Shown in pieces: positions 1 to 64,000 of a stretch of DNA of 64,000 nucleotides. Within the stretch, counting starts at the first letter, position 1. Every line of letters begins with the position of its first letter. The stretch spans positions 682,001 through 746,000 of the forward strand of contig NZ_JBANRL010000001.1 of NCBI RefSeq assembly GCF_037154015.1, in the 5' to 3' direction. Below the pieces are notes generated by a model that did no database searches, was not told the origin of the DNA, and saw only the letters and a list, made by a program, of their open reading frames with translations. A program made the translations under genes and the position numbers. The DNA comes from Altererythrobacter aquiaggeris. GTDB lineage: Bacteria > Pseudomonadota > Alphaproteobacteria > Sphingomonadales > Sphingomonadaceae.

Positions 1-1
1 C

Positions 2-976
2 TTATGTGATGACGAGGCCCGATCCGGCGAGCGCGCGCATATGGTGGTAATGCATGATGCCGAAGATATGGTCGATCCGGTTGGCCTGCCGTTACTTGAC
101 AGGGCGACACGGGTTGCAGACCTCGTCCAGCTACCCGTATTGCCGATCCCGCAGGGCCGCTCAAGGTGGATTGGCAGCCATTACTGCGAGGAATTTGCCG
201 AAGCGCACGCCAAAGGGATGGTCGTAAGGGACGCTATCGGTGCTGCGATCCCTTCAGCCGGAGTTGGCTGCGCTATGGCAAGATCGATATTGGATCGTCT
301 TGCAGCCGACGGCGCAGGGGACATGCCATTTGCTGCTGAGTGTCTTACGGAAGATTACGAGCTTGGCCTCCGCATTGCAGAACTTGGCGGGACGACGCGG
401 TTCATTCGGGTGCGTTCGGCAGATGGCCGCCTGATCGCAACGCGCGCCTGTTTCCCCCATCAGTTGGGCGCAGCGGTGCGCCAGAAGACCCGCTGGGTGC
501 TGGGCATCGCGTTTCAGGGTTGGGACCGGCTGGGGTGGAAAGGGGGCGTGGCCGACTTCTGGATGCGGGTGCGTGACCGGCGTGGACCGTTTACCGCTAT
601 TGTTTTGGCATCCGCCTATTTGCTGCTGGTGCTCAGCACAGTTGGGTGGGCGGCTAATCTCGCGGGGATGGGACAACCGATTGCGATTTCACCGCTCCTC
701 GAAATGTTGTTGATCATCAATTTTGCCAGCTTTGCATGGCGCGCCGCCGCGCGCTTCTCGTTTGCCGCAAACGAATATGGGCTGGTAGAGGGGCTTCGCG
801 CGGTCTTCCGGATACCGATAACAAATATCATTGCAATTATGGCCGGGCGGCGCGCGCTCGTGGCCTATTTCCTGTCACTTCGCGGGGCAGTGCAAGTTTG
901 GGACAAGACTACCCATGACGCCCACCCCGCACTCGAATACTTGGACAAGCCTGTTTTAGCCGAGGCTTCCGCATGA
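2..976 (+). CDS. Family 2 glycosyltransferase, processive type (5' truncated)
   Basis: The reading frame is open from the window edge, so the N-terminus lies upstream and only about the last 324 residues are here. Visible glycosyltransferase 2 marks are an acidic HDAED motif near the start, an E-D pair in CLTEDYELG and a QKTRW motif. Together these are the D, D/ED and QxxRW signature of membrane processive enzymes such as cellulose synthase and NfrB. The C-terminal part has several hydrophobic stretches, consistent with inner-membrane anchoring. Its stop overlaps the start of the next gene (ATGA at 973), so the two are translationally coupled. By analogy with the NfrB family it probably polymerises or exports a surface glycan. 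The substrate cannot be read from sequence. Confidence 0.8.
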   Translation, partial: LCDDEARSGERAHMVVMHDAEDMVDPVGLPLLDRATRVADLVQLPVLPIPQGRSRWIGSHYCEEFAEAHAKGMVVRDAIGAAIPSAGVGCAMARSILDRLAADGAGDMPFAAECLTEDYELGLRIAELGGTTRFIRVRSADGRLIATRACFPHQLGAAVRQKTRWVLGIAFQGWDRLGWKGGVADFWMRVRDRRGPFTAIVLASAYLLLVLSTVGWAANLAGMGQPIAISPLLEMLLIINFASFAWRAAARFSFAANEYGLVEGLRAVFRIPITNIIAIMAGRRALVAYFLSLRGAVQVWDKTTHDAHPALEYLDKPVLAEASA

Positions 977-2106
977 GGGCGGCAGCGGTTCAATCGAGGC
1001 GACGAGGGCAGCCGCTGCTAATCCTGATGTTGCTGGTCGCCGGTTGGAGTGCGGCGAGGATAGCGATGTGGGAATCCCCCTTTCCGGCCATTCGAGCGCT
1101 TGCCGAAACGGCAATTCCCGATCTGGTTGCCGCAGCGCCCGCTGACGCCGCAGCCGGCTTGCGCACAGAGGTCGAGCCGGAGCCGACCCTTGTATCTCGC
1201 CGGAAAGCTGCCGGATCATATGCACTGCCCGCGGGCACTGAGCACACTGATCGTAACAATCTGATCAGCCCGCCCGGACGCGTCGATGTGTTTCGCGTGG
1301 GCACGTCGCCTACGTTGGCGGCCGGCAACCAGCTACTTTGGCTGGCTGCCATGACGACCCTGCCGATGGCTCCAGAAACCGCCGCTTTGATTGGTCGGAA
1401 ATCTGATCCGCAAATTGATGCAAATCTGAACAGCAGCGTTCCGACCGGAACGGTGTCGCGGTGGGGTATGGACGGATGGATATTTTTCCGGGCCAACCAC
1501 GTCGCCAGCCCTTTGCTGGGGGCAAGTCCAGCGGCATACGGGTCAAGCCAATTTGGTGCGGTTGTGCGTTACCGGATTGCCCAAAACAGTCCCCGCGCAC
1601 CGCAAGCGTATGTGCGCACCACATCGGCAATCAATATCAGACAACGCGAAGTTGCTGCCGGGCTATCGGCAAGGCCTGTCGCTTCGGTGCCGTTGCGCCT
1701 TGCAGGTGAAATCCGGCTCTCTGATAATGGGGCGGGTACGGAAACCCGACCAGCGGTCTTTGCACATAGTGAACTGCCGGCGATAAATCTGCCGTTAGGT
1801 TTGCGCGCGGAAGGATACGCCCAGGGTGGTTATGTCGGCGGACGTTTCGCCACTGCATTCATAGATGGCCAAGCAGTGGCAACGCGCCAATTGGCCGACT
1901 TCGATCTCGGCTCCATCCGGGCCGGAGCCGGAGTGTGGGCAGGCGCCCAGCGAGGGGCCGCTCGTATCGATGCCGGACCAACTGCCGGCATGGATGTTAG
2001 GGTTGGAGCGGCAACTGCGCGAATTTCAGTCGACTACCGTGTAAAGATAGCCGGCAACGCCGAACCCGAATCCGGCGTGGCAGTCACTCTTGCCACCGGA
2101 TATTGA
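973..2106 (+). CDS. Putative outer-membrane/secreted partner of the glycosyltransferase (NfrA C-terminal-like)
   Basis: This 377-residue protein has a hydrophobic N-terminal segment (residues about 14-30, LLILMLLVAGW) that acts as a signal or anchor. A Pro/Ala-rich linker follows. The C-terminal 200 residues alternate polar and hydrophobic residues with many Gly and aromatics, and the protein ends in SGVAVTLATGY. A terminal aromatic after such a strand is typical of outer-membrane beta barrels. The start overlaps the glycosyltransferase stop by four bases. The pairing resembles the NfrB/NfrA glycan export system of enterobacteria, where the NfrA C-terminal domain sits in the outer membrane. 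That assignment is inference from context and the C-terminal pattern. A plain hypothetical periplasmic protein is the alternative. Confidence 0.55.
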   Translation: MRAAAVQSRRRGQPLLILMLLVAGWSAARIAMWESPFPAIRALAETAIPDLVAAAPADAAAGLRTEVEPEPTLVSRRKAAGSYALPAGTEHTDRNNLISPPGRVDVFRVGTSPTLAAGNQLLWLAAMTTLPMAPETAALIGRKSDPQIDANLNSSVPTGTVSRWGMDGWIFFRANHVASPLLGASPAAYGSSQFGAVVRYRIAQNSPRAPQAYVRTTSAINIRQREVAAGLSARPVASVPLRLAGEIRLSDNGAGTETRPAVFAHSELPAINLPLGLRAEGYAQGGYVGGRFATAFIDGQAVATRQLADFDLGSIRAGAGVWAGAQRGAARIDAGPTAGMDVRVGAATARISVDYRVKIAGNAEPESGVAVTLATGY

Positions 2107-2166
2107 TCGGTCTGCGCATTACCATGCCGCTTTGATGTAGCGCGCTGCTCGGCTAGGCGTGACGTG

Positions 2167-3081
2167 ATGGACGTCTATCTCCCAATCGCGAATCTGTCAG
2201 TCAACGGGCTGGTCATTGTCGCGTTGGGCGGGATCACCGGGATTTTGTCCGGACTGTTCGGGGTAGGCGGCGGTTTCTTGACCACGCCGTTGCTTATATT
2301 TTACGGCATTCCGCCGACAGTCGCCGCTGCCTCAGCCACTACGCAGGTAACCGGAGCGAGCGTATCTGGCGCTATCGCGCATCACAAACGTAACGGTGTC
2401 GATGCGAAGATCGGGCTCGTCATGGTTGCAGGGGGGACGATTGGCGCATTGATCGGAGCGGTACTTTTCCGGTTCTTCCAGTCGCTGGGCCAGATCGATG
2501 TGATGATCAGCATACTTTATGTCGTGATGCTGGGCACGATCGGTACACTGATGGGCCGTGAAGCGTTGCAATCGATCAATGCCGTCAAAAGCGGCGGCAA
2601 GCCCCGCGCGATGCGACGCCGCCATCACCCGCTGGTTGCCGCCCTTCCGTATCGCTGGCGGTTTTACAGCTCGGGCCTTTACATCAGTCCGATTGCGCCG
2701 CTCTTGCTGGGTGTTGTCGTCGGAATTCTGACCATGTTAATGGGCGTGGGCGGAGGTTTTATCCTGGTACCTGCGATGCTGTACATTCTTGGCATGAGCG
2801 CCAATGTGGTTGTGGGCACATCGCTGTTTCAAATTCTGTTTGTGACCATGGTTACGACCATGATGCATGCGCTGACAACCAAGGCAGTCGATATCGTACT
2901 GGCGGGCCTGTTGCTGCTGGGTTCCGTCATGGGGGCACAGGTCGGTTCGAAACTGGCGCTCAAAGCGAAGCCCGAAATGCTCCGGCTGGTGCTGGCGGCG
3001 ATTGTGCTGGCCGTTGCGCTGCGGATGGCATTCGGGCTTGGAGTGCAGCCGAGCGAGATTTTTACGGTGAGCCCGATATGA
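2167..3081 (+). CDS. TauE/SafE family membrane permease (sulfite exporter type)
   Basis: This is a polytopic inner-membrane protein of about 304 residues. It carries the two-fold glycine-rich repeat of the TauE/SafE (DUF81) family: GLFGVGGGFLTTPLL near the N-terminus and LMGVGGGFILVPAML in the second half. Each is followed by further hydrophobic helices. The family exports or imports small sulfur-containing anions or other organic acids, but the substrate here is unknown. ATG 2167 follows an in-frame GTG at 2164, and either could start translation. The stop overlaps the next start (ATGA at 3078), which ties it to the TIGR02186 protein, a pairing commonly seen in alphaproteobacteria. Confidence 0.85.
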   Translation: MDVYLPIANLSVNGLVIVALGGITGILSGLFGVGGGFLTTPLLIFYGIPPTVAAASATTQVTGASVSGAIAHHKRNGVDAKIGLVMVAGGTIGALIGAVLFRFFQSLGQIDVMISILYVVMLGTIGTLMGREALQSINAVKSGGKPRAMRRRHHPLVAALPYRWRFYSSGLYISPIAPLLLGVVVGILTMLMGVGGGFILVPAMLYILGMSANVVVGTSLFQILFVTMVTTMMHALTTKAVDIVLAGLLLLGSVMGAQVGSKLALKAKPEMLRLVLAAIVLAVALRMAFGLGVQPSEIFTVSPI

Positions 3082-3830
3082 TCCGGCTTTTCGCCCTGAT
3101 GGCCCTGGCTTTTGCGTTGATTGGCGCGCGCGATCCGATTTTGGTGCCCGAAGTGTCGCAGCACGAAGTGCAGGTCAGGCAGGGGTTCACAGGAACCGAA
3201 CTATTGCTGTTCGGCGCAGTGCTCGATCCCGATGGCCGGGCTGGCCGGGATTATGACATTGTCGTGGTTCTAAAGGGACCCGCAGAACCGATACGGGTAC
3301 GAGAGAAGAAAAAAGTTGCCGGAATGTGGATTAACGCAGACAGCACCGCATTCCGTTCCGCACCATCATTTTTTGCAGTGGTTTCTTCGCGTCCGGTACC
3401 CGAAATTGTTGATGAGAAAACAGCTGCAATTTACGAATTGGGCCTCGACTTCGTCCAATTGTCGCCGACAGGCGAAATAGACCCGGAAGAACAGCTGAAA
3501 TTCTCCGAAGGTTTGACCGGGATGCGCGCGCGTGCAGGCCTTTACAAAGAGGAATTTGGCGGGGTTCAGATCAGCGAGCAGGTGCTCTATCAGGCCCGCA
3601 TTTCGCTGCCGTCCAATGTGCAGACCGGAACCTACACCGCTGAAACATTTGCCATTACCCGCGGCCGCGTCATCGCATCAGCGGTATCCGAAATAGAAGT
3701 GCGTAAAGTCGGCTTTGACGCTTTGGTGGAAGTCTTCGCAGAAAAACAGAGCCTGTTTTACGGATTGCTCGCGGTCGCCCTCTCGGTTCTGATGGGCTGG
3801 ATGGCGGGCCGCCTGTTCGCGATGGTCTAG
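3078..3830 (+). CDS. TIGR02186 family membrane-anchored protein
   Basis: This 250-residue protein begins with a signal-like hydrophobic segment (LFALMALAFALIGA). It has a beta-rich extracytoplasmic domain (residues about 25-215) and ends in a transmembrane helix (LFYGLLAVALSVLMGW) followed by a short tail with one Arg. Length, architecture and the position directly behind a TauE/SafE permease match the alphaproteobacterial TIGR02186 family (Alph_Pro_TM). The function of that family is not established. The four-base overlap with the permease suggests the two proteins form one unit, with this one as a periplasmic accessory domain. Confidence 0.75.
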   Translation: MIRLFALMALAFALIGARDPILVPEVSQHEVQVRQGFTGTELLLFGAVLDPDGRAGRDYDIVVVLKGPAEPIRVREKKKVAGMWINADSTAFRSAPSFFAVVSSRPVPEIVDEKTAAIYELGLDFVQLSPTGEIDPEEQLKFSEGLTGMRARAGLYKEEFGGVQISEQVLYQARISLPSNVQTGTYTAETFAITRGRVIASAVSEIEVRKVGFDALVEVFAEKQSLFYGLLAVALSVLMGWMAGRLFAMV

Positions 3831-3910
3831 CGGTCCGATCCGTTGACCCGATCTTAACCCTACCGCGGCTAGTAGTCGAAGTAAGGATTTTGCGAGGTTT
3901 AAGCGAACAT

Positions 3911-5620
3911 ATGACCGATATGGGAAAACAGTCTTTCCAGACATTCGACCCTGCTCAGGAACCCGGGGCCATTTCGCTCAACGAAGAAAGCGCGTTTGCG
4001 GAATCCGCCGGCAGCATCAACGGAAAGCAGCCGATCGGTGTGGTGCTGGAAATTTCAGGTTCGGGATCGCAAATCGCACTCGATCTTCAACGTCTCAACG
4101 AATGTATGGAGGATGCTGATCCGTCGATAGCTTTGGCCGGTCAGGTCGGTAGCCAGATCAAGATCCGGGTAGGCAACAACTGGCTGCTGGCAAACGTCCG
4201 CAATCAGAAGCAGGACCGCCGCGAGGGCGGCGGCGTGCTCGCCAATATTGATTTCCTTGGCGAAGGACAGGAAGAAAAGCTCACCGGAAAAATCCACAGT
4301 TTCCGGCGCGGTGTAACCCGTTACCCCGTCCCCGGTGCGATGATTTTTCCTGCCACGACCGAAGACCTCAAGCAGATCTATGCCAGCGACGGGCGGGCGA
4401 ACGTGCAAATCGGCACGGTCTATCCCACCAAAGATATTCGGGCAGGCCTGTACATTGATGCCATGCTCGGCAAACACTTCGCGCTGCTGGGTTCGACCGG
4501 TACCGGTAAATCAACCAGTGCCGCATTGATTTTGCACAGGATCTGTCAGGCAGCGCCCGAAGGCCACATTGTGATGATCGACCCGCACGGGGAATATTCG
4601 GCGGCCTTCAAAACCACCGGAATGATTTTTGACGTCGGCAATCTTGCGATGCCCTATTGGCTGATGAACTTCGAAGAACATTGTGAAATTATGCTGACAT
4701 CTTCGGGTAATGACCGTCAGGAAGACTCAGAAATTCTTTCCCGCTGTCTGTTGGCTGCACGCTTCAAGAACCGTCTGGCGGAAGGCATGGGTAAGATTAC
4801 CGTCGATTCGCCGATCCCCTATCTGTTGTCTGATCTCACGACCGAAATCATGAATCAGATGGGGAAGCTGGACAAGGCAACCAGCAGTGCACCATTCATG
4901 CGGATCCGTAGTAAGATCGAGGAGCTGAAAAGTGATCCGCGCTATCAATTCATGTTCTCGGGAATGCTGGTTGGCGACACCATGTCCGAGTTCATTTCAA
5001 AGATTTTCCGGCTGCCAAGTGCCGGAAAACCAATTTCGATAATCGACGTGTCCGGCGTTCCGTCGGATATTACTTCGACTGTCGTTGCTGTGCTGAGCCG
5101 ATTGGTTTTCGATTATGCCATCTGGAGCCGTGAAGAAAAAACGCGCCCGATCCTGCTCGTTTGCGAGGAGGCGCACCGCTATGTCCCGAACGAGAAAAAC
5201 TCCGACGATTCTTCCGTCGGCCGAATTCTCAGCCGTATCGCCAAGGAAGGCCGCAAATACGGGATTTCGCTCGGATTGATCACGCAGAGGCCCTCGGACC
5301 TCGCCGAAGGTGTGTTGTCGCAGTGCGGCACAATCCTTTCGATGCGGCTCAACAACGACCGTGACCAGGCATTTGTCCGCAGCGCCATGCCGGAGGGTGC
5401 CCGCGGGTTCCTCGATTCAATTCCGGCGCTTCGTAACCGCGAGGTTATAATCTGCGGCGAGGGTGTCTCGATACCCATCAGGGTAAGTTTCGACACTCTG
5501 GAAGAATCCAAGCGTCCGGCATCGGAAGATCCCAGCTTCACCGAATTGTGGAGAGAGAGCGGCGGTGAAGAAGAGGCCGTTGCGCGAACCGTTCAAAGGT
5601 GGCGCGCGCAAGGGCGTTGA
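3911..5620 (+). CDS. HerA-like ATP-binding protein (HAS-barrel, DUF87)
   Basis: This is a hexameric-translocase-type ATPase of 569 residues. An N-terminal beta-barrel-like region (residues about 40-140) precedes a Walker A motif, GSTGTGKS, at residues 194-201. The Walker B strand ends in CEEAHRY at about 418-424. Later motifs GRKYGISLGLITQRPSDL and RLNNDRDQAFV match the HerA/FtsK-like family. I chose ATG 3911 over the in-frame TTG at 3890 because a GAGGT sequence lies between them. HerA ATPases process or pump DNA, in archaea together with the NurA nuclease. No nuclease gene is adjacent here, so the role is open. The convergent queE gene begins immediately after the stop. Confidence 0.8.
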   Translation: MTDMGKQSFQTFDPAQEPGAISLNEESAFAESAGSINGKQPIGVVLEISGSGSQIALDLQRLNECMEDADPSIALAGQVGSQIKIRVGNNWLLANVRNQKQDRREGGGVLANIDFLGEGQEEKLTGKIHSFRRGVTRYPVPGAMIFPATTEDLKQIYASDGRANVQIGTVYPTKDIRAGLYIDAMLGKHFALLGSTGTGKSTSAALILHRICQAAPEGHIVMIDPHGEYSAAFKTTGMIFDVGNLAMPYWLMNFEEHCEIMLTSSGNDRQEDSEILSRCLLAARFKNRLAEGMGKITVDSPIPYLLSDLTTEIMNQMGKLDKATSSAPFMRIRSKIEELKSDPRYQFMFSGMLVGDTMSEFISKIFRLPSAGKPISIIDVSGVPSDITSTVVAVLSRLVFDYAIWSREEKTRPILLVCEEAHRYVPNEKNSDDSSVGRILSRIAKEGRKYGISLGLITQRPSDLAEGVLSQCGTILSMRLNNDRDQAFVRSAMPEGARGFLDSIPALRNREVIICGEGVSIPIRVSFDTLEESKRPASEDPSFTELWRESGGEEEAVARTVQRWRAQGR

Positions 5621-6355
5621 TTACGTGCCCCGCGTGTCCCCGAACAAGTGGATATGCAAGCGATCGCTAAGTTGGAAACCGTGCTGCAAGCACTCACCAA
5701 CCAGCCATTTTTCCCTGGCGCGCAGAGCTTCGCTGTCGGTGCCCTCGGGCATCAGGAACACCTGCGATCTGGGTATAGCGTGTTCTGACACCAGGTCCGC
5801 GACTTCAGCCACATCCGCCGGTCGAGCGACTACGAATTTGAAAAAGGCGCGCGGTTCGGCAGCGTAATGCTCCAGCCGTTCGGCGATCAGCGCCAATTCG
5901 GCCGGGTTGCCGCTATGGGCCAGTTTCGGGCTGACATTATATTGGTCAATCCGGATATCGAGGCGGGATGGAGCGCTGGTGGTCCCGTTGGTTTCGACTT
6001 CCACCGTCATGTCGGGCAGCAACTCCAGCAGCGCGGCGAGGCCGGGGGCCTGCAATAGCGGTTCCCCTCCGGTTATGATTAGTCGCCGTTGGCCCAGATC
6101 GGTGATCCGGCGGGCCACATCTGCTTCGTCCAACGTTACCTGATTGGCTTTTCGGTCAAATGTTTCGGTGCTGCGATGCGGGCGATTGTCGCCTTCAAAG
6201 TGCCACGTATAGGCAGTGTCACACCACACGCAGGCCAGGTTGCAGCGCGACAGGCGGATGAAGGTGCAGGGCGCCCCAGCCGAGGGGCCTTCGCCCTGTA
6301 CCGAGGCGAAGATTTCCGGCTCACCGGGCGTGGTGGTGGCGAGGGTCAAAGCCAT
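5621..6355 (-). CDS. queE: 7-carboxy-7-deazaguanine synthase
   Basis: This radical SAM enzyme converts 6-carboxytetrahydropterin to 7-carboxy-7-deazaguanine in queuosine/preQ0 synthesis. The protein has 244 residues. The N-terminal SVQGEGPSAG motif is typical of QueE. The iron-sulfur cluster motif C38-x3-C42-x2-C45 lies in RCNLACVWCDT, and the SAM-binding ITGGEPLLQ follows at mid-protein. It is translated after the small upstream gene with a TGATG overlap, and valS precedes that gene, so the three form one minus-strand transcription unit. The other queuosine genes (queC, queD, queF) are not in the window. Confidence 0.93.
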   Translation of the reverse strand: MALTLATTTPGEPEIFASVQGEGPSAGAPCTFIRLSRCNLACVWCDTAYTWHFEGDNRPHRSTETFDRKANQVTLDEADVARRITDLGQRRLIITGGEPLLQAPGLAALLELLPDMTVEVETNGTTSAPSRLDIRIDQYNVSPKLAHSGNPAELALIAERLEHYAAEPRAFFKFVVARPADVAEVADLVSEHAIPRSQVFLMPEGTDSEALRAREKWLVGECLQHGFQLSDRLHIHLFGDTRGT

Positions 6356-6720
6356 CAGCCGCCGGTCCCGACATCTTCTATGCCGGCCTCGATGGTCCCT
6401 ACCGCCAGAGCGACGCCTCGACCGAATGCTTCGGGGGCAGAAAGTTCGATCTCGAAATAACCGCCCACATAGGCTGAAATCGCCTCGAATTCCGTCGCGC
6501 TAGCGGTTAAATCCTTGGCCGCCATCGCCTCGACAATGCGCGCTGCCCATTTCGGCCAGTCACGGTAAAGGTTGGCCAACACAGCTACCGCGCCTTGCTG
6601 ATCTTCTTCGCAAGCAGACACGGACACCAGATGGCCGTGCCAGTCCCCCTCGGCGACCAATCCGGACATACCGGGCTTGGCCATCAGGTTGAACCCGGGA
6701 GGTCCCTTGGCGTCAGCCAT
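6355..6720 (-). CDS. Conserved-looking hypothetical protein between valS and queE
   Basis: I do not recognise this 121-residue protein. It is soluble, acidic, Ala- and Glu-rich, and has no signal peptide or membrane segment. A central amphipathic helical stretch contains two tryptophans (DWPKWAARIVEAM). It starts three bases after the valS stop and its own stop shares one base with the queE start (TGATG), so it is certainly co-translated with these genes. Codon use resembles its neighbours. The tight packing supports a real gene, but nothing in the sequence gives a function. Confidence 0.75.
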   Translation of the reverse strand: MADAKGPPGFNLMAKPGMSGLVAEGDWHGHLVSVSACEEDQQGAVAVLANLYRDWPKWAARIVEAMAAKDLTASATEFEAISAYVGGYFEIELSAPEAFGRGVALAVGTIEAGIEDVGTGG

Positions 6721-6723
6721 GCA

Positions 6724-9618
6724 TCACCCGAGCCGTTGCAATGCCGCCATCAGCCGCTCCGCTTCAGCAGAATGATGCGCAAAATCAGTCTTTGCCTTTT
6801 CGACCGCCTCGGGCTTGGCCCGTTCGACGAAATTCGCATTGCCGAGCCGCCCTTCGAGCGATTTGGCTTCCTTCGATGAGGCCTCCAAGGCTTTGGCCAG
6901 CCGGGACTTTTCGGCTTCGATATCGACCAAGCCGCCGAGCGGCACTACGAAAATATCTGCGCCCACGCCGATCTGCATCGCTGCGCCGCCGGGGGCCGGG
7001 TTGAAGTGAACCGCGCTGATCCGGGCGATCCGTTCGATAGCTGGCTGGCTGCCCGCGATCACCGTTTTTGCGGCGGCCGATGGCGCGGCCAGATAGGCTT
7101 CCAGCTTCGCTCCGGGCGGAATGCCCAATTCGTTCTTTGCTCCGCGCATGGCTCTGGTCAGCGCGATCAGCCATTCGACTTCGGCCTTGGCCTCGGCATC
7201 CACCGATGCGCCCGGTTCGGGCCATTTGGCAGTGATTAGCGGGTAATGCGCGCGGTCGCCCCCGATTTGACCTTGGGCGTGCCACAATTCTTCGGTGATG
7301 AACGGCATGAAGGGGTGGAGCATGACCAGAATCTGGTCGAGCACCCATCCGGCCACCGCCTTGGTTTCCTCGTCAAAGTTGCCTTTGATCAGTTCGATGT
7401 ACCAGTCGCAGAAATTGTCCCACACGAAGTGATAGATCGCGTTTGCCGCCGCATCGAAGCGCAGATCGGCCAGCGCCTTGTCCAGTGCCGCCAGCGTTTC
7501 GACGACCTCACCGATGATCCAGCGATTAACCGCGCCGGTGGCCACGGGGGCCTCCAGCGTGGTCGATGCGCCGATGCCGTTGGACTGGCAGAACCGCGCC
7601 GCATTCCACAGCTTGGTCGCAAAGTTGCGGTAACCCTCGACGCGGCTGTTATCCATTTTGATGTCGCGGCCCTGGCTTTCCATCGCGGCCATGAAGAACC
7701 GCAGCGCGTCCGCACCATACTGGTCGATCAGGCCTAGCGGATCGACGACGTTGCCCTTGGACTTGGACATTTTCGCGCCGTCTGCCGCACGCACCAGCCC
7801 GTGCAGATACAGCCGCGGCCACGGGTTCCGACCGGTCAGATGGCTACCCATCATCATCATCCGGGCATCCCAGAAGAACAGGATATCGAACCCGGAAATC
7901 AGCAGGTTGTTGGGATAATGCTGCTTGAACAGTTCGGCGTTTTCGTCCGGCCAACCGAGTGTCGCAAAAGGCCATAGTGCGGAGGAAAACCAGGTGTCGA
8001 GAACGTCTTCATCTCGATAGATCGGAATCGAGCCAGAAAGTCCGATCCCTTCTGATATAAGATACTTGGGAACATCTGATCTAGGAGGAAATCCGGCCGC
8101 GTCGCTTGCGTTCGCAGAAACATAAATTTTGTCGCGGTTAACGCCGTAATATGTAGCCGCGAGTGCCTTCGCTTCTTCTTCGGTTTCGGCTACAAAGCTA
8201 GGCTTTTCAATTCCTGAAATTTCCTGATGAACAACTTCTAATCCATCTTCAGTTTTCCTCGGCCCATACCAGGCCGGTATCTGGTGCCCCCACCAAAGCT
8301 GGCGCGATACACACCACGGCTGGATATTCTCCATCCAGTTGAAAAAGGTCTTCTCCCAGCTTTTCGGGACGATTTCGACTCCGCCACTACGAACAGCTTC
8401 AATCGGCTTTTTCGCCAAAGTCTCGGCATCGACATACCATTGATCGGTCAGCCACGGTTCGATCACCACGCCGCCGCGGTCGCCGAATGGCGTGGCGATT
8501 GTGCGCGGTTCGGCGTCCAGTTCGACCTCTTCGCCTTTTTTCGTTTTGGTTAAGTGCGGGATCAGCAAGCCTGCTTCCTTCAGCCGCCGGATTACCAGTT
8601 CGCGCGCGCCATCCACGCCGTCACGTTTGAAACGGTGCAGGCCGAGAAATTCTTCAGGCACCAGCTTGTCTGCGGTCTGGCAAACATTTGCCTCACCATC
8701 GAGCACATTGAGCATGTCGCCCGGCGCAAAGCCCGCGCGTTTTCCGACATCGAAATCGTTAAAATCATGACCCGGGGTAATCTTGACCGCGCCGCTGCCC
8801 AATTCAGGATCGGCGTGTTCGTCGGCCACAATAGGCACGCGGCGACCCGTAAGCGGCAGCACCACATATTTTCCGACAACGCTGGCATAACGCGCATCGT
8901 CCGGATGCACGGCAACCGCCATATCGGCGAGCATGGTCTCGGGCCGCGTGGTCGCAACCTGGATGAAATCGCGCCCGTCGCCGAGCTTGACGCCGTCTTC
9001 CAGCGGATATTTGAAGTGCCAGAAACTGCCTTTCAGGTCCTGCGTTTCAACCTCCAGATCGCTGATCGCGGTTTTCAGTTTCGGATCCCAGTTTACCAGC
9101 CGTTTGTCACGGTAGATCAGGCCCTGTTCGTGCAGTTTCACGAAAACCTTTGACACAGCATCGCTGAAATGCGGGTCCATAGTGAACTGCTCGCGGCTCC
9201 AGTCCATCGAACAGCCGAGGCGGCGCAGCTGGTTGGTTATCTCCCCGCCGCTTTCCTCTTTCCATTCCCAGACTTTCTCGATGAAATCCTCGCGCGAATA
9301 ATTGGTGCGTTTGTCCTGCCGTGCCTCCATCTGACGCTCGACCACCATCTGTGTGGCAATCCCGGCATGATCTGTACCTACGACCCACAGCGCATCCTTG
9401 CCACGCATGCGTTCGTATCGGATCATGATATCCTGAAGCGTGTTATCCAGCGCATGGCCGATGTGCAGGCTGCCCGTTACATTCGGCGGCGGATTGACGA
9501 TAGTGAACGGCTCCGCATCGGGGCGGACGGGACGATAAAGCCCTTCCGTCTCCCAGTGAAGGCGCCATTTTGCTTCGATTGAAGCGGGATCGAATGTGGT
9601 ATCAAGATTGCCTGTCAT
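6724..9618 (-). CDS. valS: Valyl-tRNA synthetase
   Basis: This class I aminoacyl-tRNA synthetase charges tRNA-Val. From ATG 9618 it has 964 residues. An in-frame TTG at 9657 would add 13, but the ATG has an AAAGG Shine-Dalgarno sequence. HIGH is at residues 52-55 and KMSKS at 616-620. The editing (CP1) region lies between them, and an anticodon-binding domain plus the C-terminal coiled-coil arm rich in Lys/Glu/Ala follow. The sequence around residues 450-530, between [11 protein letters not shown] and [10 protein letters not shown], is longer than in E. coli ValRS. It is encoded by DNA of noticeably lower GC than the rest of the gene. Confidence 0.97.
8030..8280 (-). other. AT-rich insertion within valS
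   Basis: The 240 bases at 8041-8280 contain 113 G or C (47%). Flanking valS sequence is clearly richer (for example about 70% at 8461-8520). The stretch encodes a block of about 80 residues with unusual codon choice, located just before the conserved [10 protein letters not shown] motif. The E. coli enzyme has only a short loop there. The reading frame is intact. Confidence 0.6.
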
Positions 9619-9733
9619 ATCGTCTGCGCCTTTGCCAGCGAGGCGGTGCGCGTGCAAGCGCCGCCACGTAAGGCCTCATGCAATTTGTCGGTAAGTGCTT
9701 GTAGCGTGCCGGATTTGCCCGCATAGACGACTG

Positions 9734-10846
9734 ATGCATCCGGGGGCCGAATATTCACTGGACGAAACCGCCGACGGCGGACCCAGGCTGGTATTCTCCG
9801 GTCCCCTGCTGCTGTCTACGGTTGGCGAAATTGCGCATGATATCCGCAATTTGGCTGGGCCATTGTCGCAAATCGACATCAGCGGCGTAACCGACATCGA
9901 TACGGTCGGCGCATGGACAGCCTCCGATATCGCGGCCCGGCATGATGCCGTGATAATTGGCGCAGACAGCCGTGCCGAACGATTGATCGAAGCGGTCAAA
10001 TCGTCGCGTAACGAGGCGCCAATCCGGCCCGCGCGAACGCCCGTGATCGAACGCGTTCCCCTGGCCGTGGGCGAACGGCTTACAAACTGGTGGTGGGGCT
10101 TTCGCAATCTTCTGGGATTCCTCGGCAGCATCATAGTCGCGATTGGCGTGACATTCCGTCATCCCCGGCGGTTCCGCGGGAAGGCATTTGTGCGCCAGAT
10201 GGAACTGGTGGGCGTATCGTCGCTGGGCATTATCGGGCTGATGAGTTTTCTTATCGGGATTGTGATATCGCAGCAGGGCGCGGTGCAACTTGCCGCTTTC
10301 GGGGCAGAGGCGCTGACGGTGAATTTGACCGGGCGCATCTCGCTGCGCGAACTTGGCGTCCTGATGACTGCGATCATGGTGGCGGGCCGGTCCGGTTCTG
10401 CATTCGCCGCACAGATCGGCACGATGAAACTGACCGAAGAAGTTGATGCGATGAGAACCATCGGCATTTCTCCGATCGAGGCGCTGGTCCTGCCGCGGAT
10501 TTTTGCATCGACGGTGATGATGGTCTTGCTCGGGGCATATTCTGCGGGGATGGCGATCGTTGGCGGCGCGTTCATTTCCGACTTGATGTTGGGCATCCCG
10601 TTTTTCACTTTTCTAGCCAGAATTCAGGAAGTTGTTCCGACCTATGATTTATGGGTCGGGCTGCTGAAAGCGCCGGTTTTCGGCCTTATCGTGGGTATTG
10701 CCGGTTGTTACCAGGGGATGCAGGTGAAGGATAATTCCGAACAGGTCGGCAAACGCACCACAGCAGCCGTGGTGCAGGCGATCTTCATGGTTATCGTGCT
10801 CGACGCCTTCTTTGCAGTTTTTTTCACGGAGCTTGGCTGGGCATGA
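9734..10846 (+). CDS. MlaE-type ABC transporter permease with N-terminal STAS-like domain
   Basis: This is the permease of an Mla-type phospholipid/sterol ABC transporter, 370 residues from ATG 9734. An in-frame GTG at 9695 is a less likely start. Residues 1-95 form a STAS-like domain (DISGVTDIDTVGAWT). The MlaE permease domain follows, with the family hallmarks GLMSFLIGIVISQQGA, a TGRISLRELGVLMTAI stretch and a C-terminal hydrophobic pair. The next gene, an ATPase, overlaps its end by four bases. The set MlaE-MlaF-MlaD-lipoprotein moves lipids between inner membrane and periplasm to maintain outer-membrane asymmetry. Confidence 0.9.
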   Translation: MHPGAEYSLDETADGGPRLVFSGPLLLSTVGEIAHDIRNLAGPLSQIDISGVTDIDTVGAWTASDIAARHDAVIIGADSRAERLIEAVKSSRNEAPIRPARTPVIERVPLAVGERLTNWWWGFRNLLGFLGSIIVAIGVTFRHPRRFRGKAFVRQMELVGVSSLGIIGLMSFLIGIVISQQGAVQLAAFGAEALTVNLTGRISLRELGVLMTAIMVAGRSGSAFAAQIGTMKLTEEVDAMRTIGISPIEALVLPRIFASTVMMVLLGAYSAGMAIVGGAFISDLMLGIPFFTFLARIQEVVPTYDLWVGLLKAPVFGLIVGIAGCYQGMQVKDNSEQVGKRTTAAVVQAIFMVIVLDAFFAVFFTELGWA

Positions 10847-11736
10847 CCGAAGAAGGGCACGTCAGGCACACAAAAGGGCAGCGGTTCCGTGACGAACATC
10901 CTATTGTCGTACGCGGACTGACCAATCGTTTTGGCTCGCAGGTAGTGCATGAGGACCTTTCACTTGATGTGAAGCGCGGCGAAATTTTGGGCGTAGTTGG
11001 CGGGTCGGGGACAGGAAAATCTGTCCTGATGCGCTCGATAATCGGTCTTCAGCAGCCGACCGCCGGCGATATCGATGTTTTCGGAAGGTCGATGACCGAT
11101 GCGGAACCTGACGAAGAAATCGGTGTTCGCAACCGCTGGGGCGTGCTTTTTCAGGGCGGCGCACTTTTTTCGACTCTTACGGTCGGCGAGAATGTCGAGG
11201 TGCCGATACGCCAGTTCTTTCCCGAAATTGACGATGACTTGCGGCGCGAGATTGCCAAATACAAAGTCATCATGTCCGGCCTGCCGGAAGAAGCCACAGC
11301 GAAGTTTCCGTCCGAACTGTCGGGCGGGATGCGCAAACGCGCCGGTTTGGCACGGGCGTTGGCGCTGGACCCGGAATTGCTGTTTCTTGATGAGCCGACC
11401 GCCGGGCTCGACCCGGTCGGTGCTGCCAAATTTGATCAGCTGACGCGTGAATTGCAGGAAACGCTCGGCCTGACCGTATTTTTGATCACGCATGATCTCG
11501 ATACATTGTATGAAATTTGTGACCGGGTGGCAGTCCTCGCTGACAGACAGGTAATCGCGGTTGGCACGATCCCGGAACTTCTGGCGCTCGATCACCCGTG
11601 GATCCAGGAATATTTCAACGGCCCGCGCGGCCGCGCAGCGAAGGCAAGTCAGGACCGCGACGAGGTTCGCAAGGCAGGGATCCGGGCCGCTGATGCGAGC
11701 AAGACATTGGACAAGCCCCCCAAGGCGGGGGCATAA
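10843..11736 (+). CDS. MlaF-type ABC transporter ATP-binding protein
   Basis: This nucleotide-binding subunit has 297 residues. Walker A GGSGTGKS is at residues 53-60, the ABC signature LSGGM at 159-163, and Walker B LLFLDEP at about 180-185, followed by TAGLDPVGA and a switch histidine in FLITHDLD. The signature LSGGM, rather than LSGGQ, is usual for MlaF/Ttg2A-type ATPases. The C-terminal extension of about 40 residues is charged and Lys-rich (KASQDRDEVRKAG). It overlaps the permease gene by four bases and is followed after 11 bases by the MCE protein gene. Confidence 0.93.
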   Translation: MTEEGHVRHTKGQRFRDEHPIVVRGLTNRFGSQVVHEDLSLDVKRGEILGVVGGSGTGKSVLMRSIIGLQQPTAGDIDVFGRSMTDAEPDEEIGVRNRWGVLFQGGALFSTLTVGENVEVPIRQFFPEIDDDLRREIAKYKVIMSGLPEEATAKFPSELSGGMRKRAGLARALALDPELLFLDEPTAGLDPVGAAKFDQLTRELQETLGLTVFLITHDLDTLYEICDRVAVLADRQVIAVGTIPELLALDHPWIQEYFNGPRGRAAKASQDRDEVRKAGIRAADASKTLDKPPKAGA

Positions 11737-11747
11737 GGACGTAAGTC

Positions 11748-12707
11748 ATGGAAACACGTGCAAATCATGTTTGGGTGGGGGCGGTCACATTGGTGCTGCT
11801 TGCGGGGCTGGCCGCCTTTATCATCTGGCTCGCCCGCCTGAACGAGGGCGAGCAGAACGAATATGACGTGTTCTTCAAACAATCTGTCGATGGGCTGGCA
11901 ACCGGTTCGCAGGTAACCTTTGCCGGTGTTCCCGCGGGTCAGGTCAAGCAGATTGCGCTCTGGCCGACTGATCCCGATTTTGTTCGGGTGCGTCTGAAAA
12001 TCAACGAAGATATTCCGATCCTTGTCGGTACGACTGCAACTATCCAGGGCAGCTTTACCGGCGTCTCCACCATCCAGCTCGACGGTGCGGTCAAAGGCGC
12101 CCAGCCCATTACGTGCGGGTCCGGCGATATTCGCAGAAGTTGCCCGGAGGGTGTGCCCGTCATCCCGCCAAAGCCAGGCGGGCTTGGGGAAATATTGTCC
12201 AACGCGCCGCTTTTGCTCGAACGGCTGGCTACGCTGACAGAGCGGTTGTCGCTGGTATTGTCAGACGATAACCAGAATTCGATCGCGGGCATCTTGCGCA
12301 ATACCAATGCGATGAGCGCAAATCTGGCCGAAGCGACGCCGCAAGTTAAGAATACCATGGCCGAGTTGCAGCTGACTTTGCGCGAATCCGCCGAAGCGCT
12401 TGATGCGTTTGAAAAAGTGATGGGCTCCACCGACCAGTTGCTTAACAAGGAAGGTGCATCGCTGGCCACGGAACTCAGGGGAACGCTGAAATCGGCTGAT
12501 GCGGCCGCCAGGGCGCTGGAAACCACCCTGACTGATGTGCGTCCCGCCACGCGCCAACTTGCGGAAAGCACATTGCCGGCAGCGGAAGCCACTTTGCGCG
12601 ATTTGCGTGCGACGAGCAAGGCGTTGCGCAGCGTCACGGAAAGTATCGAATCGCAGGGCGCCGGCTCCCTGATTAGCGGGCAGAAGTTGCCCGATTACAA
12701 GCCTTGA
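11748..12707 (+). CDS. MlaD-type MCE domain protein
   Basis: This 319-residue periplasmic substrate-binding component of the Mla-type transporter is anchored by one N-terminal transmembrane helix (GAVTLVLLAGLAAFIIWLA). The MCE domain follows at residues about 40-115, including VDGLATGSQVTFAGVPAGQV. The C-terminal half is long, helical and Ala/Leu-rich, like the region that forms coiled or tunnel structures in longer MCE proteins. It lies between the ATPase and the auxiliary lipoprotein in one operon. It presumably forms a hexameric ring that receives lipid from the permease. Confidence 0.92.
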   Translation: METRANHVWVGAVTLVLLAGLAAFIIWLARLNEGEQNEYDVFFKQSVDGLATGSQVTFAGVPAGQVKQIALWPTDPDFVRVRLKINEDIPILVGTTATIQGSFTGVSTIQLDGAVKGAQPITCGSGDIRRSCPEGVPVIPPKPGGLGEILSNAPLLLERLATLTERLSLVLSDDNQNSIAGILRNTNAMSANLAEATPQVKNTMAELQLTLRESAEALDAFEKVMGSTDQLLNKEGASLATELRGTLKSADAAARALETTLTDVRPATRQLAESTLPAAEATLRDLRATSKALRSVTESIESQGAGSLISGQKLPDYKP

Positions 12708-12718
12708 GGTCCCAGATC

Positions 12719-13309
12719 ATGAACCGCACCCTATCCCGTATTTCTGCCATCGCACTGCTGACCGCACTTGGCGGATGTGTAAGCCTTGGCGGCGCTGATG
12801 TGCCGGAAAATCTGCTGACGTTGACCCCTACAAACGCGCTTCCGGCCGGCGCAACCGCTTCGGGAACGATGGCCAACGCCATCGCAATCATCGAACCCAA
12901 TGCGCCCCAGCGTCTGGATGTAACGCGGGTGCCGGTTCAGGTGACAGATGCAAAAATCGCATATCTGGAAGATGCGGTCTGGGTCGAAAAACCTGCGAAA
13001 CTGTTCCGGCGTTTGCTGTCAGAAACAATCGCGGCACGGGGCAACCGGCTGGTGATCGACGGTGCCGACCCCGATCTGCCGGCGCAGACGAGGCTTTATG
13101 GCACCATGCTCGACATGGGCTACGACGTGCAGACTTCGTCGGTTGTGGTGCGGTATGAAGCCATTCGCGAATTTACCACTGGCGAGATCCAGACGCGGCG
13201 CTTTGAAAGCATTGTTCCAGGCATCCCCGCAACCGCAGCGGGGGTGGGACCGGCGCTTAATCAGGCGGCCAATGACGTCGCTGGCCAGATTGCCGACTGG
13301 GTGGGGTAG
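12719..13309 (+). CDS. ABC-type transport auxiliary lipoprotein (PqiC/ABC_trans_aux type)
   Basis: The ATG at 12719 gives a 196-residue protein with a lipobox ending LTALGGC, so Cys20 is the predicted lipidated residue. The in-frame TTG at 12704 would add a few residues in front of the signal peptide and is rejected. The mature part resembles the auxiliary lipoprotein domain found last in many alphaproteobacterial MCE operons, with the pattern IEPNAPQRLDVTRVPV and a C-terminal helix ALNQAANDVAGQIADWVG. It probably links the MCE ring to the outer membrane. The convergent ATP12 gene ends six bases downstream. Confidence 0.85.
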   Translation: MNRTLSRISAIALLTALGGCVSLGGADVPENLLTLTPTNALPAGATASGTMANAIAIIEPNAPQRLDVTRVPVQVTDAKIAYLEDAVWVEKPAKLFRRLLSETIAARGNRLVIDGADPDLPAQTRLYGTMLDMGYDVQTSSVVVRYEAIREFTTGEIQTRRFESIVPGIPATAAGVGPALNQAANDVAGQIADWVG

Positions 13310-13315
13310 CGCCGA

Positions 13316-14035
13316 TCAGACCCGGGCTTTAGCCAGCGCTGCAAAGCGCACCGCGGCGGTGAAATTGCTTAGCCGTTCGGCCCTGAGTTTCGCGGCCTGT
13401 TCATCTTTGCCCCATTGTTCGACCTGCCAATCTTCCTCCAGATTGGCGAGCGCCCATAACGCTTCCGCATCGGCACCATCATCAAGTGCGGCCAGTCCTA
13501 TGCAAAGTGATGCAGCTAATGATGCGGCAGTCGTCAGTGCAGCCAACGCAAAGTCATCCAGACCTGACAAATGGCGCTTCAGGTTCGCGATAGCGGCTTC
13601 GGGCTGCGGCCTGTGCATGAGCCCACTGGTTCGCTCCATCCTGAGACCGTAACTCTCCTCAAACGCGGCCAATACCGGATCCCAGCGCTCAGTCTGCCGC
13701 CGGTAAAGCGCGTCGTCGGGGTCCGCACGGTAGCACAGCGTGTCGGTCTCGGCATATTCGAGCAATTTCGCGATTGCCGTTTCGCGGTCTGCTGCGACGA
13801 TATCGATTGCATAGTCGGATGCATCTCGCAGGGTCAGTCCTCGCGGATCAATTTCGTCACCCTGAATATTCCATTCGGCGGCCATCGCTTCTGCCAGAGC
13901 GCGAGCGACGACAATCTGGGCAGCACCGTTGGCGGTTTTGACCGCGCGGCCATCAAGTTCAACCTGCCACCCACCATTTGCATTGCAGACTGCCGCGGAT
14001 TTGTAGAACCGTTTCATTCCGGCGGGCTCCGCCAT
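13316..14035 (-). CDS. ATP12 family F1-ATPase assembly chaperone
   Basis: ATP12 proteins assist assembly of the F1-ATPase alpha subunit in mitochondria and occur in alphaproteobacteria. The ATG at 14035 (MAEPAGMKRFYK) gives 239 residues. A longer in-frame extension to 14116 lies inside the neighbouring gene and is rejected. Family features are RFYKSAAV, WQVELDGRAVKT near the start, the central DTLCYRADPD and the C-terminal EDWQVEQWGKDEQA. It is the last gene of a minus-strand operon and overlaps the preceding 73-residue gene by 22 bases, so the two are likely coupled. Confidence 0.92.
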   Translation of the reverse strand: MAEPAGMKRFYKSAAVCNANGGWQVELDGRAVKTANGAAQIVVARALAEAMAAEWNIQGDEIDPRGLTLRDASDYAIDIVAADRETAIAKLLEYAETDTLCYRADPDDALYRRQTERWDPVLAAFEESYGLRMERTSGLMHRPQPEAAIANLKRHLSGLDDFALAALTTAASLAASLCIGLAALDDGADAEALWALANLEEDWQVEQWGKDEQAAKLRAERLSNFTAAVRFAALAKARV

Positions 14036-14235
14036 CGGCGCGACAGAAATACAGGTAGGATCAGAAATGCGAACAATCCGAGAAACAGCAAACCGTATCC
14101 AAGCCCAGGAGGCCAACCGAGACTTCCTGCTACCGTGGCCAGGCCCAAAGCAGCCATCACAGCGCCCGCTATTCTCGCAAAAATTATCACGAAAAATCGG
14201 CGCTTTGCGGGGCCGTCATCTGCCGGATTGTTCAT
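14014..14235 (-). CDS. Small two-helix membrane protein
   Basis: This 73-residue protein has two predicted transmembrane segments (FVIIFARIAGAVMAALGLA and YGLLFLGLFAFLILPVFL) joined by a short Gly/Pro loop (GSLGWPPGLG). Its tail is basic (SRRWRSPPE). It starts with an ATGA overlap with the HAD phosphatase gene upstream and overlaps the start of ATP12 downstream. I do not recognise the family. Its position before ATP12 suggests a membrane-related partner, but this is only context. Confidence 0.7.
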   Translation of the reverse strand: MNNPADDGPAKRRFFVIIFARIAGAVMAALGLATVAGSLGWPPGLGYGLLFLGLFAFLILPVFLSRRWRSPPE

Positions 14236-14906
14236 CGGGAATCCTTTGTCATGGCCGATAGCTGACTGCCAATCTGGGCGGCATCATCAACGACACAGGT
14301 CGCGCCTGCATCGAGCAGTTCATGGGGCGGATGGTAGCCCCACGAAACACCTATCGATCTGACGCGCGCAGCAACGCCGGCCATGATGTCGAAGCTGGTA
14401 TCGCCAATCATGATGGTATCGCGCCGCTCCGCCTGCGCATCTGCCATGGCTTTATTCAGCATGGCGGGATGAGGTTTCGAGGGGTGCCGGTCTGCCGTTT
14501 GTAGGCTGCAAAATAGGTCTGATATCCCGTGTCCGGCAAGGCAGGCTTGCAACCCGCGATCCGATTTGCCCGTCGCAACGGCCAGCGCCCAGCCATCGGC
14601 GTGCAAAGCGCGCAGAACCTGTTCGATCCCTTCAAACAGCGGCTCGTGCAAGCGCCCCGCCATGCGGCTGTCGCGGAAGGATTGCTTGTAAGCGTCCACG
14701 ATCGCTTCCTGAACGGCTGCAGTGAAGTGCGGCGACAGATGACGCACCGCTTGCGGCAGGCTGAGACCGACGATGCGCCGGATTTCGGTGCGCGAAGGGG
14801 CTTGTTCGTTTACCTCGGCAAAGGCTGCTTCCATTGCATCGCACACTGCGGCTTGCCCATCGACAAGTGTCCCGTCGCAATCGAATATGGCCAGCCGTAC
14901 CGTCAC
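14232..14906 (-). CDS. HAD-IA hydrolase, phosphoglycolate phosphatase-like
   Basis: This 224-residue haloacid dehalogenase family phosphatase carries motif I FDCDGTLVDG, with the nucleophile and acid/base aspartates at residues 9 and 11. The helical cap follows at residues 15-80, then motif II in VATGKSDRG, a lysine in HPSKPHP (motif III), and motif IV GDTSFDIMAG. The pattern fits the phosphoglycolate phosphatase/Gph branch, but the true substrate cannot be fixed from sequence. The start overlaps the stop of the PaiB-like gene (ATGA). Confidence 0.88.
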   Translation of the reverse strand: MTVRLAIFDCDGTLVDGQAAVCDAMEAAFAEVNEQAPSRTEIRRIVGLSLPQAVRHLSPHFTAAVQEAIVDAYKQSFRDSRMAGRLHEPLFEGIEQVLRALHADGWALAVATGKSDRGLQACLAGHGISDLFCSLQTADRHPSKPHPAMLNKAMADAQAERRDTIMIGDTSFDIMAGVAARVRSIGVSWGYHPPHELLDAGATCVVDDAAQIGSQLSAMTKDSR

Positions 14907-15505
14907 GGCGCCAATGTTCGCATCATTTGTGCTATACCGGGGCTGCCTGACGCCTCAAGACCCTTGATAACGTTGGCGCGGTCTGTCGCCGACTGTTTCT
15001 GATTGAGCTTGAAGGTCGGTCGCCATGCCTGAATCTCCAGTTCGAAACCGATTATCGCAGACAGCATTTTCCGAAACACGCCTTCATCCATCTTTTCGCG
15101 GGACCATGGTATGCCGCCCTGAATCCGGGCTTCCTGTCGTGATGAAAGGTTGTCGAGCAAAGCGATTAGCCCCTCCTGATCCATTCTTCGTACCCGGCCT
15201 TCGAGTTCCAGCGCCACATAATTCCACGTCGGAGCCTGGCTCTGGTCCGAATACCAGCGTGGGCTCACATAACCATCGGGTCCGTTTACCGTAACAAGCG
15301 CAGTGGCGCCCGTCAGATGTTTGGCCAACGCATTTCCGCGCGCAATATGGAATCGCACAGTCCCGTCACCGGTGGAAATCAGCGGCGTGTGCGCGACACG
15401 GGGCCCGTCCGGAGTAGCGGCAAATACCATGCCAAAGCCCACTTCCCCGATCAGCGCCTCGTGCAGTGCGCGGTCATCGTTCCAGTACGCTGGATTGGGA
15501 TGCAT
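14903..15505 (-). CDS. PaiB-like FMN-binding protein (putative negative regulator)
   Basis: This 200-residue protein matches the FMN-binding PaiB family. It starts HPNPAYW, has HTPLIS in the first beta strands, the segment HIARGNALAKHL, and the diagnostic VSPRWYSDQSQAPTWNY. PaiB proteins have a split-barrel flavin fold and were named as transcriptional repressors of protease and sporulation genes in Bacillus. The actual activity in proteobacteria is not settled. Translation begins at a TAATG junction with the pseudouridine synthase gene. Confidence 0.9.
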   Translation of the reverse strand: MHPNPAYWNDDRALHEALIGEVGFGMVFAATPDGPRVAHTPLISTGDGTVRFHIARGNALAKHLTGATALVTVNGPDGYVSPRWYSDQSQAPTWNYVALELEGRVRRMDQEGLIALLDNLSSRQEARIQGGIPWSREKMDEGVFRKMLSAIIGFELEIQAWRPTFKLNQKQSATDRANVIKGLEASGSPGIAQMMRTLAP

Positions 15506-16722
15506 TAAGCGCGGGCTCCCTTGCCTTTGCCTCCGCGCGGGTTGGTTCCGCCGGGCCCGCTTTTCTTGGGGCGTGGTCGGGGCTTGGCCCCTTTTCGGGG
15601 AGTTTTGGGAGCGTTATGTGCGGGGCGCGGTCCGGTTTCGGACTTCGTATCGCCGCCGCGGCGCTTGCGTTCGCCGCGCTTGTCTTTGCGAACCTGCTTG
15701 GCATGCTGTTTGCCCGCCTGCTTTTGTTCGGTTTTGGTCGGCGGGGGCGGCGTGTCATCGACAAACACCCCGTCCGCCTCGTTAAAGCCCAACTGTTCCA
15801 TGCTTTGCGCAAAATGTTCGGGTAAAGGTGCTTGAATATCCAGCGGCGTGCCGTCGGGATGTTCAATAATCAACTGGCGGGCATGAAGGTGCATCTTGCG
15901 ACTGATAGTGCCGGTCAGAAAAGCGTCTTTTCCGCCATATTTTCCATCTCCTACGATCGGATGGCCGATCGCCGCCATATGCACCCGCAACTGATGGGTG
16001 CGGCCGGTGAGCGGCTGCAATTCGACCCAGCTGGTGCTGTTTCCCGCACGTTCGATTACGCGGTACCGTGTCTTGGCACTCTGGCCGCCCTTTTCATCGA
16101 CGTGCATTTTCTCACCGCCGGTGCCCGGCTGTTTTGAAAGCGGGAGATCGATCAAGCCATCATGGATATCGGGAACCCCGACAACCAGCGCCCAATAGAT
16201 CTTGCGTGCCGTACGACCGGAAAATCGCCGCGAAAAAAACGCGGCGCTTCCCGGTGTAGCCGCAACCAGAAGCACGCCGCTGGTATCCTTATCGAGCCGG
16301 TGGACCAGCCGAGGGCGAGGGCCCTTGCCGGTGACGTAGGCGTCCAGTAGACCGTCCACATGATGCTTGGTACCGGTGCCGCCCTGTGTCGCAAGACCCG
16401 GGGGTTTGTTAATTACAATCGCGGCCCGATCCCGGTGGATCGCCATTGCGTCGGCTTCGTCCAGTTGTGCGTCAGTCAGTTCCGGCCGGTCTATCGGACC
16501 GCTTTTGCTTTCCAACCCGCCCGGCGGGACGCGCAGCACCTGACCCGCGGCCAGCCTGTCTTCCGGCTTTGCGCGGCTGCCATCGATCCGCAGCTGACCG
16601 GTGCGTGCCCAGCGTGATACGGTTGCAAAACCGATCTGGGGTAGATTGCGTTTGAACCAGCGGTCCAGCCTAATGCCATCGTCATCGGGGCCGACAGTGA
16701 ATTGGCGAACTGAATCGGTCAT
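15505..16722 (-). CDS. RluA family 23S rRNA pseudouridine synthase with basic C-terminal tail
   Basis: The enzyme isomerises uridines in rRNA. It has an N-terminal S4 RNA-binding domain (residues about 16-70), then the catalytic domain with HRLDKDTSG (catalytic Asp144), followed by TGRTHQLRVHMAAIGHPI. The last 83 residues (from about 323) are low-complexity and rich in Lys, Arg, Pro and Gly. Most RluA proteins end at about 320 residues, so this tail is an addition likely to bind RNA. The crcB stop lies 10 bases upstream and the PaiB-like gene begins within its stop codon. Confidence 0.92.
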   Translation of the reverse strand: MTDSVRQFTVGPDDDGIRLDRWFKRNLPQIGFATVSRWARTGQLRIDGSRAKPEDRLAAGQVLRVPPGGLESKSGPIDRPELTDAQLDEADAMAIHRDRAAIVINKPPGLATQGGTGTKHHVDGLLDAYVTGKGPRPRLVHRLDKDTSGVLLVAATPGSAAFFSRRFSGRTARKIYWALVVGVPDIHDGLIDLPLSKQPGTGGEKMHVDEKGGQSAKTRYRVIERAGNSTSWVELQPLTGRTHQLRVHMAAIGHPIVGDGKYGGKDAFLTGTISRKMHLHARQLIIEHPDGTPLDIQAPLPEHFAQSMEQLGFNEADGVFVDDTPPPPTKTEQKQAGKQHAKQVRKDKRGERKRRGGDTKSETGPRPAHNAPKTPRKGAKPRPRPKKSGPGGTNPRGGKGKGARA

Positions 16723-16732
16723 GCGAGGGGGC

Positions 16733-17155
16733 TCATGCGAAAATCCTCATGGCGATCAGGCCAAGGTAAAGGGCGGTCAACCCGGCGAAAAGTGAAATGC
16801 CGACGTAAGTGACCGCAAGAGCGGGTTGTCCGCGTTCAATCAGCAGCATCATTTCCAGGCTGAATGCCGCAAATGTGGTGAAGCCCCCTAGCAGGCCGAC
16901 ACCGATGAGCAAGCGAAGATGCTCGTTCGCTGCTGCGCCGTGTTTGGCCAACCAGCCTGCCAGCATCCCCATGGCCAGACTTCCCAGCACATTGACGGCC
17001 AGTGTGGCCCAGGGAAATGCGACCATCGTCGCCGGGCCGAACCAATGCGCCATCGCGCGTCCCAGCTGGTGACGAAGAACTGCACCCGTGCCGCCTCCAA
17101 GGCCGACAATCAGGGCAGCTGTGAAAGTGGGCGTTAAGGATGGGGCGGCGCTCAT
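16733..17155 (-). CDS. crcB: CrcB/Fluc fluoride channel
   Basis: This fluoride exporter of the inner membrane functions as a dual-topology dimer. The ATG at 17155 gives 140 residues with four hydrophobic segments. Family motifs are GGGTGAVLRHQLG near the start, FPWATLAVNVLGS in helix 2 (the conserved asparagine) and GLLGGFTTFAAFS in helix 3. An in-frame extension to 17281 is rejected because it lacks family sequence and intrudes on the rpsU upstream region. I looked for a fluoride riboswitch in the 130 bases upstream and saw no convincing one. It heads the minus-strand operon with the pseudouridine synthase. Confidence 0.93.
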   Translation of the reverse strand: MSAAPSLTPTFTAALIVGLGGGTGAVLRHQLGRAMAHWFGPATMVAFPWATLAVNVLGSLAMGMLAGWLAKHGAAANEHLRLLIGVGLLGGFTTFAAFSLEMMLLIERGQPALAVTYVGISLFAGLTALYLGLIAMRIFA

Positions 17156-17388
17156 GATTTGCCGGTCTATACATCGGGACGCTATCAGGGAAGCACAGAG
17201 CGTACCAACCGGCCATGCATTCGTTAGACACCATCGCGAAACCCTTGCCATTCTCGGCCGATTCGCATATGTGGGTCGCAATTCGTGTCGTCTCCCTCGG
17301 GTTTCGACGCGCTTTTCTTTTGTATTTCAGGGTATTTTGCCCGCATTTTCGCGGCAAGTTCTCGTTTGGATTTGAGGTATTCGACTTT

Positions 17389-17592
17389 ATGCAGATCATG
17401 GTTCGCGATAACAATGTTGATCAGGCTCTCCGTGCGCTCAAGAAGAAGTTGCAGCGTGAAGGCGTGTACCGCGAGATGAAACTGCGTCGTCATTACGAAA
17501 AGCCCAGCGAGAAGCGCGCACGTGAAAAGGCCGCTGCTGTGCGCCGCGCTCGGAAAATGGAACGCAAACGGATGGAACGCGACGGCATTTAA
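17389..17592 (+). CDS. rpsU: 30S ribosomal protein S21
   Basis: This is a small-subunit ribosomal protein of 67 residues (starting [20 protein letters not shown]), very basic, with the alphaproteobacterial S21 pattern [19 protein letters not shown]. It acts near the anti-Shine-Dalgarno end of 16S rRNA during initiation. I chose ATG 17389 because the family begins MQ-(I/V)-(M/L)-VRDNNV. The long in-frame extension upstream is non-coding in character. It is divergent from crcB and followed by a strong intrinsic terminator, so it is probably monocistronic. Confidence 0.97.
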
Positions 17593-17655
17593 GCCCCGCA
17601 TCACTGCGCAGCGGGGTTATCTCATGCTTGCGCAGACCAGTTTCATAAGCCATCA

Positions 17656-17685
17656 GGGCGCGGAGAAATCTGCGCCCTTTTGTTT
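17656..17685 (+). terminator. Intrinsic terminator of rpsU
   Basis: The stem GGGCGCGGA pairs with TCTGCGCCC (one G-T wobble) around a GAAA tetraloop, followed by TTTTGTTT. It lies 63 bases after the rpsU stop and before the FKBP gene. A weaker CCCCGC/GCGGGG hairpin directly follows the rpsU stop at 17594-17616. Confidence 0.85.
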
Positions 17686-17725
17686 ACTGTCCATGAGCGC
17701 AGCATCAATTGCAGGATATGCCTAA

Positions 17726-18295
17726 ATGACCGAAGTTACCCGCGTTCCGTTACACCCGATTACTAAAGGCTCGCTCACCAAATTATGGTTGGGCGTTATT
17801 GTGGCGATCTTACTCGGTGCGGGCATTGCCTGGGCTTCGGCGCCGAAAGGCGTTTCGCTGGACACGATCCGCGAAGGCAGCGGGTCAGCCGCCAAGGAAG
17901 GCGATGTGCTGTTCATCAATTATGTCGGCAAACTGACCGACGGGACCGAATTCGACCGTTCGCAGCCATTGCCCATACCGCCCGGTATTTTGCCTGATGG
18001 AACCCCGTTCGTGCTTGAAGAGGGGCAAACTATCCCCGGCTTCTACGAGGGTTTGAAACAGGTTAGAAAAGGCGGGAAATACGAACTCTATATCCCTTCG
18101 GATATGGGATACGGGGCTGAACCACAGCCCGGTTCGCCAATTCCGCCCAATGCAGATCTGATTTTCGAGATCGAGGTGAACGATATTCTTGCGCGCGGAG
18201 ATGCCGATCGCCGGATGGCTGCGCTGCAGCAAATGATGGCCCAACAACAAGGTGCGGCAGGCGCTGCGGAGCCGGCTGCACCACAAGGCCAGTAG
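17726..18295 (+). CDS. FKBP-type peptidyl-prolyl cis-trans isomerase, membrane-anchored
   Basis: This prolyl isomerase assists folding in the periplasm. The protein has 189 residues. After a short cytoplasmic segment comes a single transmembrane helix (LWLGVIVAILLGAGIAWA, residues 17-34), then the FKBP domain at about 50-155 with GDVLFINYVGKLTDGTEFD, the VIPGF-like TIPGFYEGL and YIPSDMGYG. A Gln/Ala-rich tail ends the protein. It follows rpsU after a terminator, so it needs its own promoter. The following membrane protein gene starts 26 bases downstream. Confidence 0.93.
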   Translation: MTEVTRVPLHPITKGSLTKLWLGVIVAILLGAGIAWASAPKGVSLDTIREGSGSAAKEGDVLFINYVGKLTDGTEFDRSQPLPIPPGILPDGTPFVLEEGQTIPGFYEGLKQVRKGGKYELYIPSDMGYGAEPQPGSPIPPNADLIFEIEVNDILARGDADRRMAALQQMMAQQQGAAGAAEPAAPQGQ

Positions 18296-18321
18296 CCGGA
18301 CATTCGTAGCGGATAAAACCG

Positions 18322-20013
18322 ATGGCAGAATCCGCTGACAGTCCGTTGAACAGTAACCGCGATGCGGGTGACTGGCTGTCGAGGCCATGGTTGCTTGCTG
18401 TGGGTTTCGCGTTTGTCGGATTCGCGATACATCTGCTGACGGACAATGGCGGCGACGCTGTGCCCTGGCGCATGGCACTGGTCGCATTTGCGTTGTTCGG
18501 GGGATTGTCAGCCGCGCTCACGACCAAGCGCGACTGGCTGGTGGAACCGGCTATCTTTGCAGTCATGGTCGGCGCGATCATGGGCGGACTGACATGGCGG
18601 GCGGTGCGCTACGCAGAAGTTTTGCCGGATGAGCAATTCGGCCTCGCCGCAGGCCTCCTCGCCACGATCATCGCGGTGCCATTGTTCCAGGCGGGCTTCC
18701 ACCGCCGCCGCATGGCGACTGATTATAGCGACACGCATTACCATGTCTGGACTAACGCCATCAGCGGGGCTGGCGCTCTAGCGTTTGTCGGACTGTCATG
18801 GCTAGTCGCGACATTGCTGGCCGAGTTGTTCCAGCTCATCGAAATCAATCTGCCAAGAGATCTGCTGGACGAAGAATGGTTCGGCTGGATGTTTAGCGGC
18901 GCGGCGTTCGGCGCAGGACTTGGCGTGCTACGCAACCAGTCGAAGATACTCGGCACGCTGCAATCGGTCGTGATGCTGGTCTTTTCGATCCTCGCGGTCC
19001 CGCTCGCGGCGGCTTTGGTGCTGTTCCTGTTCGCCGTGCTGATTTCCGGTCCCGAGGTTTTGTGGCGCGCGACCGATAGTGCAACGCCGTTCCTGCTGAC
19101 CTTTGCGGCGGGATCATTTGTCCTGGTGAATGCGGTCGTTCGCAACAATGATAATGAAGCATCGCAGTCTCGCCTGCTGCAGATTGCCGCGGCGGCGCTG
19201 GCCGCAATTATCCTGCCTTTGTCAATACTTGCCGCAGCATCCATGGGGACCCGCATCGCGCAGCACGGCCTTTCGCCTGAACGCATTTGGGCGCTGGTCG
19301 CCATCGCGCTCGCGTGTTTTTACGGAGTGGCCTATCTCGCCGCGCTGATCCGTGGCCGCAAGGCAGGCTGGCGGACACAAATTCGCAAGTCGAACATGAT
19401 CACTGCGGTTGCGACTTGCCTGGTGGCGCTGCTGCTGGCGCTACCCATTTTTGACTTCTCTGCTATCTCTGCGCGTGATCAGGTTGCGCGGCTGAAAACC
19501 GGCGACGTTGCGGCGCAGGATTTTGATTTTCATGCATTGCGCTGGGATTTTGGCGAGCCGGGACGAAACGCGCTGGCGGATCTGATCAAAAACGGCAAGC
19601 CCGAGGTCGTGAAGCTCGCAAAGGAAGCAAACGAACGGGATTCCCGCCCTTCACAGCGAAATCCGGAAGAGGTGGAGCAAAGCAGAGCTAACCTCCGGAT
19701 GGTCACGGACGATGCGGAGGTTCGTACCAAGTTTGAAAGTTATTTGCTTTCCAATCCTTGGCTTTGCGACAGCCCCTGCATCTTGATCGAGGTCGACGAT
19801 AACCGCGACGATCTACGTCTTTTCAAGCTGGTTTCCACCAATCGGGTCGATCCGCTATTTATCGATAAACAGGGCAAGTTTGACATTGATCGGCGACGTG
19901 ACTGGACCGAAGGTAAGGTCACGGTCGAAGCAGGTTCGAAAATTGAGACGCGCCCATACACCGGCCGCCGGATCTACGTGGACGGCAAGCCGGTTGGCGC
20001 ACCGTTCGATTAG
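18322..20013 (+). CDS. DUF4153 polytopic membrane protein
   Basis: This 563-residue integral membrane protein has about ten hydrophobic helices in its first 390 residues. A C-terminal soluble domain of about 170 residues follows, with charged and Cys-containing sequence (NPWLCDSPCILIEVDDN). The pattern of helices and the GRKAGWRTQIR linker agree with the DUF4153 family. No enzymatic motif is visible. It lies 26 bases behind the FKBP isomerase gene and may be co-transcribed. The function is unknown. Confidence 0.75.
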   Translation: MAESADSPLNSNRDAGDWLSRPWLLAVGFAFVGFAIHLLTDNGGDAVPWRMALVAFALFGGLSAALTTKRDWLVEPAIFAVMVGAIMGGLTWRAVRYAEVLPDEQFGLAAGLLATIIAVPLFQAGFHRRRMATDYSDTHYHVWTNAISGAGALAFVGLSWLVATLLAELFQLIEINLPRDLLDEEWFGWMFSGAAFGAGLGVLRNQSKILGTLQSVVMLVFSILAVPLAAALVLFLFAVLISGPEVLWRATDSATPFLLTFAAGSFVLVNAVVRNNDNEASQSRLLQIAAAALAAIILPLSILAAASMGTRIAQHGLSPERIWALVAIALACFYGVAYLAALIRGRKAGWRTQIRKSNMITAVATCLVALLLALPIFDFSAISARDQVARLKTGDVAAQDFDFHALRWDFGEPGRNALADLIKNGKPEVVKLAKEANERDSRPSQRNPEEVEQSRANLRMVTDDAEVRTKFESYLLSNPWLCDSPCILIEVDDNRDDLRLFKLVSTNRVDPLFIDKQGKFDIDRRRDWTEGKVTVEAGSKIETRPYTGRRIYVDGKPVGAPFD

Positions 20014-20084
20014 GGGTTCGATTAAGCGGCTTTTCACTAGCAAACCCGCTTGAAGGCCCCGGCATTGGCGGCTAACGCAACGCC

Positions 20085-20387
20085 ATGTCTGTCGATAAAG
20101 AAACCGTCACCAGAATCGCCTCGCTGGCGCGCATTTCGATGAGCGAAGCCGAGGTTGAGGCGCTTGTGCCAGAACTCAACAATATCCTTGGCTGGGTGGA
20201 GCAATTGGGCGAGGTGGATGTCACCGGCGTCGAAGCGACGACTTCGGTCATTCCCAACAAACAGCGCCTGCGCGATGATGTGGTGGATGCCGATCCGCTG
20301 ACGGGCGGCGGCGTGCGCGACAAGGTTCTGGCCAACGCGCCCAATGCCGAACACGGCTTCTTCGCTGTGCCCAAGGTGATTGAATAA
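20085..20387 (+). CDS. gatC: Asp/Glu-tRNA(Asn/Gln) amidotransferase subunit C
   Basis: This small 100-residue subunit stabilises the GatA-GatB interface of the tRNA-dependent amidotransferase. Typical pattern: [14 protein letters not shown] at the N-terminus, [11 protein letters not shown] in the middle, and LRDDV followed by a C-terminal [16 protein letters not shown]. Its stop shares one base with the gatA start (TAATG), which fixes both boundaries. Together with GatA and GatB it converts misacylated Glu-tRNA(Gln) and Asp-tRNA(Asn), replacing a dedicated glutaminyl-tRNA synthetase. Confidence 0.96.
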
Positions 20388-21898
20388 TGATCGAAGTTAC
20401 CAGCGATCTCACAACGTTAGGCGTTGCTGCAATCCGTGACGGGGTAAAAGCGGGCGATTTCACGTCGCGCGAAGTGACCGAGGCTTTCAATGCCAATGTT
20501 GCCGCCGCAACGCAGCTTAACGCTTTTATTGTCGAGACACCCGAAATCGCGCTGAAAGCAGCTGATTTGGTCGATGCGGCACGCGCGGCGGGCAAGGATC
20601 TGGGCAAAATGGGCGGCGTGCCCATCGGAATGAAGGATTTGTTCTGCACGCGCGGTGTGCAGACAACCGCTGGCAGCCACATCCTCGAAGGTTTCGTGCC
20701 CGAATATGAAAGCACCGTGAGCCACAATTTGTGGTCCGCTGGTGCAGTGATGCTCGGCAAGCTGAACCTTGACCAGTTCGCCATGGGATCGAGCAACGAA
20801 ACCAGCTATTTCGGCAATGTCATCAATCCGTGGCGGCGCACTGATGCCAAAGAATTGGGGCTCAACGCTGCGCTTGCACCCGGCGGTTCTTCGGGTGGTT
20901 CGTCAACTGCGGTTGCGGCGCGGCTCGCACCAGCCGCCACCGGCACTGACACAGGAGGCTCGATCCGCCAGCCTGCAGCCTTCACCGGCATTACAGGCGT
21001 AAAACCGACTTATGGCCGTTGTAGCCGCTGGGGTGTAGTCGCCTTTGCCAGCTCGCTCGATCAGGCAGGACCGATGGCCCGCGACACGCGCGACTGCGCG
21101 ATCATGCTTGAGGCGATGGCGGGTTTCGATCCGAAGGATTCGACCAGCCTCGATATGCCTGTGCCCGATTGGGAGGCTGCGCTCAGCGGCGATCTGAAGG
21201 GCAAGAAAGTCGGCATCCCGCGTGAATACCGCATGGATGGTATGGATGCGGAGATCGAAGCCAGTTGGGCGCAGGGCAAGGCGTGGCTGCGCGATGCGGG
21301 CGCTGAAATCATCGATATCAGCCTGCCGCACACCAAATATGCGCTGCCCGCTTATTACATCATCGCCCCGGCAGAAGCCTCGAGCAACCTCGCCCGCTAT
21401 GACGGGCTGCGTTACGGCCTGCGCGAACTGCCAGAAGGCGCTGGCTTGCAGGACATGTATGCCGCCAGCCGCGCCGCTGGTTTCGGTCCCGAAGTAAAAC
21501 GCCGCATCATGATCGGCACCTATGTGCTCAGTGCGGGCTTCTACGATGCCTATTACACGCAGGCGCAAAAGGTTCGCACGCTGATCAGCCGCGATTTCGA
21601 AAATGCATTTCAGGAATGCGACGTGATCCTCGCCCCGACCTGCCCCAGCGCAGCTTTCGGGCTTGGCGACAAGTCGAGCGATCCGCTGGCGATGTATCTG
21701 AACGATGTGTTCGCCGTGCCAGCGAGTATGGCGGGGCTGCCAGCAATGTCAGTGCCCGCTGGCCTGAACTCGCAAGGGTTGCCGCTCGGCCTGCAGATCA
21801 TCGGCAAGGCCTTTGACGAGCAGGGCGTAATGAACGCTGGTCTGGCGATTGAAGAGCGGGCGGGCTTTGACGCTACGCCGGAGAAGTGGTGGGCATGA
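20387..21898 (+). CDS. gatA: Asp/Glu-tRNA(Asn/Gln) amidotransferase subunit A
   Basis: This glutaminase subunit of the amidase signature family has 503 residues. The catalytic Lys83 lies in [14 protein letters not shown], the cis-serine S168 in [11 protein letters not shown], and the nucleophile S192 in [12 protein letters not shown]. These give the Ser-cisSer-Lys triad. It releases ammonia from glutamine or asparagine and channels it to GatB. The start overlaps the gatC stop by one base and the stop overlaps the gatB start by four (ATGA). Confidence 0.97.
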
Positions 21899-23394
21899 GC
21901 AATTACCGTATTCGAGGCGCAACGGGCGAGTGGGAGGTCGTGATCGGCCTTGAGGTCCATGCGCAGGTCACTTCGCAGGCCAAGCTGTTTTCCGGCGCCA
22001 GCACCGAATTCGGGGCCGAGCCGAATACGCAGGTCAGCCTCGTCGATGCGGCGATGCCGGGTATGCTGCCGGTGCCGAACCGCGAGTGCATCCGTCAGGC
22101 GGTGCGCACGGGCATGGCGATCGAAGCGCAGATCAACAAATGGTCGCGCTTCGACCGCAAGAACTACTTCTACGCCGATTTGCCGCAGGGCTACCAGATT
22201 TCGCAGCTGTACCATCCGATTGTGGGCGAAGGTAAACTGCTGATTGAACAGGATGAAAAGGGCGGTATTCCCGAAGACAAGATCATCGGGATCGAGCGGA
22301 TTCATGTTGAACAGGACGCGGGCAAGCTGATGCATGACCAGCACCCGACGATGTCCTATGTCGATCTGAACCGCAGCGGTGTTGCGCTGATGGAAATCGT
22401 TTCCATGCCCGATATGACCTCGCCCGCGGAAGCAGGCGCTTATGTCCGCAAGTTGCGCTCGATCCTGCGCTATGTCGGATCGTGCGACGGCAATATGGAG
22501 CAAGGCTCCATGCGCGCGGACGTCAACGTATCGGTCCGCAAGGTCGGAGATACTGAACTTGGCACACGAACAGAGACGAAGAACGTCAATTCCGTCCGCT
22601 TTGTGATGGCGGTGATCGAGGGTGAGGCGCGCCGTCAGGTCGATTTGATCGAAGAAGGCGGTACGGTGGTCCAGGAAACGCGCCTCTACGATCCCGACAA
22701 AAATGAAACACGGTCCATGCGCTCCAAGGAAGATGCGCATGATTATCGTTACTTCCCAGATCCGGATTTGCTGCCGCTCGACCTCGACGATGAGTTTCTG
22801 GAGGAATGCCGCGCGAGCCTGCCCGAACTGCCCGATGCCAAGCGTGCGCGCTATACGGGCAAGCTGGGCATGAATGATTACAACGCGGCGCAACTGACGC
22901 TGGAGGTTGAAACTTTCGCGCGGTTTGAAATGCTGCTGGCTGAAACTGCCAGGCTGCTGGGCAAAAGCGAAGCCGATGTTGCCACGCAGGTTGCCAACTG
23001 GACACTGTCGGTCGCGCCGGGCGTGATTAAATCGCTCGGCGACGAAGCCAAGCTGGAATATGCCACCGCCGGAGCACAGGCAGTGATCCTGAAGCTGGTT
23101 GAAAGCGGCGAAGTTTCCGGCAGCCAGTCCAAGGAAATCTACGAAATCGTTCTGAAAACTGGCCGCGCGCCGGACGAAATTGCCGAAACCGAAGGGCTGA
23201 AACAGCAAAGCGACACCGGCGCCATTGAAGCCGAGATCGACAAGGTCATCGCCGCCAATCAGGACAAGGTCGCCGAGTATCAGGGCGGCAAGGACAAGCT
23301 CTTCGGCTTCTTTGTGGGGCAGACCATGAAGGCGATGCAGGGCAAGGCCAATCCGCAAGTGGTAAACGAGCTACTGAAGTCCAAGCTGGGCTGA
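21895..23394 (+). CDS. gatB: Asp/Glu-tRNA(Asn/Gln) amidotransferase subunit B
   Basis: This subunit activates the tRNA-bound carboxylate with ATP and transfers ammonia. The ATG at 21895 gives 499 residues. An in-frame GTG at 21886 lies within gatA and is not needed. Family marks are [10 protein letters not shown] at the N-terminus, [33 protein letters not shown] near mid-protein and the C-terminal YqeY-like helical domain ending in [13 protein letters not shown] long open frame on the opposite strand is a shadow. The convergent MFS gene ends seven bases downstream. Confidence 0.97.
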
Positions 23395-23400
23395 ATAAAC

Positions 23401-24735
23401 CTAGTTGATGACTGGCGCCGGCTGGCGGGCAACTTCCGGATCTGCAGCTTTGATCAGATCTTCGACCACGGGCGCCTGGGCAGGGAAGCGGACGAACATC
23501 ATGATCAGCGCAAAGACTGCAAACACGACTGCCACCGCGAAATACATCAGCTCCGGGCTTCCTGCCGCGTCCGTTGCCGCGGCAATCGAATTTCCCACCG
23601 GACGTCCGACATTGGAAGCCGCCATATACAGGGTGAATTGGGTCGCAGCAACGCGCGGGTCGCACAACCGCATGGCGATAGGAATGAACGCAACGGCTAA
23701 CATTGTAACAAAGAATTCCAATTGCCAAAAATAGGCAGTGAGCAGCGCGGCATTGTCCCAATATTCGCGGGAAAGGCCAAAACCGAGCGCGAGCAAACCA
23801 ACCAGAACACACATTATCAATGCGGCGCGCTGTGCGCCGATTTTGGCAACAGCCCATCCTCCCACGACCAATGCAAACACGCCGACGAACAGTTGGGCAG
23901 TAGATATGGTGTTGGTATATTCCGTCTGTGACCAACCGCCGATGCCTGTAGCAAGCCCGGGGTGATACGCTTCACCGACACCGGCCGGCAAAGAGCGAAA
24001 CAGAAAGATCACCATCGCCGCCAGACTTAGCGGAGCAACCATCGCCTTGAAACTACCTGCCAGAAGCGGCTTCCAGGCTTCAACCTGCAGGGCAACATTG
24101 TGCGGGTGTGCCTTGCCTTTGCTCCATGGAAAACGGCCTTCGCCCTCGCGCTCCCGCATGGCGATACCGTAGATCAGCACACAGGTTACTGCGGCCGCAG
24201 CGGCCAGATAGCCCGCGACAGTACCATACGCTGCGATCAGTTGCCCTGCGGCAAAAGTGGTTGCAGATATGCCCAACACTTGTCCGCCGAACATGATGCC
24301 GGATGCCTTTGCACGCTCGTCTTCAGGCATGATGTCCACAGCCAGCCCGTCGATCGACACATCCTGGAATGCCGTCCCCGAATTGGCGAGAAACCCGAGG
24401 ATCGATAATAGCCAGATCTCACTCGGTCCTGGTGACAGGACCGCCGCAAACAGAAGCATGGCGACAATCGTGGCTTGCGCGCCGATGATCCAGATACGCC
24501 TGCGTCCCATTGGCAAATAGGTGTACCGATCCATCACGAAACCGACGAAGAATTTGAGTGTCCATGGCAAAATCGAAGCGCCCACCACGCCCGCAACAGC
24601 GGTGGTAGAGGCACCGTTCGCCGCCAACCATGCCGGGATCGCGTAGAAGAACAGCCCGATAGGTAAACCTTGCGTAAAATAGAATAAAAACACCGTCAGC
24701 AGTCGCAGTTTGCTGCTCTTTTCCAGTACTAACAT
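23401..24735 (-). CDS. AmpG-like major facilitator transporter
   Basis: This 444-residue inner-membrane transporter has about twelve hydrophobic helices. The first helix region (LFYFTQGLPIGLFFYAIPAW) and the segment NSGTAFQDVSIDGLAVDIMP match the AmpG/PAT branch of the major facilitator superfamily. Members include importers of muropeptides and acetyl-CoA. MGRRRIWII sits in the usual loop between helices 2 and 3. Peptidoglycan recycling would fit the presence of nagZ elsewhere in the window, but the genes are 33 kb apart, so the link is only suggestive. Confidence 0.8.
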   Translation of the reverse strand: MLVLEKSSKLRLLTVFLFYFTQGLPIGLFFYAIPAWLAANGASTTAVAGVVGASILPWTLKFFVGFVMDRYTYLPMGRRRIWIIGAQATIVAMLLFAAVLSPGPSEIWLLSILGFLANSGTAFQDVSIDGLAVDIMPEDERAKASGIMFGGQVLGISATTFAAGQLIAAYGTVAGYLAAAAAVTCVLIYGIAMREREGEGRFPWSKGKAHPHNVALQVEAWKPLLAGSFKAMVAPLSLAAMVIFLFRSLPAGVGEAYHPGLATGIGGWSQTEYTNTISTAQLFVGVFALVVGGWAVAKIGAQRAALIMCVLVGLLALGFGLSREYWDNAALLTAYFWQLEFFVTMLAVAFIPIAMRLCDPRVAATQFTLYMAASNVGRPVGNSIAAATDAAGSPELMYFAVAVVFAVFALIMMFVRFPAQAPVVEDLIKAADPEVARQPAPVIN

Positions 24736-24794
24736 CGCTTGCCCCCACAGCCACCTTGGCCGTTGATGGACGTTAAGACCTATAAAGGCAAATG

Positions 24795-24837
24795 TTTGTC
24801 GGTTAAGCGGAGTATTTATTGTTTACCCACCGACAAA
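24795..24837. promoter_or_regulatory. Inverted repeat upstream of the AmpG-like gene
   Basis: TTTGTCGGT at 24795-24803 is repeated inverted as ACCGACAAA at 24829-24837, separated by 25 AT-rich bases. It lies 60-100 bases upstream of the transporter start on the minus strand. The distance and AT-rich spacer fit a regulator site or a leader hairpin. A second hairpin-forming stretch (TGGTCGG/CCGGCCA on the minus strand) follows near 24853-24872. No family of regulator can be named. Confidence 0.35.
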
Positions 24838-24913
24838 TACACCGTGTGTAAGTGGCCGGTCGAAGCCGACCACAAACAAGACTTAACTTGCTGCCACCGA
24901 ATTATTTTCTCAC

Positions 24914-24947
24914 AAAAAAGGGGCGCCGGAATCGCTCCCAGCGCCCC
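24914..24947 (-). terminator. Intrinsic terminator of the 101-residue protein gene
   Basis: Read on the minus strand, GGGGCGC (from 24947) pairs with GCGCCCC around a 14-base loop and is followed by TTTTTT. It lies 22 bases beyond the stop codon of the gene at 24969-25274. Confidence 0.85.
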
Positions 24948-24968
24948 ATACTGTTTCGATTTTAATGC

Positions 24969-25274
24969 TTAGCTCGCGCGGTGTCCGGTCATTGCCATCT
25001 TGCCGAAAGCACCAGCATTTACTTCGCCCGTCAGCGCGTCGCCATCAACGGTGGCTTCGCCTTCGAGTTTCATTGGCATCGGCACCGTCATGTTCATGGT
25101 CCAAGTCAGCTTGTTGCCGTCAATCTTGCCATCTTCCAGTTCCATGGAGCCCATGGCGCCCTGATTGGTGCCGGTGAAAGTCGTGCCGTCATCGCTGGGT
25201 ACGATGGTGACGGTGCTCTTCTGGTCGCCCATCGGGCTTTTGGTTACGCAATCATAAGTTCCTGCTACGGACAT
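24969..25274 (-). CDS. Small beta-rich hypothetical protein
   Basis: This is a 101-residue soluble protein without a signal peptide. The sequence alternates short beta strands with Gly/Asp turns: VAGTYDCVTKSPMG, TFTGTNQGAMG, LEGEATVDGDALTGEV. It is Met-rich in the middle (NMTVPMPM). The pattern suggests a small lipocalin- or streptavidin-like barrel. I do not recognise the family. It has a good AGGAG Shine-Dalgarno sequence and its own terminator, so it looks like a well-expressed single gene. The M16 peptidase gene ends 42 bases upstream on the same strand. Confidence 0.75.
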   Translation of the reverse strand: MSVAGTYDCVTKSPMGDQKSTVTIVPSDDGTTFTGTNQGAMGSMELEDGKIDGNKLTWTMNMTVPMPMKLEGEATVDGDALTGEVNAGAFGKMAMTGHRAS

Positions 25275-25316
25275 TTCTTTCTCCTTTGCAAATTCGCGGC
25301 CCTTCTAAGCCGCCAG

Positions 25317-28190
25317 CTATTCGCTGTCACCTGAACTAACGTATTCGACCGGGAGGTTGATCCCGGAAAGTTGCGGTTCGATGACCGATCGGTCGCCGAC
25401 AATGACATACGTCAACTGGTCTGGACGTAGGAACCGGGTCGCATTGGTGTTGAGCGCCGTAGCGTCGAGGCCCCGATATACTGCCGCCAGTGTGGTATAA
25501 TAATTATCCGGCCGCCCCAGATTCCAGTTGTCGATGATAGCGCGTAAAACCTGTGCATTTGTTTCGAACCGGTTTGGCAGACCGCGGATATTGCCATCAG
25601 TCACGCGCTGGAGCTCTTCCTGACCGACCGGGCGGGAGGCCGGGAACGCGGTCATTTCTTCCTGCAACAGTTTGATGGCGTCTCCCGTTCTGTCCGACTG
25701 GACGGGCGCGGCCAACGTAAAGCTGCGCCGACCGGCAGGTGCGGTGATCCCGCTATATACGCCGTAACTCCAACCTTTTTCTTCACGCAGATTGGAGTTG
25801 AGCCGCGACAGGAAGCCGCCGCCAAGCACTTCGTTGGCCAATTCCAGCGCTTCGTAACCGGCCGCGCCGCCTGTCAGCGGCAAGACCCGTCCCGCGACAA
25901 TAACCGATTGTGGTGAATTGGGACGATCAAGCACCACAATCCGCGGTTCGGGTGCGGGAATTGCGGCATCGAGCGGTTTAACGGGCACCGCCATCCGGTT
26001 ATCAGCCCATTTGCCAAACGCCTGTTCGAGCAGTGGCAGCAGATCATCCATCGCGGCATCGCCCACAACTGTAAGACGCGCGGTGCTGGGCCGCAGCCAC
26101 TTCCGGTGTGTTGCGGCAAGGTTTTCTGGCGTCATGGCCGACAATGCCGCCTGATTGCCGAGGCCATCGGCCGGCTGACCATAGGGCGTGCCTTCACCGA
26201 ACAAGATCGGCGCCAGCGAGCGAGTGGCAAGCGCCTGCGGTGATGCAAGCACTTGGCTCAGCCGCGCTAGGCGTTGACCTTTGACCCGTTCAACATCTTC
26301 GGCTGCAAAGCGCGGATTGCGCGTAATGTCAGCCATTAATGCCAGAGACGGCGCCAGATTGGCTGACAGTGCGGATAGCTGGATGCTTGTGCTATCGAGC
26401 GAAGCACCAGTCGTTACAGACGCCCCAAGTCTTTCCTGCTCTTCGGCAATCTGGATTGCACCGCGCGTGGTGGTGCCTTCTTCCAATAATGCCAACATGA
26501 ATGCCTGCGTACCGGGTGTGTCCAGAGCATCCGCCGCGATCCCGGCATCGAACTGCAAATTCACGAGAACCGTGGGAACTGCTGTCCGCCGCGCCAGCGC
26601 GACCTCAATGCCATTCGACAACGTGGCCCGCTCGATTGCGGGAAATTCCAGATCGGCCACATCAGCCACGGGCGGGAAATCACGCTTTGGTCCGGTCGCC
26701 AATTCAGGTGCTGGGGCTTTGGTATCGGGGGCCGGTGGTGCCATTGCGGCCTCGTCGCCCCAGCCGCCCATCACATCCCCGTTTTCGGTTCGTTCGCCTG
26801 GCACAATCGCAAGGCTGAATGCCGGACGCGAGAGCCAGCGTTGCATGGCGGCCTGGACACCCGCAGGAGTAACAGCGGCATAGCGCTGCAAATCTGTCTT
26901 ATACTGGTCGGCGCTGCCAGTGTAGAGCAGCCCTTCGGCCAGCTGCATACCTTTGCCGCCAAACCCGCCAACCCGTTCAAGCTGGCCAATTTGATTGGAA
27001 ACAGCCTGCGTCGCTGCGCGGCGGACCTCGTCCTGTGTCGGCCCCTCGGCAAGCATTTGGGCTATAAGCGCATCCAGCCGCGCTTCGGCCTGCGCGCGGT
27101 CGACGCCCGGTTTGATGTCCATTTGCGCAAACAAGATGGAGTTTTGCTCTTCCTGAAAGGTCGCTGCACTGACCGCGACTGCCAATTGCTCGTCGCGGAC
27201 AAGGACATTGTCCAGCCGGGACGAAGCAAGGCCGCCCAGAACGCTCATACCAGCCGCGAGCGGCACTGCATCGGCGTGAGTCATTTCAGGGCCCGTCCAG
27301 GCGCGGAAAATCCGCGTAACCGGCACCTGATCGGTCATTTCGCGGCTGACAGGCGCAGCAAGTGTCACCGGCGGAGCGGGTTGCTGCTCCACTTTCGGGC
27401 CGCGCGGGATTGCCCCGAACCAGCGTTCAACCATGGGGCGTGCGGTTGCCGCATCGATATCGCCCGCAAGTGCCAGAACAACATTGTTCGGGGCGTAATT
27501 GTCGCGAAACCAATTGCGGACATCGGGGATACTTGCTGCATCGAGATCTGCCATCGAGCCGATTGTCGAGTGCCGATAGGGATGCCCGACCGGGAATAAC
27601 CCATCCTGCAACGCGTAAAATGTAAGACCATAAGGCTGATTATCGCCCTGGCGTTTCTCGTTCTGCACAACGCCGCGCTGCTTATCGAGCTTTTCCTGCG
27701 TAACCGCACCCAGCAAATGACCCATCCGGTCACTTTCCATGAACAAGGCCAGATCAAGCGCGCCGGTAGGCACCGTCTCGACATAATTCGTCCGGTCGGC
27801 GCTGGTACTGCCGTTGGTGCTGGTCGAACCCGCAGCTTCCAGCGGCTTGTCGAAATTCGGCACATTCTCGCTGCCCCCGAACATCAGATGTTCGAACAAA
27901 TGGGCAAATCCCGTCTTGCCGCGCGGTTCGTGCTTCGCACCGACGCGGTAATAAACCGTAACGCCCACGATCGGGGATTTACGGTCGGTATGCACGATTG
28001 TCGTCAGGCCGTTATCAAGCGTGAAGGTTTCGTAGGGGATGTCCACTTCGCTTATCAGATCGGTTAGCGGTGCAGGCTGTGCCGTGGCGGTGACGGGTTC
28101 GCCCACCGCCGATGACACGGGTTCGACCTGGCTGACCGAACACGCAGCGAGCATTAGCGACAAAGCGGATGTAGCAATCAGTCGGCGCAT
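25317..28190 (-). CDS. M16 family zinc metallopeptidase, two-domain lipoprotein
   Basis: This 957-residue pitrilysin-type peptidase has a lipoprotein signal (lipobox LMLAAC, Cys17). The first M16 domain has the inverted zinc motif HLFEH at residues 97-101 and a downstream glutamate in VVQNEKRQ. The second half (from about 520) repeats the fold without the zinc motif, as is usual for the inactive partner domain. A Pro/Ala-rich linker (PPAPDTKAPAPE) separates the two halves. It probably degrades peptides in the periplasm. Transcribed after the acylase gene with a 47-base gap, it may share its promoter. Confidence 0.93.
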   Translation of the reverse strand: MRRLIATSALSLMLAACSVSQVEPVSSAVGEPVTATAQPAPLTDLISEVDIPYETFTLDNGLTTIVHTDRKSPIVGVTVYYRVGAKHEPRGKTGFAHLFEHLMFGGSENVPNFDKPLEAAGSTSTNGSTSADRTNYVETVPTGALDLALFMESDRMGHLLGAVTQEKLDKQRGVVQNEKRQGDNQPYGLTFYALQDGLFPVGHPYRHSTIGSMADLDAASIPDVRNWFRDNYAPNNVVLALAGDIDAATARPMVERWFGAIPRGPKVEQQPAPPVTLAAPVSREMTDQVPVTRIFRAWTGPEMTHADAVPLAAGMSVLGGLASSRLDNVLVRDEQLAVAVSAATFQEEQNSILFAQMDIKPGVDRAQAEARLDALIAQMLAEGPTQDEVRRAATQAVSNQIGQLERVGGFGGKGMQLAEGLLYTGSADQYKTDLQRYAAVTPAGVQAAMQRWLSRPAFSLAIVPGERTENGDVMGGWGDEAAMAPPAPDTKAPAPELATGPKRDFPPVADVADLEFPAIERATLSNGIEVALARRTAVPTVLVNLQFDAGIAADALDTPGTQAFMLALLEEGTTTRGAIQIAEEQERLGASVTTGASLDSTSIQLSALSANLAPSLALMADITRNPRFAAEDVERVKGQRLARLSQVLASPQALATRSLAPILFGEGTPYGQPADGLGNQAALSAMTPENLAATHRKWLRPSTARLTVVGDAAMDDLLPLLEQAFGKWADNRMAVPVKPLDAAIPAPEPRIVVLDRPNSPQSVIVAGRVLPLTGGAAGYEALELANEVLGGGFLSRLNSNLREEKGWSYGVYSGITAPAGRRSFTLAAPVQSDRTGDAIKLLQEEMTAFPASRPVGQEELQRVTDGNIRGLPNRFETNAQVLRAIIDNWNLGRPDNYYTTLAAVYRGLDATALNTNATRFLRPDQLTYVIVGDRSVIEPQLSGINLPVEYVSSGDSE

Positions 28191-28237
28191 CGATTTCCCC
28201 GTAAATTGGCGTTTGGCAGGTTTGATTGTAGCAGAAT

Positions 28238-30394
28238 TCAGTTGCTTGACACCGTGTATCGTCGAACTGCATTTTTTAGCGCATCAGCACGCGTAAAATG
28301 GACAGGTTTCAATTTGTGCTGCGCGAAAAGCGCCGCCTGGTCAGAGTAATGCCTGCTACCCGGTCTGGTAATGGCCTGGCCATATGGCTGAATCGATTCC
28401 GAGCTTACCGGCTTTCCCGGTGTCCATTCGACAAACTGGATGAAACTGTCGCCGTGCCGGACAGCCAGCCGCCCGTCCTCCTGTATATCCCAGAGCGTTG
28501 ACGCGCGCAGAGTATCGCTACCACCATCCAGCGGCAAATCGACATCACCCTGTTGCAGACGCAGAATTTCACCTTGCGGAATGTCAAGCCGGCCAAAGTT
28601 ATCCATCAGATGATCGACAGAATTTTGCAGCAGTTCGCGCATGTCGGGATCGGGCTGGTTGGAATAGCGCGTACCCATCATTTCGCGGATAGTAAGCAGT
28701 GCCAGCGCATCGCCGCGTCCGATTCCGTCAGCAGAGTAATCCCAAGACCCCAATAACTGCTGGGCCAGCTTCAGCTCGGGATCGTCATCAACATCAAGCG
28801 CGGCAATACCAGCGAATAGATCAGCGATATAATCAATCCGTTCGTAACCGGTATCATATTTGATCCGTTCCAGTTCTTCGCGGCCGATCGGATTTGTTGC
28901 CGACATCAGCTTGTGCGCGCGCCATGCGCGGTTGGTCATCGTCAGTTCAACGCCCAGCTCAGGCTCCACGCTATCGGGCGACAAGTCGCTTTCACCCGCC
29001 GCGTAAAACGGCATATTATTGGCATTGTACAGAAAGCCGGACGACGGGTTGATGTATTTCGGCTTCTTTTCGAATGGCGCGAGACCTTGCCAGATATTGG
29101 CCGAAATATTGCCTTTGAGCACGCCGCGCCAGTCGTAGCCTTTGGGCCGGTCCGGTATCGACGCATTGTAAACATAGGCAATGTTGCCATCCTTGTCGGC
29201 ATAAATGAAATTGGTCGACGGGATTTCCTGGCGTTCCATTACTTCCAGCCATTCTTCCAGATTTTGCGTTTTGCCGATCCGGTAATAGGCATCCAGTTGG
29301 CCAAGCGATTCCATTCCGCCATAGCGAAATGCGAAATAGCCATTATCGTTTTTGATAACCGGCCCATGTTCGCTGCGATACACTGTGCGGGGCACCGGTA
29401 CGACCAGCGGACCGAATCGAACCTTCAGCCAGAAACGTTTTTTCTCCAATGGCTTCCACTTGCCGTCCATCTGGTAACGGGTGCCGTCAGCATTCACGGT
29501 CAACTCGTAAACATCGACCATGTCGGGACGGTTGACGGTGTTGGTCCAGCCCAGATTGGCATTATGGCCAAGGAAAATATACGGGCTGCCAGGGAAAGTC
29601 GCGCCGGTAAAATGCCAACCTTCGCCGCTCTCGACGGTTGCTTCGTACCACGCCACGCCGCCGCGCCATGGCTGGTGACTGTTGGATACCAGCCGGGTCA
29701 CTCCATCGCCCGACCGTTCGGGCGCGATTGCGAAAGCGTTCGAGCCCGACATCGCCCCGTCATCACCCATCGCAAGCGGAGCGGGTTTTTCGGGCGACAG
29801 ATCAAGTTTCGGGCCAAATTCCGGATTACGCTCTGTACCCTCGACCAACGGGCCCAAGGTGTTGTTAAGACCAAAAAAGAACGGTTGGCGCAGGACAAAG
29901 CCGGTGGCGATATCCTCGCCATTAACGGGAAACAGGCTAGCTAGGGTAAGCTCTCCAGGATTAGCTTCGGCATAATCATTCAGCCCGGCAGCATAGGCTT
30001 CCAACACGGCGCGCGTGTCGGCTGGCAATTTGGGGTATTCGCGGCGGGCTGTCTCGCGCGACCCCAGCAGAACCAGCGCGAAATCGATAGCGGCGCCATC
30101 CTGGCCCGCGATGACTCCGTACCGCCCGCGGGTCATCGACACGACTTCCTGCAGCGTATCGAAATCATCTTCGGCATGAGCGCGGGCCAGACCGTAAGCA
30201 ACATCGACGTCACGCTGGCCCGAGATATGCGGCACACCGAATTGATCCCGCAAAATTTCCGCCTTGTAGGCTAGTGCAGGCGCTGGCTGGGCGTTTGCTG
30301 CGGTGGCGGTGAAAGGTTCCCATACCATCAAGGCGATCAAGACCGCGGCAATCAGGCCCAGGAATCCTAGCCCGATAATCTTCAACACGCCCAT
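28238..30394 (-). CDS. Penicillin acylase family N-terminal nucleophile hydrolase (AHL/aculeacin acylase-like)
   Basis: This exported Ntn hydrolase has 718 residues from ATG 30394. A longer in-frame start at 30472 has no signal character. An N-terminal hydrophobic segment (LGFLGLIAAVLIALMVW) targets it to the periplasm. The alpha chain begins around ILRDQFGVPHISG. Self-cleavage is expected between Gly217 and Ser218 in MSGSNAFAIAP, making Ser218 the beta-chain nucleophile (Ser-beta1). Counting from it gives His-beta23 (SNSHQPW), Val-beta70 (WTNTVN) and Asn-beta242 (YNANNMP). His23/Val70 is the arrangement of PvdQ-type acylases, not the Gln23 of penicillin G acylase. Substrates could be N-acyl homoserine lactones or other amides. 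Confidence 0.9.
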   Translation of the reverse strand: MGVLKIIGLGFLGLIAAVLIALMVWEPFTATAANAQPAPALAYKAEILRDQFGVPHISGQRDVDVAYGLARAHAEDDFDTLQEVVSMTRGRYGVIAGQDGAAIDFALVLLGSRETARREYPKLPADTRAVLEAYAAGLNDYAEANPGELTLASLFPVNGEDIATGFVLRQPFFFGLNNTLGPLVEGTERNPEFGPKLDLSPEKPAPLAMGDDGAMSGSNAFAIAPERSGDGVTRLVSNSHQPWRGGVAWYEATVESGEGWHFTGATFPGSPYIFLGHNANLGWTNTVNRPDMVDVYELTVNADGTRYQMDGKWKPLEKKRFWLKVRFGPLVVPVPRTVYRSEHGPVIKNDNGYFAFRYGGMESLGQLDAYYRIGKTQNLEEWLEVMERQEIPSTNFIYADKDGNIAYVYNASIPDRPKGYDWRGVLKGNISANIWQGLAPFEKKPKYINPSSGFLYNANNMPFYAAGESDLSPDSVEPELGVELTMTNRAWRAHKLMSATNPIGREELERIKYDTGYERIDYIADLFAGIAALDVDDDPELKLAQQLLGSWDYSADGIGRGDALALLTIREMMGTRYSNQPDPDMRELLQNSVDHLMDNFGRLDIPQGEILRLQQGDVDLPLDGGSDTLRASTLWDIQEDGRLAVRHGDSFIQFVEWTPGKPVSSESIQPYGQAITRPGSRHYSDQAALFAQHKLKPVHFTRADALKNAVRRYTVSSN

Positions 30395-30585
30395 CGACAA
30401 TTCTCCCGAGCCCGTCCAGCATTCTGCGGATCGGGTTGCACAAGGCAACTTTTCTACACAGTTTGTTCGCAATTTGAAGGGGTTCGAAGTGTCTTCGGCG
30501 ATTTTATGCCCGCGGTACTATGGTTTGGCGAACCCGACCCCTATATGTTGGTAACACACCCGGGGATGTGCCAAGCTGGCAGGCA

Positions 30586-30613
30586 CTTGTGTTGCAGACG
30601 CGCAACACTATCT
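30586..30613 (+). promoter_or_regulatory. Candidate heat-shock promoter with internal inverted repeat, clpB
   Basis: CTTGTG at 30586-30591 and CACTATCT at 30606-30613, 14 bases apart, resemble an RpoH-type promoter (CTTG... C-TAT). The start would fall about 24 bases before the clpB ATG. The spacer contains a perfect 7-base inverted repeat, GTGTTGC (30589-30595) and GCAACAC (30602-30608). The repeat does not match the CIRCE/HrcA operator. Assignment is by eye. Confidence 0.4.
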
Positions 30614-30642
30614 GGATCGGGTAACAGCTTGAGGGAAACCCC

Positions 30643-33231
30643 ATGAATCTCGAAAAATTTACTGATCGCGCGAAAGGATTCCTCCAGTCGGCGCAGACAG
30701 TTGCAATCCGCAATTCACATCAGCGGATCGGGCCCGAACATCTGTTGAAGGCGCTGCTCGAGGATGAAGAAGGTATGGCGGCCGGACTGGTGGCGCGCGC
30801 AGGCGGTGATCCAAAACAGGCCGAGAGTGGCGCGGATACCGCGCTGGCCAAGATCGCATCGGTGACAGGCGGGGGTGCGCAAGCCACACCGGGGCTCGAC
30901 AATGATGCGGTCCGGGTGCTTGATCAGGCAGAACAAATTGCCGAAAAAGCGGGCGACAGCTTTGTCACCGTAGAACGTTTATTGGTTGCGTTGGCACTCG
31001 CGACTACGACTGCTGCAGGGCAGGCGCTGAAATCTGCCGGTGTTGATCCCAAGGCACTTAACGCCGCGATCAACGAACTTCGCAATGGCCGTACCGCCGA
31101 CAGTGCCAGTGCCGAAAATGCCTATGATGCGATGAAGAAATATGCGCGAGACCTGACCGAGGCCGCGCGAGAGGGCAAACTCGACCCGGTCATTGGCAGG
31201 GACGAGGAAATTCGCCGGACAATTCAGATTCTTGCCCGGCGCACGAAAAATAATCCCGCGCTGATCGGTGAACCGGGCGTGGGCAAGACCGCCATCGCCG
31301 AAGGCTTGGCCTTGCGCATTGCAAACGGCGATGTGCCTGACAGCCTGAAGGGCCGTACTCTCATGTCGCTCGACATGGGGTCATTGATAGCAGGTGCAAA
31401 ATACCGCGGTGAATTCGAGGAACGGCTCAAGGCGGTGCTTGATGAAGTCAAAGGCAGCGATGGCCAGATTATCCTGTTCATTGACGAAATGCACACGCTC
31501 ATCGGCGCGGGCGCATCAGAGGGTTCGATGGATGCGAGCAATTTGCTCAAGCCCGCATTGTCGCGCGGCGAGTTGCATACGATCGGTGCCACCACGCTCG
31601 ACGAATATCAGAAATATGTTGAAAAAGACCCCGCGCTGCAGCGGCGTTTCCAACCGGTACTAATCGAAGAACCGACGGTTGAAGATACAATTTCGATTCT
31701 GCGCGGCCTGAAAGAGAAATACGAGTTGCATCACGGCGTACGGATTACCGACGGTGCAATTGTATCGGCCGCGACGCTGTCCAATCGTTACATCGCCAAC
31801 CGCTTTCTACCCGATAAGGCGATTGACCTGATGGACGAGGCTGCCAGCCGAATTCGGATGGAGGTGGAATCGAAGCCCGAGGAGATCGAGGGCCTTGATC
31901 GCCGGATCATCCAGCTCAAGATCGAAGAGTCCGCATTGGCAAAGGAGACCGATCAGGCATCGAGAGACCGATTGAAAACGCTGCGGGAAGAACTCGCCAA
32001 TCTAGAGGAGCAATCTTCTGCGCTGACTACGCGTTGGCAGGGCGAGCGCGACAAGATCGCCGCCGAAAGCAAGATCAAGGAACAGCTCGACCATGCCCGG
32101 TTGGAACTTGAGCAGGCGGAGCGCGCGGGCGACCTCGCGAAAGCCGGGGAACTTTCTTACGGAACGATCCCCGCGCTCGAGAAAAAACTTGTCGAAGCAG
32201 AAGGTCATAATGAAAACGCTTTGTTGCGCGAAGAAGTGACCGAAGACGATATCGCCGGCGTTGTCAGCCGCTGGACCGGCGTGCCGGTTGACCGGATGTT
32301 GGCTGGCGAACGCGAGAAACTGCTTAAGATGGAGCAGGTAATCGGCAAACGGGTCATCGGTCAGGCAGAAGCTGTGAACGCGGTTTCGAAGGCTGTCAGG
32401 CGCGCGCGAGCCGGTTTGCAGGACCCCAACCGTCCGCTTGGCAGTTTCCTGTTCCTGGGCCCCACCGGTGTCGGCAAGACGGAGCTGACCAAGGCGCTCG
32501 CCGAATTTCTGTTCGACGATGATAGCGCAATGGTGCGTATCGACATGAGCGAATTCATGGAAAAGCATGCCGTCGCACGCCTGATCGGTGCGCCTCCGGG
32601 CTATGTTGGCTATGACGAAGGTGGAGTGCTGACCGAAGCCGTACGCCGCCGTCCCTATCAGGTTGTCCTGTTTGACGAGGTGGAGAAAGCGCACAGCGAC
32701 GTCTTCAACGTCTTATTGCAGGTTCTCGACGATGGACGTCTGACCGACGGGCAGGGCAGAGTGGTCGATTTTGCGAACACGCTGATCATCCTGACGTCAA
32801 ATCTTGGCAGTCAATTTCTGAGCCAGCTTGAGGATGGGCAGAAGGTTGCTGATGTCGAACCGCAGGTCATGGATGTTGTCCGCGGACATTTCCGTCCTGA
32901 ATTCCTTAACCGGCTGGATGAGATCATCCTGTTCCACCGGCTGGCGCAGGAACATATGGCACCGATTGTCGAGATACAGGTCACACGCGTCCAGAAATTG
33001 CTCAAGGATCGGAAGATCAAACTCGACCTGACCGATGCTGCAAAGCGATGGTTGGGCAGGGTTGGCTACGACCCGGTTTATGGGGCGAGGCCGCTCAAGC
33101 GCGCAGTACAACGCTACGTACAGGATCCCCTTGCTGAAAAATTGCTTGCCGGAGAAGTCCCTGACGGATCAAGCGTGGCGATCGATGAAGGTGACGGCGC
33201 CTTGAAATTTGAGGTCAGCACCAAGAACTAA
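30643..33231 (+). CDS. clpB: ATP-dependent disaggregase ClpB
   Basis: This AAA+ chaperone works with DnaK to rescue aggregated proteins after heat shock. It has 862 residues, the usual length. The Clp N-terminal domain occupies residues 1-145. Walker A of the first ATPase is GEPGVGKT at 209-216 and of the second GPTGVGKT at 606-613. The long coiled-coil middle domain (about 405-525, rich in Lys/Glu/Leu) that distinguishes ClpB from ClpA lies between them. GAGGG precedes the ATG by seven bases. Regulation by the heat-shock sigma factor is likely from the upstream promoter-like sequence. Confidence 0.97.
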
Positions 33232-33452
33232 TGATGCGCTAAGCTGGATAAAGCGTTTCGACAGGATCGGCAAATTGGCGAAATCATGTCGCTGCTGATG
33301 CCGACGGCAATCCATCAACACCTACCACTGGTTGACAGGGAGCCGGACGGGAATTTGCGCTCGCTCCGCCCGCGGCTGTCCGGGATAGCGATCTGTAAAT
33401 TTTCTAACGCCAATTGGCGGGACGGAAACCGACCCACGTTTACGAAGGACAC

Positions 33453-33491
33453 AAAAAAGGGAGGCGGCCCGAAGGTCGCCTCCCGATTTTT
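33453..33491. terminator. Bidirectional intrinsic terminator between clpB and the TonB receptor gene
   Basis: GGGAGGCGGCC (33459-33469) pairs with GGTCGCCTCCC (33474-33484) around a CGAA loop, with one wobble pair. Six A precede it and TTTTT follows after GA, so it can end transcripts from both sides. It lies 21 bases past the receptor stop and about 220 bases past the clpB stop. I see no gene in the rest of the 280-base gap. Confidence 0.88.
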
Positions 33492-33511
33492 GTACCAGTT
33501 CTAATCGAGGA

Positions 33512-36500
33512 TTAGAAGCTGACGTCGATGCCCAAGCGTACCGAACGTGGTGCCTGGAAGCCTGAAGGAAGACCGTAGTCTGGATCAGGATTGACACTTG
33601 TTGGTTCGCCGGCCGCGTTCTGACCGGTGATGTCGAGATCACCAGTTTCAATACGCTGCGAGATTGCCTGCGAATTGAACAGATTGAAGACATCGGCCCG
33701 GAACGTGATCGTCTGGCCTGTGCCAGTTTCGATGTTGTAACGTGCGGATACGTCAAACCGCGTTTCCCAATCGGTCCGGAAGCCGGTGCCGCGCTGGAAT
33801 GGCTGAAGGCCACAATAACGCGATGCCGCACCGTAAAGGTTACCGGTGATGTCGGTTGGGTGGAAACCGAAGCAGCTGAGTGGACGTGGTGAGGAAACAG
33901 ATGCGTTACCACCAAGCGTTAGCTTGTCGCCCAGTGCAACAGCACCAAACAGTTTCATCCGGTGACGACGGTGGTTTGGCAGCAGACCATCGGCAAAATC
34001 GGTAAATCCGATAACGTCGAAATCCTGCGTGATACCGGCATCTGCCTGACCGAAGTCTGACTGGACGTAACCTTCGGTGTTACCCTTGGATTCGGACCAT
34101 GTGTACGAACCACCAAGGCGCCAGTTACCATCCCACTTGCGGTCGAACGTGAATTCAACAGCGTCATAGGTCCGGGTAACTTCTGGCAAACCAAGGTCTT
34201 CAGCAGTGAACGAAACAACCTGACCGTCGAGTGCGTCGGCAGGGTTACCTGCACGGCCGCCACCAAGAAGTGCAACAGTCATCGGGCCGCCAACGTTGAA
34301 CGTTACGTACTGATGGAAGCCATTCCAGATGTTATCGCAATCTGCGCGGCTGAAGCCCTGAGCGACACAGTAGTTGCCTGCTGCAAAGTCGATCGAGGCA
34401 TCTTCTGCTGTCCGGTCAAGAACGCGGTGGATGTAGGAAAGACCCACTGTCCAGTCGCCGAGATTCTGCTCGTAGCCGATGATGTATTCAGACTGCTTGG
34501 TAGCCTTCAGATCGGAAGCGAAGAACTGCTCCGAACCAGGAACCGTGCCGTCACCCGTCACACGGCAGGTGTTACCACCGGCACCGCGAGGCGAGAGAGC
34601 GAACGGGCAGGCAAGTCCATAACGACTATCTTGTGCCGCTGTGATCTGCGCACCGGTTGTCGCCGGCAGGCCATTCGCATCGAAACCGTCGAAGGTATAA
34701 CGCTCACGGAAGAAGACTTCTGCACCAGCGCCGCGGAAGGCGGTATTACTGGCAACGGGCAGGAAGTACTGACCGAAGAAGCCGTAGATGCGAGCGGACT
34801 GATCATCGAACAACTTGTATTCAATGCCGACACGCGGTGCATAGTTTTCGTCGAGACGCAGGAACGGCGAACCGTCAGCCTTGTCCACGCCGAAGTCATC
34901 ACGACGAACGCCAAGGTTCAGCGTCAGACGGTCTGTAACATTCCATTCGTCCTGAATGTAGAACGCTTTGTTCTTTGATTCGAATGAACCACCGCTGTTG
35001 AAGTAGATCAGATCGACCACGGTGCCGGGGCCAGCTGCAGTGTTACCCGGGAAGATAATGAATTCATAACCGGCGCCGCCGGTTCCGAAGTCATACGCAG
35101 CTTGCGTGATCTGGCCGTTTCCGAGAAGGAAGTCGCCACCATTACGGATCGTGGTACGAGACAAGGTGTTGATTTCCTGGTCATAACCGAAACGAATGTG
35201 GTGTTCGCCAAATGCCGTGAAATACAGATCGGCATCAGCACGGAAGAACTCACGCTCCGTCTCGTACGGGAAGGTCAGGCTGCTGGAGCGCTGAGGACCG
35301 TAGTTACCACCATCCGAAACGCCGCCAATTGTACGACCCGAAAAGTTGCGTGCAAGTGGAAGGTTCGAACCGAGGATAGTCGTGTCGAAGCGATCTTTCA
35401 TCTTACCGTAAGCTGCCGAAACAGTCAGGAAGTCGGTCAAGGTACCGGTGTACTTGCCAACGTAGCTTATGCCGCCGAAGTTTGCGTCGCGAAGCGGCGT
35501 GAAGGTGCCGATCTGAACGCCGGTTGGTGTTTCGGTGTAGGAAGCTTCGGAGATGTTGCTCTGACGTTCGGTGTCGAAGATCGTGAATTCGAAGTGGTGA
35601 TTGTCGAGCGGATACGCGTCAACCTTCACACCCCAGAATGGATCGTCGCCAATCGATTGGGTGACCGTGTTGTTTGCACGGTTAACTGTCGTGAACTTGT
35701 CTTCGCGGAACTCGACGAGACCGTAAACGAACAGACGGTCGCGAATGATTGGTCCGCCAAGCTCGACGATAGCCGAGTAGCTGTCTGATTCTTCGGCTGC
35801 ACGGTTCGTGATCGGGCCGCCAAGGCCGTTACGGATTTGGTCTTCGCCGTATGACTGAAGGAAATCAGGTTGCCAGTTCAGGTGAACGGCGCCGCCCCAG
35901 TCGTTCGTACCGGCTTTGGTAACCGAGTTAACGACACCGCCGGTTGCGCGACCGAATTCAGCCGGATATCCGCCAGTTTTCGCCTCGACACTGCGAAGAA
36001 ATTCAAACGGCACACGTGCCGAACCGAGGTAGTTATCGAAGTTGGTCAGGTTGAGGCCGTTTACGTAGTAAGCGTTCTCGGCAACCGACGAACCGCCGAT
36101 CGAAGCAAGATTACCGAAAGCCGAGTCGCCCTGGGTTGTACCAGGAGCAAGCAGAACGACCGATGTAAGGTCGCGGCTGATTGGAACGGTTTTAACCAGA
36201 TCTTCCAGATCGACGGTCAGGCCCTGCGTGCTGCCTTCGAAGTCATTGGCGATTTGCGCGCCGGTAACAACGATGACATCTGCGCCGACCGAAGCGAGTT
36301 CGATGTTGAGCGAGTTGGTCGAACCGGCCAGGACGGTAACGCCTTCAGCGCGGTAGCCGACTTCGCCGCCATTGGCGATTTCAACATTGTAGTCGCCGGT
36401 CGGCAGCGAGCTGAAACGGAAGTTGCCGTTCGCGCCGGTTGTCGCGGTGCGGGTAAAGCCCTGCGATTGCGATACGACGGTTACGGTTGCGCCGGAAACG

Positions 36501-36673
36501 GCAGCGCCGCTGGCGTCGGTTACGGTGCCGGTGATGGCGCCCGATGTGTAGTCCTGCGCAGCGGCAGGTGTGATCGCTACGGTTGAAGCGGCGACGCCGG
36601 CTCCGACCATGGCCAACACACGAAGCGCACTACCAGCTCCAAGCATTTGCTTGCGGAAGTTGTTGCTATTCAT
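33512..36673 (-). CDS. TonB-dependent outer-membrane receptor with carboxypeptidase-like regulatory domain
   Basis: This is an outer-membrane transporter energised by TonB-ExbBD. ATG 36673 gives 1053 residues, with AAGGGA upstream; the in-frame extension to 36751 is non-coding in character. A signal peptide ends near PAAAQ (about residue 40). A carboxypeptidase-D-type regulatory domain follows (about 45-130, GAITGTVTDASGAAVSGATV), then the plug (ENAYYVNGLNLTNFDNYLGS, FGRATGGVVNSVTKAGTN) and a large barrel ending VRLGIDVSF. This Oar/SusC-like architecture imports large or hydrophobic substrates. The gene is divergent from a beta-oxidation-type operon, with a shared control region of about 400 bases. 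Confidence 0.93.
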   Translation of the reverse strand: MNSNNFRKQMLGAGSALRVLAMVGAGVAASTVAITPAAAQDYTSGAITGTVTDASGAAVSGATVTVVSQSQGFTRTATTGANGNFRFSSLPTGDYNVEIANGGEVGYRAEGVTVLAGSTNSLNIELASVGADVIVVTGAQIANDFEGSTQGLTVDLEDLVKTVPISRDLTSVVLLAPGTTQGDSAFGNLASIGGSSVAENAYYVNGLNLTNFDNYLGSARVPFEFLRSVEAKTGGYPAEFGRATGGVVNSVTKAGTNDWGGAVHLNWQPDFLQSYGEDQIRNGLGGPITNRAAEESDSYSAIVELGGPIIRDRLFVYGLVEFREDKFTTVNRANNTVTQSIGDDPFWGVKVDAYPLDNHHFEFTIFDTERQSNISEASYTETPTGVQIGTFTPLRDANFGGISYVGKYTGTLTDFLTVSAAYGKMKDRFDTTILGSNLPLARNFSGRTIGGVSDGGNYGPQRSSSLTFPYETEREFFRADADLYFTAFGEHHIRFGYDQEINTLSRTTIRNGGDFLLGNGQITQAAYDFGTGGAGYEFIIFPGNTAAGPGTVVDLIYFNSGGSFESKNKAFYIQDEWNVTDRLTLNLGVRRDDFGVDKADGSPFLRLDENYAPRVGIEYKLFDDQSARIYGFFGQYFLPVASNTAFRGAGAEVFFRERYTFDGFDANGLPATTGAQITAAQDSRYGLACPFALSPRGAGGNTCRVTGDGTVPGSEQFFASDLKATKQSEYIIGYEQNLGDWTVGLSYIHRVLDRTAEDASIDFAAGNYCVAQGFSRADCDNIWNGFHQYVTFNVGGPMTVALLGGGRAGNPADALDGQVVSFTAEDLGLPEVTRTYDAVEFTFDRKWDGNWRLGGSYTWSESKGNTEGYVQSDFGQADAGITQDFDVIGFTDFADGLLPNHRRHRMKLFGAVALGDKLTLGGNASVSSPRPLSCFGFHPTDITGNLYGAASRYCGLQPFQRGTGFRTDWETRFDVSARYNIETGTGQTITFRADVFNLFNSQAISQRIETGDLDITGQNAAGEPTSVNPDPDYGLPSGFQAPRSVRLGIDVSF

Positions 36674-36847
36674 TGCAGTCCCTTTTTTCCAAAGAATTCG
36701 GATCGGCGAACCGACCCGCGCATGCCCCGCTTGCCCAAAGGCACCGGCCACCTTTACGGACGGACGGGGAATAGCACCCGATTAGCGATGGCAGTTCACG
36801 ATGCAAAGGATTTGACCGCGCCAGACAGATTCGGATTGTCTGTGTGA

Positions 36848-36868
36848 CAATTTGGTAACAACAAATTG
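36848..36868. promoter_or_regulatory. Palindrome CAATTTG-N7-CAAATTG, candidate operator
   Basis: This is a perfect 7-base inverted repeat with a GTAACAA spacer in the divergent control region, 21 bases overall. That size and symmetry fit a TetR-family dimer site. A TetR gene sits at the end of the operon downstream. Binding is inference. Confidence 0.4.
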
Positions 36869-36881
36869 CGGCGCCCTCATT

Positions 36882-36901
36882 CCGGTTTCATCGATGACCG
36901 G
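36882..36901. promoter_or_regulatory. Second palindrome (CCGG-TT-TCATCGATGA-CCGG)
   Basis: A perfect 10-base palindrome TCATCGATGA (36888-36897) is flanked by CCGG on both sides, offset by two bases. It lies 13 bases from the first palindrome. It may be a second regulator site or chance. Confidence 0.25.
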
Positions 36902-37069
36902 ATGGTGTGTAAAAACGGCTGATTTCAGCAGCGTTTTCCATTTCACAGAACTTTGCGGCAAATTGGAAGGCAGTCTTCGACGGCAAATTTACAGGAGATT
37001 CCTTGACCCGGAACCAGCCCGACTTTAATCGCACGGTTAAATTCGATCTTGCGTTCGGAGAACATTTTT

Positions 37070-38242
37070 ATGGTTCATGCCTATATTGTCGATTCAGTCA
37101 GGACAGCAGGGGGCCGCCGCGGCGGAAGGCTTTCGGGTGTGCATCCGGTCGATCTCGCGGCCGCGACGCTTGATGCTGTTGTGGAACGGACGGGCATAGA
37201 CCCGGGCAAAATCGACGATGTGATCATGGGCTGCGTCACGCAGGCTGGCGAACAATCGATGCAGGTAGGGCGCAACGCCGTGCTGGCTTCGAGGCATCTG
37301 CCGCAGTCGACACCTGCAGTTACCATCGACCGCCAATGCGGATCATCCCAGCAGGCGATCCAGTTCGCCGCGCAGGCGATTATGTCGGGGACGCAGGACG
37401 CGGTAATCGCAGCGGGAATCGAGAGCATGTCGCGCGTCCCGATGGGAACCAGCGCCACCTTCCATATGAAGGAAGGCATGGGGAATTATAAATCGCCCGG
37501 CCTGGAACAGAAATATCCCGGGATCATGTGGTCGCAATTTATGGGCGCAGAGATGATTGTCGGTAAGCATGGCTTTACCAAGGACGATCTGGACCGCTTT
37601 GCGCTGGGTAGCCATGAAAAAGCCATTGCCGCGACCAAAGCGGGGGCGTTCGACAAGGAAATTGTCCCGATCCGCATTGAAACTGCCGATGGCGATGAAC
37701 TGCATCTGGTCGATGAAGGTATTCGTTTCGACGCCACGCTGGAAAGTATCTCCAGCGTAAAGCTGCTCAGCGAGCAGGGTACGATTACGGCCGCCAGCGC
37801 CAGTCAGATCTGCGATGGTTCCAGCGCTGCCCTGATTGTGTCGGAAGCGGTTTTAAAAGAACAAAACCTTACCCCTCTGGCCCGCATCCATAATCTGACG
37901 GTTACAGCAGGCGATCCGGTAATCATGCTGGAAGAACCGTTGTTTGCCACGAACCGCGCTCTGAAGCGCGCAGGCTTGTCGATCGAAGACATCGACCTGT
38001 ACGAAGTGAACGAGGCGTTTGCACCTGTGCCATTGGCCTGGCTCAAGCACACAGGTGCTGATCCGGATAAACTCAACGTGAACGGCGGAGCGATTGCTCT
38101 GGGCCATCCACTTGGCGCATCAGGCACCAAACTGATGTCCACGCTAATCTACGCGCTTCACGCGCGCGGAAAGAAATATGGCCTACAAACGATGTGTGAG
38201 GGCGGCGGCGTTGCCAACGTCACCATCATCGAGGCGCTCTGA
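37070..38242 (+). CDS. Acetyl-CoA C-acyltransferase (thiolase)
   Basis: This enzyme performs the thiolytic cleavage step of beta-oxidation, or the reverse condensation. From ATG 37070, preceded by GGAG, it has 390 residues. The acyl-accepting cysteine is Cys90 in DRQCGSSQQA, the exact position of the family. The histidine lies in GGAIALGHPLGASG and the second cysteine in CEGGGVANV near the C-terminus. It heads an operon with an SDR dehydrogenase, a crotonase and a TetR regulator. Together these supply hydration, oxidation and thiolysis steps of an acyl-CoA degradation route. Confidence 0.95.
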   Translation: MVHAYIVDSVRTAGGRRGGRLSGVHPVDLAAATLDAVVERTGIDPGKIDDVIMGCVTQAGEQSMQVGRNAVLASRHLPQSTPAVTIDRQCGSSQQAIQFAAQAIMSGTQDAVIAAGIESMSRVPMGTSATFHMKEGMGNYKSPGLEQKYPGIMWSQFMGAEMIVGKHGFTKDDLDRFALGSHEKAIAATKAGAFDKEIVPIRIETADGDELHLVDEGIRFDATLESISSVKLLSEQGTITAASASQICDGSSAALIVSEAVLKEQNLTPLARIHNLTVTAGDPVIMLEEPLFATNRALKRAGLSIEDIDLYEVNEAFAPVPLAWLKHTGADPDKLNVNGGAIALGHPLGASGTKLMSTLIYALHARGKKYGLQTMCEGGGVANVTIIEAL

Positions 38243-38272
38243 TTTAAACAGCATTCAAACAAGGAAATAGTT

Positions 38273-39055
38273 ATGAAACTCGACAGTTCAGTATCCGCTG
38301 TTGTCACCGGCGGGGCCTCCGGCCTTGGCGAAGCCACTGCCCGCGCGCTTGCAGCTTACGGCGTAAAGGTCGCGATTTTCGACCTCCAGGAAGAAAAGGG
38401 TGAAGCGGTCGCCAAAGACATCGGCGGAATATTCTGCGAAGTGAACGTGACCGAAGACGCCAGCGTCGATGCCGGTTTTGCAAAGGCGCGCGAGGCGCAT
38501 GGTCAGGAAAGCGTCCTGGTGAATTGTGCGGGCGTGGGTAACGCGATGAAAACCGCCAGCCGGTCCAAGACCGATGGCTCGATCAAGCACTTCCCGCTCG
38601 ATGCGTTCAATTTCATCATCCAGATCAATCTGGTCGGCACTTTCCGGTGCATCGCCAAGTCAGCGGCCGGGATGTTGACTTTGGATGCCGGTGAAGACGG
38701 TTTGCGTGGCGCTATCGTCAACACAGCGTCGGTCGCGGCAGAAGACGGCCAGATGGGACAAGCGGCCTATTCGGCATCGAAAGGCGGCATCGTCGGTATG
38801 ACTCTTCCGATTGCCCGCGATTTGATGAGCGAAGGCATCCGGGTCAACACGATCCTTCCAGGCATCTTCAATACCCCGCTGATGAATGCAGCGCCGCCGC
38901 AGGTCAAAGAGGCGCTTGCTGCGTCGGTTCCGTTCCCGAAACGTCTCGGCAATCCAGACGAATACGCCCATCTTGCCATGACCATGATCCAGAACGATTA
39001 TTTCAACGGCGAGGATGTGCGGCTTGATGGCGCGATCCGGATGGCGCCGCGCTAG
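38273..39055 (+). CDS. SDR dehydrogenase, 3-hydroxyacyl-CoA dehydrogenase type 2-like
   Basis: This 260-residue NAD(P)-dependent short-chain dehydrogenase carries the nucleotide-binding TGGASGLG at residues 12-19, the NAD-preferring IFDLQEEKG after beta strand 2, NCAGVGNA at about residue 83 and the catalytic Tyr166/Lys170 in YSASKGG. The insertion around residues 95-115 (TDGSIKHFPLDAFN) and the LPFPKRLGNPDEYA-like end match HSD17B10-type 3-hydroxyacyl-CoA dehydrogenases. Its place between thiolase and crotonase genes supports oxidation of 3-hydroxyacyl-CoA. Confidence 0.9.
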   Translation: MKLDSSVSAVVTGGASGLGEATARALAAYGVKVAIFDLQEEKGEAVAKDIGGIFCEVNVTEDASVDAGFAKAREAHGQESVLVNCAGVGNAMKTASRSKTDGSIKHFPLDAFNFIIQINLVGTFRCIAKSAAGMLTLDAGEDGLRGAIVNTASVAAEDGQMGQAAYSASKGGIVGMTLPIARDLMSEGIRVNTILPGIFNTPLMNAAPPQVKEALAASVPFPKRLGNPDEYAHLAMTMIQNDYFNGEDVRLDGAIRMAPR

Positions 39056-39082
39056 GTAAAAAATCAGGGACAGGAGAGCGTG

Positions 39083-39955
39083 ATGGCGGCATTCGAGCAG
39101 ATCAAATATGAAGTGACCGGCAAGGTCGCGACCATCACGCTCGACCGGCCTGAGAAGATGAACGCGTATACCCGTTACATGATGGGTGAGATGATCCGGG
39201 CGATGGATGAAGCCGACGCGGACGATAATGTTCGGGCGATCATATTCACCGGTTCGGGCGACCGGGCATTTTGTGCGGGGGCTGACCTTACGCCGGAAAC
39301 CGGGGACCGTCCGTTTGCCAGCACGGTAGAAGTGGATGACCTGTCCGACGACGTCGTCAGGGACGGCGGCGGCAGATTGACGTTGCGCTTGTTCCAGTCC
39401 CCAAAGCCGTTGATTTCAGCCTGTAACGGCGTGGCGGTGGGGGTTGGCGCAACCATGCAGCTGGCAATGGATATGCGGTTGGCATCGGACAATGCGCGAT
39501 ACGGCTTCGTGTTTGCCAGACGAGGGATAGTGCCAGAGGCTTGCTCCAGCTGGTTCCTGCCAAAGATCGTCGGTATTTCGCAGGCGCTGGAATGGTGCAT
39601 GACGGGGCGGATTTTCGACGCGCAGGAGGCGTTTGACGGCGGGTTGGTACGCTCGGTGCATCCTCAGAGCGAGTTGATGGATGCAGCCATGGCTCTGGCG
39701 CATGAAATTTCCGAAAACACGTCAGCGGTTTCGGTGGCGATGACGCGCGCGATGCTATGGCGGCTCTCGCCCGCGGATCATCCCATGAAAGCGCACCGGA
39801 TAGACAGCCGGTCGATCTATCGGCTGTCGCGCGGTGCCGATGCGAAGGAAGGTGTGCAGAGTTTTCTTGAAAAGCGCACACCGCAGTTCCCCGGCAAGGT
39901 CAGTCAGGATATGCCCGATTTCTATCCCTGGTGGGACGAGCCCGATTTTGAGTAA
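39083..39955 (+). CDS. Enoyl-CoA hydratase/isomerase (crotonase) family protein
   Basis: This crotonase-fold enzyme has 290 residues. ATG 39083 follows an in-frame GTG at 39080, and AGGAGAG is just upstream. Oxyanion-hole segments are FCAGADLTPE and GVAVGVGATMQLAMD. The stretch RRGIVPEACSSWFLP carries one catalytic glutamate position of hydratases. An extra 20 residues separate the first oxyanion motif from the next helix. It probably hydrates enoyl-CoA within the operon, but dehydration, isomerisation or hydrolysis are also possible in this family. Confidence 0.9.
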   Translation: MAAFEQIKYEVTGKVATITLDRPEKMNAYTRYMMGEMIRAMDEADADDNVRAIIFTGSGDRAFCAGADLTPETGDRPFASTVEVDDLSDDVVRDGGGRLTLRLFQSPKPLISACNGVAVGVGATMQLAMDMRLASDNARYGFVFARRGIVPEACSSWFLPKIVGISQALEWCMTGRIFDAQEAFDGGLVRSVHPQSELMDAAMALAHEISENTSAVSVAMTRAMLWRLSPADHPMKAHRIDSRSIYRLSRGADAKEGVQSFLEKRTPQFPGKVSQDMPDFYPWWDEPDFE

Positions 39956-39967
39956 AGCGAAGTTTCA

Positions 39968-40594
39968 ATGAGCAAAGCTGCACCAGATGCACCGCCCGGT
40001 GCCCGCGAGGCGCTGCTCGACACCGCATCAAAGATTATGCGCGACGGCGACACGGTCGATATTTCGCTATCCGAACTTTCGTTGCGATCGGGCCTGAACT
40101 CCGCGCTGGTAAAGTATTACTTCGGCAACAAGGCCGGGCTCATGACCGCACTGCTCGACCGCGATATGGAAGCAATCATCCAGTCGGTTGGCGCATTGAT
40201 GCGCAAGGATATGGACCCCGAGCAACGGCTCAGGCGGCATATTGGCGCAGTTGTCGATACGTATTACGCAACGCCGTATCTCAACCGGCTGTTGATGCGG
40301 CTGGTGCGCGAAAGCGACCATAACGAAGCCGAAAGGATCGCGGAAAATTATCTTGTTCCCCTTAACAGGGCTTACGAACAGCTCATCAAGGAAGGGCTGG
40401 AAGCAGGCGTTTTTCGCGAAGTCGATCCGCAGCTTTTTTACTTTACGGTTACCGGCGCGGCCGACAGGTTTTTTAGCGCGAGGCTGGTTTTGAAACACTG
40501 TTTCGGGCGCGATACGCTCACAGAAAAATTGCGTGATCGTTATCGTGAACATGTGACGGAATTTGTGATGGCTGGATTAAAGGCAGATCAATGA
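39968..40594 (+). CDS. TetR family transcriptional regulator
   Basis: This 208-residue regulator has an N-terminal DNA-binding helix-turn-helix (REALLDTASKIMRDG, then ISLSELSLRSGLNSALVKYYFGNKAGLM) and an all-helical ligand domain. The recognition segment ends in YYFGNK, as in TetR proteins. It closes the thiolase-SDR-crotonase operon after a gap of 12 bases. It likely represses that operon, and perhaps the divergent receptor, in response to an acyl-CoA or related ligand. The palindromes upstream of the thiolase gene are candidate sites. mtnP starts inside its last codons (ATGA). Confidence 0.93.
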   Translation: MSKAAPDAPPGAREALLDTASKIMRDGDTVDISLSELSLRSGLNSALVKYYFGNKAGLMTALLDRDMEAIIQSVGALMRKDMDPEQRLRRHIGAVVDTYYATPYLNRLLMRLVRESDHNEAERIAENYLVPLNRAYEQLIKEGLEAGVFREVDPQLFYFTVTGAADRFFSARLVLKHCFGRDTLTEKLRDRYREHVTEFVMAGLKADQ

Positions 40595-41466
40595 CGGATG
40601 GTTGGCATATCGGAGTAATTGGCGGGTCTGGCCTGTATGATGTGGGCCAGTTGGACGATATGCAGCAGATCGACGTCGAATCGTCGTTCGGCAAGCCATC
40701 CGGCCGGGTCACAACCGGCAGCCTCAACGGTGTGCGGTTCACCTTCCTGCCGCGGCACGGGGAAGGGCACGTAACCGGCCCTGCACAAATAAATTACCGC
40801 GCCAATATCGATGTGCTGAAACGCTGCGGTGTCACGGATGTGCTCGCGGTGTCGGCAATCGGTTCGCTGATCGAAGCGCTGGAACCAGGCCATTTCGCTG
40901 CGGTTACTCAGTTTATCGACCAGACCAAAAGCCGCCCGGCCAGTTTTTTCGGTGATGGGGTTGTTGCTCATGTCTCCATGGCTGATCCGACTTGCGAACG
41001 GCTGACTGCACTGGTGTCGGCTGCTGCGGCGAAGGCCGGTGCACAGGTTCACGCGGGGGGATGTTACGTGGCGATCGAAGGCCCACAATTTTCAACCCGT
41101 GCAGAAAGCCAGCTGTACCGCGAATTTGGCGGCCATGTTATCGGGATGACGGGGATGCCTGAAGCGCGTTTGGCGCGCGAGGCTGAACTTCCCTATGCCC
41201 TGCTGGGGATGATCACCGATTACGACTGCTGGCGCTATAACGAACCGGGCGCCTCGATGGAGGAAGTGTTCAGGGTAATGCGGTCGAGCGCCGATCTGGC
41301 GCGGGCCATGCTGGTCAAACTGGCGGAAAGTTTGCCCGAAACGCGCGAGGCATCGCCGATTGACACTACATTGGACGGGGCCATAGCAACCGCCCGGGAT
41401 TTGCGTGATCCGGAACTGGTTGCGCGGCTTGATGCGGTGGCCGGACGCGCGCTTTCTCAATCCTGA
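40591..41466 (+). CDS. mtnP: 5'-methylthioadenosine phosphorylase
   Basis: This enzyme cleaves methylthioadenosine with phosphate to adenine and methylthioribose-1-phosphate in methionine salvage. It has 291 residues. Family marks are IGVIGGSGLYDV at the N-terminus, FLPRHGEGHVTGPAQINYRA with phosphate-binding residues, and the substrate site YVAIEGPQFSTRAESQLY with VIGMTGMPEARLAREAE. It overlaps the TetR gene by four bases, so it may be co-transcribed with the acyl-CoA operon although the pathways differ. Confidence 0.95.
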   Translation: MTDGWHIGVIGGSGLYDVGQLDDMQQIDVESSFGKPSGRVTTGSLNGVRFTFLPRHGEGHVTGPAQINYRANIDVLKRCGVTDVLAVSAIGSLIEALEPGHFAAVTQFIDQTKSRPASFFGDGVVAHVSMADPTCERLTALVSAAAAKAGAQVHAGGCYVAIEGPQFSTRAESQLYREFGGHVIGMTGMPEARLAREAELPYALLGMITDYDCWRYNEPGASMEEVFRVMRSSADLARAMLVKLAESLPETREASPIDTTLDGAIATARDLRDPELVARLDAVAGRALSQS

Positions 41467-41513
41467 AGGTGTGCAAAGATGCTTGCCAAGCCCGGTCGGC
41501 AAGTTAGGGATTG

Positions 41514-41531
41514 CCAATGCCAATGCCAATG
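41514..41531 (+). repeat. Tandem CCAATG repeats carrying three successive start codons
   Basis: CCAATG occurs three times head to tail, giving in-frame ATG codons at 41517, 41523 and 41529 at the start of the MarR gene. AGGGA at 41506-41510 best fits the first ATG. Confidence 0.7.
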
Positions 41532-41990
41532 TCAAAACCTGACAACCAGACCCGTCTGGATGATTTCCTGCCCTATTTGCTTTCGGTAACTTCGAACGCG
41601 GTCAGCAACCGTATAGCAGCGGAATATTTCTCCCGCTTTGGCCTGAAGATCACCGAATGGCGGATCATGGCCGTGTTGGGCGATAAAGACAGCGCGACGC
41701 AGCGCGAATTGACCGACCTGACCCTGATGGACAAGGTCGCCGTTAACCGCGCTTGCAAATCGTTGGAAGACCAATCGCTGGCCAGCCGCATTCCAAATGA
41801 AAACGACGGTCGTTCGCATCACCTCGAACTGACCGGGGAAGGCCGCGCGATGCACAGCGAAATCATGCCGCTGGCACTGGACATGGAAAGCCGGCTTTTC
41901 TCTGCGCTCAGCGATACTGAACAGACGCAGTTCAAAGCGCTTCTGGCGCGCATAAAAAAACAGGCGGGCGAATTCACCAGCAACAGCTGA
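41517..41990 (+). CDS. MarR family winged-helix transcriptional regulator
   Basis: This regulator of about 157 residues depends for its exact length on which of three tandem ATGs is used. The winged-helix domain (about residues 35-130) includes LKITEWRIMAVLGDKD, the recognition helix LTLMDKVAVNRACKSLEDQ and the wing NENDGRSHHLELTGEGR. These are classic MarR features, including the DxR at the wing. It stands alone after mtnP, with a 50-base gap, and is convergent with the Tad operon. Targets cannot be inferred. Confidence 0.93.
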   Translation: MPMPMSKPDNQTRLDDFLPYLLSVTSNAVSNRIAAEYFSRFGLKITEWRIMAVLGDKDSATQRELTDLTLMDKVAVNRACKSLEDQSLASRIPNENDGRSHHLELTGEGRAMHSEIMPLALDMESRLFSALSDTEQTQFKALLARIKKQAGEFTSNS

Positions 41991-42014
41991 CAGAACTCGC
42001 CCACCTTGTTTCAG

Positions 42015-42037
42015 GCGGAACCTGCGTTCGCTTTTTT
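42015..42037 (+). terminator. Weak intrinsic terminator after the MarR gene
   Basis: GCGGAAC pairs with GTTCGC (one bulged G) around a CTGC loop and is followed by TTTTTT. It overlaps the end of the convergent tadC gene. The stem is short. Confidence 0.4.
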
Positions 42038-43043
42038 ACTGGCCCGGTTTGGCCGCGAAAGCATCGCTGATCGAACAGGCCGCGGGACCCAGGATCACGA
42101 TAAAGAGCACCGGCAGGATAAACAGGATCAATGGAATGGTCATAATGGCCGGAAGGCGTGCGGCCTTTTCTTCGGCGCGCATCATCCGTTCGTTACGGAA
42201 TTCGGCCGATAATACGCGCAACGCAGATGCCAGCGGCGTACCATACCGCTCTGTCTGGATCATGGTTGTCACCACACCTTTTACAGCGTCGAGATTGACG
42301 CGGTACGCAAGGTTGGAAAAGGCGATCTTGCGCTCTGTCAGAAATGACAATTCAATCGCGGTTAGCGCAAATTCGTCGCCCAGTTCGGGATATGCCCGGC
42401 CCAGTTCCTTTGCCACGCGGTTGAATGCGGCATCAACGGTCAGACCGGCCTCTGCGCAGATGACGAGCAGGTCGAGTGCGTCAGGCAAACCTTTGCGAAT
42501 TTCATTGGTTCGTTTGGTTGCCTTGTTTTTAAGGTAGATTTCCGGGCCCTTGTAACCCAGTCCGACCATGACGGCGAAGCCCATGAACCGTTTGAAATTG
42601 CCCCATTCGGGGAAGAAGTCAGAAACATAGAATACCAGAAAGCCCAGAAGTCCGAGGACAATTGGCAGAACCAGCCGCGCAAAAATGACCAGCACGGCCA
42701 GTTCCCTGTTGCGATAGCCGGCCCATGCGACCTTTTGCTGGATCAGGTCGATCTGGCTCTGTTGCAGAACTTTGAGGCCTGACAGCGTGTCCTTCACCTT
42801 GTCGGTCGTGCGCGTTTTGCGAACCAGACTGGCACGTTTTTTCGCGCTGGATGTCACAATACCTGCCTTCAGCTCGTCGCGCCGCTCGTTCAGAGCTTTC
42901 ACGCGGCTTGCCATAGGGTCGCGAACCGTGATCGCAGCGTAAATGGCAGCGAGTACTGCAAGCGCGGCGATGCCAACCAGAATTGTGCCGATAAAGACGA
43001 CGTCGAATCCGAGCAGCGTGGGGCCGGGCGGTTGATTAATCAT
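42036..43043 (-). CDS. tadC: Tad pilus inner-membrane platform protein TadC
   Basis: This is one of the two GspF-like membrane proteins forming the platform of the Tad (Flp) pilus machine. ATG 43043 gives 335 residues; upstream in-frame sequence lacks features. It has N-terminal helices (VVFIGTILVGIAALAVLAAI), the cytoplasmic four-helix GspF domain with GLPDALDLLVICAEAGLTVD and FSNLAYRVNLDAVKG, and two C-terminal helices (IPLILFILPVLFIVIL). It is the last gene of the operon, 19 bases after tadB. Confidence 0.92.
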   Translation of the reverse strand: MINQPPGPTLLGFDVVFIGTILVGIAALAVLAAIYAAITVRDPMASRVKALNERRDELKAGIVTSSAKKRASLVRKTRTTDKVKDTLSGLKVLQQSQIDLIQQKVAWAGYRNRELAVLVIFARLVLPIVLGLLGFLVFYVSDFFPEWGNFKRFMGFAVMVGLGYKGPEIYLKNKATKRTNEIRKGLPDALDLLVICAEAGLTVDAAFNRVAKELGRAYPELGDEFALTAIELSFLTERKIAFSNLAYRVNLDAVKGVVTTMIQTERYGTPLASALRVLSAEFRNERMMRAEEKAARLPAIMTIPLILFILPVLFIVILGPAACSISDAFAAKPGQ

Positions 43044-43062
43044 GATAAGTGCCTGTCCTCGC

Positions 43063-44034
43063 TTAAATTTCGAAACTGACCATTTTGGCCATGATGAATG
43101 CGCCGAGCGACATCCACACCATCCCGCCCAAGCCCGTGACAATCAGGCGATCATCTTCAAAGAAGCCGCCGACATATTCGGGGTTGATCCACCAGATCAT
43201 GCCAAAAACAATGAATGGAAGCGAACCGACGATGTAGGCAGATGCCTTCGATTCCGAACTCATGGCGCGGATCTTCAGCTTCATTTGCGACCGTTTCCGC
43301 AACACATCCGCCAGGTTGGACAACGTCTCAGCCAGGTTGCCGCCCGTCTCGCGTTGTATGGCCAGCGTGATTACGAAGAAGTTGAATTCGGGAATCCCAA
43401 GCCTGTCCGCCGTTTCCTGAAGCGATTCGTCCATGGTCCGACCGATTTTGATACGCTGGACGATGCCTTTGAATTCTTCGCCAACCGGCCCGTCGATTTC
43501 GGTCGAAACAATTCCGAGCGTCTCGGTCACGGGAAGGCCGGAGCGGAGTCCGCGCACGAGCAGTTCGATGGCATCGGGAAATTTCGCGTTGAATTTGTTT
43601 GTCCGCCGATTCATTGCCATGTTGACGACAAAGTGGGGAATACCGGCGCCAAATACGGCGCCAACGCCGAGGGACAGCAATGCCGCGCCAGAACGCATGT
43701 ACATAATGATGGTGAAGGCCAGCATTATGCCAAGCGAAGCGTAGAGATACTGTGTCAGCGTCCAGCCTTTTCCTGTACGGTCCAGCCGTATGGCAAGCGC
43801 TTCGGCGCGCGATCCCGACCCGGCAACCGCACGCATTTTGGGTTTGCGCGATGCGATGGCTTTCTTCAGCTGCGATTCAACCTTCGTATCCGTGCTTTCG
43901 GAATGGCGATAGCGCATCTGCTGCAGCCTGCGCTGGCCTTCCTTGCCGGCAGATGGACCCGCGAACGCAGTGTAACCAAGGACCATGATGGCCATCAGTC
44001 CGCCTGCGATCAGCAATAGCTGTAAAATCGTCAT
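43063..44034 (-). CDS. tadB: Tad pilus inner-membrane platform protein TadB
   Basis: This is the second GspF-like platform protein, 323 residues. It has an N-terminal helix (LLLIAGGLMAIMVLGYTAFA), a charged linker, two further helices, and the GspF domain with FPDAIELLVRGLRSGLPVTETL, QRIKIGRTMDES and AIQRETGGNLAETL. C-terminal helices follow. In most Tad loci a CpaF/TadA motor ATPase gene lies directly upstream. Here only 88 bases, dominated by a hairpin, separate tadB from tadZ. Confidence 0.92.
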   Translation of the reverse strand: MTILQLLLIAGGLMAIMVLGYTAFAGPSAGKEGQRRLQQMRYRHSESTDTKVESQLKKAIASRKPKMRAVAGSGSRAEALAIRLDRTGKGWTLTQYLYASLGIMLAFTIIMYMRSGAALLSLGVGAVFGAGIPHFVVNMAMNRRTNKFNAKFPDAIELLVRGLRSGLPVTETLGIVSTEIDGPVGEEFKGIVQRIKIGRTMDESLQETADRLGIPEFNFFVITLAIQRETGGNLAETLSNLADVLRKRSQMKLKIRAMSSESKASAYIVGSLPFIVFGMIWWINPEYVGGFFEDDRLIVTGLGGMVWMSLGAFIMAKMVSFEI

Positions 44035-44081
44035 GCCTTGGGTCTCGCTCTTTCTGGCCTGGCTGAACGCTGGGATGAATG

Positions 44082-44115
44082 GGCAGGGTGCCGGCCATCA
44101 TGCCGGCACCCTGCC
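44082..44115 (-). other. Perfect 14-bp intercistronic hairpin between tadZ and tadB
   Basis: GGCAGGGTGCCGGC at 44082-44095 is exactly complementary to GCCGGCACCCTGCC at 44102-44115, with a six-base loop. No T run follows on the minus strand, so it is not a standard terminator. It lies just after the tadZ stop. Such stems often stabilise upstream mRNA or lower downstream expression. Confidence 0.85.
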
Positions 44116-44122
44116 AAGTTCA

Positions 44123-45397
44123 TCAGGCGTCAGCAGGTGCCTTTTCCTTCTTCGCAAGCAGCGACTTCAGATCGAAGCTGCCAAGCAGCGACTTCTTCTG
44201 TGGCTGGTTGCCCTCGTCATCTTCGACCGAAACACCGATGACAGCTTGGGCAATTTTCTTGATTTCACCACCGGCCTTGGATGACCGGTTGGCATCGGCG
44301 AATGTCTGACCCAGCTTTGCAGCATTGGATGCAGCCTTGACGTCATAAGGGACGGTGAAGTCGATCTTGCGCTCGATCGAAGCCTCGAAATCGGACTTGC
44401 TGATTTCGGTGCTGCCGGATTGAACCTTGTTCGCAACGATCACCGGTTTTGCATGCGGAGCATTTGTCCTGAGCCATGCAAGAATGCGGATCGTGTCACG
44501 GGCAGAAGCCAGCGTCATTTCCGTGGCCAGTATCACGACATTCACATCGTTGAGCAGATGCGGGAAATTGATCAGCATATTGCGCGGCATATCGATAACG
44601 GTCATTTCGAATGCCTGGCGAAATTCCTCCTCAAGTTGGAGAAATGCGGAACCATCGGTCATTAGTGGTGCATTGATGGGCGCCTCTGCCGACAGAATGG
44701 CCAGATTGTCATTCGCACGGATCATCGCACGTTCGATAAACAGGCCGTCAATCCGGCTTGGGTTGTCGATTGCATCGGTCAGGCCCCGGCCCGGCTCCAG
44801 ATCAAGCGACAATGCGCCCGTTCCGAAGTGGACGTCGAGATCCAGCAATGCGGTCGGCATCGCGTGGTCAGTGCTGAACAGCCATGCCAGCGAAGTGGCG
44901 AGCGTGGATGCACCCACGCCTCCGCGGGTTCCCACGACTGCTGTCGATATGTGTTTCTTGACAGTCGATTGATCGCTCGACTTAGGAGCGGCAAATACTG
45001 CCTGCGCCTGCGTCAAAGCGTCACGAATCTGACCGGCCGCGAGCGGTTTGAGCAGATAATCGTGAATGCCGCTCGACAACAGATCGCGGTACAGGCGTAC
45101 GTCATTCACCTGGCCGACGGCAATAACCACCGTTCCGGGTTCGCAGACTTCTGCCAGCGCGTTGATGTCGTTCAACGGATCGCCGCTTTCGGACAGATCA
45201 ACCATCAGAATATTCGGGCTCGCGCTGACTGACAAGGATTGCACGGCGTTGCGCAGGCCGCCTTTGTTGCATTTTTCCGGCTGCCAGCCCATTTCGATGG
45301 CGACCGGGCGCAAAACGTCCAGTGCTGCTTCATCACAAATATAGGCTGCGAACGGATCGCGGTTTCCGGTCGAACCGGGTTTCCAAGGAGCATTCAT
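44123..45397 (-). CDS. cpaE: Tad pilus localisation ATPase-like protein CpaE/TadZ
   Basis: TadZ/CpaE proteins set the polar position of the pilus machine. This 424-residue protein has an N-terminal receiver-like domain (about 15-135) keeping Asp67 (LMVDLSESGDP) and Lys117 (YLLKPL). A ParA/MinD-type domain follows with GTRGGVGASTLATSL (156-170) and LLDLDVHFG. Both lysines of the deviant Walker A motif (KGGVGKT) are replaced here by Arg158 and Ala163. That change is seen in many CpaE proteins and suggests weak or no ATP hydrolysis. Three bases separate it from cpaD upstream. Confidence 0.92.
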   Translation of the reverse strand: MNAPWKPGSTGNRDPFAAYICDEAALDVLRPVAIEMGWQPEKCNKGGLRNAVQSLSVSASPNILMVDLSESGDPLNDINALAEVCEPGTVVIAVGQVNDVRLYRDLLSSGIHDYLLKPLAAGQIRDALTQAQAVFAAPKSSDQSTVKKHISTAVVGTRGGVGASTLATSLAWLFSTDHAMPTALLDLDVHFGTGALSLDLEPGRGLTDAIDNPSRIDGLFIERAMIRANDNLAILSAEAPINAPLMTDGSAFLQLEEEFRQAFEMTVIDMPRNMLINFPHLLNDVNVVILATEMTLASARDTIRILAWLRTNAPHAKPVIVANKVQSGSTEISKSDFEASIERKIDFTVPYDVKAASNAAKLGQTFADANRSSKAGGEIKKIAQAVIGVSVEDDEGNQPQKKSLLGSFDLKSLLAKKEKAPADA

Positions 45398-45400
45398 GGC

Positions 45401-46045
45401 TTAGCTTCCCTCGCTGGAGCTGGTTTGTTTCAGGCCGCCCTGACCGGTCGGTGCCTGCTGGCGATAGGTGTCGATTGCTTTGGTCGAAGTCATTATGACT
45501 GTTTCTCCGGTACCCTCTGCACCCTTGAGAAGGTGCTCGGGATCGGCGACCATTGCGGCCATGTTGCCATTGATGGCGCAGCCATATCCGGGATAGGTCG
45601 CATTGCCGTAGTTCAGGTCGGATTTGGCATCCCAGTTAGGGCAATTAGGTACAGACGCGCTCGACCGGGTAACAACGACGCGGGAGTAGCCCGGATCGAC
45701 AAAGCCCTGCGTCACCGGGGCGCCTTCGCTGATCAGCAAACCATGGCGCGACGCGATTGCCTGGACAACTTCGCGCGTTGCGCTGCTGGCCATGGGGTCA
45801 TCGATTGCAATCCGGTCACCGTAGCCAAGGTCCATGGCTTCGAACCAGCCGGCAAGCCGGCGCTGTTCGGTCACCGAAAGCCCGCCTGCTCCCGACTGCA
45901 GATCAAGGGTGTAATTTGTCCGCGTGACAACCGGCTGGTTGACGCTTTCGATACCCCGTTCGGTCGGCGACTGCGCGCAGGCACCCAGGGCCAGGCCCAG
46001 AGAAATTGCGAACGCGGTCGCGGCTTTACGTTTAATAGCGATCAT
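45401..46045 (-). CDS. cpaD: Tad pilus lipoprotein CpaD
   Basis: This outer-membrane-associated pilus assembly lipoprotein has 214 residues from ATG 46045, with a lipobox LGLALGAC (Cys23). A start at 46063 is also possible, because that ATG overlaps the cpaC stop (TAATG), but only 46045 has AAAGGTG at the right distance. The region CPNWDAKSDLNYGNATYPGYGCA contains the CpaD-family cysteines and NYGNAT motif. It likely assists secretin assembly. Confidence 0.92.
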   Translation of the reverse strand: MIAIKRKAATAFAISLGLALGACAQSPTERGIESVNQPVVTRTNYTLDLQSGAGGLSVTEQRRLAGWFEAMDLGYGDRIAIDDPMASSATREVVQAIASRHGLLISEGAPVTQGFVDPGYSRVVVTRSSASVPNCPNWDAKSDLNYGNATYPGYGCAINGNMAAMVADPEHLLKGAEGTGETVIMTSTKAIDTYRQQAPTGQGGLKQTSSSEGS

Positions 46046-46062
46046 CGTGGTCACCTTTCCCA

Positions 46063-47694
46063 TTAAAAGCTGAAGCCGGGCGTGGCTGATTTGGCCGAAG
46101 CCGTGCGATCTTTTTTGCCGTCCTTGGCGGCAGCGCGGCGATCGCTTTTGCTTCCTTGTGCGGGAAGCATGGCAGCGGGATCGATCCGGCTAACCGACGG
46201 CGGCGGCGCATCTGCGGGCGCAGCCGTTGGTTTGGGCCGGTCGCCGCCAGTGATGCCGTCATTTTCCTTGAAGCCGAACAGACGTTCTGCCTCGTTGGGT
46301 GACTGGTATCCATCGGTCGGCAATTTGATGTCGTTGGCATTGACCGGTTTGACCAGATAAGGCGTAACCACAATTACCAGCTCGGTTTCGCCCTTGCGGA
46401 ACGAGGTCGAGCGGAACAGATTGCCAAGGATCGGCACATCACCAAGGCCCGGGGCCTTGTCGATGGTGTTCTGCGCATTGTTGGACATCAGGCCGGCAAT
46501 CATGAAACTTTGACCCGAGCCAAGTTCTACCGTCGTTTCGGCGCGGCGGATCGTCAGGGCGGGGATCTGGAACCCGTTGAGCGTCACAGCACCCTGGCTC
46601 GAAAGCTCGGATACTTCTGGACGCACGCGGATCGAAATCCGGCCATTGGCCAGAACTGTCGGCGTGTAAGCCAGGCTGACACCGTATTTCCGGTATTCGA
46701 TTGCCGTTGTGCCAAGCCCCTGACTGATCGGGATCGGGAATTCGCCGCCGGCAAGGAAGTCGGCAGTTTCGCCCGAAAGAGCGGTCAGGTTAGGTTGTGA
46801 AAGCGTGGTGACCAGACCAACCCGTTCAGCAAGATCGAAAGCGCTGGCCACATCCATGCCGAACAGCTTGCCCGCAGCACTCAGTGCTGTCTGGGCGGCG
46901 TTGCGGGTAAAGTCGTATTGCGCGCCGCCAACGACGAACTTTCCGGTAACCGGATCGAACGGAAGGCTGACCGACCCGGGAGGCAGGCCAAGCTGGGCCG
47001 ACGCATCTAGTTGGGGCAGATTGCCGGTATCGATATCGCTGATATTCACGAAATCGCGGCCGGTCTGGACGCCGAAAGTGAAGCCGCCGCTTTGATCGCG
47101 CGTGGCAAGGTTGGAACCAATTTCGCGAACCAGCGAACGGCTGACCTCGGCAAAGCGGACTTGCAGGTTGACCTGCAAAGGCGTGGCTGTTTTCAGGCGG
47201 CTGATTACGTTTGCGTCGCCGCCCACGAATGCGGACACCAGTCGTTCGGCCTCAGCTGCGTCCTCAGGTGCAGAAACCGTTCCGGTCAGCAAAACAGTGT
47301 TTGTTCCCATGGTGGAAACCGATACTTGTGCGCCGGGCATGGCCAGGGCGAGCATTTGATCCACGCTGTCGAGGTTTGATCCCACACGAATGTTGGCTGA
47401 CCAGATAATATCGCCAGCAGCATTGCTGGCATAGACAGTTGTTTCACCGCCGGCCTTGCCGAAAACGTACAACTGCCGCTGTGATTTCACCTGAACATCG
47501 GCAACCGCTTCGTTGGCGACGAAAATGTCGGCCATCGAACCAGGCACAGTGACAAGTTGACCGCGACCGATCGACAGGACGAGATCCTGATTAGGGCTGC
47601 GAATTGACTGCGCGTTGGCTGCATCGGTTGGAAGACCGGCGAGCGGCGCTATCGCGATGCTGGCGAGCAGCGTGGTTGCAAACAGGCGTTTCAT
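46063..47694 (-). CDS. cpaC: Tad pilus secretin CpaC (RcpA)
   Basis: This outer-membrane secretin channel of the Tad pilus has 543 residues from ATG 47694, with AGGGG upstream. A signal peptide (MKRLFATTLLASIAIAPLA) is followed by a pilus N-domain (about 35-105), a BON-like domain and the secretin domain with the motif LGDVPILGNLFRST near the C-terminus. The tail is Pro/Ala/Lys-rich. The gene lies between cpaB (61 bases upstream) and cpaD (overlapping or 17 bases). Confidence 0.95.
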   Translation of the reverse strand: MKRLFATTLLASIAIAPLAGLPTDAANAQSIRSPNQDLVLSIGRGQLVTVPGSMADIFVANEAVADVQVKSQRQLYVFGKAGGETTVYASNAAGDIIWSANIRVGSNLDSVDQMLALAMPGAQVSVSTMGTNTVLLTGTVSAPEDAAEAERLVSAFVGGDANVISRLKTATPLQVNLQVRFAEVSRSLVREIGSNLATRDQSGGFTFGVQTGRDFVNISDIDTGNLPQLDASAQLGLPPGSVSLPFDPVTGKFVVGGAQYDFTRNAAQTALSAAGKLFGMDVASAFDLAERVGLVTTLSQPNLTALSGETADFLAGGEFPIPISQGLGTTAIEYRKYGVSLAYTPTVLANGRISIRVRPEVSELSSQGAVTLNGFQIPALTIRRAETTVELGSGQSFMIAGLMSNNAQNTIDKAPGLGDVPILGNLFRSTSFRKGETELVIVVTPYLVKPVNANDIKLPTDGYQSPNEAERLFGFKENDGITGGDRPKPTAAPADAPPPSVSRIDPAAMLPAQGSKSDRRAAAKDGKKDRTASAKSATPGFSF

Positions 47695-47755
47695 TGACTT
47701 GCCCCTCTGGGTCTTGCTGGCAATCTTGCCGGTAACTTGGGCGAAGATGGTCATC

Positions 47756-48775
47756 TCAGTTCCTTCCCACGCTGACTTCGGTGGTCTGTTTGCCGCGGGT
47801 CACACGGACCATCGGTCCGCGGCTGACAGGCGGTGCACTGACAGTTGCCGGTGCACCGATTGCAGCGGGCATGGCGGTGACCACCTGCGCCTCGGGTTGT
47901 TTGTTCGCAGGGATAGTGCTGCGCTGGAAACGCGACACATCACCGCCTGTTACATAAGTCGAACGCGCATCATTCGGGCGCGACATCGCGGCCTGCAGAA
48001 TGGCTTCTTCCTCTTCCTTGGTGGCACCTTCCGGAACGTTTACCTCGCCAGCGGCGATTGCACGTTCCAGTTCAACCTGGCTGTCAGCGAGCGAACGAAG
48101 CGACAGACTGAGTGTACCGATTGTCTGGGCTACGGCGATTTTTTCAGCGATGCGCGGCGTTGCTTCCAGCGTAACCGTGCGGAAGGCGCGGACCACGGTT
48201 TTGCCGTTGACGACTTCCTGTTCGGTGGATTGGTCGGTTGCCAGGACGCGCAAATTGCGCAGCACGGTTTCCGACGCCTTGAGCGATTTGTCGCCTTCAC
48301 CCTTGACCGTCTGGGTCAGGACGAGATCGATCCGGTCACCCGGGAAGACAAAGCCGGCAACGCCGGTCTTGGCAGATACCGGGACAGTGACGGCGCGCAT
48401 GCCCGGGCCGAGTGCCGCGGCCAGAAATCCCCGGTCGCCGGGGCGAACAAGCGAGCCGTGCGTGATCGGCTCGCCGGCAGTAATCTGATGACGAACGACT
48501 GTGCCCATCAGTTTGGACATATCGGCTTCACCATCGACGAAATAGGCATCCTGGACCATTTCTTCCGGCCATTGCTGGAAGCTGATCGAGTCAGCGGTGA
48601 TGATTGTGCCGATTGGCAGGGCACGCTGCGCTACAAGGACTTTGGGCCCCTGCGGTGTCGCTGCCGCCTCCACTTGCGGAGCGGATGCTCCTGCGAACAT
48701 ACTCCGGGCGGCCATGGCCGTACCGATCGCAATGATCAGCGCCCCCAGCAGTAATACCAGCTTTTTCCTGTCCAT
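47756..48775 (-). CDS. cpaB: Tad pilus assembly protein CpaB (RcpC)
   Basis: This 339-residue protein is anchored by an N-terminal helix (KLVLLLGALIIAIGTAMAA). An SAF domain occupies about residues 45-110 (VLVAQRALPIGTIITADSI). The RcpC domain follows (GMRAVTVPVSAKTGVAGFV, PGDRIDLVLTQTV). The C-terminal part is Pro/Ala-rich and ends in a basic TRGKQTTEVSVGRN. It is thought to support the secretin in the periplasm. It follows cpaA after an 85-base gap with two hairpins. Confidence 0.94.
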   Translation of the reverse strand: MDRKKLVLLLGALIIAIGTAMAARSMFAGASAPQVEAAATPQGPKVLVAQRALPIGTIITADSISFQQWPEEMVQDAYFVDGEADMSKLMGTVVRHQITAGEPITHGSLVRPGDRGFLAAALGPGMRAVTVPVSAKTGVAGFVFPGDRIDLVLTQTVKGEGDKSLKASETVLRNLRVLATDQSTEQEVVNGKTVVRAFRTVTLEATPRIAEKIAVAQTIGTLSLSLRSLADSQVELERAIAAGEVNVPEGATKEEEEAILQAAMSRPNDARSTYVTGGDVSRFQRSTIPANKQPEAQVVTAMPAAIGAPATVSAPPVSRGPMVRVTRGKQTTEVSVGRN

Positions 48776-48798
48776 GGCCGTAAAGCCCCCTCAAGTTC

Positions 48799-48842
48799 TT
48801 CGGCCCCTTGCCGAAATTGGATTGATGCTCCGTCTAGGAGCA
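48799..48842 (-). other. Two tandem hairpins between cpaA and cpaB
   Basis: TTCGGC/GCCGAA (48799-48804, 48810-48815) and TGCTCC/GGAGCA (48826-48831, 48837-48842) form two six-base stems with five-base loops in the short gap before cpaB. No T run follows either. They could affect processing or relative expression of cpaA and cpaB. Confidence 0.45.
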
Positions 48843-48860
48843 AAGTGGTTAAGATCGGGT

Positions 48861-49355
48861 TCACCCCAATGTCGCGGCACCTGCCGTTGCGATGGGAAGA
48901 TAGTGAAAACCAAGCACCCAGAAGCCCCCGGCTGCGATTGCCACACCGTACGGGATGGCGACCTTGTCGCGCTGGCGGCGGGCGATATGGTATCCGCCGA
49001 TAACAATCGTCAGAACGCCGCCCACCAGCGCCATCACCATCAGAAGTGTAAGAAATGAACTGGGAGAAACCCACAGTGCGAGCGCAGTCAGCAGCTTGAC
49101 ATCTCCGCCGCCCATGGCGCCGAATGCGAATAATGTCGCAAAAACTGCGAAGGCGAGCACGGCAACGCCAAGCTGCATCGCAATTTCAGGCCAAAGCGAA
49201 AACCCGCTGGCCCACCAGAAGAGAGGCGCGCCCACGGCAATAGAAAGGTTGAGCCAATTATCGATCTGGCGCCGCTGGATATCGGTGATTGCCGCAATCA
49301 GCAGCGCAATTGCCAATGCGATAAGCAGTCCGTATTGGAAATATTCAACCAGCAT
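48861..49355 (-). CDS. cpaA: Prepilin peptidase CpaA/TadV
   Basis: This type IV prepilin peptidase (A24 family) matures the Flp pilin. ATG 49355 gives 164 residues; an in-frame TTG at 49367 is less likely. Catalytic aspartates are Asp25 in TDIQRRQIDNWL and Asp85 in the GxGD motif MGGGDVKLL. It lacks the N-terminal methyltransferase domain of PilD, as usual for TadV/CpaA. It is the first gene of the operon seen here. No Flp pilin gene lies upstream of it in the 150 bases before the divergent hydrolase. Confidence 0.93.
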   Translation of the reverse strand: MLVEYFQYGLLIALAIALLIAAITDIQRRQIDNWLNLSIAVGAPLFWWASGFSLWPEIAMQLGVAVLAFAVFATLFAFGAMGGGDVKLLTALALWVSPSSFLTLLMVMALVGGVLTIVIGGYHIARRQRDKVAIPYGVAIAAGGFWVLGFHYLPIATAGAATLG

Positions 49356-49506
49356 TTTGGCCCCCAAGTGTCCCTTGGAAAGCAGTGCTACAGGTCATGG
49401 CTTACCAAATAGTAACCAACGGCAGGAGGATCGTATTAGCCAAACAGGAGAAGCTCATACTAACCCTATTGACCGGAGAACGATTCCGGAGGGCGTGAGC
49501 GAAAGC

Positions 49507-50406
49507 ATGTGGCGTGCCGAGGATGGGCACCAGATCCGGCGTATCGACTGGCCGCAGCGCACTGAAGATGTGCGCGGGTCGTTGTTATTTTTTCCTGGCC
49601 GCGGGGATAATTACGAAAAATATCTGGAATCGCTCGAAGAATGGTCACGGCTTGGTTGGCGTGTCACAGCGGCTGACTGGCGCGGCCAGGCAGGATCGGG
49701 CAGGCTTGGCGATGATCCGGTGACCGGACATATCGACGATTTCGAAACCTGGCTGCGCGATCTCGGCGCACTTTGGAAGCTGTGGAAGTCTGAACGTTCC
49801 GGGCCGCATGTTTTAGCAGGCCATTCGATGGGTGGTCATCTCGTTCTGCGCGGATTGGCTGAAAAATACGTCGATCCCGACGCGCTCGTGCTGTCTGCAC
49901 CCATGCTCGGGTTTATCGGCAAAATCCCGCTTTCGGTCATGCATGGCGGATCCCGTCTCTTGGCGAAGGTCAAGGGAGCGACCACCCCGGCATGGAAATG
50001 GAGCGAAAAACCCGGTGAAGTACCAGCCGGGAGGCAGGATCTGCTGACGCATGACGATGATCGCTATGCTGACGAGTTGTTCTGGCGGAAAGAGCGCGCT
50101 GAACTGGTTATGGGACCGGGCAGCTGGGGCTGGGTGGAAAGGTCCTATGCCTCGACCAGAGCATTGTTTGTCGGCGGTCTGCTTGAATCGGTCAAAACTC
50201 CGGTGCTGATTGTCGCCACGACAAACGACAAGCTGGTTGCGTTTGACGCTATCACCGATGCCGCAGCCCGTTTGCCAAACAGCGAAGTGCTGCGGTTTGG
50301 CGAGGAAGCGCATCATGAAATATTACGAGAGGTCGATGCGGTTCGTACTCGCGCGATGGAGGGAATAACGCGTTTTCTCGACCGGGTCGCGCCTCCCCAA
50401 GCCTGA
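49507..50406 (+). CDS. Alpha/beta hydrolase, monoacylglycerol lipase-like
   Basis: This is a serine hydrolase of about 299 residues from ATG 49507. A GTG at 49495 is an alternative start, and GGAGGG at 49488-49493 sits between the usual distances for the two. The nucleophile elbow is AGHSMGGHL. The acid is likely in VATTNDKLV and the histidine in EEAHHEIL, all in canonical order. FFPGRGDNYEKY near the start resembles the HGxx oxyanion region of lysophospholipase/monoacylglycerol lipase types. The FAD oxidoreductase gene follows after three bases. It is divergent from the Tad operon. Confidence 0.88.
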   Translation: MWRAEDGHQIRRIDWPQRTEDVRGSLLFFPGRGDNYEKYLESLEEWSRLGWRVTAADWRGQAGSGRLGDDPVTGHIDDFETWLRDLGALWKLWKSERSGPHVLAGHSMGGHLVLRGLAEKYVDPDALVLSAPMLGFIGKIPLSVMHGGSRLLAKVKGATTPAWKWSEKPGEVPAGRQDLLTHDDDRYADELFWRKERAELVMGPGSWGWVERSYASTRALFVGGLLESVKTPVLIVATTNDKLVAFDAITDAAARLPNSEVLRFGEEAHHEILREVDAVRTRAMEGITRFLDRVAPPQA

Positions 50407-50409
50407 TCG

Positions 50410-51510
50410 ATGAGCAAATATTTCGACATCGCGATTGTCGGCGCGGGGATCGCCGGATCGTCTCTGGCCGCGGAACTTGCAAGGCAGGGCTCGCTTGTGG
50501 TGCTCGAGGGGGAAAGCGCGCCGGGCTACCATTCGACGGGGCGTTCGGCTGCTTTCTGGGAAGAATGTTACGGCGGACCGGAGATCGTTCCGTTGACGCT
50601 GGCTTCGGGCGAATATCTGCGCGATGGCGGTTTTCTTACCGAGCGCGGCGCGCTTTACGCAGGGCGCGATGAGGATGCCGGTAAGCTGGATGAATTCATG
50701 GCACGCTTTGAAAACAGCGGTGCGCAGCTGGAACGTATTGATAGAGCACGGCTGGCTGCCATTTTGCCTGGCGTTAAGCCCGCCTGGACCGATGCGATCT
50801 GGGAACCAGCTTGCGCAGATATTGATGTCGCGGCTCTACACGCCCATTTTCTTTCGCGCGCAACACGCGGCGGGGCGGTAATCCAGACCAATGCGCGGCT
50901 TGTGTCGGCAGCGCAACGGACCGGCGGATGGGACCTGACCTGTGTGGATGGCAGCCGGTTTGCTGCGGGTATTCTGGTCAATGCAGCAGGGGCCTGGGCG
51001 GATCAGGTTGCTGCGATGGCAGGTGTGAAACCTGTCGGAATTACGCCTTATTTGCGTACTGTGGCCCAATTGCGAACCGATCCTGCCCCCGATCCCGCAC
51101 AGCCGCTGGTGCTGGATATTTCAGGGCGGTTCTATTTCAAGCCGGAAAGTGGCCGCGTGTGGTTGTCGCCGCACGATGAAGAACCTTCACCCCCTTGTGA
51201 TGTTGCTGCAGGCGAGCTCGGCGTTGCGACTGCCATCGCGCAATTCGAAAAAGTGGTTGATTGGCGGATTGAGGCAGTGGAGCGCAAATGGGCGGGGTTG
51301 CGCAGTTTTGCCCCAGACAGAATGCCGGTGTTTGGCTTCGATCCGGATGTGAGCGGGTTCTTCTGGTTTGCCGGTCAGGGCGGTTTCGGCATCCAGACAT
51401 CTCCCGCTGCTGCTGCGGGCGCATATGAATTGCTTACGGGCGATCAACTGACCGGGCGAACTTCGGGTGTCGATATGGCCCGCTATTCTCCTGCCCGATT
51501 CATGTCGTAA
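50410..51510 (+). CDS. FAD-dependent oxidoreductase, D-arginine dehydrogenase-like
   Basis: This flavoprotein of the D-amino acid oxidase/glycine oxidase type has 366 residues. A dinucleotide-binding GAGIAGSSLA (residues 11-20) is followed by the DauA-type GYHSTGRSAAFW. The second FAD segment ILVNAAGAWADQVA lies mid-protein and the C-terminal GQGGFGIQTSPA closes the FAD site. D-arginine dehydrogenase proteins share the HSTGRSAA stretch, but the amino acid substrate cannot be assigned. It is co-transcribed with the hydrolase gene. Confidence 0.85.
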   Translation: MSKYFDIAIVGAGIAGSSLAAELARQGSLVVLEGESAPGYHSTGRSAAFWEECYGGPEIVPLTLASGEYLRDGGFLTERGALYAGRDEDAGKLDEFMARFENSGAQLERIDRARLAAILPGVKPAWTDAIWEPACADIDVAALHAHFLSRATRGGAVIQTNARLVSAAQRTGGWDLTCVDGSRFAAGILVNAAGAWADQVAAMAGVKPVGITPYLRTVAQLRTDPAPDPAQPLVLDISGRFYFKPESGRVWLSPHDEEPSPPCDVAAGELGVATAIAQFEKVVDWRIEAVERKWAGLRSFAPDRMPVFGFDPDVSGFFWFAGQGGFGIQTSPAAAAGAYELLTGDQLTGRTSGVDMARYSPARFMS

Positions 51511-51577
51511 CTCTAGCCAGAGGCCGCCTGTTTGTTACAGTGACGGTCTTTCTGTCATTTAATGAGGAGAACCATCC

Positions 51578-51754
51578 ATGGCGCACCATTTCAAGATCAA
51601 GAAAAACAAGGCCGGCGAATTCGTGGCCTATTTCATGTACAATACGGAAACTGTCTTCTGGACAGAAGGCTATGCCAGCAAATCAGGCGCGATCAATGCC
51701 ATTGAATCGGTCAAGAAAAACGGACCGGACGCGCCTACTACAGACGAAAGCTAG
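51578..51754 (+). CDS. YegP-like DUF1508 small protein
   Basis: This 58-residue protein starts MAHHFKIKKNKAGEFVAYF, continues YNTETVFWTEGYASKSGA and ends PTTDES. The pattern of a short beta sheet followed by a helix (AINAIESVKKNG) matches one DUF1508/YegP unit, in which Trp-T-E and the A-I-x-S-V-K-x-N motif are conserved. AATGAGGAG lies just upstream of the ATG at 51578. The convergent rnhA gene ends two bases after its stop. Members are abundant small proteins of unknown function. Confidence 0.85.
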   Translation: MAHHFKIKKNKAGEFVAYFMYNTETVFWTEGYASKSGAINAIESVKKNGPDAPTTDES

Positions 51755-51756
51755 CA

Positions 51757-52212
51757 CTATTCATCTTCGGCAGCGACGCGCGCTGCCTCGTCCGCCGCAT
51801 CGCTGGCCAGAATATCTGCTCGTTCATTTTCGGGGTGGCCGTTATGTCCTTTGACCCAGTGCCATTCTATCTCGTGCCGCGCAGCCGCTTCGATCAGGTC
51901 GTGCCATAAATCCGTATTGCGAACCGGTTTTTTCGCAGCAGTCTTCCAGCCGCGTTTCTGCCAGCCAACGACCCAGCGGGTCATCCCGTCGAGGACATAT
52001 TTGCTGTCGGAATAGAGATCGACCCTGCATGGCTCGATCAGCGCATTCAACGCCGCTACGGCCGCCAACAATTCCATCCGGTTGTTGGTTGTCTCCGGAT
52101 CGCCGCCCGATAATTCTTTTTCGTGGCGGCCCATGCGCAAGATCGCGCCCCAGCCTCCGGGCCCTGGATTTCCCTTGCAGGAACCGTCCGTATATATTTC
52201 CACATGTTTCAT
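51757..52212 (-). CDS. rnhA: Ribonuclease HI
   Basis: This enzyme degrades the RNA strand of RNA-DNA hybrids. The ATG at 52212 gives 151 residues. The four metal-binding acids are all present: Asp9 ([17 protein letters not shown]), Glu47 (NNRMELLA), Asp69 (LYSDSKY) and Asp133 (ERADILA), plus the catalytic loop histidine in KGHNGHPEN. An in-frame extension to 52338 lies inside the homoserine kinase gene. The gene follows thrB after one base, in an ispH-thrB-rnhA order found in related alphaproteobacteria. Confidence 0.96.
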
Positions 52213-52213
52213 A

Positions 52214-53170
52214 TCAGGCGAACGCTTTAGATCCCAATTGCGAATATTGCGATAACCGGTGCACGAATTCCATCGGATCCTTGCGCGACACCATGGCATC
52301 GTCCGGGATTTCGAGCCAGTCACTGCTACGCGAAGCAATAAATCTCAAACAGGCCCCCTGCGCCAGCAATGGCAAGCTTTGGTGTTCCTCGGCAGTTAAG
52401 GTGCGGACGGATTCGTACCCGGCAATCATGGCTTTCGAGACATCGGGATCGAATTGCGTACCATCCCTGCCAAAACACCATGCAGCATGGGTAACCGCAA
52501 GATCGTAAGCTGCAGCGCCGGTACAGGCGAAGTAAAAATCGATGATTCCCGAAACCTCGTCGTCCAGCATCAGCACATTGTCCGGAAACAGATCGGAATG
52601 GATGATGGTTTGGGGCAGGGCGCCGGGCCAGCGGGCCTGCACATCGCGCGCTTTCCCAATCATGTCGGGCAACAGCGCATCGATGCCAGCCAGCTTTTCC
52701 GCGCCGCAGTTTTCCAGCGTCGTCACCCATTCGGCAGGTCCCAATGAATTGCTGCGCGACTGCCCGAAATCCGCTGCCGCGATGTGCATTTGCGCCAATG
52801 CGCAGCCGACAGCGCGCGCTTGCGAAGGGTTTGGCTGATCAGGGGAAATTCCCGGCAAAAACTCGATCAGCGCAACCGCTTTCCCGCCGACAAGGCGGGA
52901 TGCTGAACCTTCACGGTCGTGAATTGTCCGCGGAACCGGGCAATTTGCTTCGGCGAGGTGATCGAGCAGGCCGAGAAAGAACGGCAAATCATGCAGATCG
53001 ATGCGGCGTTCGTACATCGTCAGTATATACCGGCCCGAACCGGTTTCGATCAGCCAGTTGCTATTCGATACGCCTTCGGCAATTCCCTTGGCCGAGCGCA
53101 GCGTACCGACGTCGTAATGAGCAATCAGTTTGGCCAGTTCCACGGCACCAAGATGGGTATAAACCGCCAA
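52214..53170 (-). CDS. thrB: Homoserine kinase, ThrB2/APH type
   Basis: This 318-residue kinase phosphorylates homoserine for threonine synthesis. It belongs to the aminoglycoside phosphotransferase-like homoserine kinases, not the GHMP type. Marks are GVSNSNWLI early (ATP binding), LIEFLPG, the catalytic [10 protein letters not shown] and the metal-binding GIIDFYFA. It lies between ispH (nine bases) and rnhA (one base). The same kinase fold occurs in other small-molecule kinases, so the specificity rests on the family pattern and conserved neighbourhood. Confidence 0.9.
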
Positions 53171-53179
53171 GAGCGGGCT

Positions 53180-54154
53180 TCAATCGACGAGCTGGCGAGG
53201 CAGTTTAAAAACCATTTTTTCCTCTGTGGTCACTAACGTGCGCTCGTTGACCGTCCGGAATTCAGCCAACCGGTCAACAACTTCGCGCACCAGTGTCTCG
53301 GGCGCGGATGCCCCTGCGGTCAAACCGACCGTGCCGACACCTTCAAGCCACGCAGGATCGACATCAGCGCCTCTTTGCACCAGTTTTGCAGGTGTGCCGC
53401 AACGTTCGGCAACCTCGACCAGCCGCACAGAATTGGATGAGTTGGTTGCGCCGATCACCAATACCAGATCGCAGCTTGGCGCAATGTCCTTCACGGCTGC
53501 TTGCCGGTTCGAGGTCGCGTAGCAAATATCTTCCGCTTTGGGACCGACAATCTGCGGGTAGCGTTGTTTGAGAGCTTCGACGATCCGCCCGGTATCATCG
53601 ACCGAGAGCGTTGTCTGCGTCAGAAATGCCAACGCATCGTCCTGTGTAAAGGCGAGCGTGGAGACGTCTTCTTCGGTTTCCACCAGCGTCATTGCGCCGT
53701 CGGGCACTTGCCCGAATGTGCCGATGACTTCGGGATGCCCCTTGTGGCCGATAAAAATGATGTGCCGGTTGGCTTCGATCTGGCGCTCCGCCTGCCGGTG
53801 TACCTTGCTTACCAGCGGACAAGTGGCGTCAAGGTATTCAAGCCCGCGCCGCTGCGCCTCGTCAGGAACGGATTTGGGCACGCCGTGCGCGCTGAAAACG
53901 ACATGCGCGTCATCCGGAACCTCGTCCAGTTCCTCGACGAAGATCGCCCCCTTTTCGCGCAGACCATCCACGACATATTTGTTGTGCACAATCTCGTGCC
54001 GCACATACACCGGCGCCCCGTAGAGCTCCAGCGATCGCTCGACTATCTCGATCGCCCGGTCCACGCCGGCACAAAAACCGCGAGGAGCGGCGATCAGTAG
54101 AGTGATAGCGGGCTTTTGCGTGCCGCGATTCGTGTCTTGCAAGGGGGCGTTCAT
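53180..54154 (-). CDS. ispH: 4-hydroxy-3-methylbut-2-enyl diphosphate reductase
   Basis: This is the last enzyme of the MEP isoprenoid pathway, an iron-sulfur protein of 324 residues. The three cluster cysteines lie in [10 protein letters not shown] (Cys28), [11 protein letters not shown] and [20 protein letters not shown] and [11 protein letters not shown] near the C-terminus are also characteristic. It heads the minus-strand ispH-thrB-rnhA operon and is divergent from the lipoprotein gene at 54231. Confidence 0.97.
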
Positions 54155-54230
54155 AACCGTGCCTCTAGCGCTTTGCTGCGGGCCAAGCTAGGGCTTCGCG
54201 CCAAGCAGTTTCAAGTCGAGGACCTACCCC

Positions 54231-54878
54231 ATGAATGCTCCCCTCCGTATTGCCTCTTCAATGGCACTGGTCACGATGTTGGCCGCTTGCAGTGGCTCCG
54301 GCGACATTGTCGTTGATGAAGGGGTCGGGATTACGGCGCTCCGCACGGTTTGTCCGGCTGTCGGCGTTCCCGACTATACGGGCGATATCACGACTTTCCG
54401 CGGCGGCGATACGACTGCCGCCGCGATCGATGTCAGTGCGGCATTGACCAATGTTCGCAGCACCTGCGACGATACCGGTGCCAAGATTTACACCAATGCG
54501 ACATTCGACGTGCTTGCGCGGCGGACCGACACCCGCGGCGCCCGCCGGGTCGAACTGCCGTTCTTCTCCACCGTACTGCGCGGCAACACGGCGGTTGTCA
54601 GCAAACGCATCGGAACCGTGGTAATCGACTTTGCCGATGGCCAGGAACGCGCACAGGGCAGCGGAACCGCTGGCGCTTTCGTTGACCGTGAAGCATCCAC
54701 CCTGCCTGACGAGATCCGCCGCGAAATCACGCGCAAGCGCGAGGCCGGAGATGAGGATGCCGCGCTGGATCCCTTGTCCAAACCGGAAGTGCGGGCCGCA
54801 CTTTCGCGGGCAACGTTCGAAGTTTTGGTCGGTTTCCAGCTTAACGAACAGCAATTCGCCTACAACGTTACGCGGTAA
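54231..54878 (+). CDS. Hypothetical lipoprotein
   Basis: This 215-residue protein has a lipoprotein signal ending VTMLAAC (Cys20), followed by SGSGDIVVDE. The mature part looks like a beta-rich periplasmic domain with two cysteines (TVCPAVGVPDY and RSTCDDTGAK), which could form a disulfide. It carries basic stretches EIRREITRKREAG near the end. I do not recognise the family. The argS gene starts 40 bases downstream. No function can be inferred. Confidence 0.75.
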   Translation: MNAPLRIASSMALVTMLAACSGSGDIVVDEGVGITALRTVCPAVGVPDYTGDITTFRGGDTTAAAIDVSAALTNVRSTCDDTGAKIYTNATFDVLARRTDTRGARRVELPFFSTVLRGNTAVVSKRIGTVVIDFADGQERAQGSGTAGAFVDREASTLPDEIRREITRKREAGDEDAALDPLSKPEVRAALSRATFEVLVGFQLNEQQFAYNVTR

Positions 54879-54918
54879 GGCGCTTTTCTAGCTGGCGCAA
54901 AGAGGGTAGGCGCGCGCC

Positions 54919-56667
54919 ATGTCTGAAAATCTTCCCTTGCACGCCGCTTTTGCGGTTCACGTCAACGATGCGCTCGACCGGCTTGAGGCGGCCGGAATCC
55001 TGCCCGCCGCGACAATGCGGACCAATGTTGCTGTAGAACCGCCGCGTGACCCCTCGCATGGCGATTTGTCCACCAACGCCGCGATGGTTCTGGCCAAACC
55101 GGCAAAGAGCAATCCGCGCGCACTGGCTGAAGCGCTGGTGGCCGAGCTTTGCAAAATACCGACCATTGAAAGCGCCGAAATTGCTGGCCCCGGGTTCATC
55201 AATATGCGCCTTGCCGAAAGTGCATGGCGCGATGAAATCCGTGTCATCGCGGCGCAGGGTTCCGATTATGGCCGTTCGGCTATTGGCGGCGGTTCCACGG
55301 TCAATGTCGAATATGTATCGACCAACCCCACCGGCCCGATGCACATGGGGCATTGCCGCGGTGCCGTGGTCGGTGATGCGTTAGCCAGCCTGTTAGAATA
55401 TGCCGGGCACAAGGTCATCCGCGAATATTACGTCAATGACGCAGGCGGTCAGGTCGATGTGCTCGCGCGGTCGGCCCATTTGAGGTACCGCGAAGCGTTG
55501 GGCGACGATATTGGCGCCATACCCGAAGGGCTTTATCCGGGCGAGTATCTGGTCAGCGTCGGGCAATCGCTTGCGAGTGAATTCGGCGACCGGTTCAAGG
55601 ATGAGGCAGAACCCGACTGGCTGCCCATTTTCCGCGCCCATTCAGTCGATGCGATGATGACGATGATCAAGTCCGATCTCGCTCTGCTCGGCATCCATCA
55701 CGATGTGTTTTCGTCAGAGGCAGCGTTGCAAGCGGCTGGCAAGCCCGAAGCCGCAGAGGCCTGGCTCCGGCAGCACGATCTTGTCTATGACGGCGTGCTC
55801 GAAGCGCCCAAAGGCAAGACGCCGCCAGAAGACTGGGAACCTGTGGAGTTGCCGCTGTTCCGTTCGACCAAATTCGGTGACGATCAGGATCGCCCGATCA
55901 AAAAGAGCGACGGCAAGTGGACGTATTTCGGCGCCGATCTCGCATATCATATGCAGAAGGCCGAGACAGCGGATGCACTGATCGACATCTGGGGAGCCGA
56001 TCATGCCGGCACGGTGAAGCGTATCAAAGCTGCAGTTGCCGCGCTTGCACAAGGTGAAGGCAAGTCGATCCCGTTCGATGTGAAGCTGGTCCAGATGGTC
56101 CAGTTGATGCGTGACGGCGAACCGCTCAAAATGTCCAAACGCTCGGGCAATTTCGTCACTTTGGCCGAAACTGTCGAAGAAGTCGGTAAAGATGTCGTGC
56201 GCTTCACCATGCTGACGCGCAAGCCTGAAGCGCAGATGGAATTTGATTTCGCCAAAGTCGTCGAAACCTCCAAGGATAACCCCGTATTCTATGTCCAATA
56301 CGCCCACGCGCGCATTTCATCGACCTTGCGAAAGGCGGCAGCAGAAGGGCTGAAGCCTGATGCAGACGGTGTCGATTTACTCGGCAGCGCGGAATTGGCG
56401 ATGGTGCACCAGGCGGCCCAGTTCCCGCGGATCGTCGAAGCCGCCGCCGCGGCCCGCGAACCGCACCGGATCGCGTTCTTTCTCTATGAACTGGCAGGCG
56501 CGCTTCATACGTACTGGAACGCCGGGAATGACGACCCTGAAAAACGGTTCATTCTGGCACATAATCCCGCGCTTACGGGTGGAAGGCTTTTCCTCGCGTC
56601 GCAAATCGGGCAGGTTATCCGCAATGGTCTCGCGCTGATGGGCGTGGAGGCGGTCGAGGAGCTTTGA
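54919..56667 (+). CDS. argS: Arginyl-tRNA synthetase
   Basis: This class I synthetase of 582 residues charges tRNA-Arg. The N-terminal Add-1 domain (residues 1-110) precedes the HIGH-type motif in STNPTGPMHMGHCRGAVVGD. The KMSKS-type motif is KMSKRSG. The C-terminal DALR anticodon domain contains YVQYAHARISS. Its end almost meets the SPOR gene (ATG 56670), beginning a long plus-strand cell-envelope and chromosome cluster that runs to tatC. Confidence 0.97.
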   Translation: MSENLPLHAAFAVHVNDALDRLEAAGILPAATMRTNVAVEPPRDPSHGDLSTNAAMVLAKPAKSNPRALAEALVAELCKIPTIESAEIAGPGFINMRLAESAWRDEIRVIAAQGSDYGRSAIGGGSTVNVEYVSTNPTGPMHMGHCRGAVVGDALASLLEYAGHKVIREYYVNDAGGQVDVLARSAHLRYREALGDDIGAIPEGLYPGEYLVSVGQSLASEFGDRFKDEAEPDWLPIFRAHSVDAMMTMIKSDLALLGIHHDVFSSEAALQAAGKPEAAEAWLRQHDLVYDGVLEAPKGKTPPEDWEPVELPLFRSTKFGDDQDRPIKKSDGKWTYFGADLAYHMQKAETADALIDIWGADHAGTVKRIKAAVAALAQGEGKSIPFDVKLVQMVQLMRDGEPLKMSKRSGNFVTLAETVEEVGKDVVRFTMLTRKPEAQMEFDFAKVVETSKDNPVFYVQYAHARISSTLRKAAAEGLKPDADGVDLLGSAELAMVHQAAQFPRIVEAAAAAREPHRIAFFLYELAGALHTYWNAGNDDPEKRFILAHNPALTGGRLFLASQIGQVIRNGLALMGVEAVEEL

Positions 56668-56669
56668 GT

Positions 56670-57443
56670 ATGATGGCGATGGATCCGCGCGAAATCGACG
56701 AGAACGGTAATCCGGTTGAACCGGATACGGAAGACTACGTCGAAGAATTTGAAACGGATCCGGACCCGGGGGCAGACCAGTTGAACCTCGCGGAGGAAGA
56801 CGAAAGTCTGCCGTGGCTGGAATCGTCCGATTACGAAGATGAAAATGACGGTGTCGGCGCGGGCCGGATGGTTGCGTTCACCGCTCTTGGACTGGCGGCG
56901 CTGGCGCTGCTGATTTGGGGGATCTGGTGGGCCAGTAACCGCCAGCAGGCATCGGATATACCCGCAGACGGCAGCACCATCGCGGCCCCTGAAGGTGATT
57001 ATAAGGAAAAGCCTGACAATCCCGGCGGCAAACAGTTCGAGGGAACCGGCGATAGCAGTTTCGCCCGCGGCGAGGGTCAGACGCGCGAGGGCCGCCTGGC
57101 CGAAAAGGCTGTGGCAAAGCCCAGCATCGATGCGGCCACTCCTGGCAACACCGGCGCTTCGGCGGGCACAGCGGGTGCCAAGCCTTCCCCCGCGGCAACA
57201 AGCGGCGGCTATGTCGTGCAGGTCGCCGCATTGTCCACAAAGGCGGCAGCTGAAAGGGGCTGGACGGATCTGACCGGCCGGACCGACACCCTTAAAGGCC
57301 AGAAATATCAGATCGTGGAAGGCCAGTCCGATATTGGCAAAGTGTTCCGCGTGCAGGTTGTCGCCGGCAACAAGGCTGCGGCTGATCGCATTTGCGCGGG
57401 TCTGAAATCGGATGGTCTTCCCTGTACAGTCAAGAAGAACTGA
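56670..57443 (+). CDS. SPOR domain membrane protein
   Basis: This protein of about 257 residues from ATG 56670 has an acidic cytoplasmic N-terminus, a single transmembrane helix (MVAFTALGLAALALLIWGIWW) and a disordered Gly/Ala/Pro-rich linker. The C-terminal SPOR domain starts GGYVVQVAALSTKAAAERGW and ends DGLPCTVKKN. SPOR domains bind denuded glycan strands at the division septum, so the protein probably acts in cell division. It follows argS by two bases and precedes nagZ, which acts on peptidoglycan fragments. Confidence 0.92.
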   Translation: MMAMDPREIDENGNPVEPDTEDYVEEFETDPDPGADQLNLAEEDESLPWLESSDYEDENDGVGAGRMVAFTALGLAALALLIWGIWWASNRQQASDIPADGSTIAAPEGDYKEKPDNPGGKQFEGTGDSSFARGEGQTREGRLAEKAVAKPSIDAATPGNTGASAGTAGAKPSPAATSGGYVVQVAALSTKAAAERGWTDLTGRTDTLKGQKYQIVEGQSDIGKVFRVQVVAGNKAAADRICAGLKSDGLPCTVKKN

Positions 57444-57509
57444 TTTTTGCACATATGCGGGGCGCGCGCGCCTTGCGAACCCCCCGCAATGCTGCGATTT
57501 AAGCTGGAT

Positions 57510-58526
57510 ATGACGCCAGCGATATTCGGAATTGCCGGACCGGCCCTGTCCGCGGACGAGCGGGACTTCTTCCGTGACGCCCGGCCAGCCGGCTACATTT
57601 TGTTTGGCCGCAACTGCGAAACGCGCGAGCAATTGCGCGCATTGACGGATTCGCTGCGCAACTTGCATGGCTGCGACAGATTATTGATATCGATCGATCA
57701 GGAAGGTGGCAGGGTAGCGCGGATGCGGCCTCCCGAATGGTCGCAATTTCCCGCCGGCGAAATATTCGATAACTTATACCAAATTGCACCCGCTTCCGCG
57801 ATCGAAGCGGCGCGAGTGAATTCGGAAGCCATGGGCCTTGAACTGGCAGAAGCGGGCATCACCGTCGATTACCATGCCCCTTTTGACGTGCGCCGCCCGG
57901 AAACGGACGCTGCAATTGGCGACCGGGCTCTGGGCAGCACGCCCATGCAGGTCGCCGCCTTGGGGCGCGCAGTGCTCGACGGTTTAGCCAGATCCGGGGT
58001 AATCGGATGTCTCAAACATATGCCCGGGCACGGACGCGCGACTGCCGATAGCCATTATGATTTGCCAGTGGTTGACGCCAGTGCAGCGGATCTGGAAGCC
58101 GACATCGAACCATTCCGGGCATTGTCAGGTGCGGCAATCGGGATGAGCGCGCATATCCGCTACACGGCGTGGGACGCCGATAATCCCGCAACCCTGTCAC
58201 CCTTTGTCATTGACGAGATAATTCGCGGGAAGATCGGATTCGATGGCTTGCTGCTGACCGACGATATCGACATGCAGGCGTTAAACGGGACAGTGCCGGA
58301 ACGCGCTGTTCTCGCGCTCGCGGCAGGCTGCGACATCGTCCTCAATTGCTGGGCTAAGATAGCGGACATGGAAGGCATCGTACGCAGCTGTCCGCAAATC
58401 AGCGCGCGCGCGCGCGAACGCCTGGATGCCGCGATGAACAGTGTGTCAGCGGCGGAGCCTAGCGACATTGGCGAATTGTTGGCCAAGCGCGATGCGCTGC
58501 TGGCGGCCGCTGGAGTGTCAGCTTGA
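57510..58526 (+). CDS. nagZ: Beta-N-acetylhexosaminidase NagZ (GH3)
   Basis: This cytoplasmic glycoside hydrolase family 3 enzyme removes N-acetylglucosamine from recycled muropeptides. The ATG at 57510 gives 338 residues. In-frame starts at 57447 (TTG) and 57489 (ATG) add sequence without family match. Marks are ISIDQEGGRVARM, the catalytic loop GCLKHMPGHGRATADSHYDL with its conserved Asp-His pair, and LLLTDDIDMQAL with the nucleophile aspartate. The scpA start overlaps its stop. Confidence 0.93.
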   Translation: MTPAIFGIAGPALSADERDFFRDARPAGYILFGRNCETREQLRALTDSLRNLHGCDRLLISIDQEGGRVARMRPPEWSQFPAGEIFDNLYQIAPASAIEAARVNSEAMGLELAEAGITVDYHAPFDVRRPETDAAIGDRALGSTPMQVAALGRAVLDGLARSGVIGCLKHMPGHGRATADSHYDLPVVDASAADLEADIEPFRALSGAAIGMSAHIRYTAWDADNPATLSPFVIDEIIRGKIGFDGLLLTDDIDMQALNGTVPERAVLALAAGCDIVLNCWAKIADMEGIVRSCPQISARARERLDAAMNSVSAAEPSDIGELLAKRDALLAAAGVSA

Positions 58527-59326
58527 CCGACACGGGGCTCCTGTTCGCGAAGGGGGGGGGAGACAATTCCGGCTGGGCAGGTCCGGCGAAAGCAGAAAGC
58601 GAAAGCACCTCGCTTTATCTCGAGCTTGACGGTTGGGAAGGGCCGCTTGATCTGCTGCTCGATCTCGCGCGGCGACAAAAAGTCGATTTGCGGTCAATTT
58701 CGATATTGGAGCTGGTCGATCAATATCTCGTATATATCGACCGTGCCGGCGCGTTGAAGCTGGAGCTTGCTGCCGATTATCTGGTGATGGCGGCGTGGCT
58801 CGCGTTCCTTAAATCGTCGCTGCTTTTGCCAAGGGACGAACAAGAACAACCGGGCCCGGAAGAGCTTGCCCTGCGCCTCCAGCTACGGCTCGCCAGATTG
58901 GGCGCGATGCGCGAGGCGGCAGCACGTCTGATGGGCCGCAACCGTCAGGGGCGGGACGTGTTCGTGCGCGGCGCACCCGAAGGGCTGCGAATCGATCGCA
59001 AACACTTGTGGCAATGCGAATGGTTCGACGTGATACAGGCTTACAGCCAGGTCAATGCGCGCACGGCGCCGGCCATACACATGGTCCGCGAACGGCCGGT
59101 CATGACGTTGGACAGCGCTTTGGAAAGAGTGTCCGCAATGCTCGGCGTTACGCTGGACTGGATGAACATCGTAGAATTCTTGCCGCCCCATGCCGCACCC
59201 GGTCTGCGTAAATCGGCACTGGCATCCAGCTTTGTCGCGGCTTTGGAACTTGCCCGGACCGGCAAGGCAGAGCTTGCTCAAGACACTATTTTTGGCGAGC
59301 TCAGGCTGCGGCGGATACCCGCATGA
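58523..59326 (+). CDS. scpA: Segregation and condensation protein A
   Basis: ScpA is the kleisin that, with ScpB and SMC, forms the bacterial condensin. The protein has 267 residues from TTG 58523, which overlaps the nagZ stop (TTGA). I found no in-frame ATG or GTG between there and the conserved LELDGWEGPLDLLLDLARRQ. Its leader codons 10-13 fall in a run of nine G (58552-58560), so any slip would shift the frame. The C-terminal winged helix reads LEDALERVSAM-like. The scpB start overlaps the stop (ATGA). Confidence 0.92.
   Translation: MTDTGLLFAKGGGDNSGWAGPAKAESESTSLYLELDGWEGPLDLLLDLARRQKVDLRSISILELVDQYLVYIDRAGALKLELAADYLVMAAWLAFLKSSLLLPRDEQEQPGPEELALRLQLRLARLGAMREAAARLMGRNRQGRDVFVRGAPEGLRIDRKHLWQCEWFDVIQAYSQVNARTAPAIHMVRERPVMTLDSALERVSAMLGVTLDWMNIVEFLPPHAAPGLRKSALASSFVAALELARTGKAELAQDTIFGELRLRRIPA
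58552..58560 (+). repeat. Nine-G homopolymer in the scpA 5' end
   Basis: Nine consecutive G (58552-58560) lie 29 bases after the TTG start of scpA and encode part of a Lys-Gly-Gly-Gly segment. Length change by one base would shift the frame before the conserved domain. Confidence 0.8.
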
Positions 59327-59955
59327 ACGAGCTTGAACGAGCCGTCGAAGCCACCTTGTTTGCATCCAGCGAGCCAATGGCGGTGGACACGCTCGCGAGG
59401 CACCTGGGCGATGCCGACGCCAGCGCGGTTCGCGGGGCGCTGGCAAAGTTGGCCGATACGTATTCGCAGCGCGGTATCAACCTGGTTGAACGCGGCAAAC
59501 GCTGGCATTTTGAAACGGCCAGCGATCTTGCACATCTGTTGCGGCGCGAACAGGATCAGGTCCGCCGATTGTCACGCGCCGGAACCGAAGTGCTGGCAAT
59601 TATCGCGTATCACGAACCGGTCAGCCGCGCCGAAATCGAATCCATCCGCGGTGTGCAAACGGCAAAAGGCACGCTGGATATTCTGCTTGAGGCTGGCTGG
59701 GTGCGTGTCGCCGGACGCCGCGAAGTTCCCGGAAGACCCGTCGTCTATGCCACTACACCGGAATTTCTCGATCATTTCGGACTTCAATCACGGCGTGATT
59801 TGCCCGGTATCGAAGAATTGAAAGCTGCCGGATTGCTGGATCCTGTCGATAATGCCTATGACGATATGATTGGAGCAGACGACAGCGAATTTTCGGGTGT
59901 GGAGGCTGACGCACAGGTTGGCCAGACAGGCGCGGCAAAAGAAAACAACATCTGA
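59323..59955 (+). CDS. scpB: Segregation and condensation protein B
   Basis: This 210-residue partner of ScpA in the SMC complex is built of two winged-helix domains. Marks are LERAVEATLFASSEPM at the start, INLVERGKRWHFETA, LSRAGTEVLAIIAYHEPVSR and RGVQTAKGTLDILLEAGWV, ending the folded part in GRREVPGRPVVYATTPEFLDHFGL. A short acidic tail follows. The ATG at 59323 overlaps the scpA stop by four bases. The tatA gene begins 74 bases later. Confidence 0.95.
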   Translation: MNELERAVEATLFASSEPMAVDTLARHLGDADASAVRGALAKLADTYSQRGINLVERGKRWHFETASDLAHLLRREQDQVRRLSRAGTEVLAIIAYHEPVSRAEIESIRGVQTAKGTLDILLEAGWVRVAGRREVPGRPVVYATTPEFLDHFGLQSRRDLPGIEELKAAGLLDPVDNAYDDMIGADDSEFSGVEADAQVGQTGAAKENNI

Positions 59956-60029
59956 AATCGCAGTTCGCTGGCAATGATCACGCGAACCACCTATATTGCG
60001 ATAGAACTCTAGTGAAAGAGAATTGAGCC

Positions 60030-60263
60030 ATGGGACTGAGTGTCTGGCAATTGCTGATCGTCGCCGTTGTTATTCTGGTCTTGTTCGGTCGCGGCAAGAT
60101 TTCGGAAATGATGGGTGAATTCGGTAAAGGTATCAAGAGCTTCAAAAGCGGGATGGCTGAAGAGGCCGATGAAAAGCCTGTCGATCCCGCGGCCCGTCTG
60201 GAAGGTCCGGCACCCCCCGCGAGCGCAAAGAACGATACCAAAAGCACCCATCGCACTGACTGA
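60030..60263 (+). CDS. tatA: Twin-arginine translocase subunit TatA
   Basis: This 77-residue pore-forming subunit of the Tat protein export system has one N-terminal transmembrane helix ([17 protein letters not shown]). The amphipathic helix [18 protein letters not shown] follows, and the tail is disordered and charged. The FG-K hinge is typical of TatA/TatE. It is followed by tatB after 23 bases and tatC after that, an arrangement that builds the complete translocon. Confidence 0.95.
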
Positions 60264-60286
60264 CGAACCAAGAGCCGCACCGCGCC

Positions 60287-60703
60287 ATGTTTGATATCGG
60301 TGCCTCCGAATTATTGCTGCTGGTGGTGGTCGCGGTGCTGGTGATCGGGCCAAAAGATATGCCTCTCGCCCTGCGAACTGCAGGCAAGTGGATGGGCAAG
60401 ATACGCCGGGTTTCCGGACACTTTCGCGCCGGCATCGATACCATGATCCGCGAGGCGGAAATGGAAGAGCACGAGCAAAAGTGGAAAGAACGCAACGCCA
60501 AGATAATGGCGCAAACACCGGCGGGCGAAATGGGACCTTTGCCTGACGACGTCTGGGATCCCGAACCCTCCGCCAGCACCGGTGCCGAAGGAGCAGTTGT
60601 CCCGCAAGAAGATGGTCAGGCAGACCTGCATGAAAGTGACGATCGCCAGTCGCGCGCCGGAAATGCCGATGAACCGCCGCTTCCTTTCGGCAAGCCGGAC
60701 TAG
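60287..60703 (+). CDS. tatB: Twin-arginine translocase subunit TatB
   Basis: This 138-residue TatA-like partner forms the substrate receptor with TatC. It starts MFDIGASELLLLVVVAVLVIGPKDMPLA, with the TatB-type FDIG and a G-P-K hinge, then an amphipathic helix (LRTAGKWMGKIRRVSGHF) and a long acidic tail. It lies between tatA and tatC with short gaps (23 and 18 bases). Confidence 0.95.
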   Translation: MFDIGASELLLLVVVAVLVIGPKDMPLALRTAGKWMGKIRRVSGHFRAGIDTMIREAEMEEHEQKWKERNAKIMAQTPAGEMGPLPDDVWDPEPSASTGAEGAVVPQEDGQADLHESDDRQSRAGNADEPPLPFGKPD

Positions 60704-60721
60704 GGGGCCGGGCAATAAATC

Positions 60722-61522
60722 ATGGCATTCAGCATCAAGGATATAGATGACAGTCAGGCGCCGTTGCTCGATCACCTGATCGAATTGCGCGGGCGGCTGG
60801 TGCGGGCTGTGCTGGCTCTGCTCGTTGCCTTTGGCGTGTGCCTGTATTTTGCTGACGAGATCTTCGGATATCTTGTCAGACCGCTGACCGCTGCATTCCC
60901 GCAAGGGGAGGGGCGGTTGGTCTATACCAAGCTCTACGAAGCGTTCTTCGTGGAGGTCAAGGTGGCATTATTTGCCGGTTTTTTTCTGAGCTTCCCGATC
61001 ATCGCAAACCAGCTTTGGGCGTTCGTCGCCCCGGGTATGTATGCAAAGGAAAAAAAGGCTTTCCTGCCTTTCCTGATCGCCACTCCGATCCTTTTCACGC
61101 TCGGCGCTTCATTGGCGTATTTTGTTGTGATGCCCACTGCATTCCGGTGGTTTCTGGGGTTTGAAGGCGACCGCGGCGGGCTCAATATGGAGGCGCTGCC
61201 GGCCACGGGTGATTATCTGTCGCTAGTCATGCAGTTCATTTTGGCGTTTGGAATCAGTTTCCTGCTTCCCGTTCTGCTGCTCCTGCTCAACCGCGCGGGG
61301 ATCGTGACGCGCAGTCAATTGCTGGCTGCGCGGCGATATATCATAGTCGCCATTGTTGCCGTGGCGGCCATTATCACCCCGCCTGACGTGATTTCGCAAG
61401 TCATGCTCGCGATACCGATCATGTTGCTGTTCGAAGGTTCGCTTGCGCTGATGTGGTTCAGCGATCGCAAGAAAGCGAAATCCGCCGTGCAGTCCGGCGT
61501 TGAAGGCGACGAAACGCTTTAA
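60722..61522 (+). CDS. tatC: Twin-arginine translocase subunit TatC
   Basis: This six-helix receptor of the Tat translocon reads twin-arginine signal peptides. The protein has 266 residues. The N-terminal PLLDHLIELRGRLVRA carries the conserved E-L-R. The periplasmic loop contains YTKLYEAFFVEVKVALF and FPIIANQLWAFVAPGMYAKEKK, which hold the F-P and P-G-L/M-type motifs of the family. A TPPDVISQ motif follows in the fifth helix region. It is the last gene of the plus-strand cluster. Confidence 0.96.
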   Translation: MAFSIKDIDDSQAPLLDHLIELRGRLVRAVLALLVAFGVCLYFADEIFGYLVRPLTAAFPQGEGRLVYTKLYEAFFVEVKVALFAGFFLSFPIIANQLWAFVAPGMYAKEKKAFLPFLIATPILFTLGASLAYFVVMPTAFRWFLGFEGDRGGLNMEALPATGDYLSLVMQFILAFGISFLLPVLLLLLNRAGIVTRSQLLAARRYIIVAIVAVAAIITPPDVISQVMLAIPIMLLFEGSLALMWFSDRKKAKSAVQSGVEGDETL

Positions 61523-61580
61523 CAAGGTGTGCTGGCAAGCGATGTACGCGCCATGCTTTCAAACGGGATTTGCTGCAGAC

Positions 61581-61605
61581 AAAAAAACGGGGCCATTTGG
61601 CCCCG
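61581..61605 (-). terminator. Intrinsic terminator of the 74-residue small protein gene
   Basis: On the minus strand CGGGGCC pairs with GGCCCCG around an AAAT loop and is followed by seven T. It lies 28 bases after the stop of the gene at 61634-61858. It may also limit transcripts from tatC on the plus strand. Confidence 0.87.
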
Positions 61606-61633
61606 CTTTCCAATTCAATCTGTCAAAAAGCGA

Positions 61634-61858
61634 TTATGTGCTGACAGGCGTATCGTCATCGTTACCGGCGGCGACGATGATGCCGGCGATAATCGCTGCA
61701 GCAGCGAGAACGGCGAGGATAATTCCGCTGCCGCCTTCGAGGTTGCTCTTTTCAGCAGCCGGTGCCGAAGTACGATCTGAGTTAGCAGCCTGAGCCACTA
61801 CTGGTGTAGCAATCAAGCTGAGTGCAGCAGCTGCTGCAGCCATGTTACGAATAGTCAT
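61634..61858 (-). CDS. Small secreted/membrane protein with acidic tail (copy A)
   Basis: This 74-residue protein has a signal peptide with AQA-A as likely cleavage site (MTIRNMAAAAAALSLIATPV then VAQAA). A 20-residue Ser/Pro/Glu spacer is followed by a Gly-flanked transmembrane segment (IILAVLAAAAIIAGIIVAA), and the tail reads GNDDDTPVST. TAGGAGAC precedes the start and a strong terminator follows. It is paralogous to the next gene, sharing signal, spacer with R-x-x-AP, helix and acidic tail. I do not know a named family. Expression signals look strong for such a small gene. Confidence 0.8.
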   Translation of the reverse strand: MTIRNMAAAAAALSLIATPVVAQAANSDRTSAPAAEKSNLEGGSGIILAVLAAAAIIAGIIVAAGNDDDTPVST

Positions 61859-62039
61859 TTTTGTCTCCTATTAGGACAACGCTTCAAAAACTTGGGAGTG
61901 CAATATGCGAAGGAGCCGATCGTTTCAACCCCTAAAGTGCTGGCATCGCGCTCAATTCAGGGGAAAAAATCGAACACCGCAGAAGCGTATCCCATTAACA
62001 ACAGTAGGATTTCGCTTCAGCGCAATTCTTTCAAATCAA

Positions 62040-62267
62040 TCAGGCGCTGGCAGGCTCATCATCGTCATCGTCGGCGATAATGAAAATTCCGGCGGCAATC
62101 GCGGCAACCGCCAGGGCCAGTAGCAGGAGGTTGTTGTTATTACCCCCCATTTCGCTGGCGGCACTTACCGGGGCTGCTGCACGTTGTGCGTCTGCAGCTT
62201 GTGCGACTGCCGGCAAAGCTGCAAGGCCAAGTGCAGCGATCGATGCAGTGAATTTAGAAAACATCAT
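62040..62267 (-). CDS. Small secreted/membrane protein with acidic tail (copy B)
   Basis: This 75-residue paralogue of the 61634-61858 gene is separated from it by 181 bases. Two adjacent ATGs (62267 and 62264) follow a GGAG site. The signal ends AVAQAA, the spacer contains RAAAPVSAASEMGG and an Asn run, the membrane segment is LLLLALAVAAIAAGIFII and the tail is ADDDDDEPASA. After signal cleavage the acidic tail would face the cytoplasm, against the usual charge preference, so topology deserves testing. Function unknown. Confidence 0.8.
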   Translation of the reverse strand: MMFSKFTASIAALGLAALPAVAQAADAQRAAAPVSAASEMGGNNNNLLLLALAVAAIAAGIFIIADDDDDEPASA

Positions 62268-62433
62268 AATTCTTCTCCAGTGCCGCCAAGTTGCGAGTTG
62301 TCTGTACGCAAACCGGCAAGGTTTTTTCAAAGCATAACTTCTGGTAGCTTCATTGCAGGCAATTAAGTCGCTTTAGTTACGGACAGGTTAAATTGCACAG
62401 CCGGTGAGGCCCACAATCCATAACCGTGTCGCC

Positions 62434-64000
62434 TTAACGGGCATCGAGGTTCAAATGTTCCGATAAATGCGAAAATTCCTTGCGTCCGGCGATCCAGGTT
62501 TCAAGCACCCTCGTCTCGCGCAGATCAGCGGGTGACACCATCAGCGGATCGCGGTCCACAAATATAAAATCGGCCCACTCGCCCACCACAAGCCGCCCGA
62601 AACGCCCCTCGGCAAAGCCTGCAAAAGCGGCCCCCGCCGTATAGGCTTCCAAGGCCGCTTCGCGCGATACAGCTTCTTGCGGATACCATCCGCCATATGG
62701 CTGGCCATCGGCGTCCGTCCGGGTCGCCGCCGCTGCCAGACCTGCGAATGGATCAAGCTGTTCGACAGGTGCGTCAGTGCCAAAGGCCAGCCTTGCACCC
62801 GCGTCACTGATGCTCCGCCAGGCATAGGCACCCACCAGCCGCTGCGGATCAAGCCGCGCTTCTGCCATCGTCCTGTCAGAGGTTTGGTGAACCGGCTGCA
62901 TCGATGCGATGATGCCAAACTTGCCGAACCTGGCGATGTCAGCCGGATCGACGATCTGCGCGTGTTCGATCCGCCACCGCCGGTCGCCGTTATATGTTTC
63001 CGACATTTCTTCGATAGCATTCAGCAGGTCGGCATTGGCCGCATCACCAATTGCGTGGACTGCCACCTGGAATTTATCGAGCGCGGCGCGGCTCATCATG
63101 TTGCGCAGTTGCACCGGACCCGTAACGGCCAGCCCGCGCTGTCCGGGTGCGTCGGCATAGTCCGCTTTCAATGCCGCGCCGCGTGAACCCAGCGCGCCAT
63201 CGACATACAGTTTTACTCCATTGAGCCGCAGCCGGTCGCCATAGAGCCATGGTGTCGGGCCGGGGCCGCCGATCAGTGTCATTTGATCGGTGCCCGCCGC
63301 ATAGGACATTATCCGCACGCGCAAACCGCCAAGGTCACCCGCACGGCGGAATGCCTGCCAGTCAAATATGTCTGTTCCCATGTCGGACATCGCCGTGACG
63401 CCATTTTTCAGCAACAGTTCCTGCGCTTTGCCCAGCGCTAAGTCATAATCTTCAGGCCGGCGTGCAGGTTGCTTGCTCGCGACCAGCCCCATAGCCTCGT
63501 CAACCAACACTCCGGAGGGCGCCTGCGATCCGGCAAGGCGTTCGATTCGCCCGCCAGCAGGGTCTTTGGTTGCGGCAACGACACCGCCTGCCTGCAAGGC
63601 CAAAGTATTGGCCCAGCCGGCATGTCCATCCACCCGGCGCAGCCATACCGGCCGGTCAGAAACAATGCCGTCAAGTTCTGCGGCTGTCGGGAACCGGCCA
63701 AGGCCCCAGACTTCCTGATTCCAGCCATTGCCGACAATCCAGGGCAGGTTCGGATTGGCTGCCGCATATTCGCCGATCATCGCCTGCGCTTCCGCGAGCG
63801 ATCGGGTCCCCGAAAGATCAAGTGCCATCGCGCCAAACCCGATGCCCATAATATGCGCATGAGCATCGATCATGCCCGGCAGCATTACTTTTCCGCCGCC
63901 ATCCAGCCGGAAATCTACCTTGTCAGGCGCTTTCTCGCGCCCATGCAGAACCTGTTTGATGCGGCCATCATCATCGAGGACCAGACCTGTAAAACGATCG
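62434..64000 (-). CDS. Amidohydrolase, YtcJ-like (5' truncated)
   Basis: This is a metal-dependent amidohydrolase whose N-terminus lies beyond the window end. The frame is open to base 64000, giving about 522 residues here. The metal-binding motif PGMIDAHAHIMG opens the catalytic barrel, HAIGDAANADLLNAIE and RRWRIEHAQI supply later histidines, and FGTDAPVEQLDP holds the metal-binding aspartate. The pattern matches the YtcJ/AepA branch (family of about 550 residues). Members are often exported and their substrates are seldom known. Upstream genes are not visible. Confidence 0.88.
   Translation of the reverse strand, partial: DRFTGLVLDDDGRIKQVLHGREKAPDKVDFRLDGGGKVMLPGMIDAHAHIMGIGFGAMALDLSGTRSLAEAQAMIGEYAAANPNLPWIVGNGWNQEVWGLGRFPTAAELDGIVSDRPVWLRRVDGHAGWANTLALQAGGVVAATKDPAGGRIERLAGSQAPSGVLVDEAMGLVASKQPARRPEDYDLALGKAQELLLKNGVTAMSDMGTDIFDWQAFRRAGDLGGLRVRIMSYAAGTDQMTLIGGPGPTPWLYGDRLRLNGVKLYVDGALGSRGAALKADYADAPGQRGLAVTGPVQLRNMMSRAALDKFQVAVHAIGDAANADLLNAIEEMSETYNGDRRWRIEHAQIVDPADIARFGKFGIIASMQPVHQTSDRTMAEARLDPQRLVGAYAWRSISDAGARLAFGTDAPVEQLDPFAGLAAAATRTDADGQPYGGWYPQEAVSREAALEAYTAGAAFAGFAEGRFGRLVVGEWADFIFVDRDPLMVSPADLRETRVLETWIAGRKEFSHLSEHLNLDAR

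Follow-up and report, generated by a model that had tools for sequence, protein, structure and literature searches.

The adjacent genes W1 and W2, in the window (the whole 64,000-nucleotide stretch of DNA that was analysed), encode members of a lineage-specific family of putative Sec-exported, membrane-anchored mini-proteins. The best explanation that we can offer for this family, and one put forward tentatively even in its broad form, is that its members are membrane-anchored adaptors or acceptors of envelope-glycan enzymes. The family, multi-copy and common in a large environmental bacterial family, is matched above cut-off by no model of Pfam or NCBIfam. Through its modular C-terminus and the association with glycan genes, it would provide a testable entry into the handling and anchoring of surface polysaccharides.

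Two Mini-Protein Genes Beside tatC

The original prediction took W1 and W2 (Table 1) for tandem paralogs, and a search with W2 did recover W1 (E = 1.6e-10), the two being ~45-47% identical. Most of the architecture that it ascribed to the pair is indeed common to both, namely a signal ending AQA-A, an R-x-x-AP motif (RTSAP and RAAAP), one helix and a DDD-x-P-x-S tail (DDDTPVST and DDDEPASA), but Gly lies on both sides of the helix only in W1; the W2 helix is preceded by GGNNNN and followed by Ala-Asp. An AlphaFold2 model of W1 from 21 sequences, whose low confidence (mean pLDDT 64) restricts its use to helix limits, places helices at residues 4-29 and 44-64 and gives the tail no secondary structure.

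The strong terminator predicted after W1 was corroborated by folding, as none of 200 shuffled sequences was as stable as the hairpin found there, although the consensus terminator scan did not report it. Its T run lies on the W1 side and the tatC side has just CTTT, so that the terminator is oriented for W1; similar hairpins occur 3' of three other paralogs of this genome. High expression, which had been read from the terminator, does not follow from it. The promoter scan returned no sigma-70 promoter. A structured RNA at this locus was rejected, there being no Rfam match in 60000-64000, and chance open reading frames are excluded by the paralogs and the dN/dS values given below.

Table 1. Features of the W1/W2 locus in window coordinates, and M48 peptidase genes beside family members in the coordinates of their own loci.
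Feature	Position	Strand	Details and basis
tatA-like gene, slot context	60030..60263	+	Pfam TatA_B_E
tatB-like gene, slot context	60287..60703	+	Pfam TatA_B_E, 20.6 bits, just below the cut-off of 21
tatC, convergent neighbour, conserved slot	60722..61522	+	Pfam TatC, E 2.1e-71
Intrinsic terminator hairpin 3' of W1	61582..61611	-	-21.6 kcal/mol, z = -4.1
W1 mini-protein gene	61634..61858	-	74 aa; open reading frame and homologues
W1 tail, residues 65-74	61637..61666	-	GNDDDTPVST; family tail statistics
W1 hydrophobic helix, residues 44-64	61667..61729	-	AlphaFold2 helix 44-64
W1 linker, residues 25-43	61730..61786	-	DRTSAP and KSNLEGG; near-invariant Arg29, Ala32, Ser38 (alignment A2)
W1 signal peptide (putative), residues 1-24	61787..61858	-	sequence; probable cleavage AQA|A; AlphaFold helix 4-29
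W2 mini-protein gene	62040..62267	-	two adjacent ATGs; 75 aa if read from the first, 74 from the second
W2 tail, residues 66-75	62043..62072	-	DDDDDEPASA; alignment
W2 hydrophobic helix, residues 47-65	62073..62129	-	sequence; homology to W1 helix
W2 linker, residues 25-46	62130..62195	-	QRAAAP and ASEMGG; alignments A1, A2
W2 signal peptide (putative), residues 1-24	62196..62267	-	sequence; probable cleavage
Amidohydro_3 protein, other slot flank	62434..64000	-	runs off the window; Pfam on the full gene in locus L195
M48 peptidase neighbours (five genera)	L185 1993-3141; L250 4460-5449; L251 4417-5478; L255 4244-5422; L257 2807-3838

Family Conservation and Distribution

A search with W2 found six short members in its own genome, W1 and W2 included, and a later one with a 132-aa homologue added a 125-aa variant, making seven. 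An IS1595-type transposase (L194 3007-3951) adjoins one of these paralogs, at G000:C1:1661231. Members are built from a signal peptide, a linker of the DRxxAPxxxxSEL type, a hydrophobic helix and an acidic tail that mostly ends in PxSx; the linker, ~20 residues long, is rich in Ala, Ser, Pro and acidic residues. Across the 25 sequences of alignment A2, Pro19 and the Ser one residue from the C-terminus are invariant, and Arg29, Ala32 and Ser38 nearly so.

Tail statistics come from sequences found with tail-containing profiles, after 3 of 155 without a tail-like end had been dropped. At least three acidic residues are present in 143 of the remaining 152 tails, and 135 of them lack Lys and Arg; one of the 152, a 175-aa sequence, is a non-member and was removed before the count on 123 non-redundant sequences. 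In that set Ser is penultimate in 112 members and precedes xG in 6 more, and, with the last residue numbered -1, 91 have Pro at position -4 and 99 have Asp at -6.

The close homologues tested are under purifying selection, as judged from dN/dS values of 0.05-0.15 in seven close pairs. W1 gave 0.22 and 0.11 against two same-genus relatives, in comparisons whose synonymous sites were close to saturated. One same-genus gene pair shares 62-66% identity with W1, and another, which sits in the tatC slot, 58-61% with W2. By these pairwise identities, the duplication probably predates the split of those genomes.

At E <= 0.001, a 25-sequence profile gave matches in 187 of the 298 genomes sampled from the same GTDB family (weak, individually uninspected matches down to E 0.001 included) and in 63 of 91 genera. 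Up to eight copies were found per genome, a number that may be low because at most 19 candidates were scored in each. Sphingopyxis, Blastomonas, Pontixanthobacter, Erythrobacter, Altererythrobacter, Sphingorhabdus and Alteriqipengyuania are among the named matching records. A class-wide sample gave matches in 9 of 289 genomes, four of them of the same family; the other five matches stop short of the tail end. A tail profile matched 62 of 196 genomes of the order, and all 62 belong to the same family, the share of other families among the 196 being unstated. The plasmid records searched gave no match.

That no known family had been recognised in the pair agrees with our searches, in which W1, W2 and 25 members had only sub-threshold matches to Pfam and NCBIfam. 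The TrbC/VirB2 pilin model (PF04956) reached 17.7 bits against a cut-off of 27.9, with a best E of 0.0031 among the 25 members and 6 of 25 at E up to 0.1, all below cut-off. The UrcA family (TIGR04433) was rejected at 15.1 bits against a cut-off of 25, over residues 6-31 only. No description of the family was recognised in the literature searched, which covers subscription papers thinly, and as far as this literature, Pfam and NCBIfam show, the family is undescribed. Unnamed exported proteins, whose assignment to this family would require their sequences, are reported in the accessible part of a top-down periplasmic proteome of Novosphingobium (PMC3608174).

The Helix-Tail as a Module

The C-terminal helix and tail do recur on different, somewhat longer proteins, variants of 86-132 aa, the longest carrier among those inspected having 132 aa. 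Carriers of 130-132 aa occur in genomes G001 and G002, and those of 90-125 aa have a Cys-containing GCVLP stretch or other N-terminal parts. Profile A4 includes the tail of the 130-aa variant, which inflates the later score of that variant; profile A1, made from six paralogs of the genome under study, had found both long variants independently. Frames of 100-165 aa were inspected in part. Long open frames of 252, 761, 841 and 1254 aa, from a tail-profile search of 89 genomes, match without the last tail positions and were rejected as long carriers, as were frames of 286 and 225 aa, in each of which the frame stays open upstream of a short family gene. The DNA pattern for DDxP[..]S[AP]-stop matched 11 times among 24 genomes, always in a family gene and always within the same 4 genomes. 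Its reversed control had 13, none in those 4 genomes, and with 13 control against 11 true matches the tail pattern has no global enrichment.

Gene Neighborhoods

The commonest slot of the family is the one occupied by W1 and W2, between tatC and an amidohydrolase gene. The tatC match and a member match are no more than 621 bp apart in at least 28 of 44 genomes, these being the genomes found in both match lists (member and tatC) plus one added from the class-wide search. Other members lie beside genes for envelope glycans. One short paralog of the same genome lies between a PMT-type mannosyltransferase and a Cys/Met-metabolism enzyme, a slot that recurs in other genera; here the PMT gene adjoins one for a GT2-GtrA/DPMS protein. 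In several genera members stand in polysaccharide clusters, beside Wzy_C proteins and/or a Bac_transf glycosylphosphotransferase, and several of these clusters also have Wza/Wzc-like genes nearby. The 125-aa variant of the same genome fits this pattern: 98 bp separate it from the preceding Bac_transf gene and 62 bp from the Wzy_C gene that follows. Sugar-nucleotide genes near members comprise UDP-glucose/GDP-mannose dehydrogenase, epimerase and UDP-GlcNAc 2-epimerase (by Pfam for L212 and L241).

Peptidoglycan enzymes recur as well. All five GCVLP-type variants have an operon with a YkuD L,D-transpeptidase at ~1 kb, and in genus g1 a MltB-like lytic transglycosylase (SLT_2) lies beside members. 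At loci L200-L204 the GCVLP-type variant, a small exported-looking protein (~130-160 aa) and the YkuD L,D-transpeptidase form a conserved trio; the L203 copy of the small protein had no Pfam match. In five genera, members have an M48 peptidase gene as their closest neighbour, and all five of the M48 neighbours scanned exceed the Pfam M48 cut-off, two of them also a PDZ cut-off. M48 queries matched at 6 of 58 non-tatC loci (one partially) and at none of 40 control loci. Near Wzy-adjacent variants, an asparagine-synthase gene was seen in two genera (L207 6378-8814 and L208 8960-10975, by Pfam only in L207), accompanied at L207 by a transglutaminase-like gene. This pair recalls the maturation genes of lasso peptides.

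The glycan association was compared with random 8.5-kb windows. A glycan gene lies within 4.2 kb at 21 of 58 non-tatC loci (18 genera), compared with 1 of 79 random windows, and peptidoglycan enzymes were found at 5 of 58 and 0 of 79, respectively. The queries were 23 glycan, 3 peptidoglycan and 2 slot-marker proteins, and a locus was counted if the query of another genus matched; same-genus queries were ignored for member loci and kept for controls, whereby the PMT and SLT neighbours in the genome of W1 and W2 count among the loci without a match. Three of 69 loci, two of them with Wzy neighbours, were dropped because no member was called in them, and control window L279 8501-17000 was left out because the random draw contained a family member. 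No glycan query matched at 37 of the 58 loci, and no queried family at all at 32. The p value of 1.8e-8 exaggerates the association, as query families and loci were picked after the neighbours had been seen and several loci share one orthologous slot. The enrichment is therefore a lead with a control and not a clean test.

Possible Function

If the family serves envelope-glycan enzymes, the signal peptide would be removed, leaving a mature protein of ~50 residues that the helix would anchor in the inner membrane and that could pair there with enzymes active on the periplasmic face. These partners would chiefly be enzymes that polymerise or transfer surface glycans, such as Wzy_C ligases and the PMT-type mannosyltransferase, and for one subgroup an L,D-transpeptidase. 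The mini-protein might be a small adaptor in the membrane or itself accept the glycan, different paralogs would serve different partner enzymes, and recognition could lie with either the linker or the PxSx tail. The recurrent PMT, Wzy_C/Bac_transf, YkuD and SLT_2 slots, the excess of glycan genes over control windows, the selection on the sequences, the conserved Ser of the acidic tails and the seven members in one genome argue for this; most non-tatC loci lack a glycan match, however, and W1 and W2 themselves occupy the tatC/amidohydrolase slot, although tatC may be only a neighbour of theirs.

Published systems speak on both sides. In the accessible text of one source, pilin genes are adjacent or close to 21 of the 31 PglL candidates (PMC3643930). 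According to the portions consulted of another source, the residue modified by TfpO and TfpM is a C-terminal Ser or Ser/Thr, whereas the sites favoured by PglL lie in disordered, Ala-rich sequence that has P and E/D close to the Ser; the same source counts against our reading in that tight linkage of PglL and substrate genes is not widely seen (PMC12645811). In a cluster of Sphingomonas sp. LM7 the hypothetical gene prmB, which adjoins the initiating transferase, is dispensable for the polysaccharide, as reported in the part available (PMC11340318), and this counts against a glycan role if PrmB belongs to the family. In the most specific version, which we consider improbable, Ser residues of the linker or the PxSx tail would receive surface glycans from periplasmic Wzy/WaaL-like and PMT-type transferases, each paralog being matched to one pathway. 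If true, it would mean a lineage-wide system of protein-anchored surface polysaccharide in sphingomonads.

The nearest rival to a glycan role is that the PxSx carboxy-terminus is a sorting, processing or degradation signal, by which a periplasmic protease, perhaps via a PDZ domain, would cut, release or control the protein, a PEP-CTERM-like logic with an acidic tail. PDZ domains bind extreme C-termini, and it is there that the strongest constraint is found. The C-terminus is modular, on different N-terminal parts and in up to eight copies per genome, and it occurs in polysaccharide contexts; PEP-CTERM proteins are also multi-copy and exopolysaccharide-linked. The best lead is the exported M48/PDZ-type protease, a candidate recognition enzyme given its position as nearest neighbour in five genera and the absence of M48 matches at control loci. 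We still hold recognition by a protease to be rather unlikely, since most of the loci examined have no M48 neighbour, the tails are acidic and not basic, the carriers inspected are short, no NCBIfam CTERM model matched and a periplasmic PDZ reader requires the tail to be outside. A plainer account, unlikely as well if by no means far-fetched, gives these small membrane proteins a structural or regulatory part in the envelope, in stress, in membrane order or as a Tat accessory, with no glycan link and with neighbours that reflect inherited gene order. The commonest slot need not be functional, and more than half of the other loci have no queried neighbour; against this stands the recurrence in differently arranged polysaccharide clusters of several genera, so rare in control windows.

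Topology bears on all of this. Should the signal be cleaved and the helix act as a stop-transfer anchor, the acidic tail would be cytoplasmic and its Ser beyond the reach of periplasmic transferases. In single-pass helices, acidic residues are depleted inside and enriched outside, according to the part consulted of PMC5525207, a rule taken here apart from its bacterial data. By analogy, a cytoplasmic acidic tail would be unusual, and an acidic tail after the helix contradicts the usual charge rules of membrane proteins, which makes topology a clean question. It decides whether the tail Ser or just the linker Ser is open to periplasmic transferases, and whether the tail is open to a periplasmic PDZ domain. 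The same charge rule (PMC5525207, as far as available) suits an alternative in which the helix is no stop-transfer sequence and a fully exported protein self-assembles through its small-residue helix into, for instance, outer-membrane or surface oligomers or pilin-like threads. A weak resemblance to TrbC/VirB2 pilin points the same way, but it falls short of the cut-off (17.7 against 27.9 bits), the helix is strongly hydrophobic, with a mean Kyte-Doolittle value of 2.7 over 19 residues, and no pilus-assembly genes were noticed among the neighbour clusters identified, which are part of all clusters; such export has, in our view, little probability. Being tiny, hydrophobic, tandem and multi-copy, the proteins might also be membrane peptides with self-toxic or bacteriocin-like activity, comparable to the type I toxin families. 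Here the cleavable-type signal peptide, the purifying selection, the conserved slot and the lack of an Rfam match in 60000-64000 make a toxin scarcely credible.

Comparison With Known Systems

Partners or acceptors of glycan enzymes, as we tentatively see the family, resemble several known systems in part. With the TrbC/VirB2 pilin (PF04956) they share a signal peptide followed by an Ala-rich helix, but they differ in the acidic tail, and no conjugation genes were noticed among the neighbours identified; with a score below the Pfam cut-off (17.7 against 27.9 bits), membership was rejected.

The likeness to protein-sorting signals proposed originally holds in that the helix-tail behaves as a module and the family, like PEP-CTERM, is multi-copy and partly exopolysaccharide-linked; it does not extend to an established sorting signal, as the carriers inspected have at most 132 aa and the constraint lies after the helix. 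PEP-CTERM proteins are multi-copy, mostly in single-gene operons and found in organisms with exopolysaccharide genes, as the consulted part of their description states (PMC1569441). As in the PEP-CTERM/exosortase system (TIGR02595, EpsH; PMC1569441, same part), there is a signal peptide, a C-terminal helix, a short charged tail, several copies and an exopolysaccharide link. In contrast, the mini-proteins are tiny and have an acidic tail and a conserved PxSx end. A PEP motif directly before the helix is absent from the 25 sequences of alignment A2, and where PEP-CTERM has a basic cluster after the helix, 135 of 152 tails are without Lys or Arg and are acidic instead. With neither of these motifs and no NCBIfam CTERM match, membership in PEP-CTERM was rejected.

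Pilin acceptors carry a type IV prepilin N-terminus. The mini-proteins have a Sec-type signal, their Ser is penultimate and not last, and glycosylation of the family is a proposal. Adjacency to Wzy_C or PMT genes is seen in other genera and, within the genome studied, for one short paralog and the 125-aa variant, W1 and W2 lying beside tatC instead. Some members, as small membrane proteins beside a WaaL/Wzy_C-type enzyme, resemble the pilin acceptors of O-oligosaccharyltransferases (TfpO/TfpM/PglS/PglL) as these are presented in the parts consulted of PMC3643930 and PMC12645811. The family further shares with such acceptors a Ser at or near the C-terminus, an Ala/Pro/acidic context around Ser and a tail that has no secondary structure in the low-confidence AlphaFold model.
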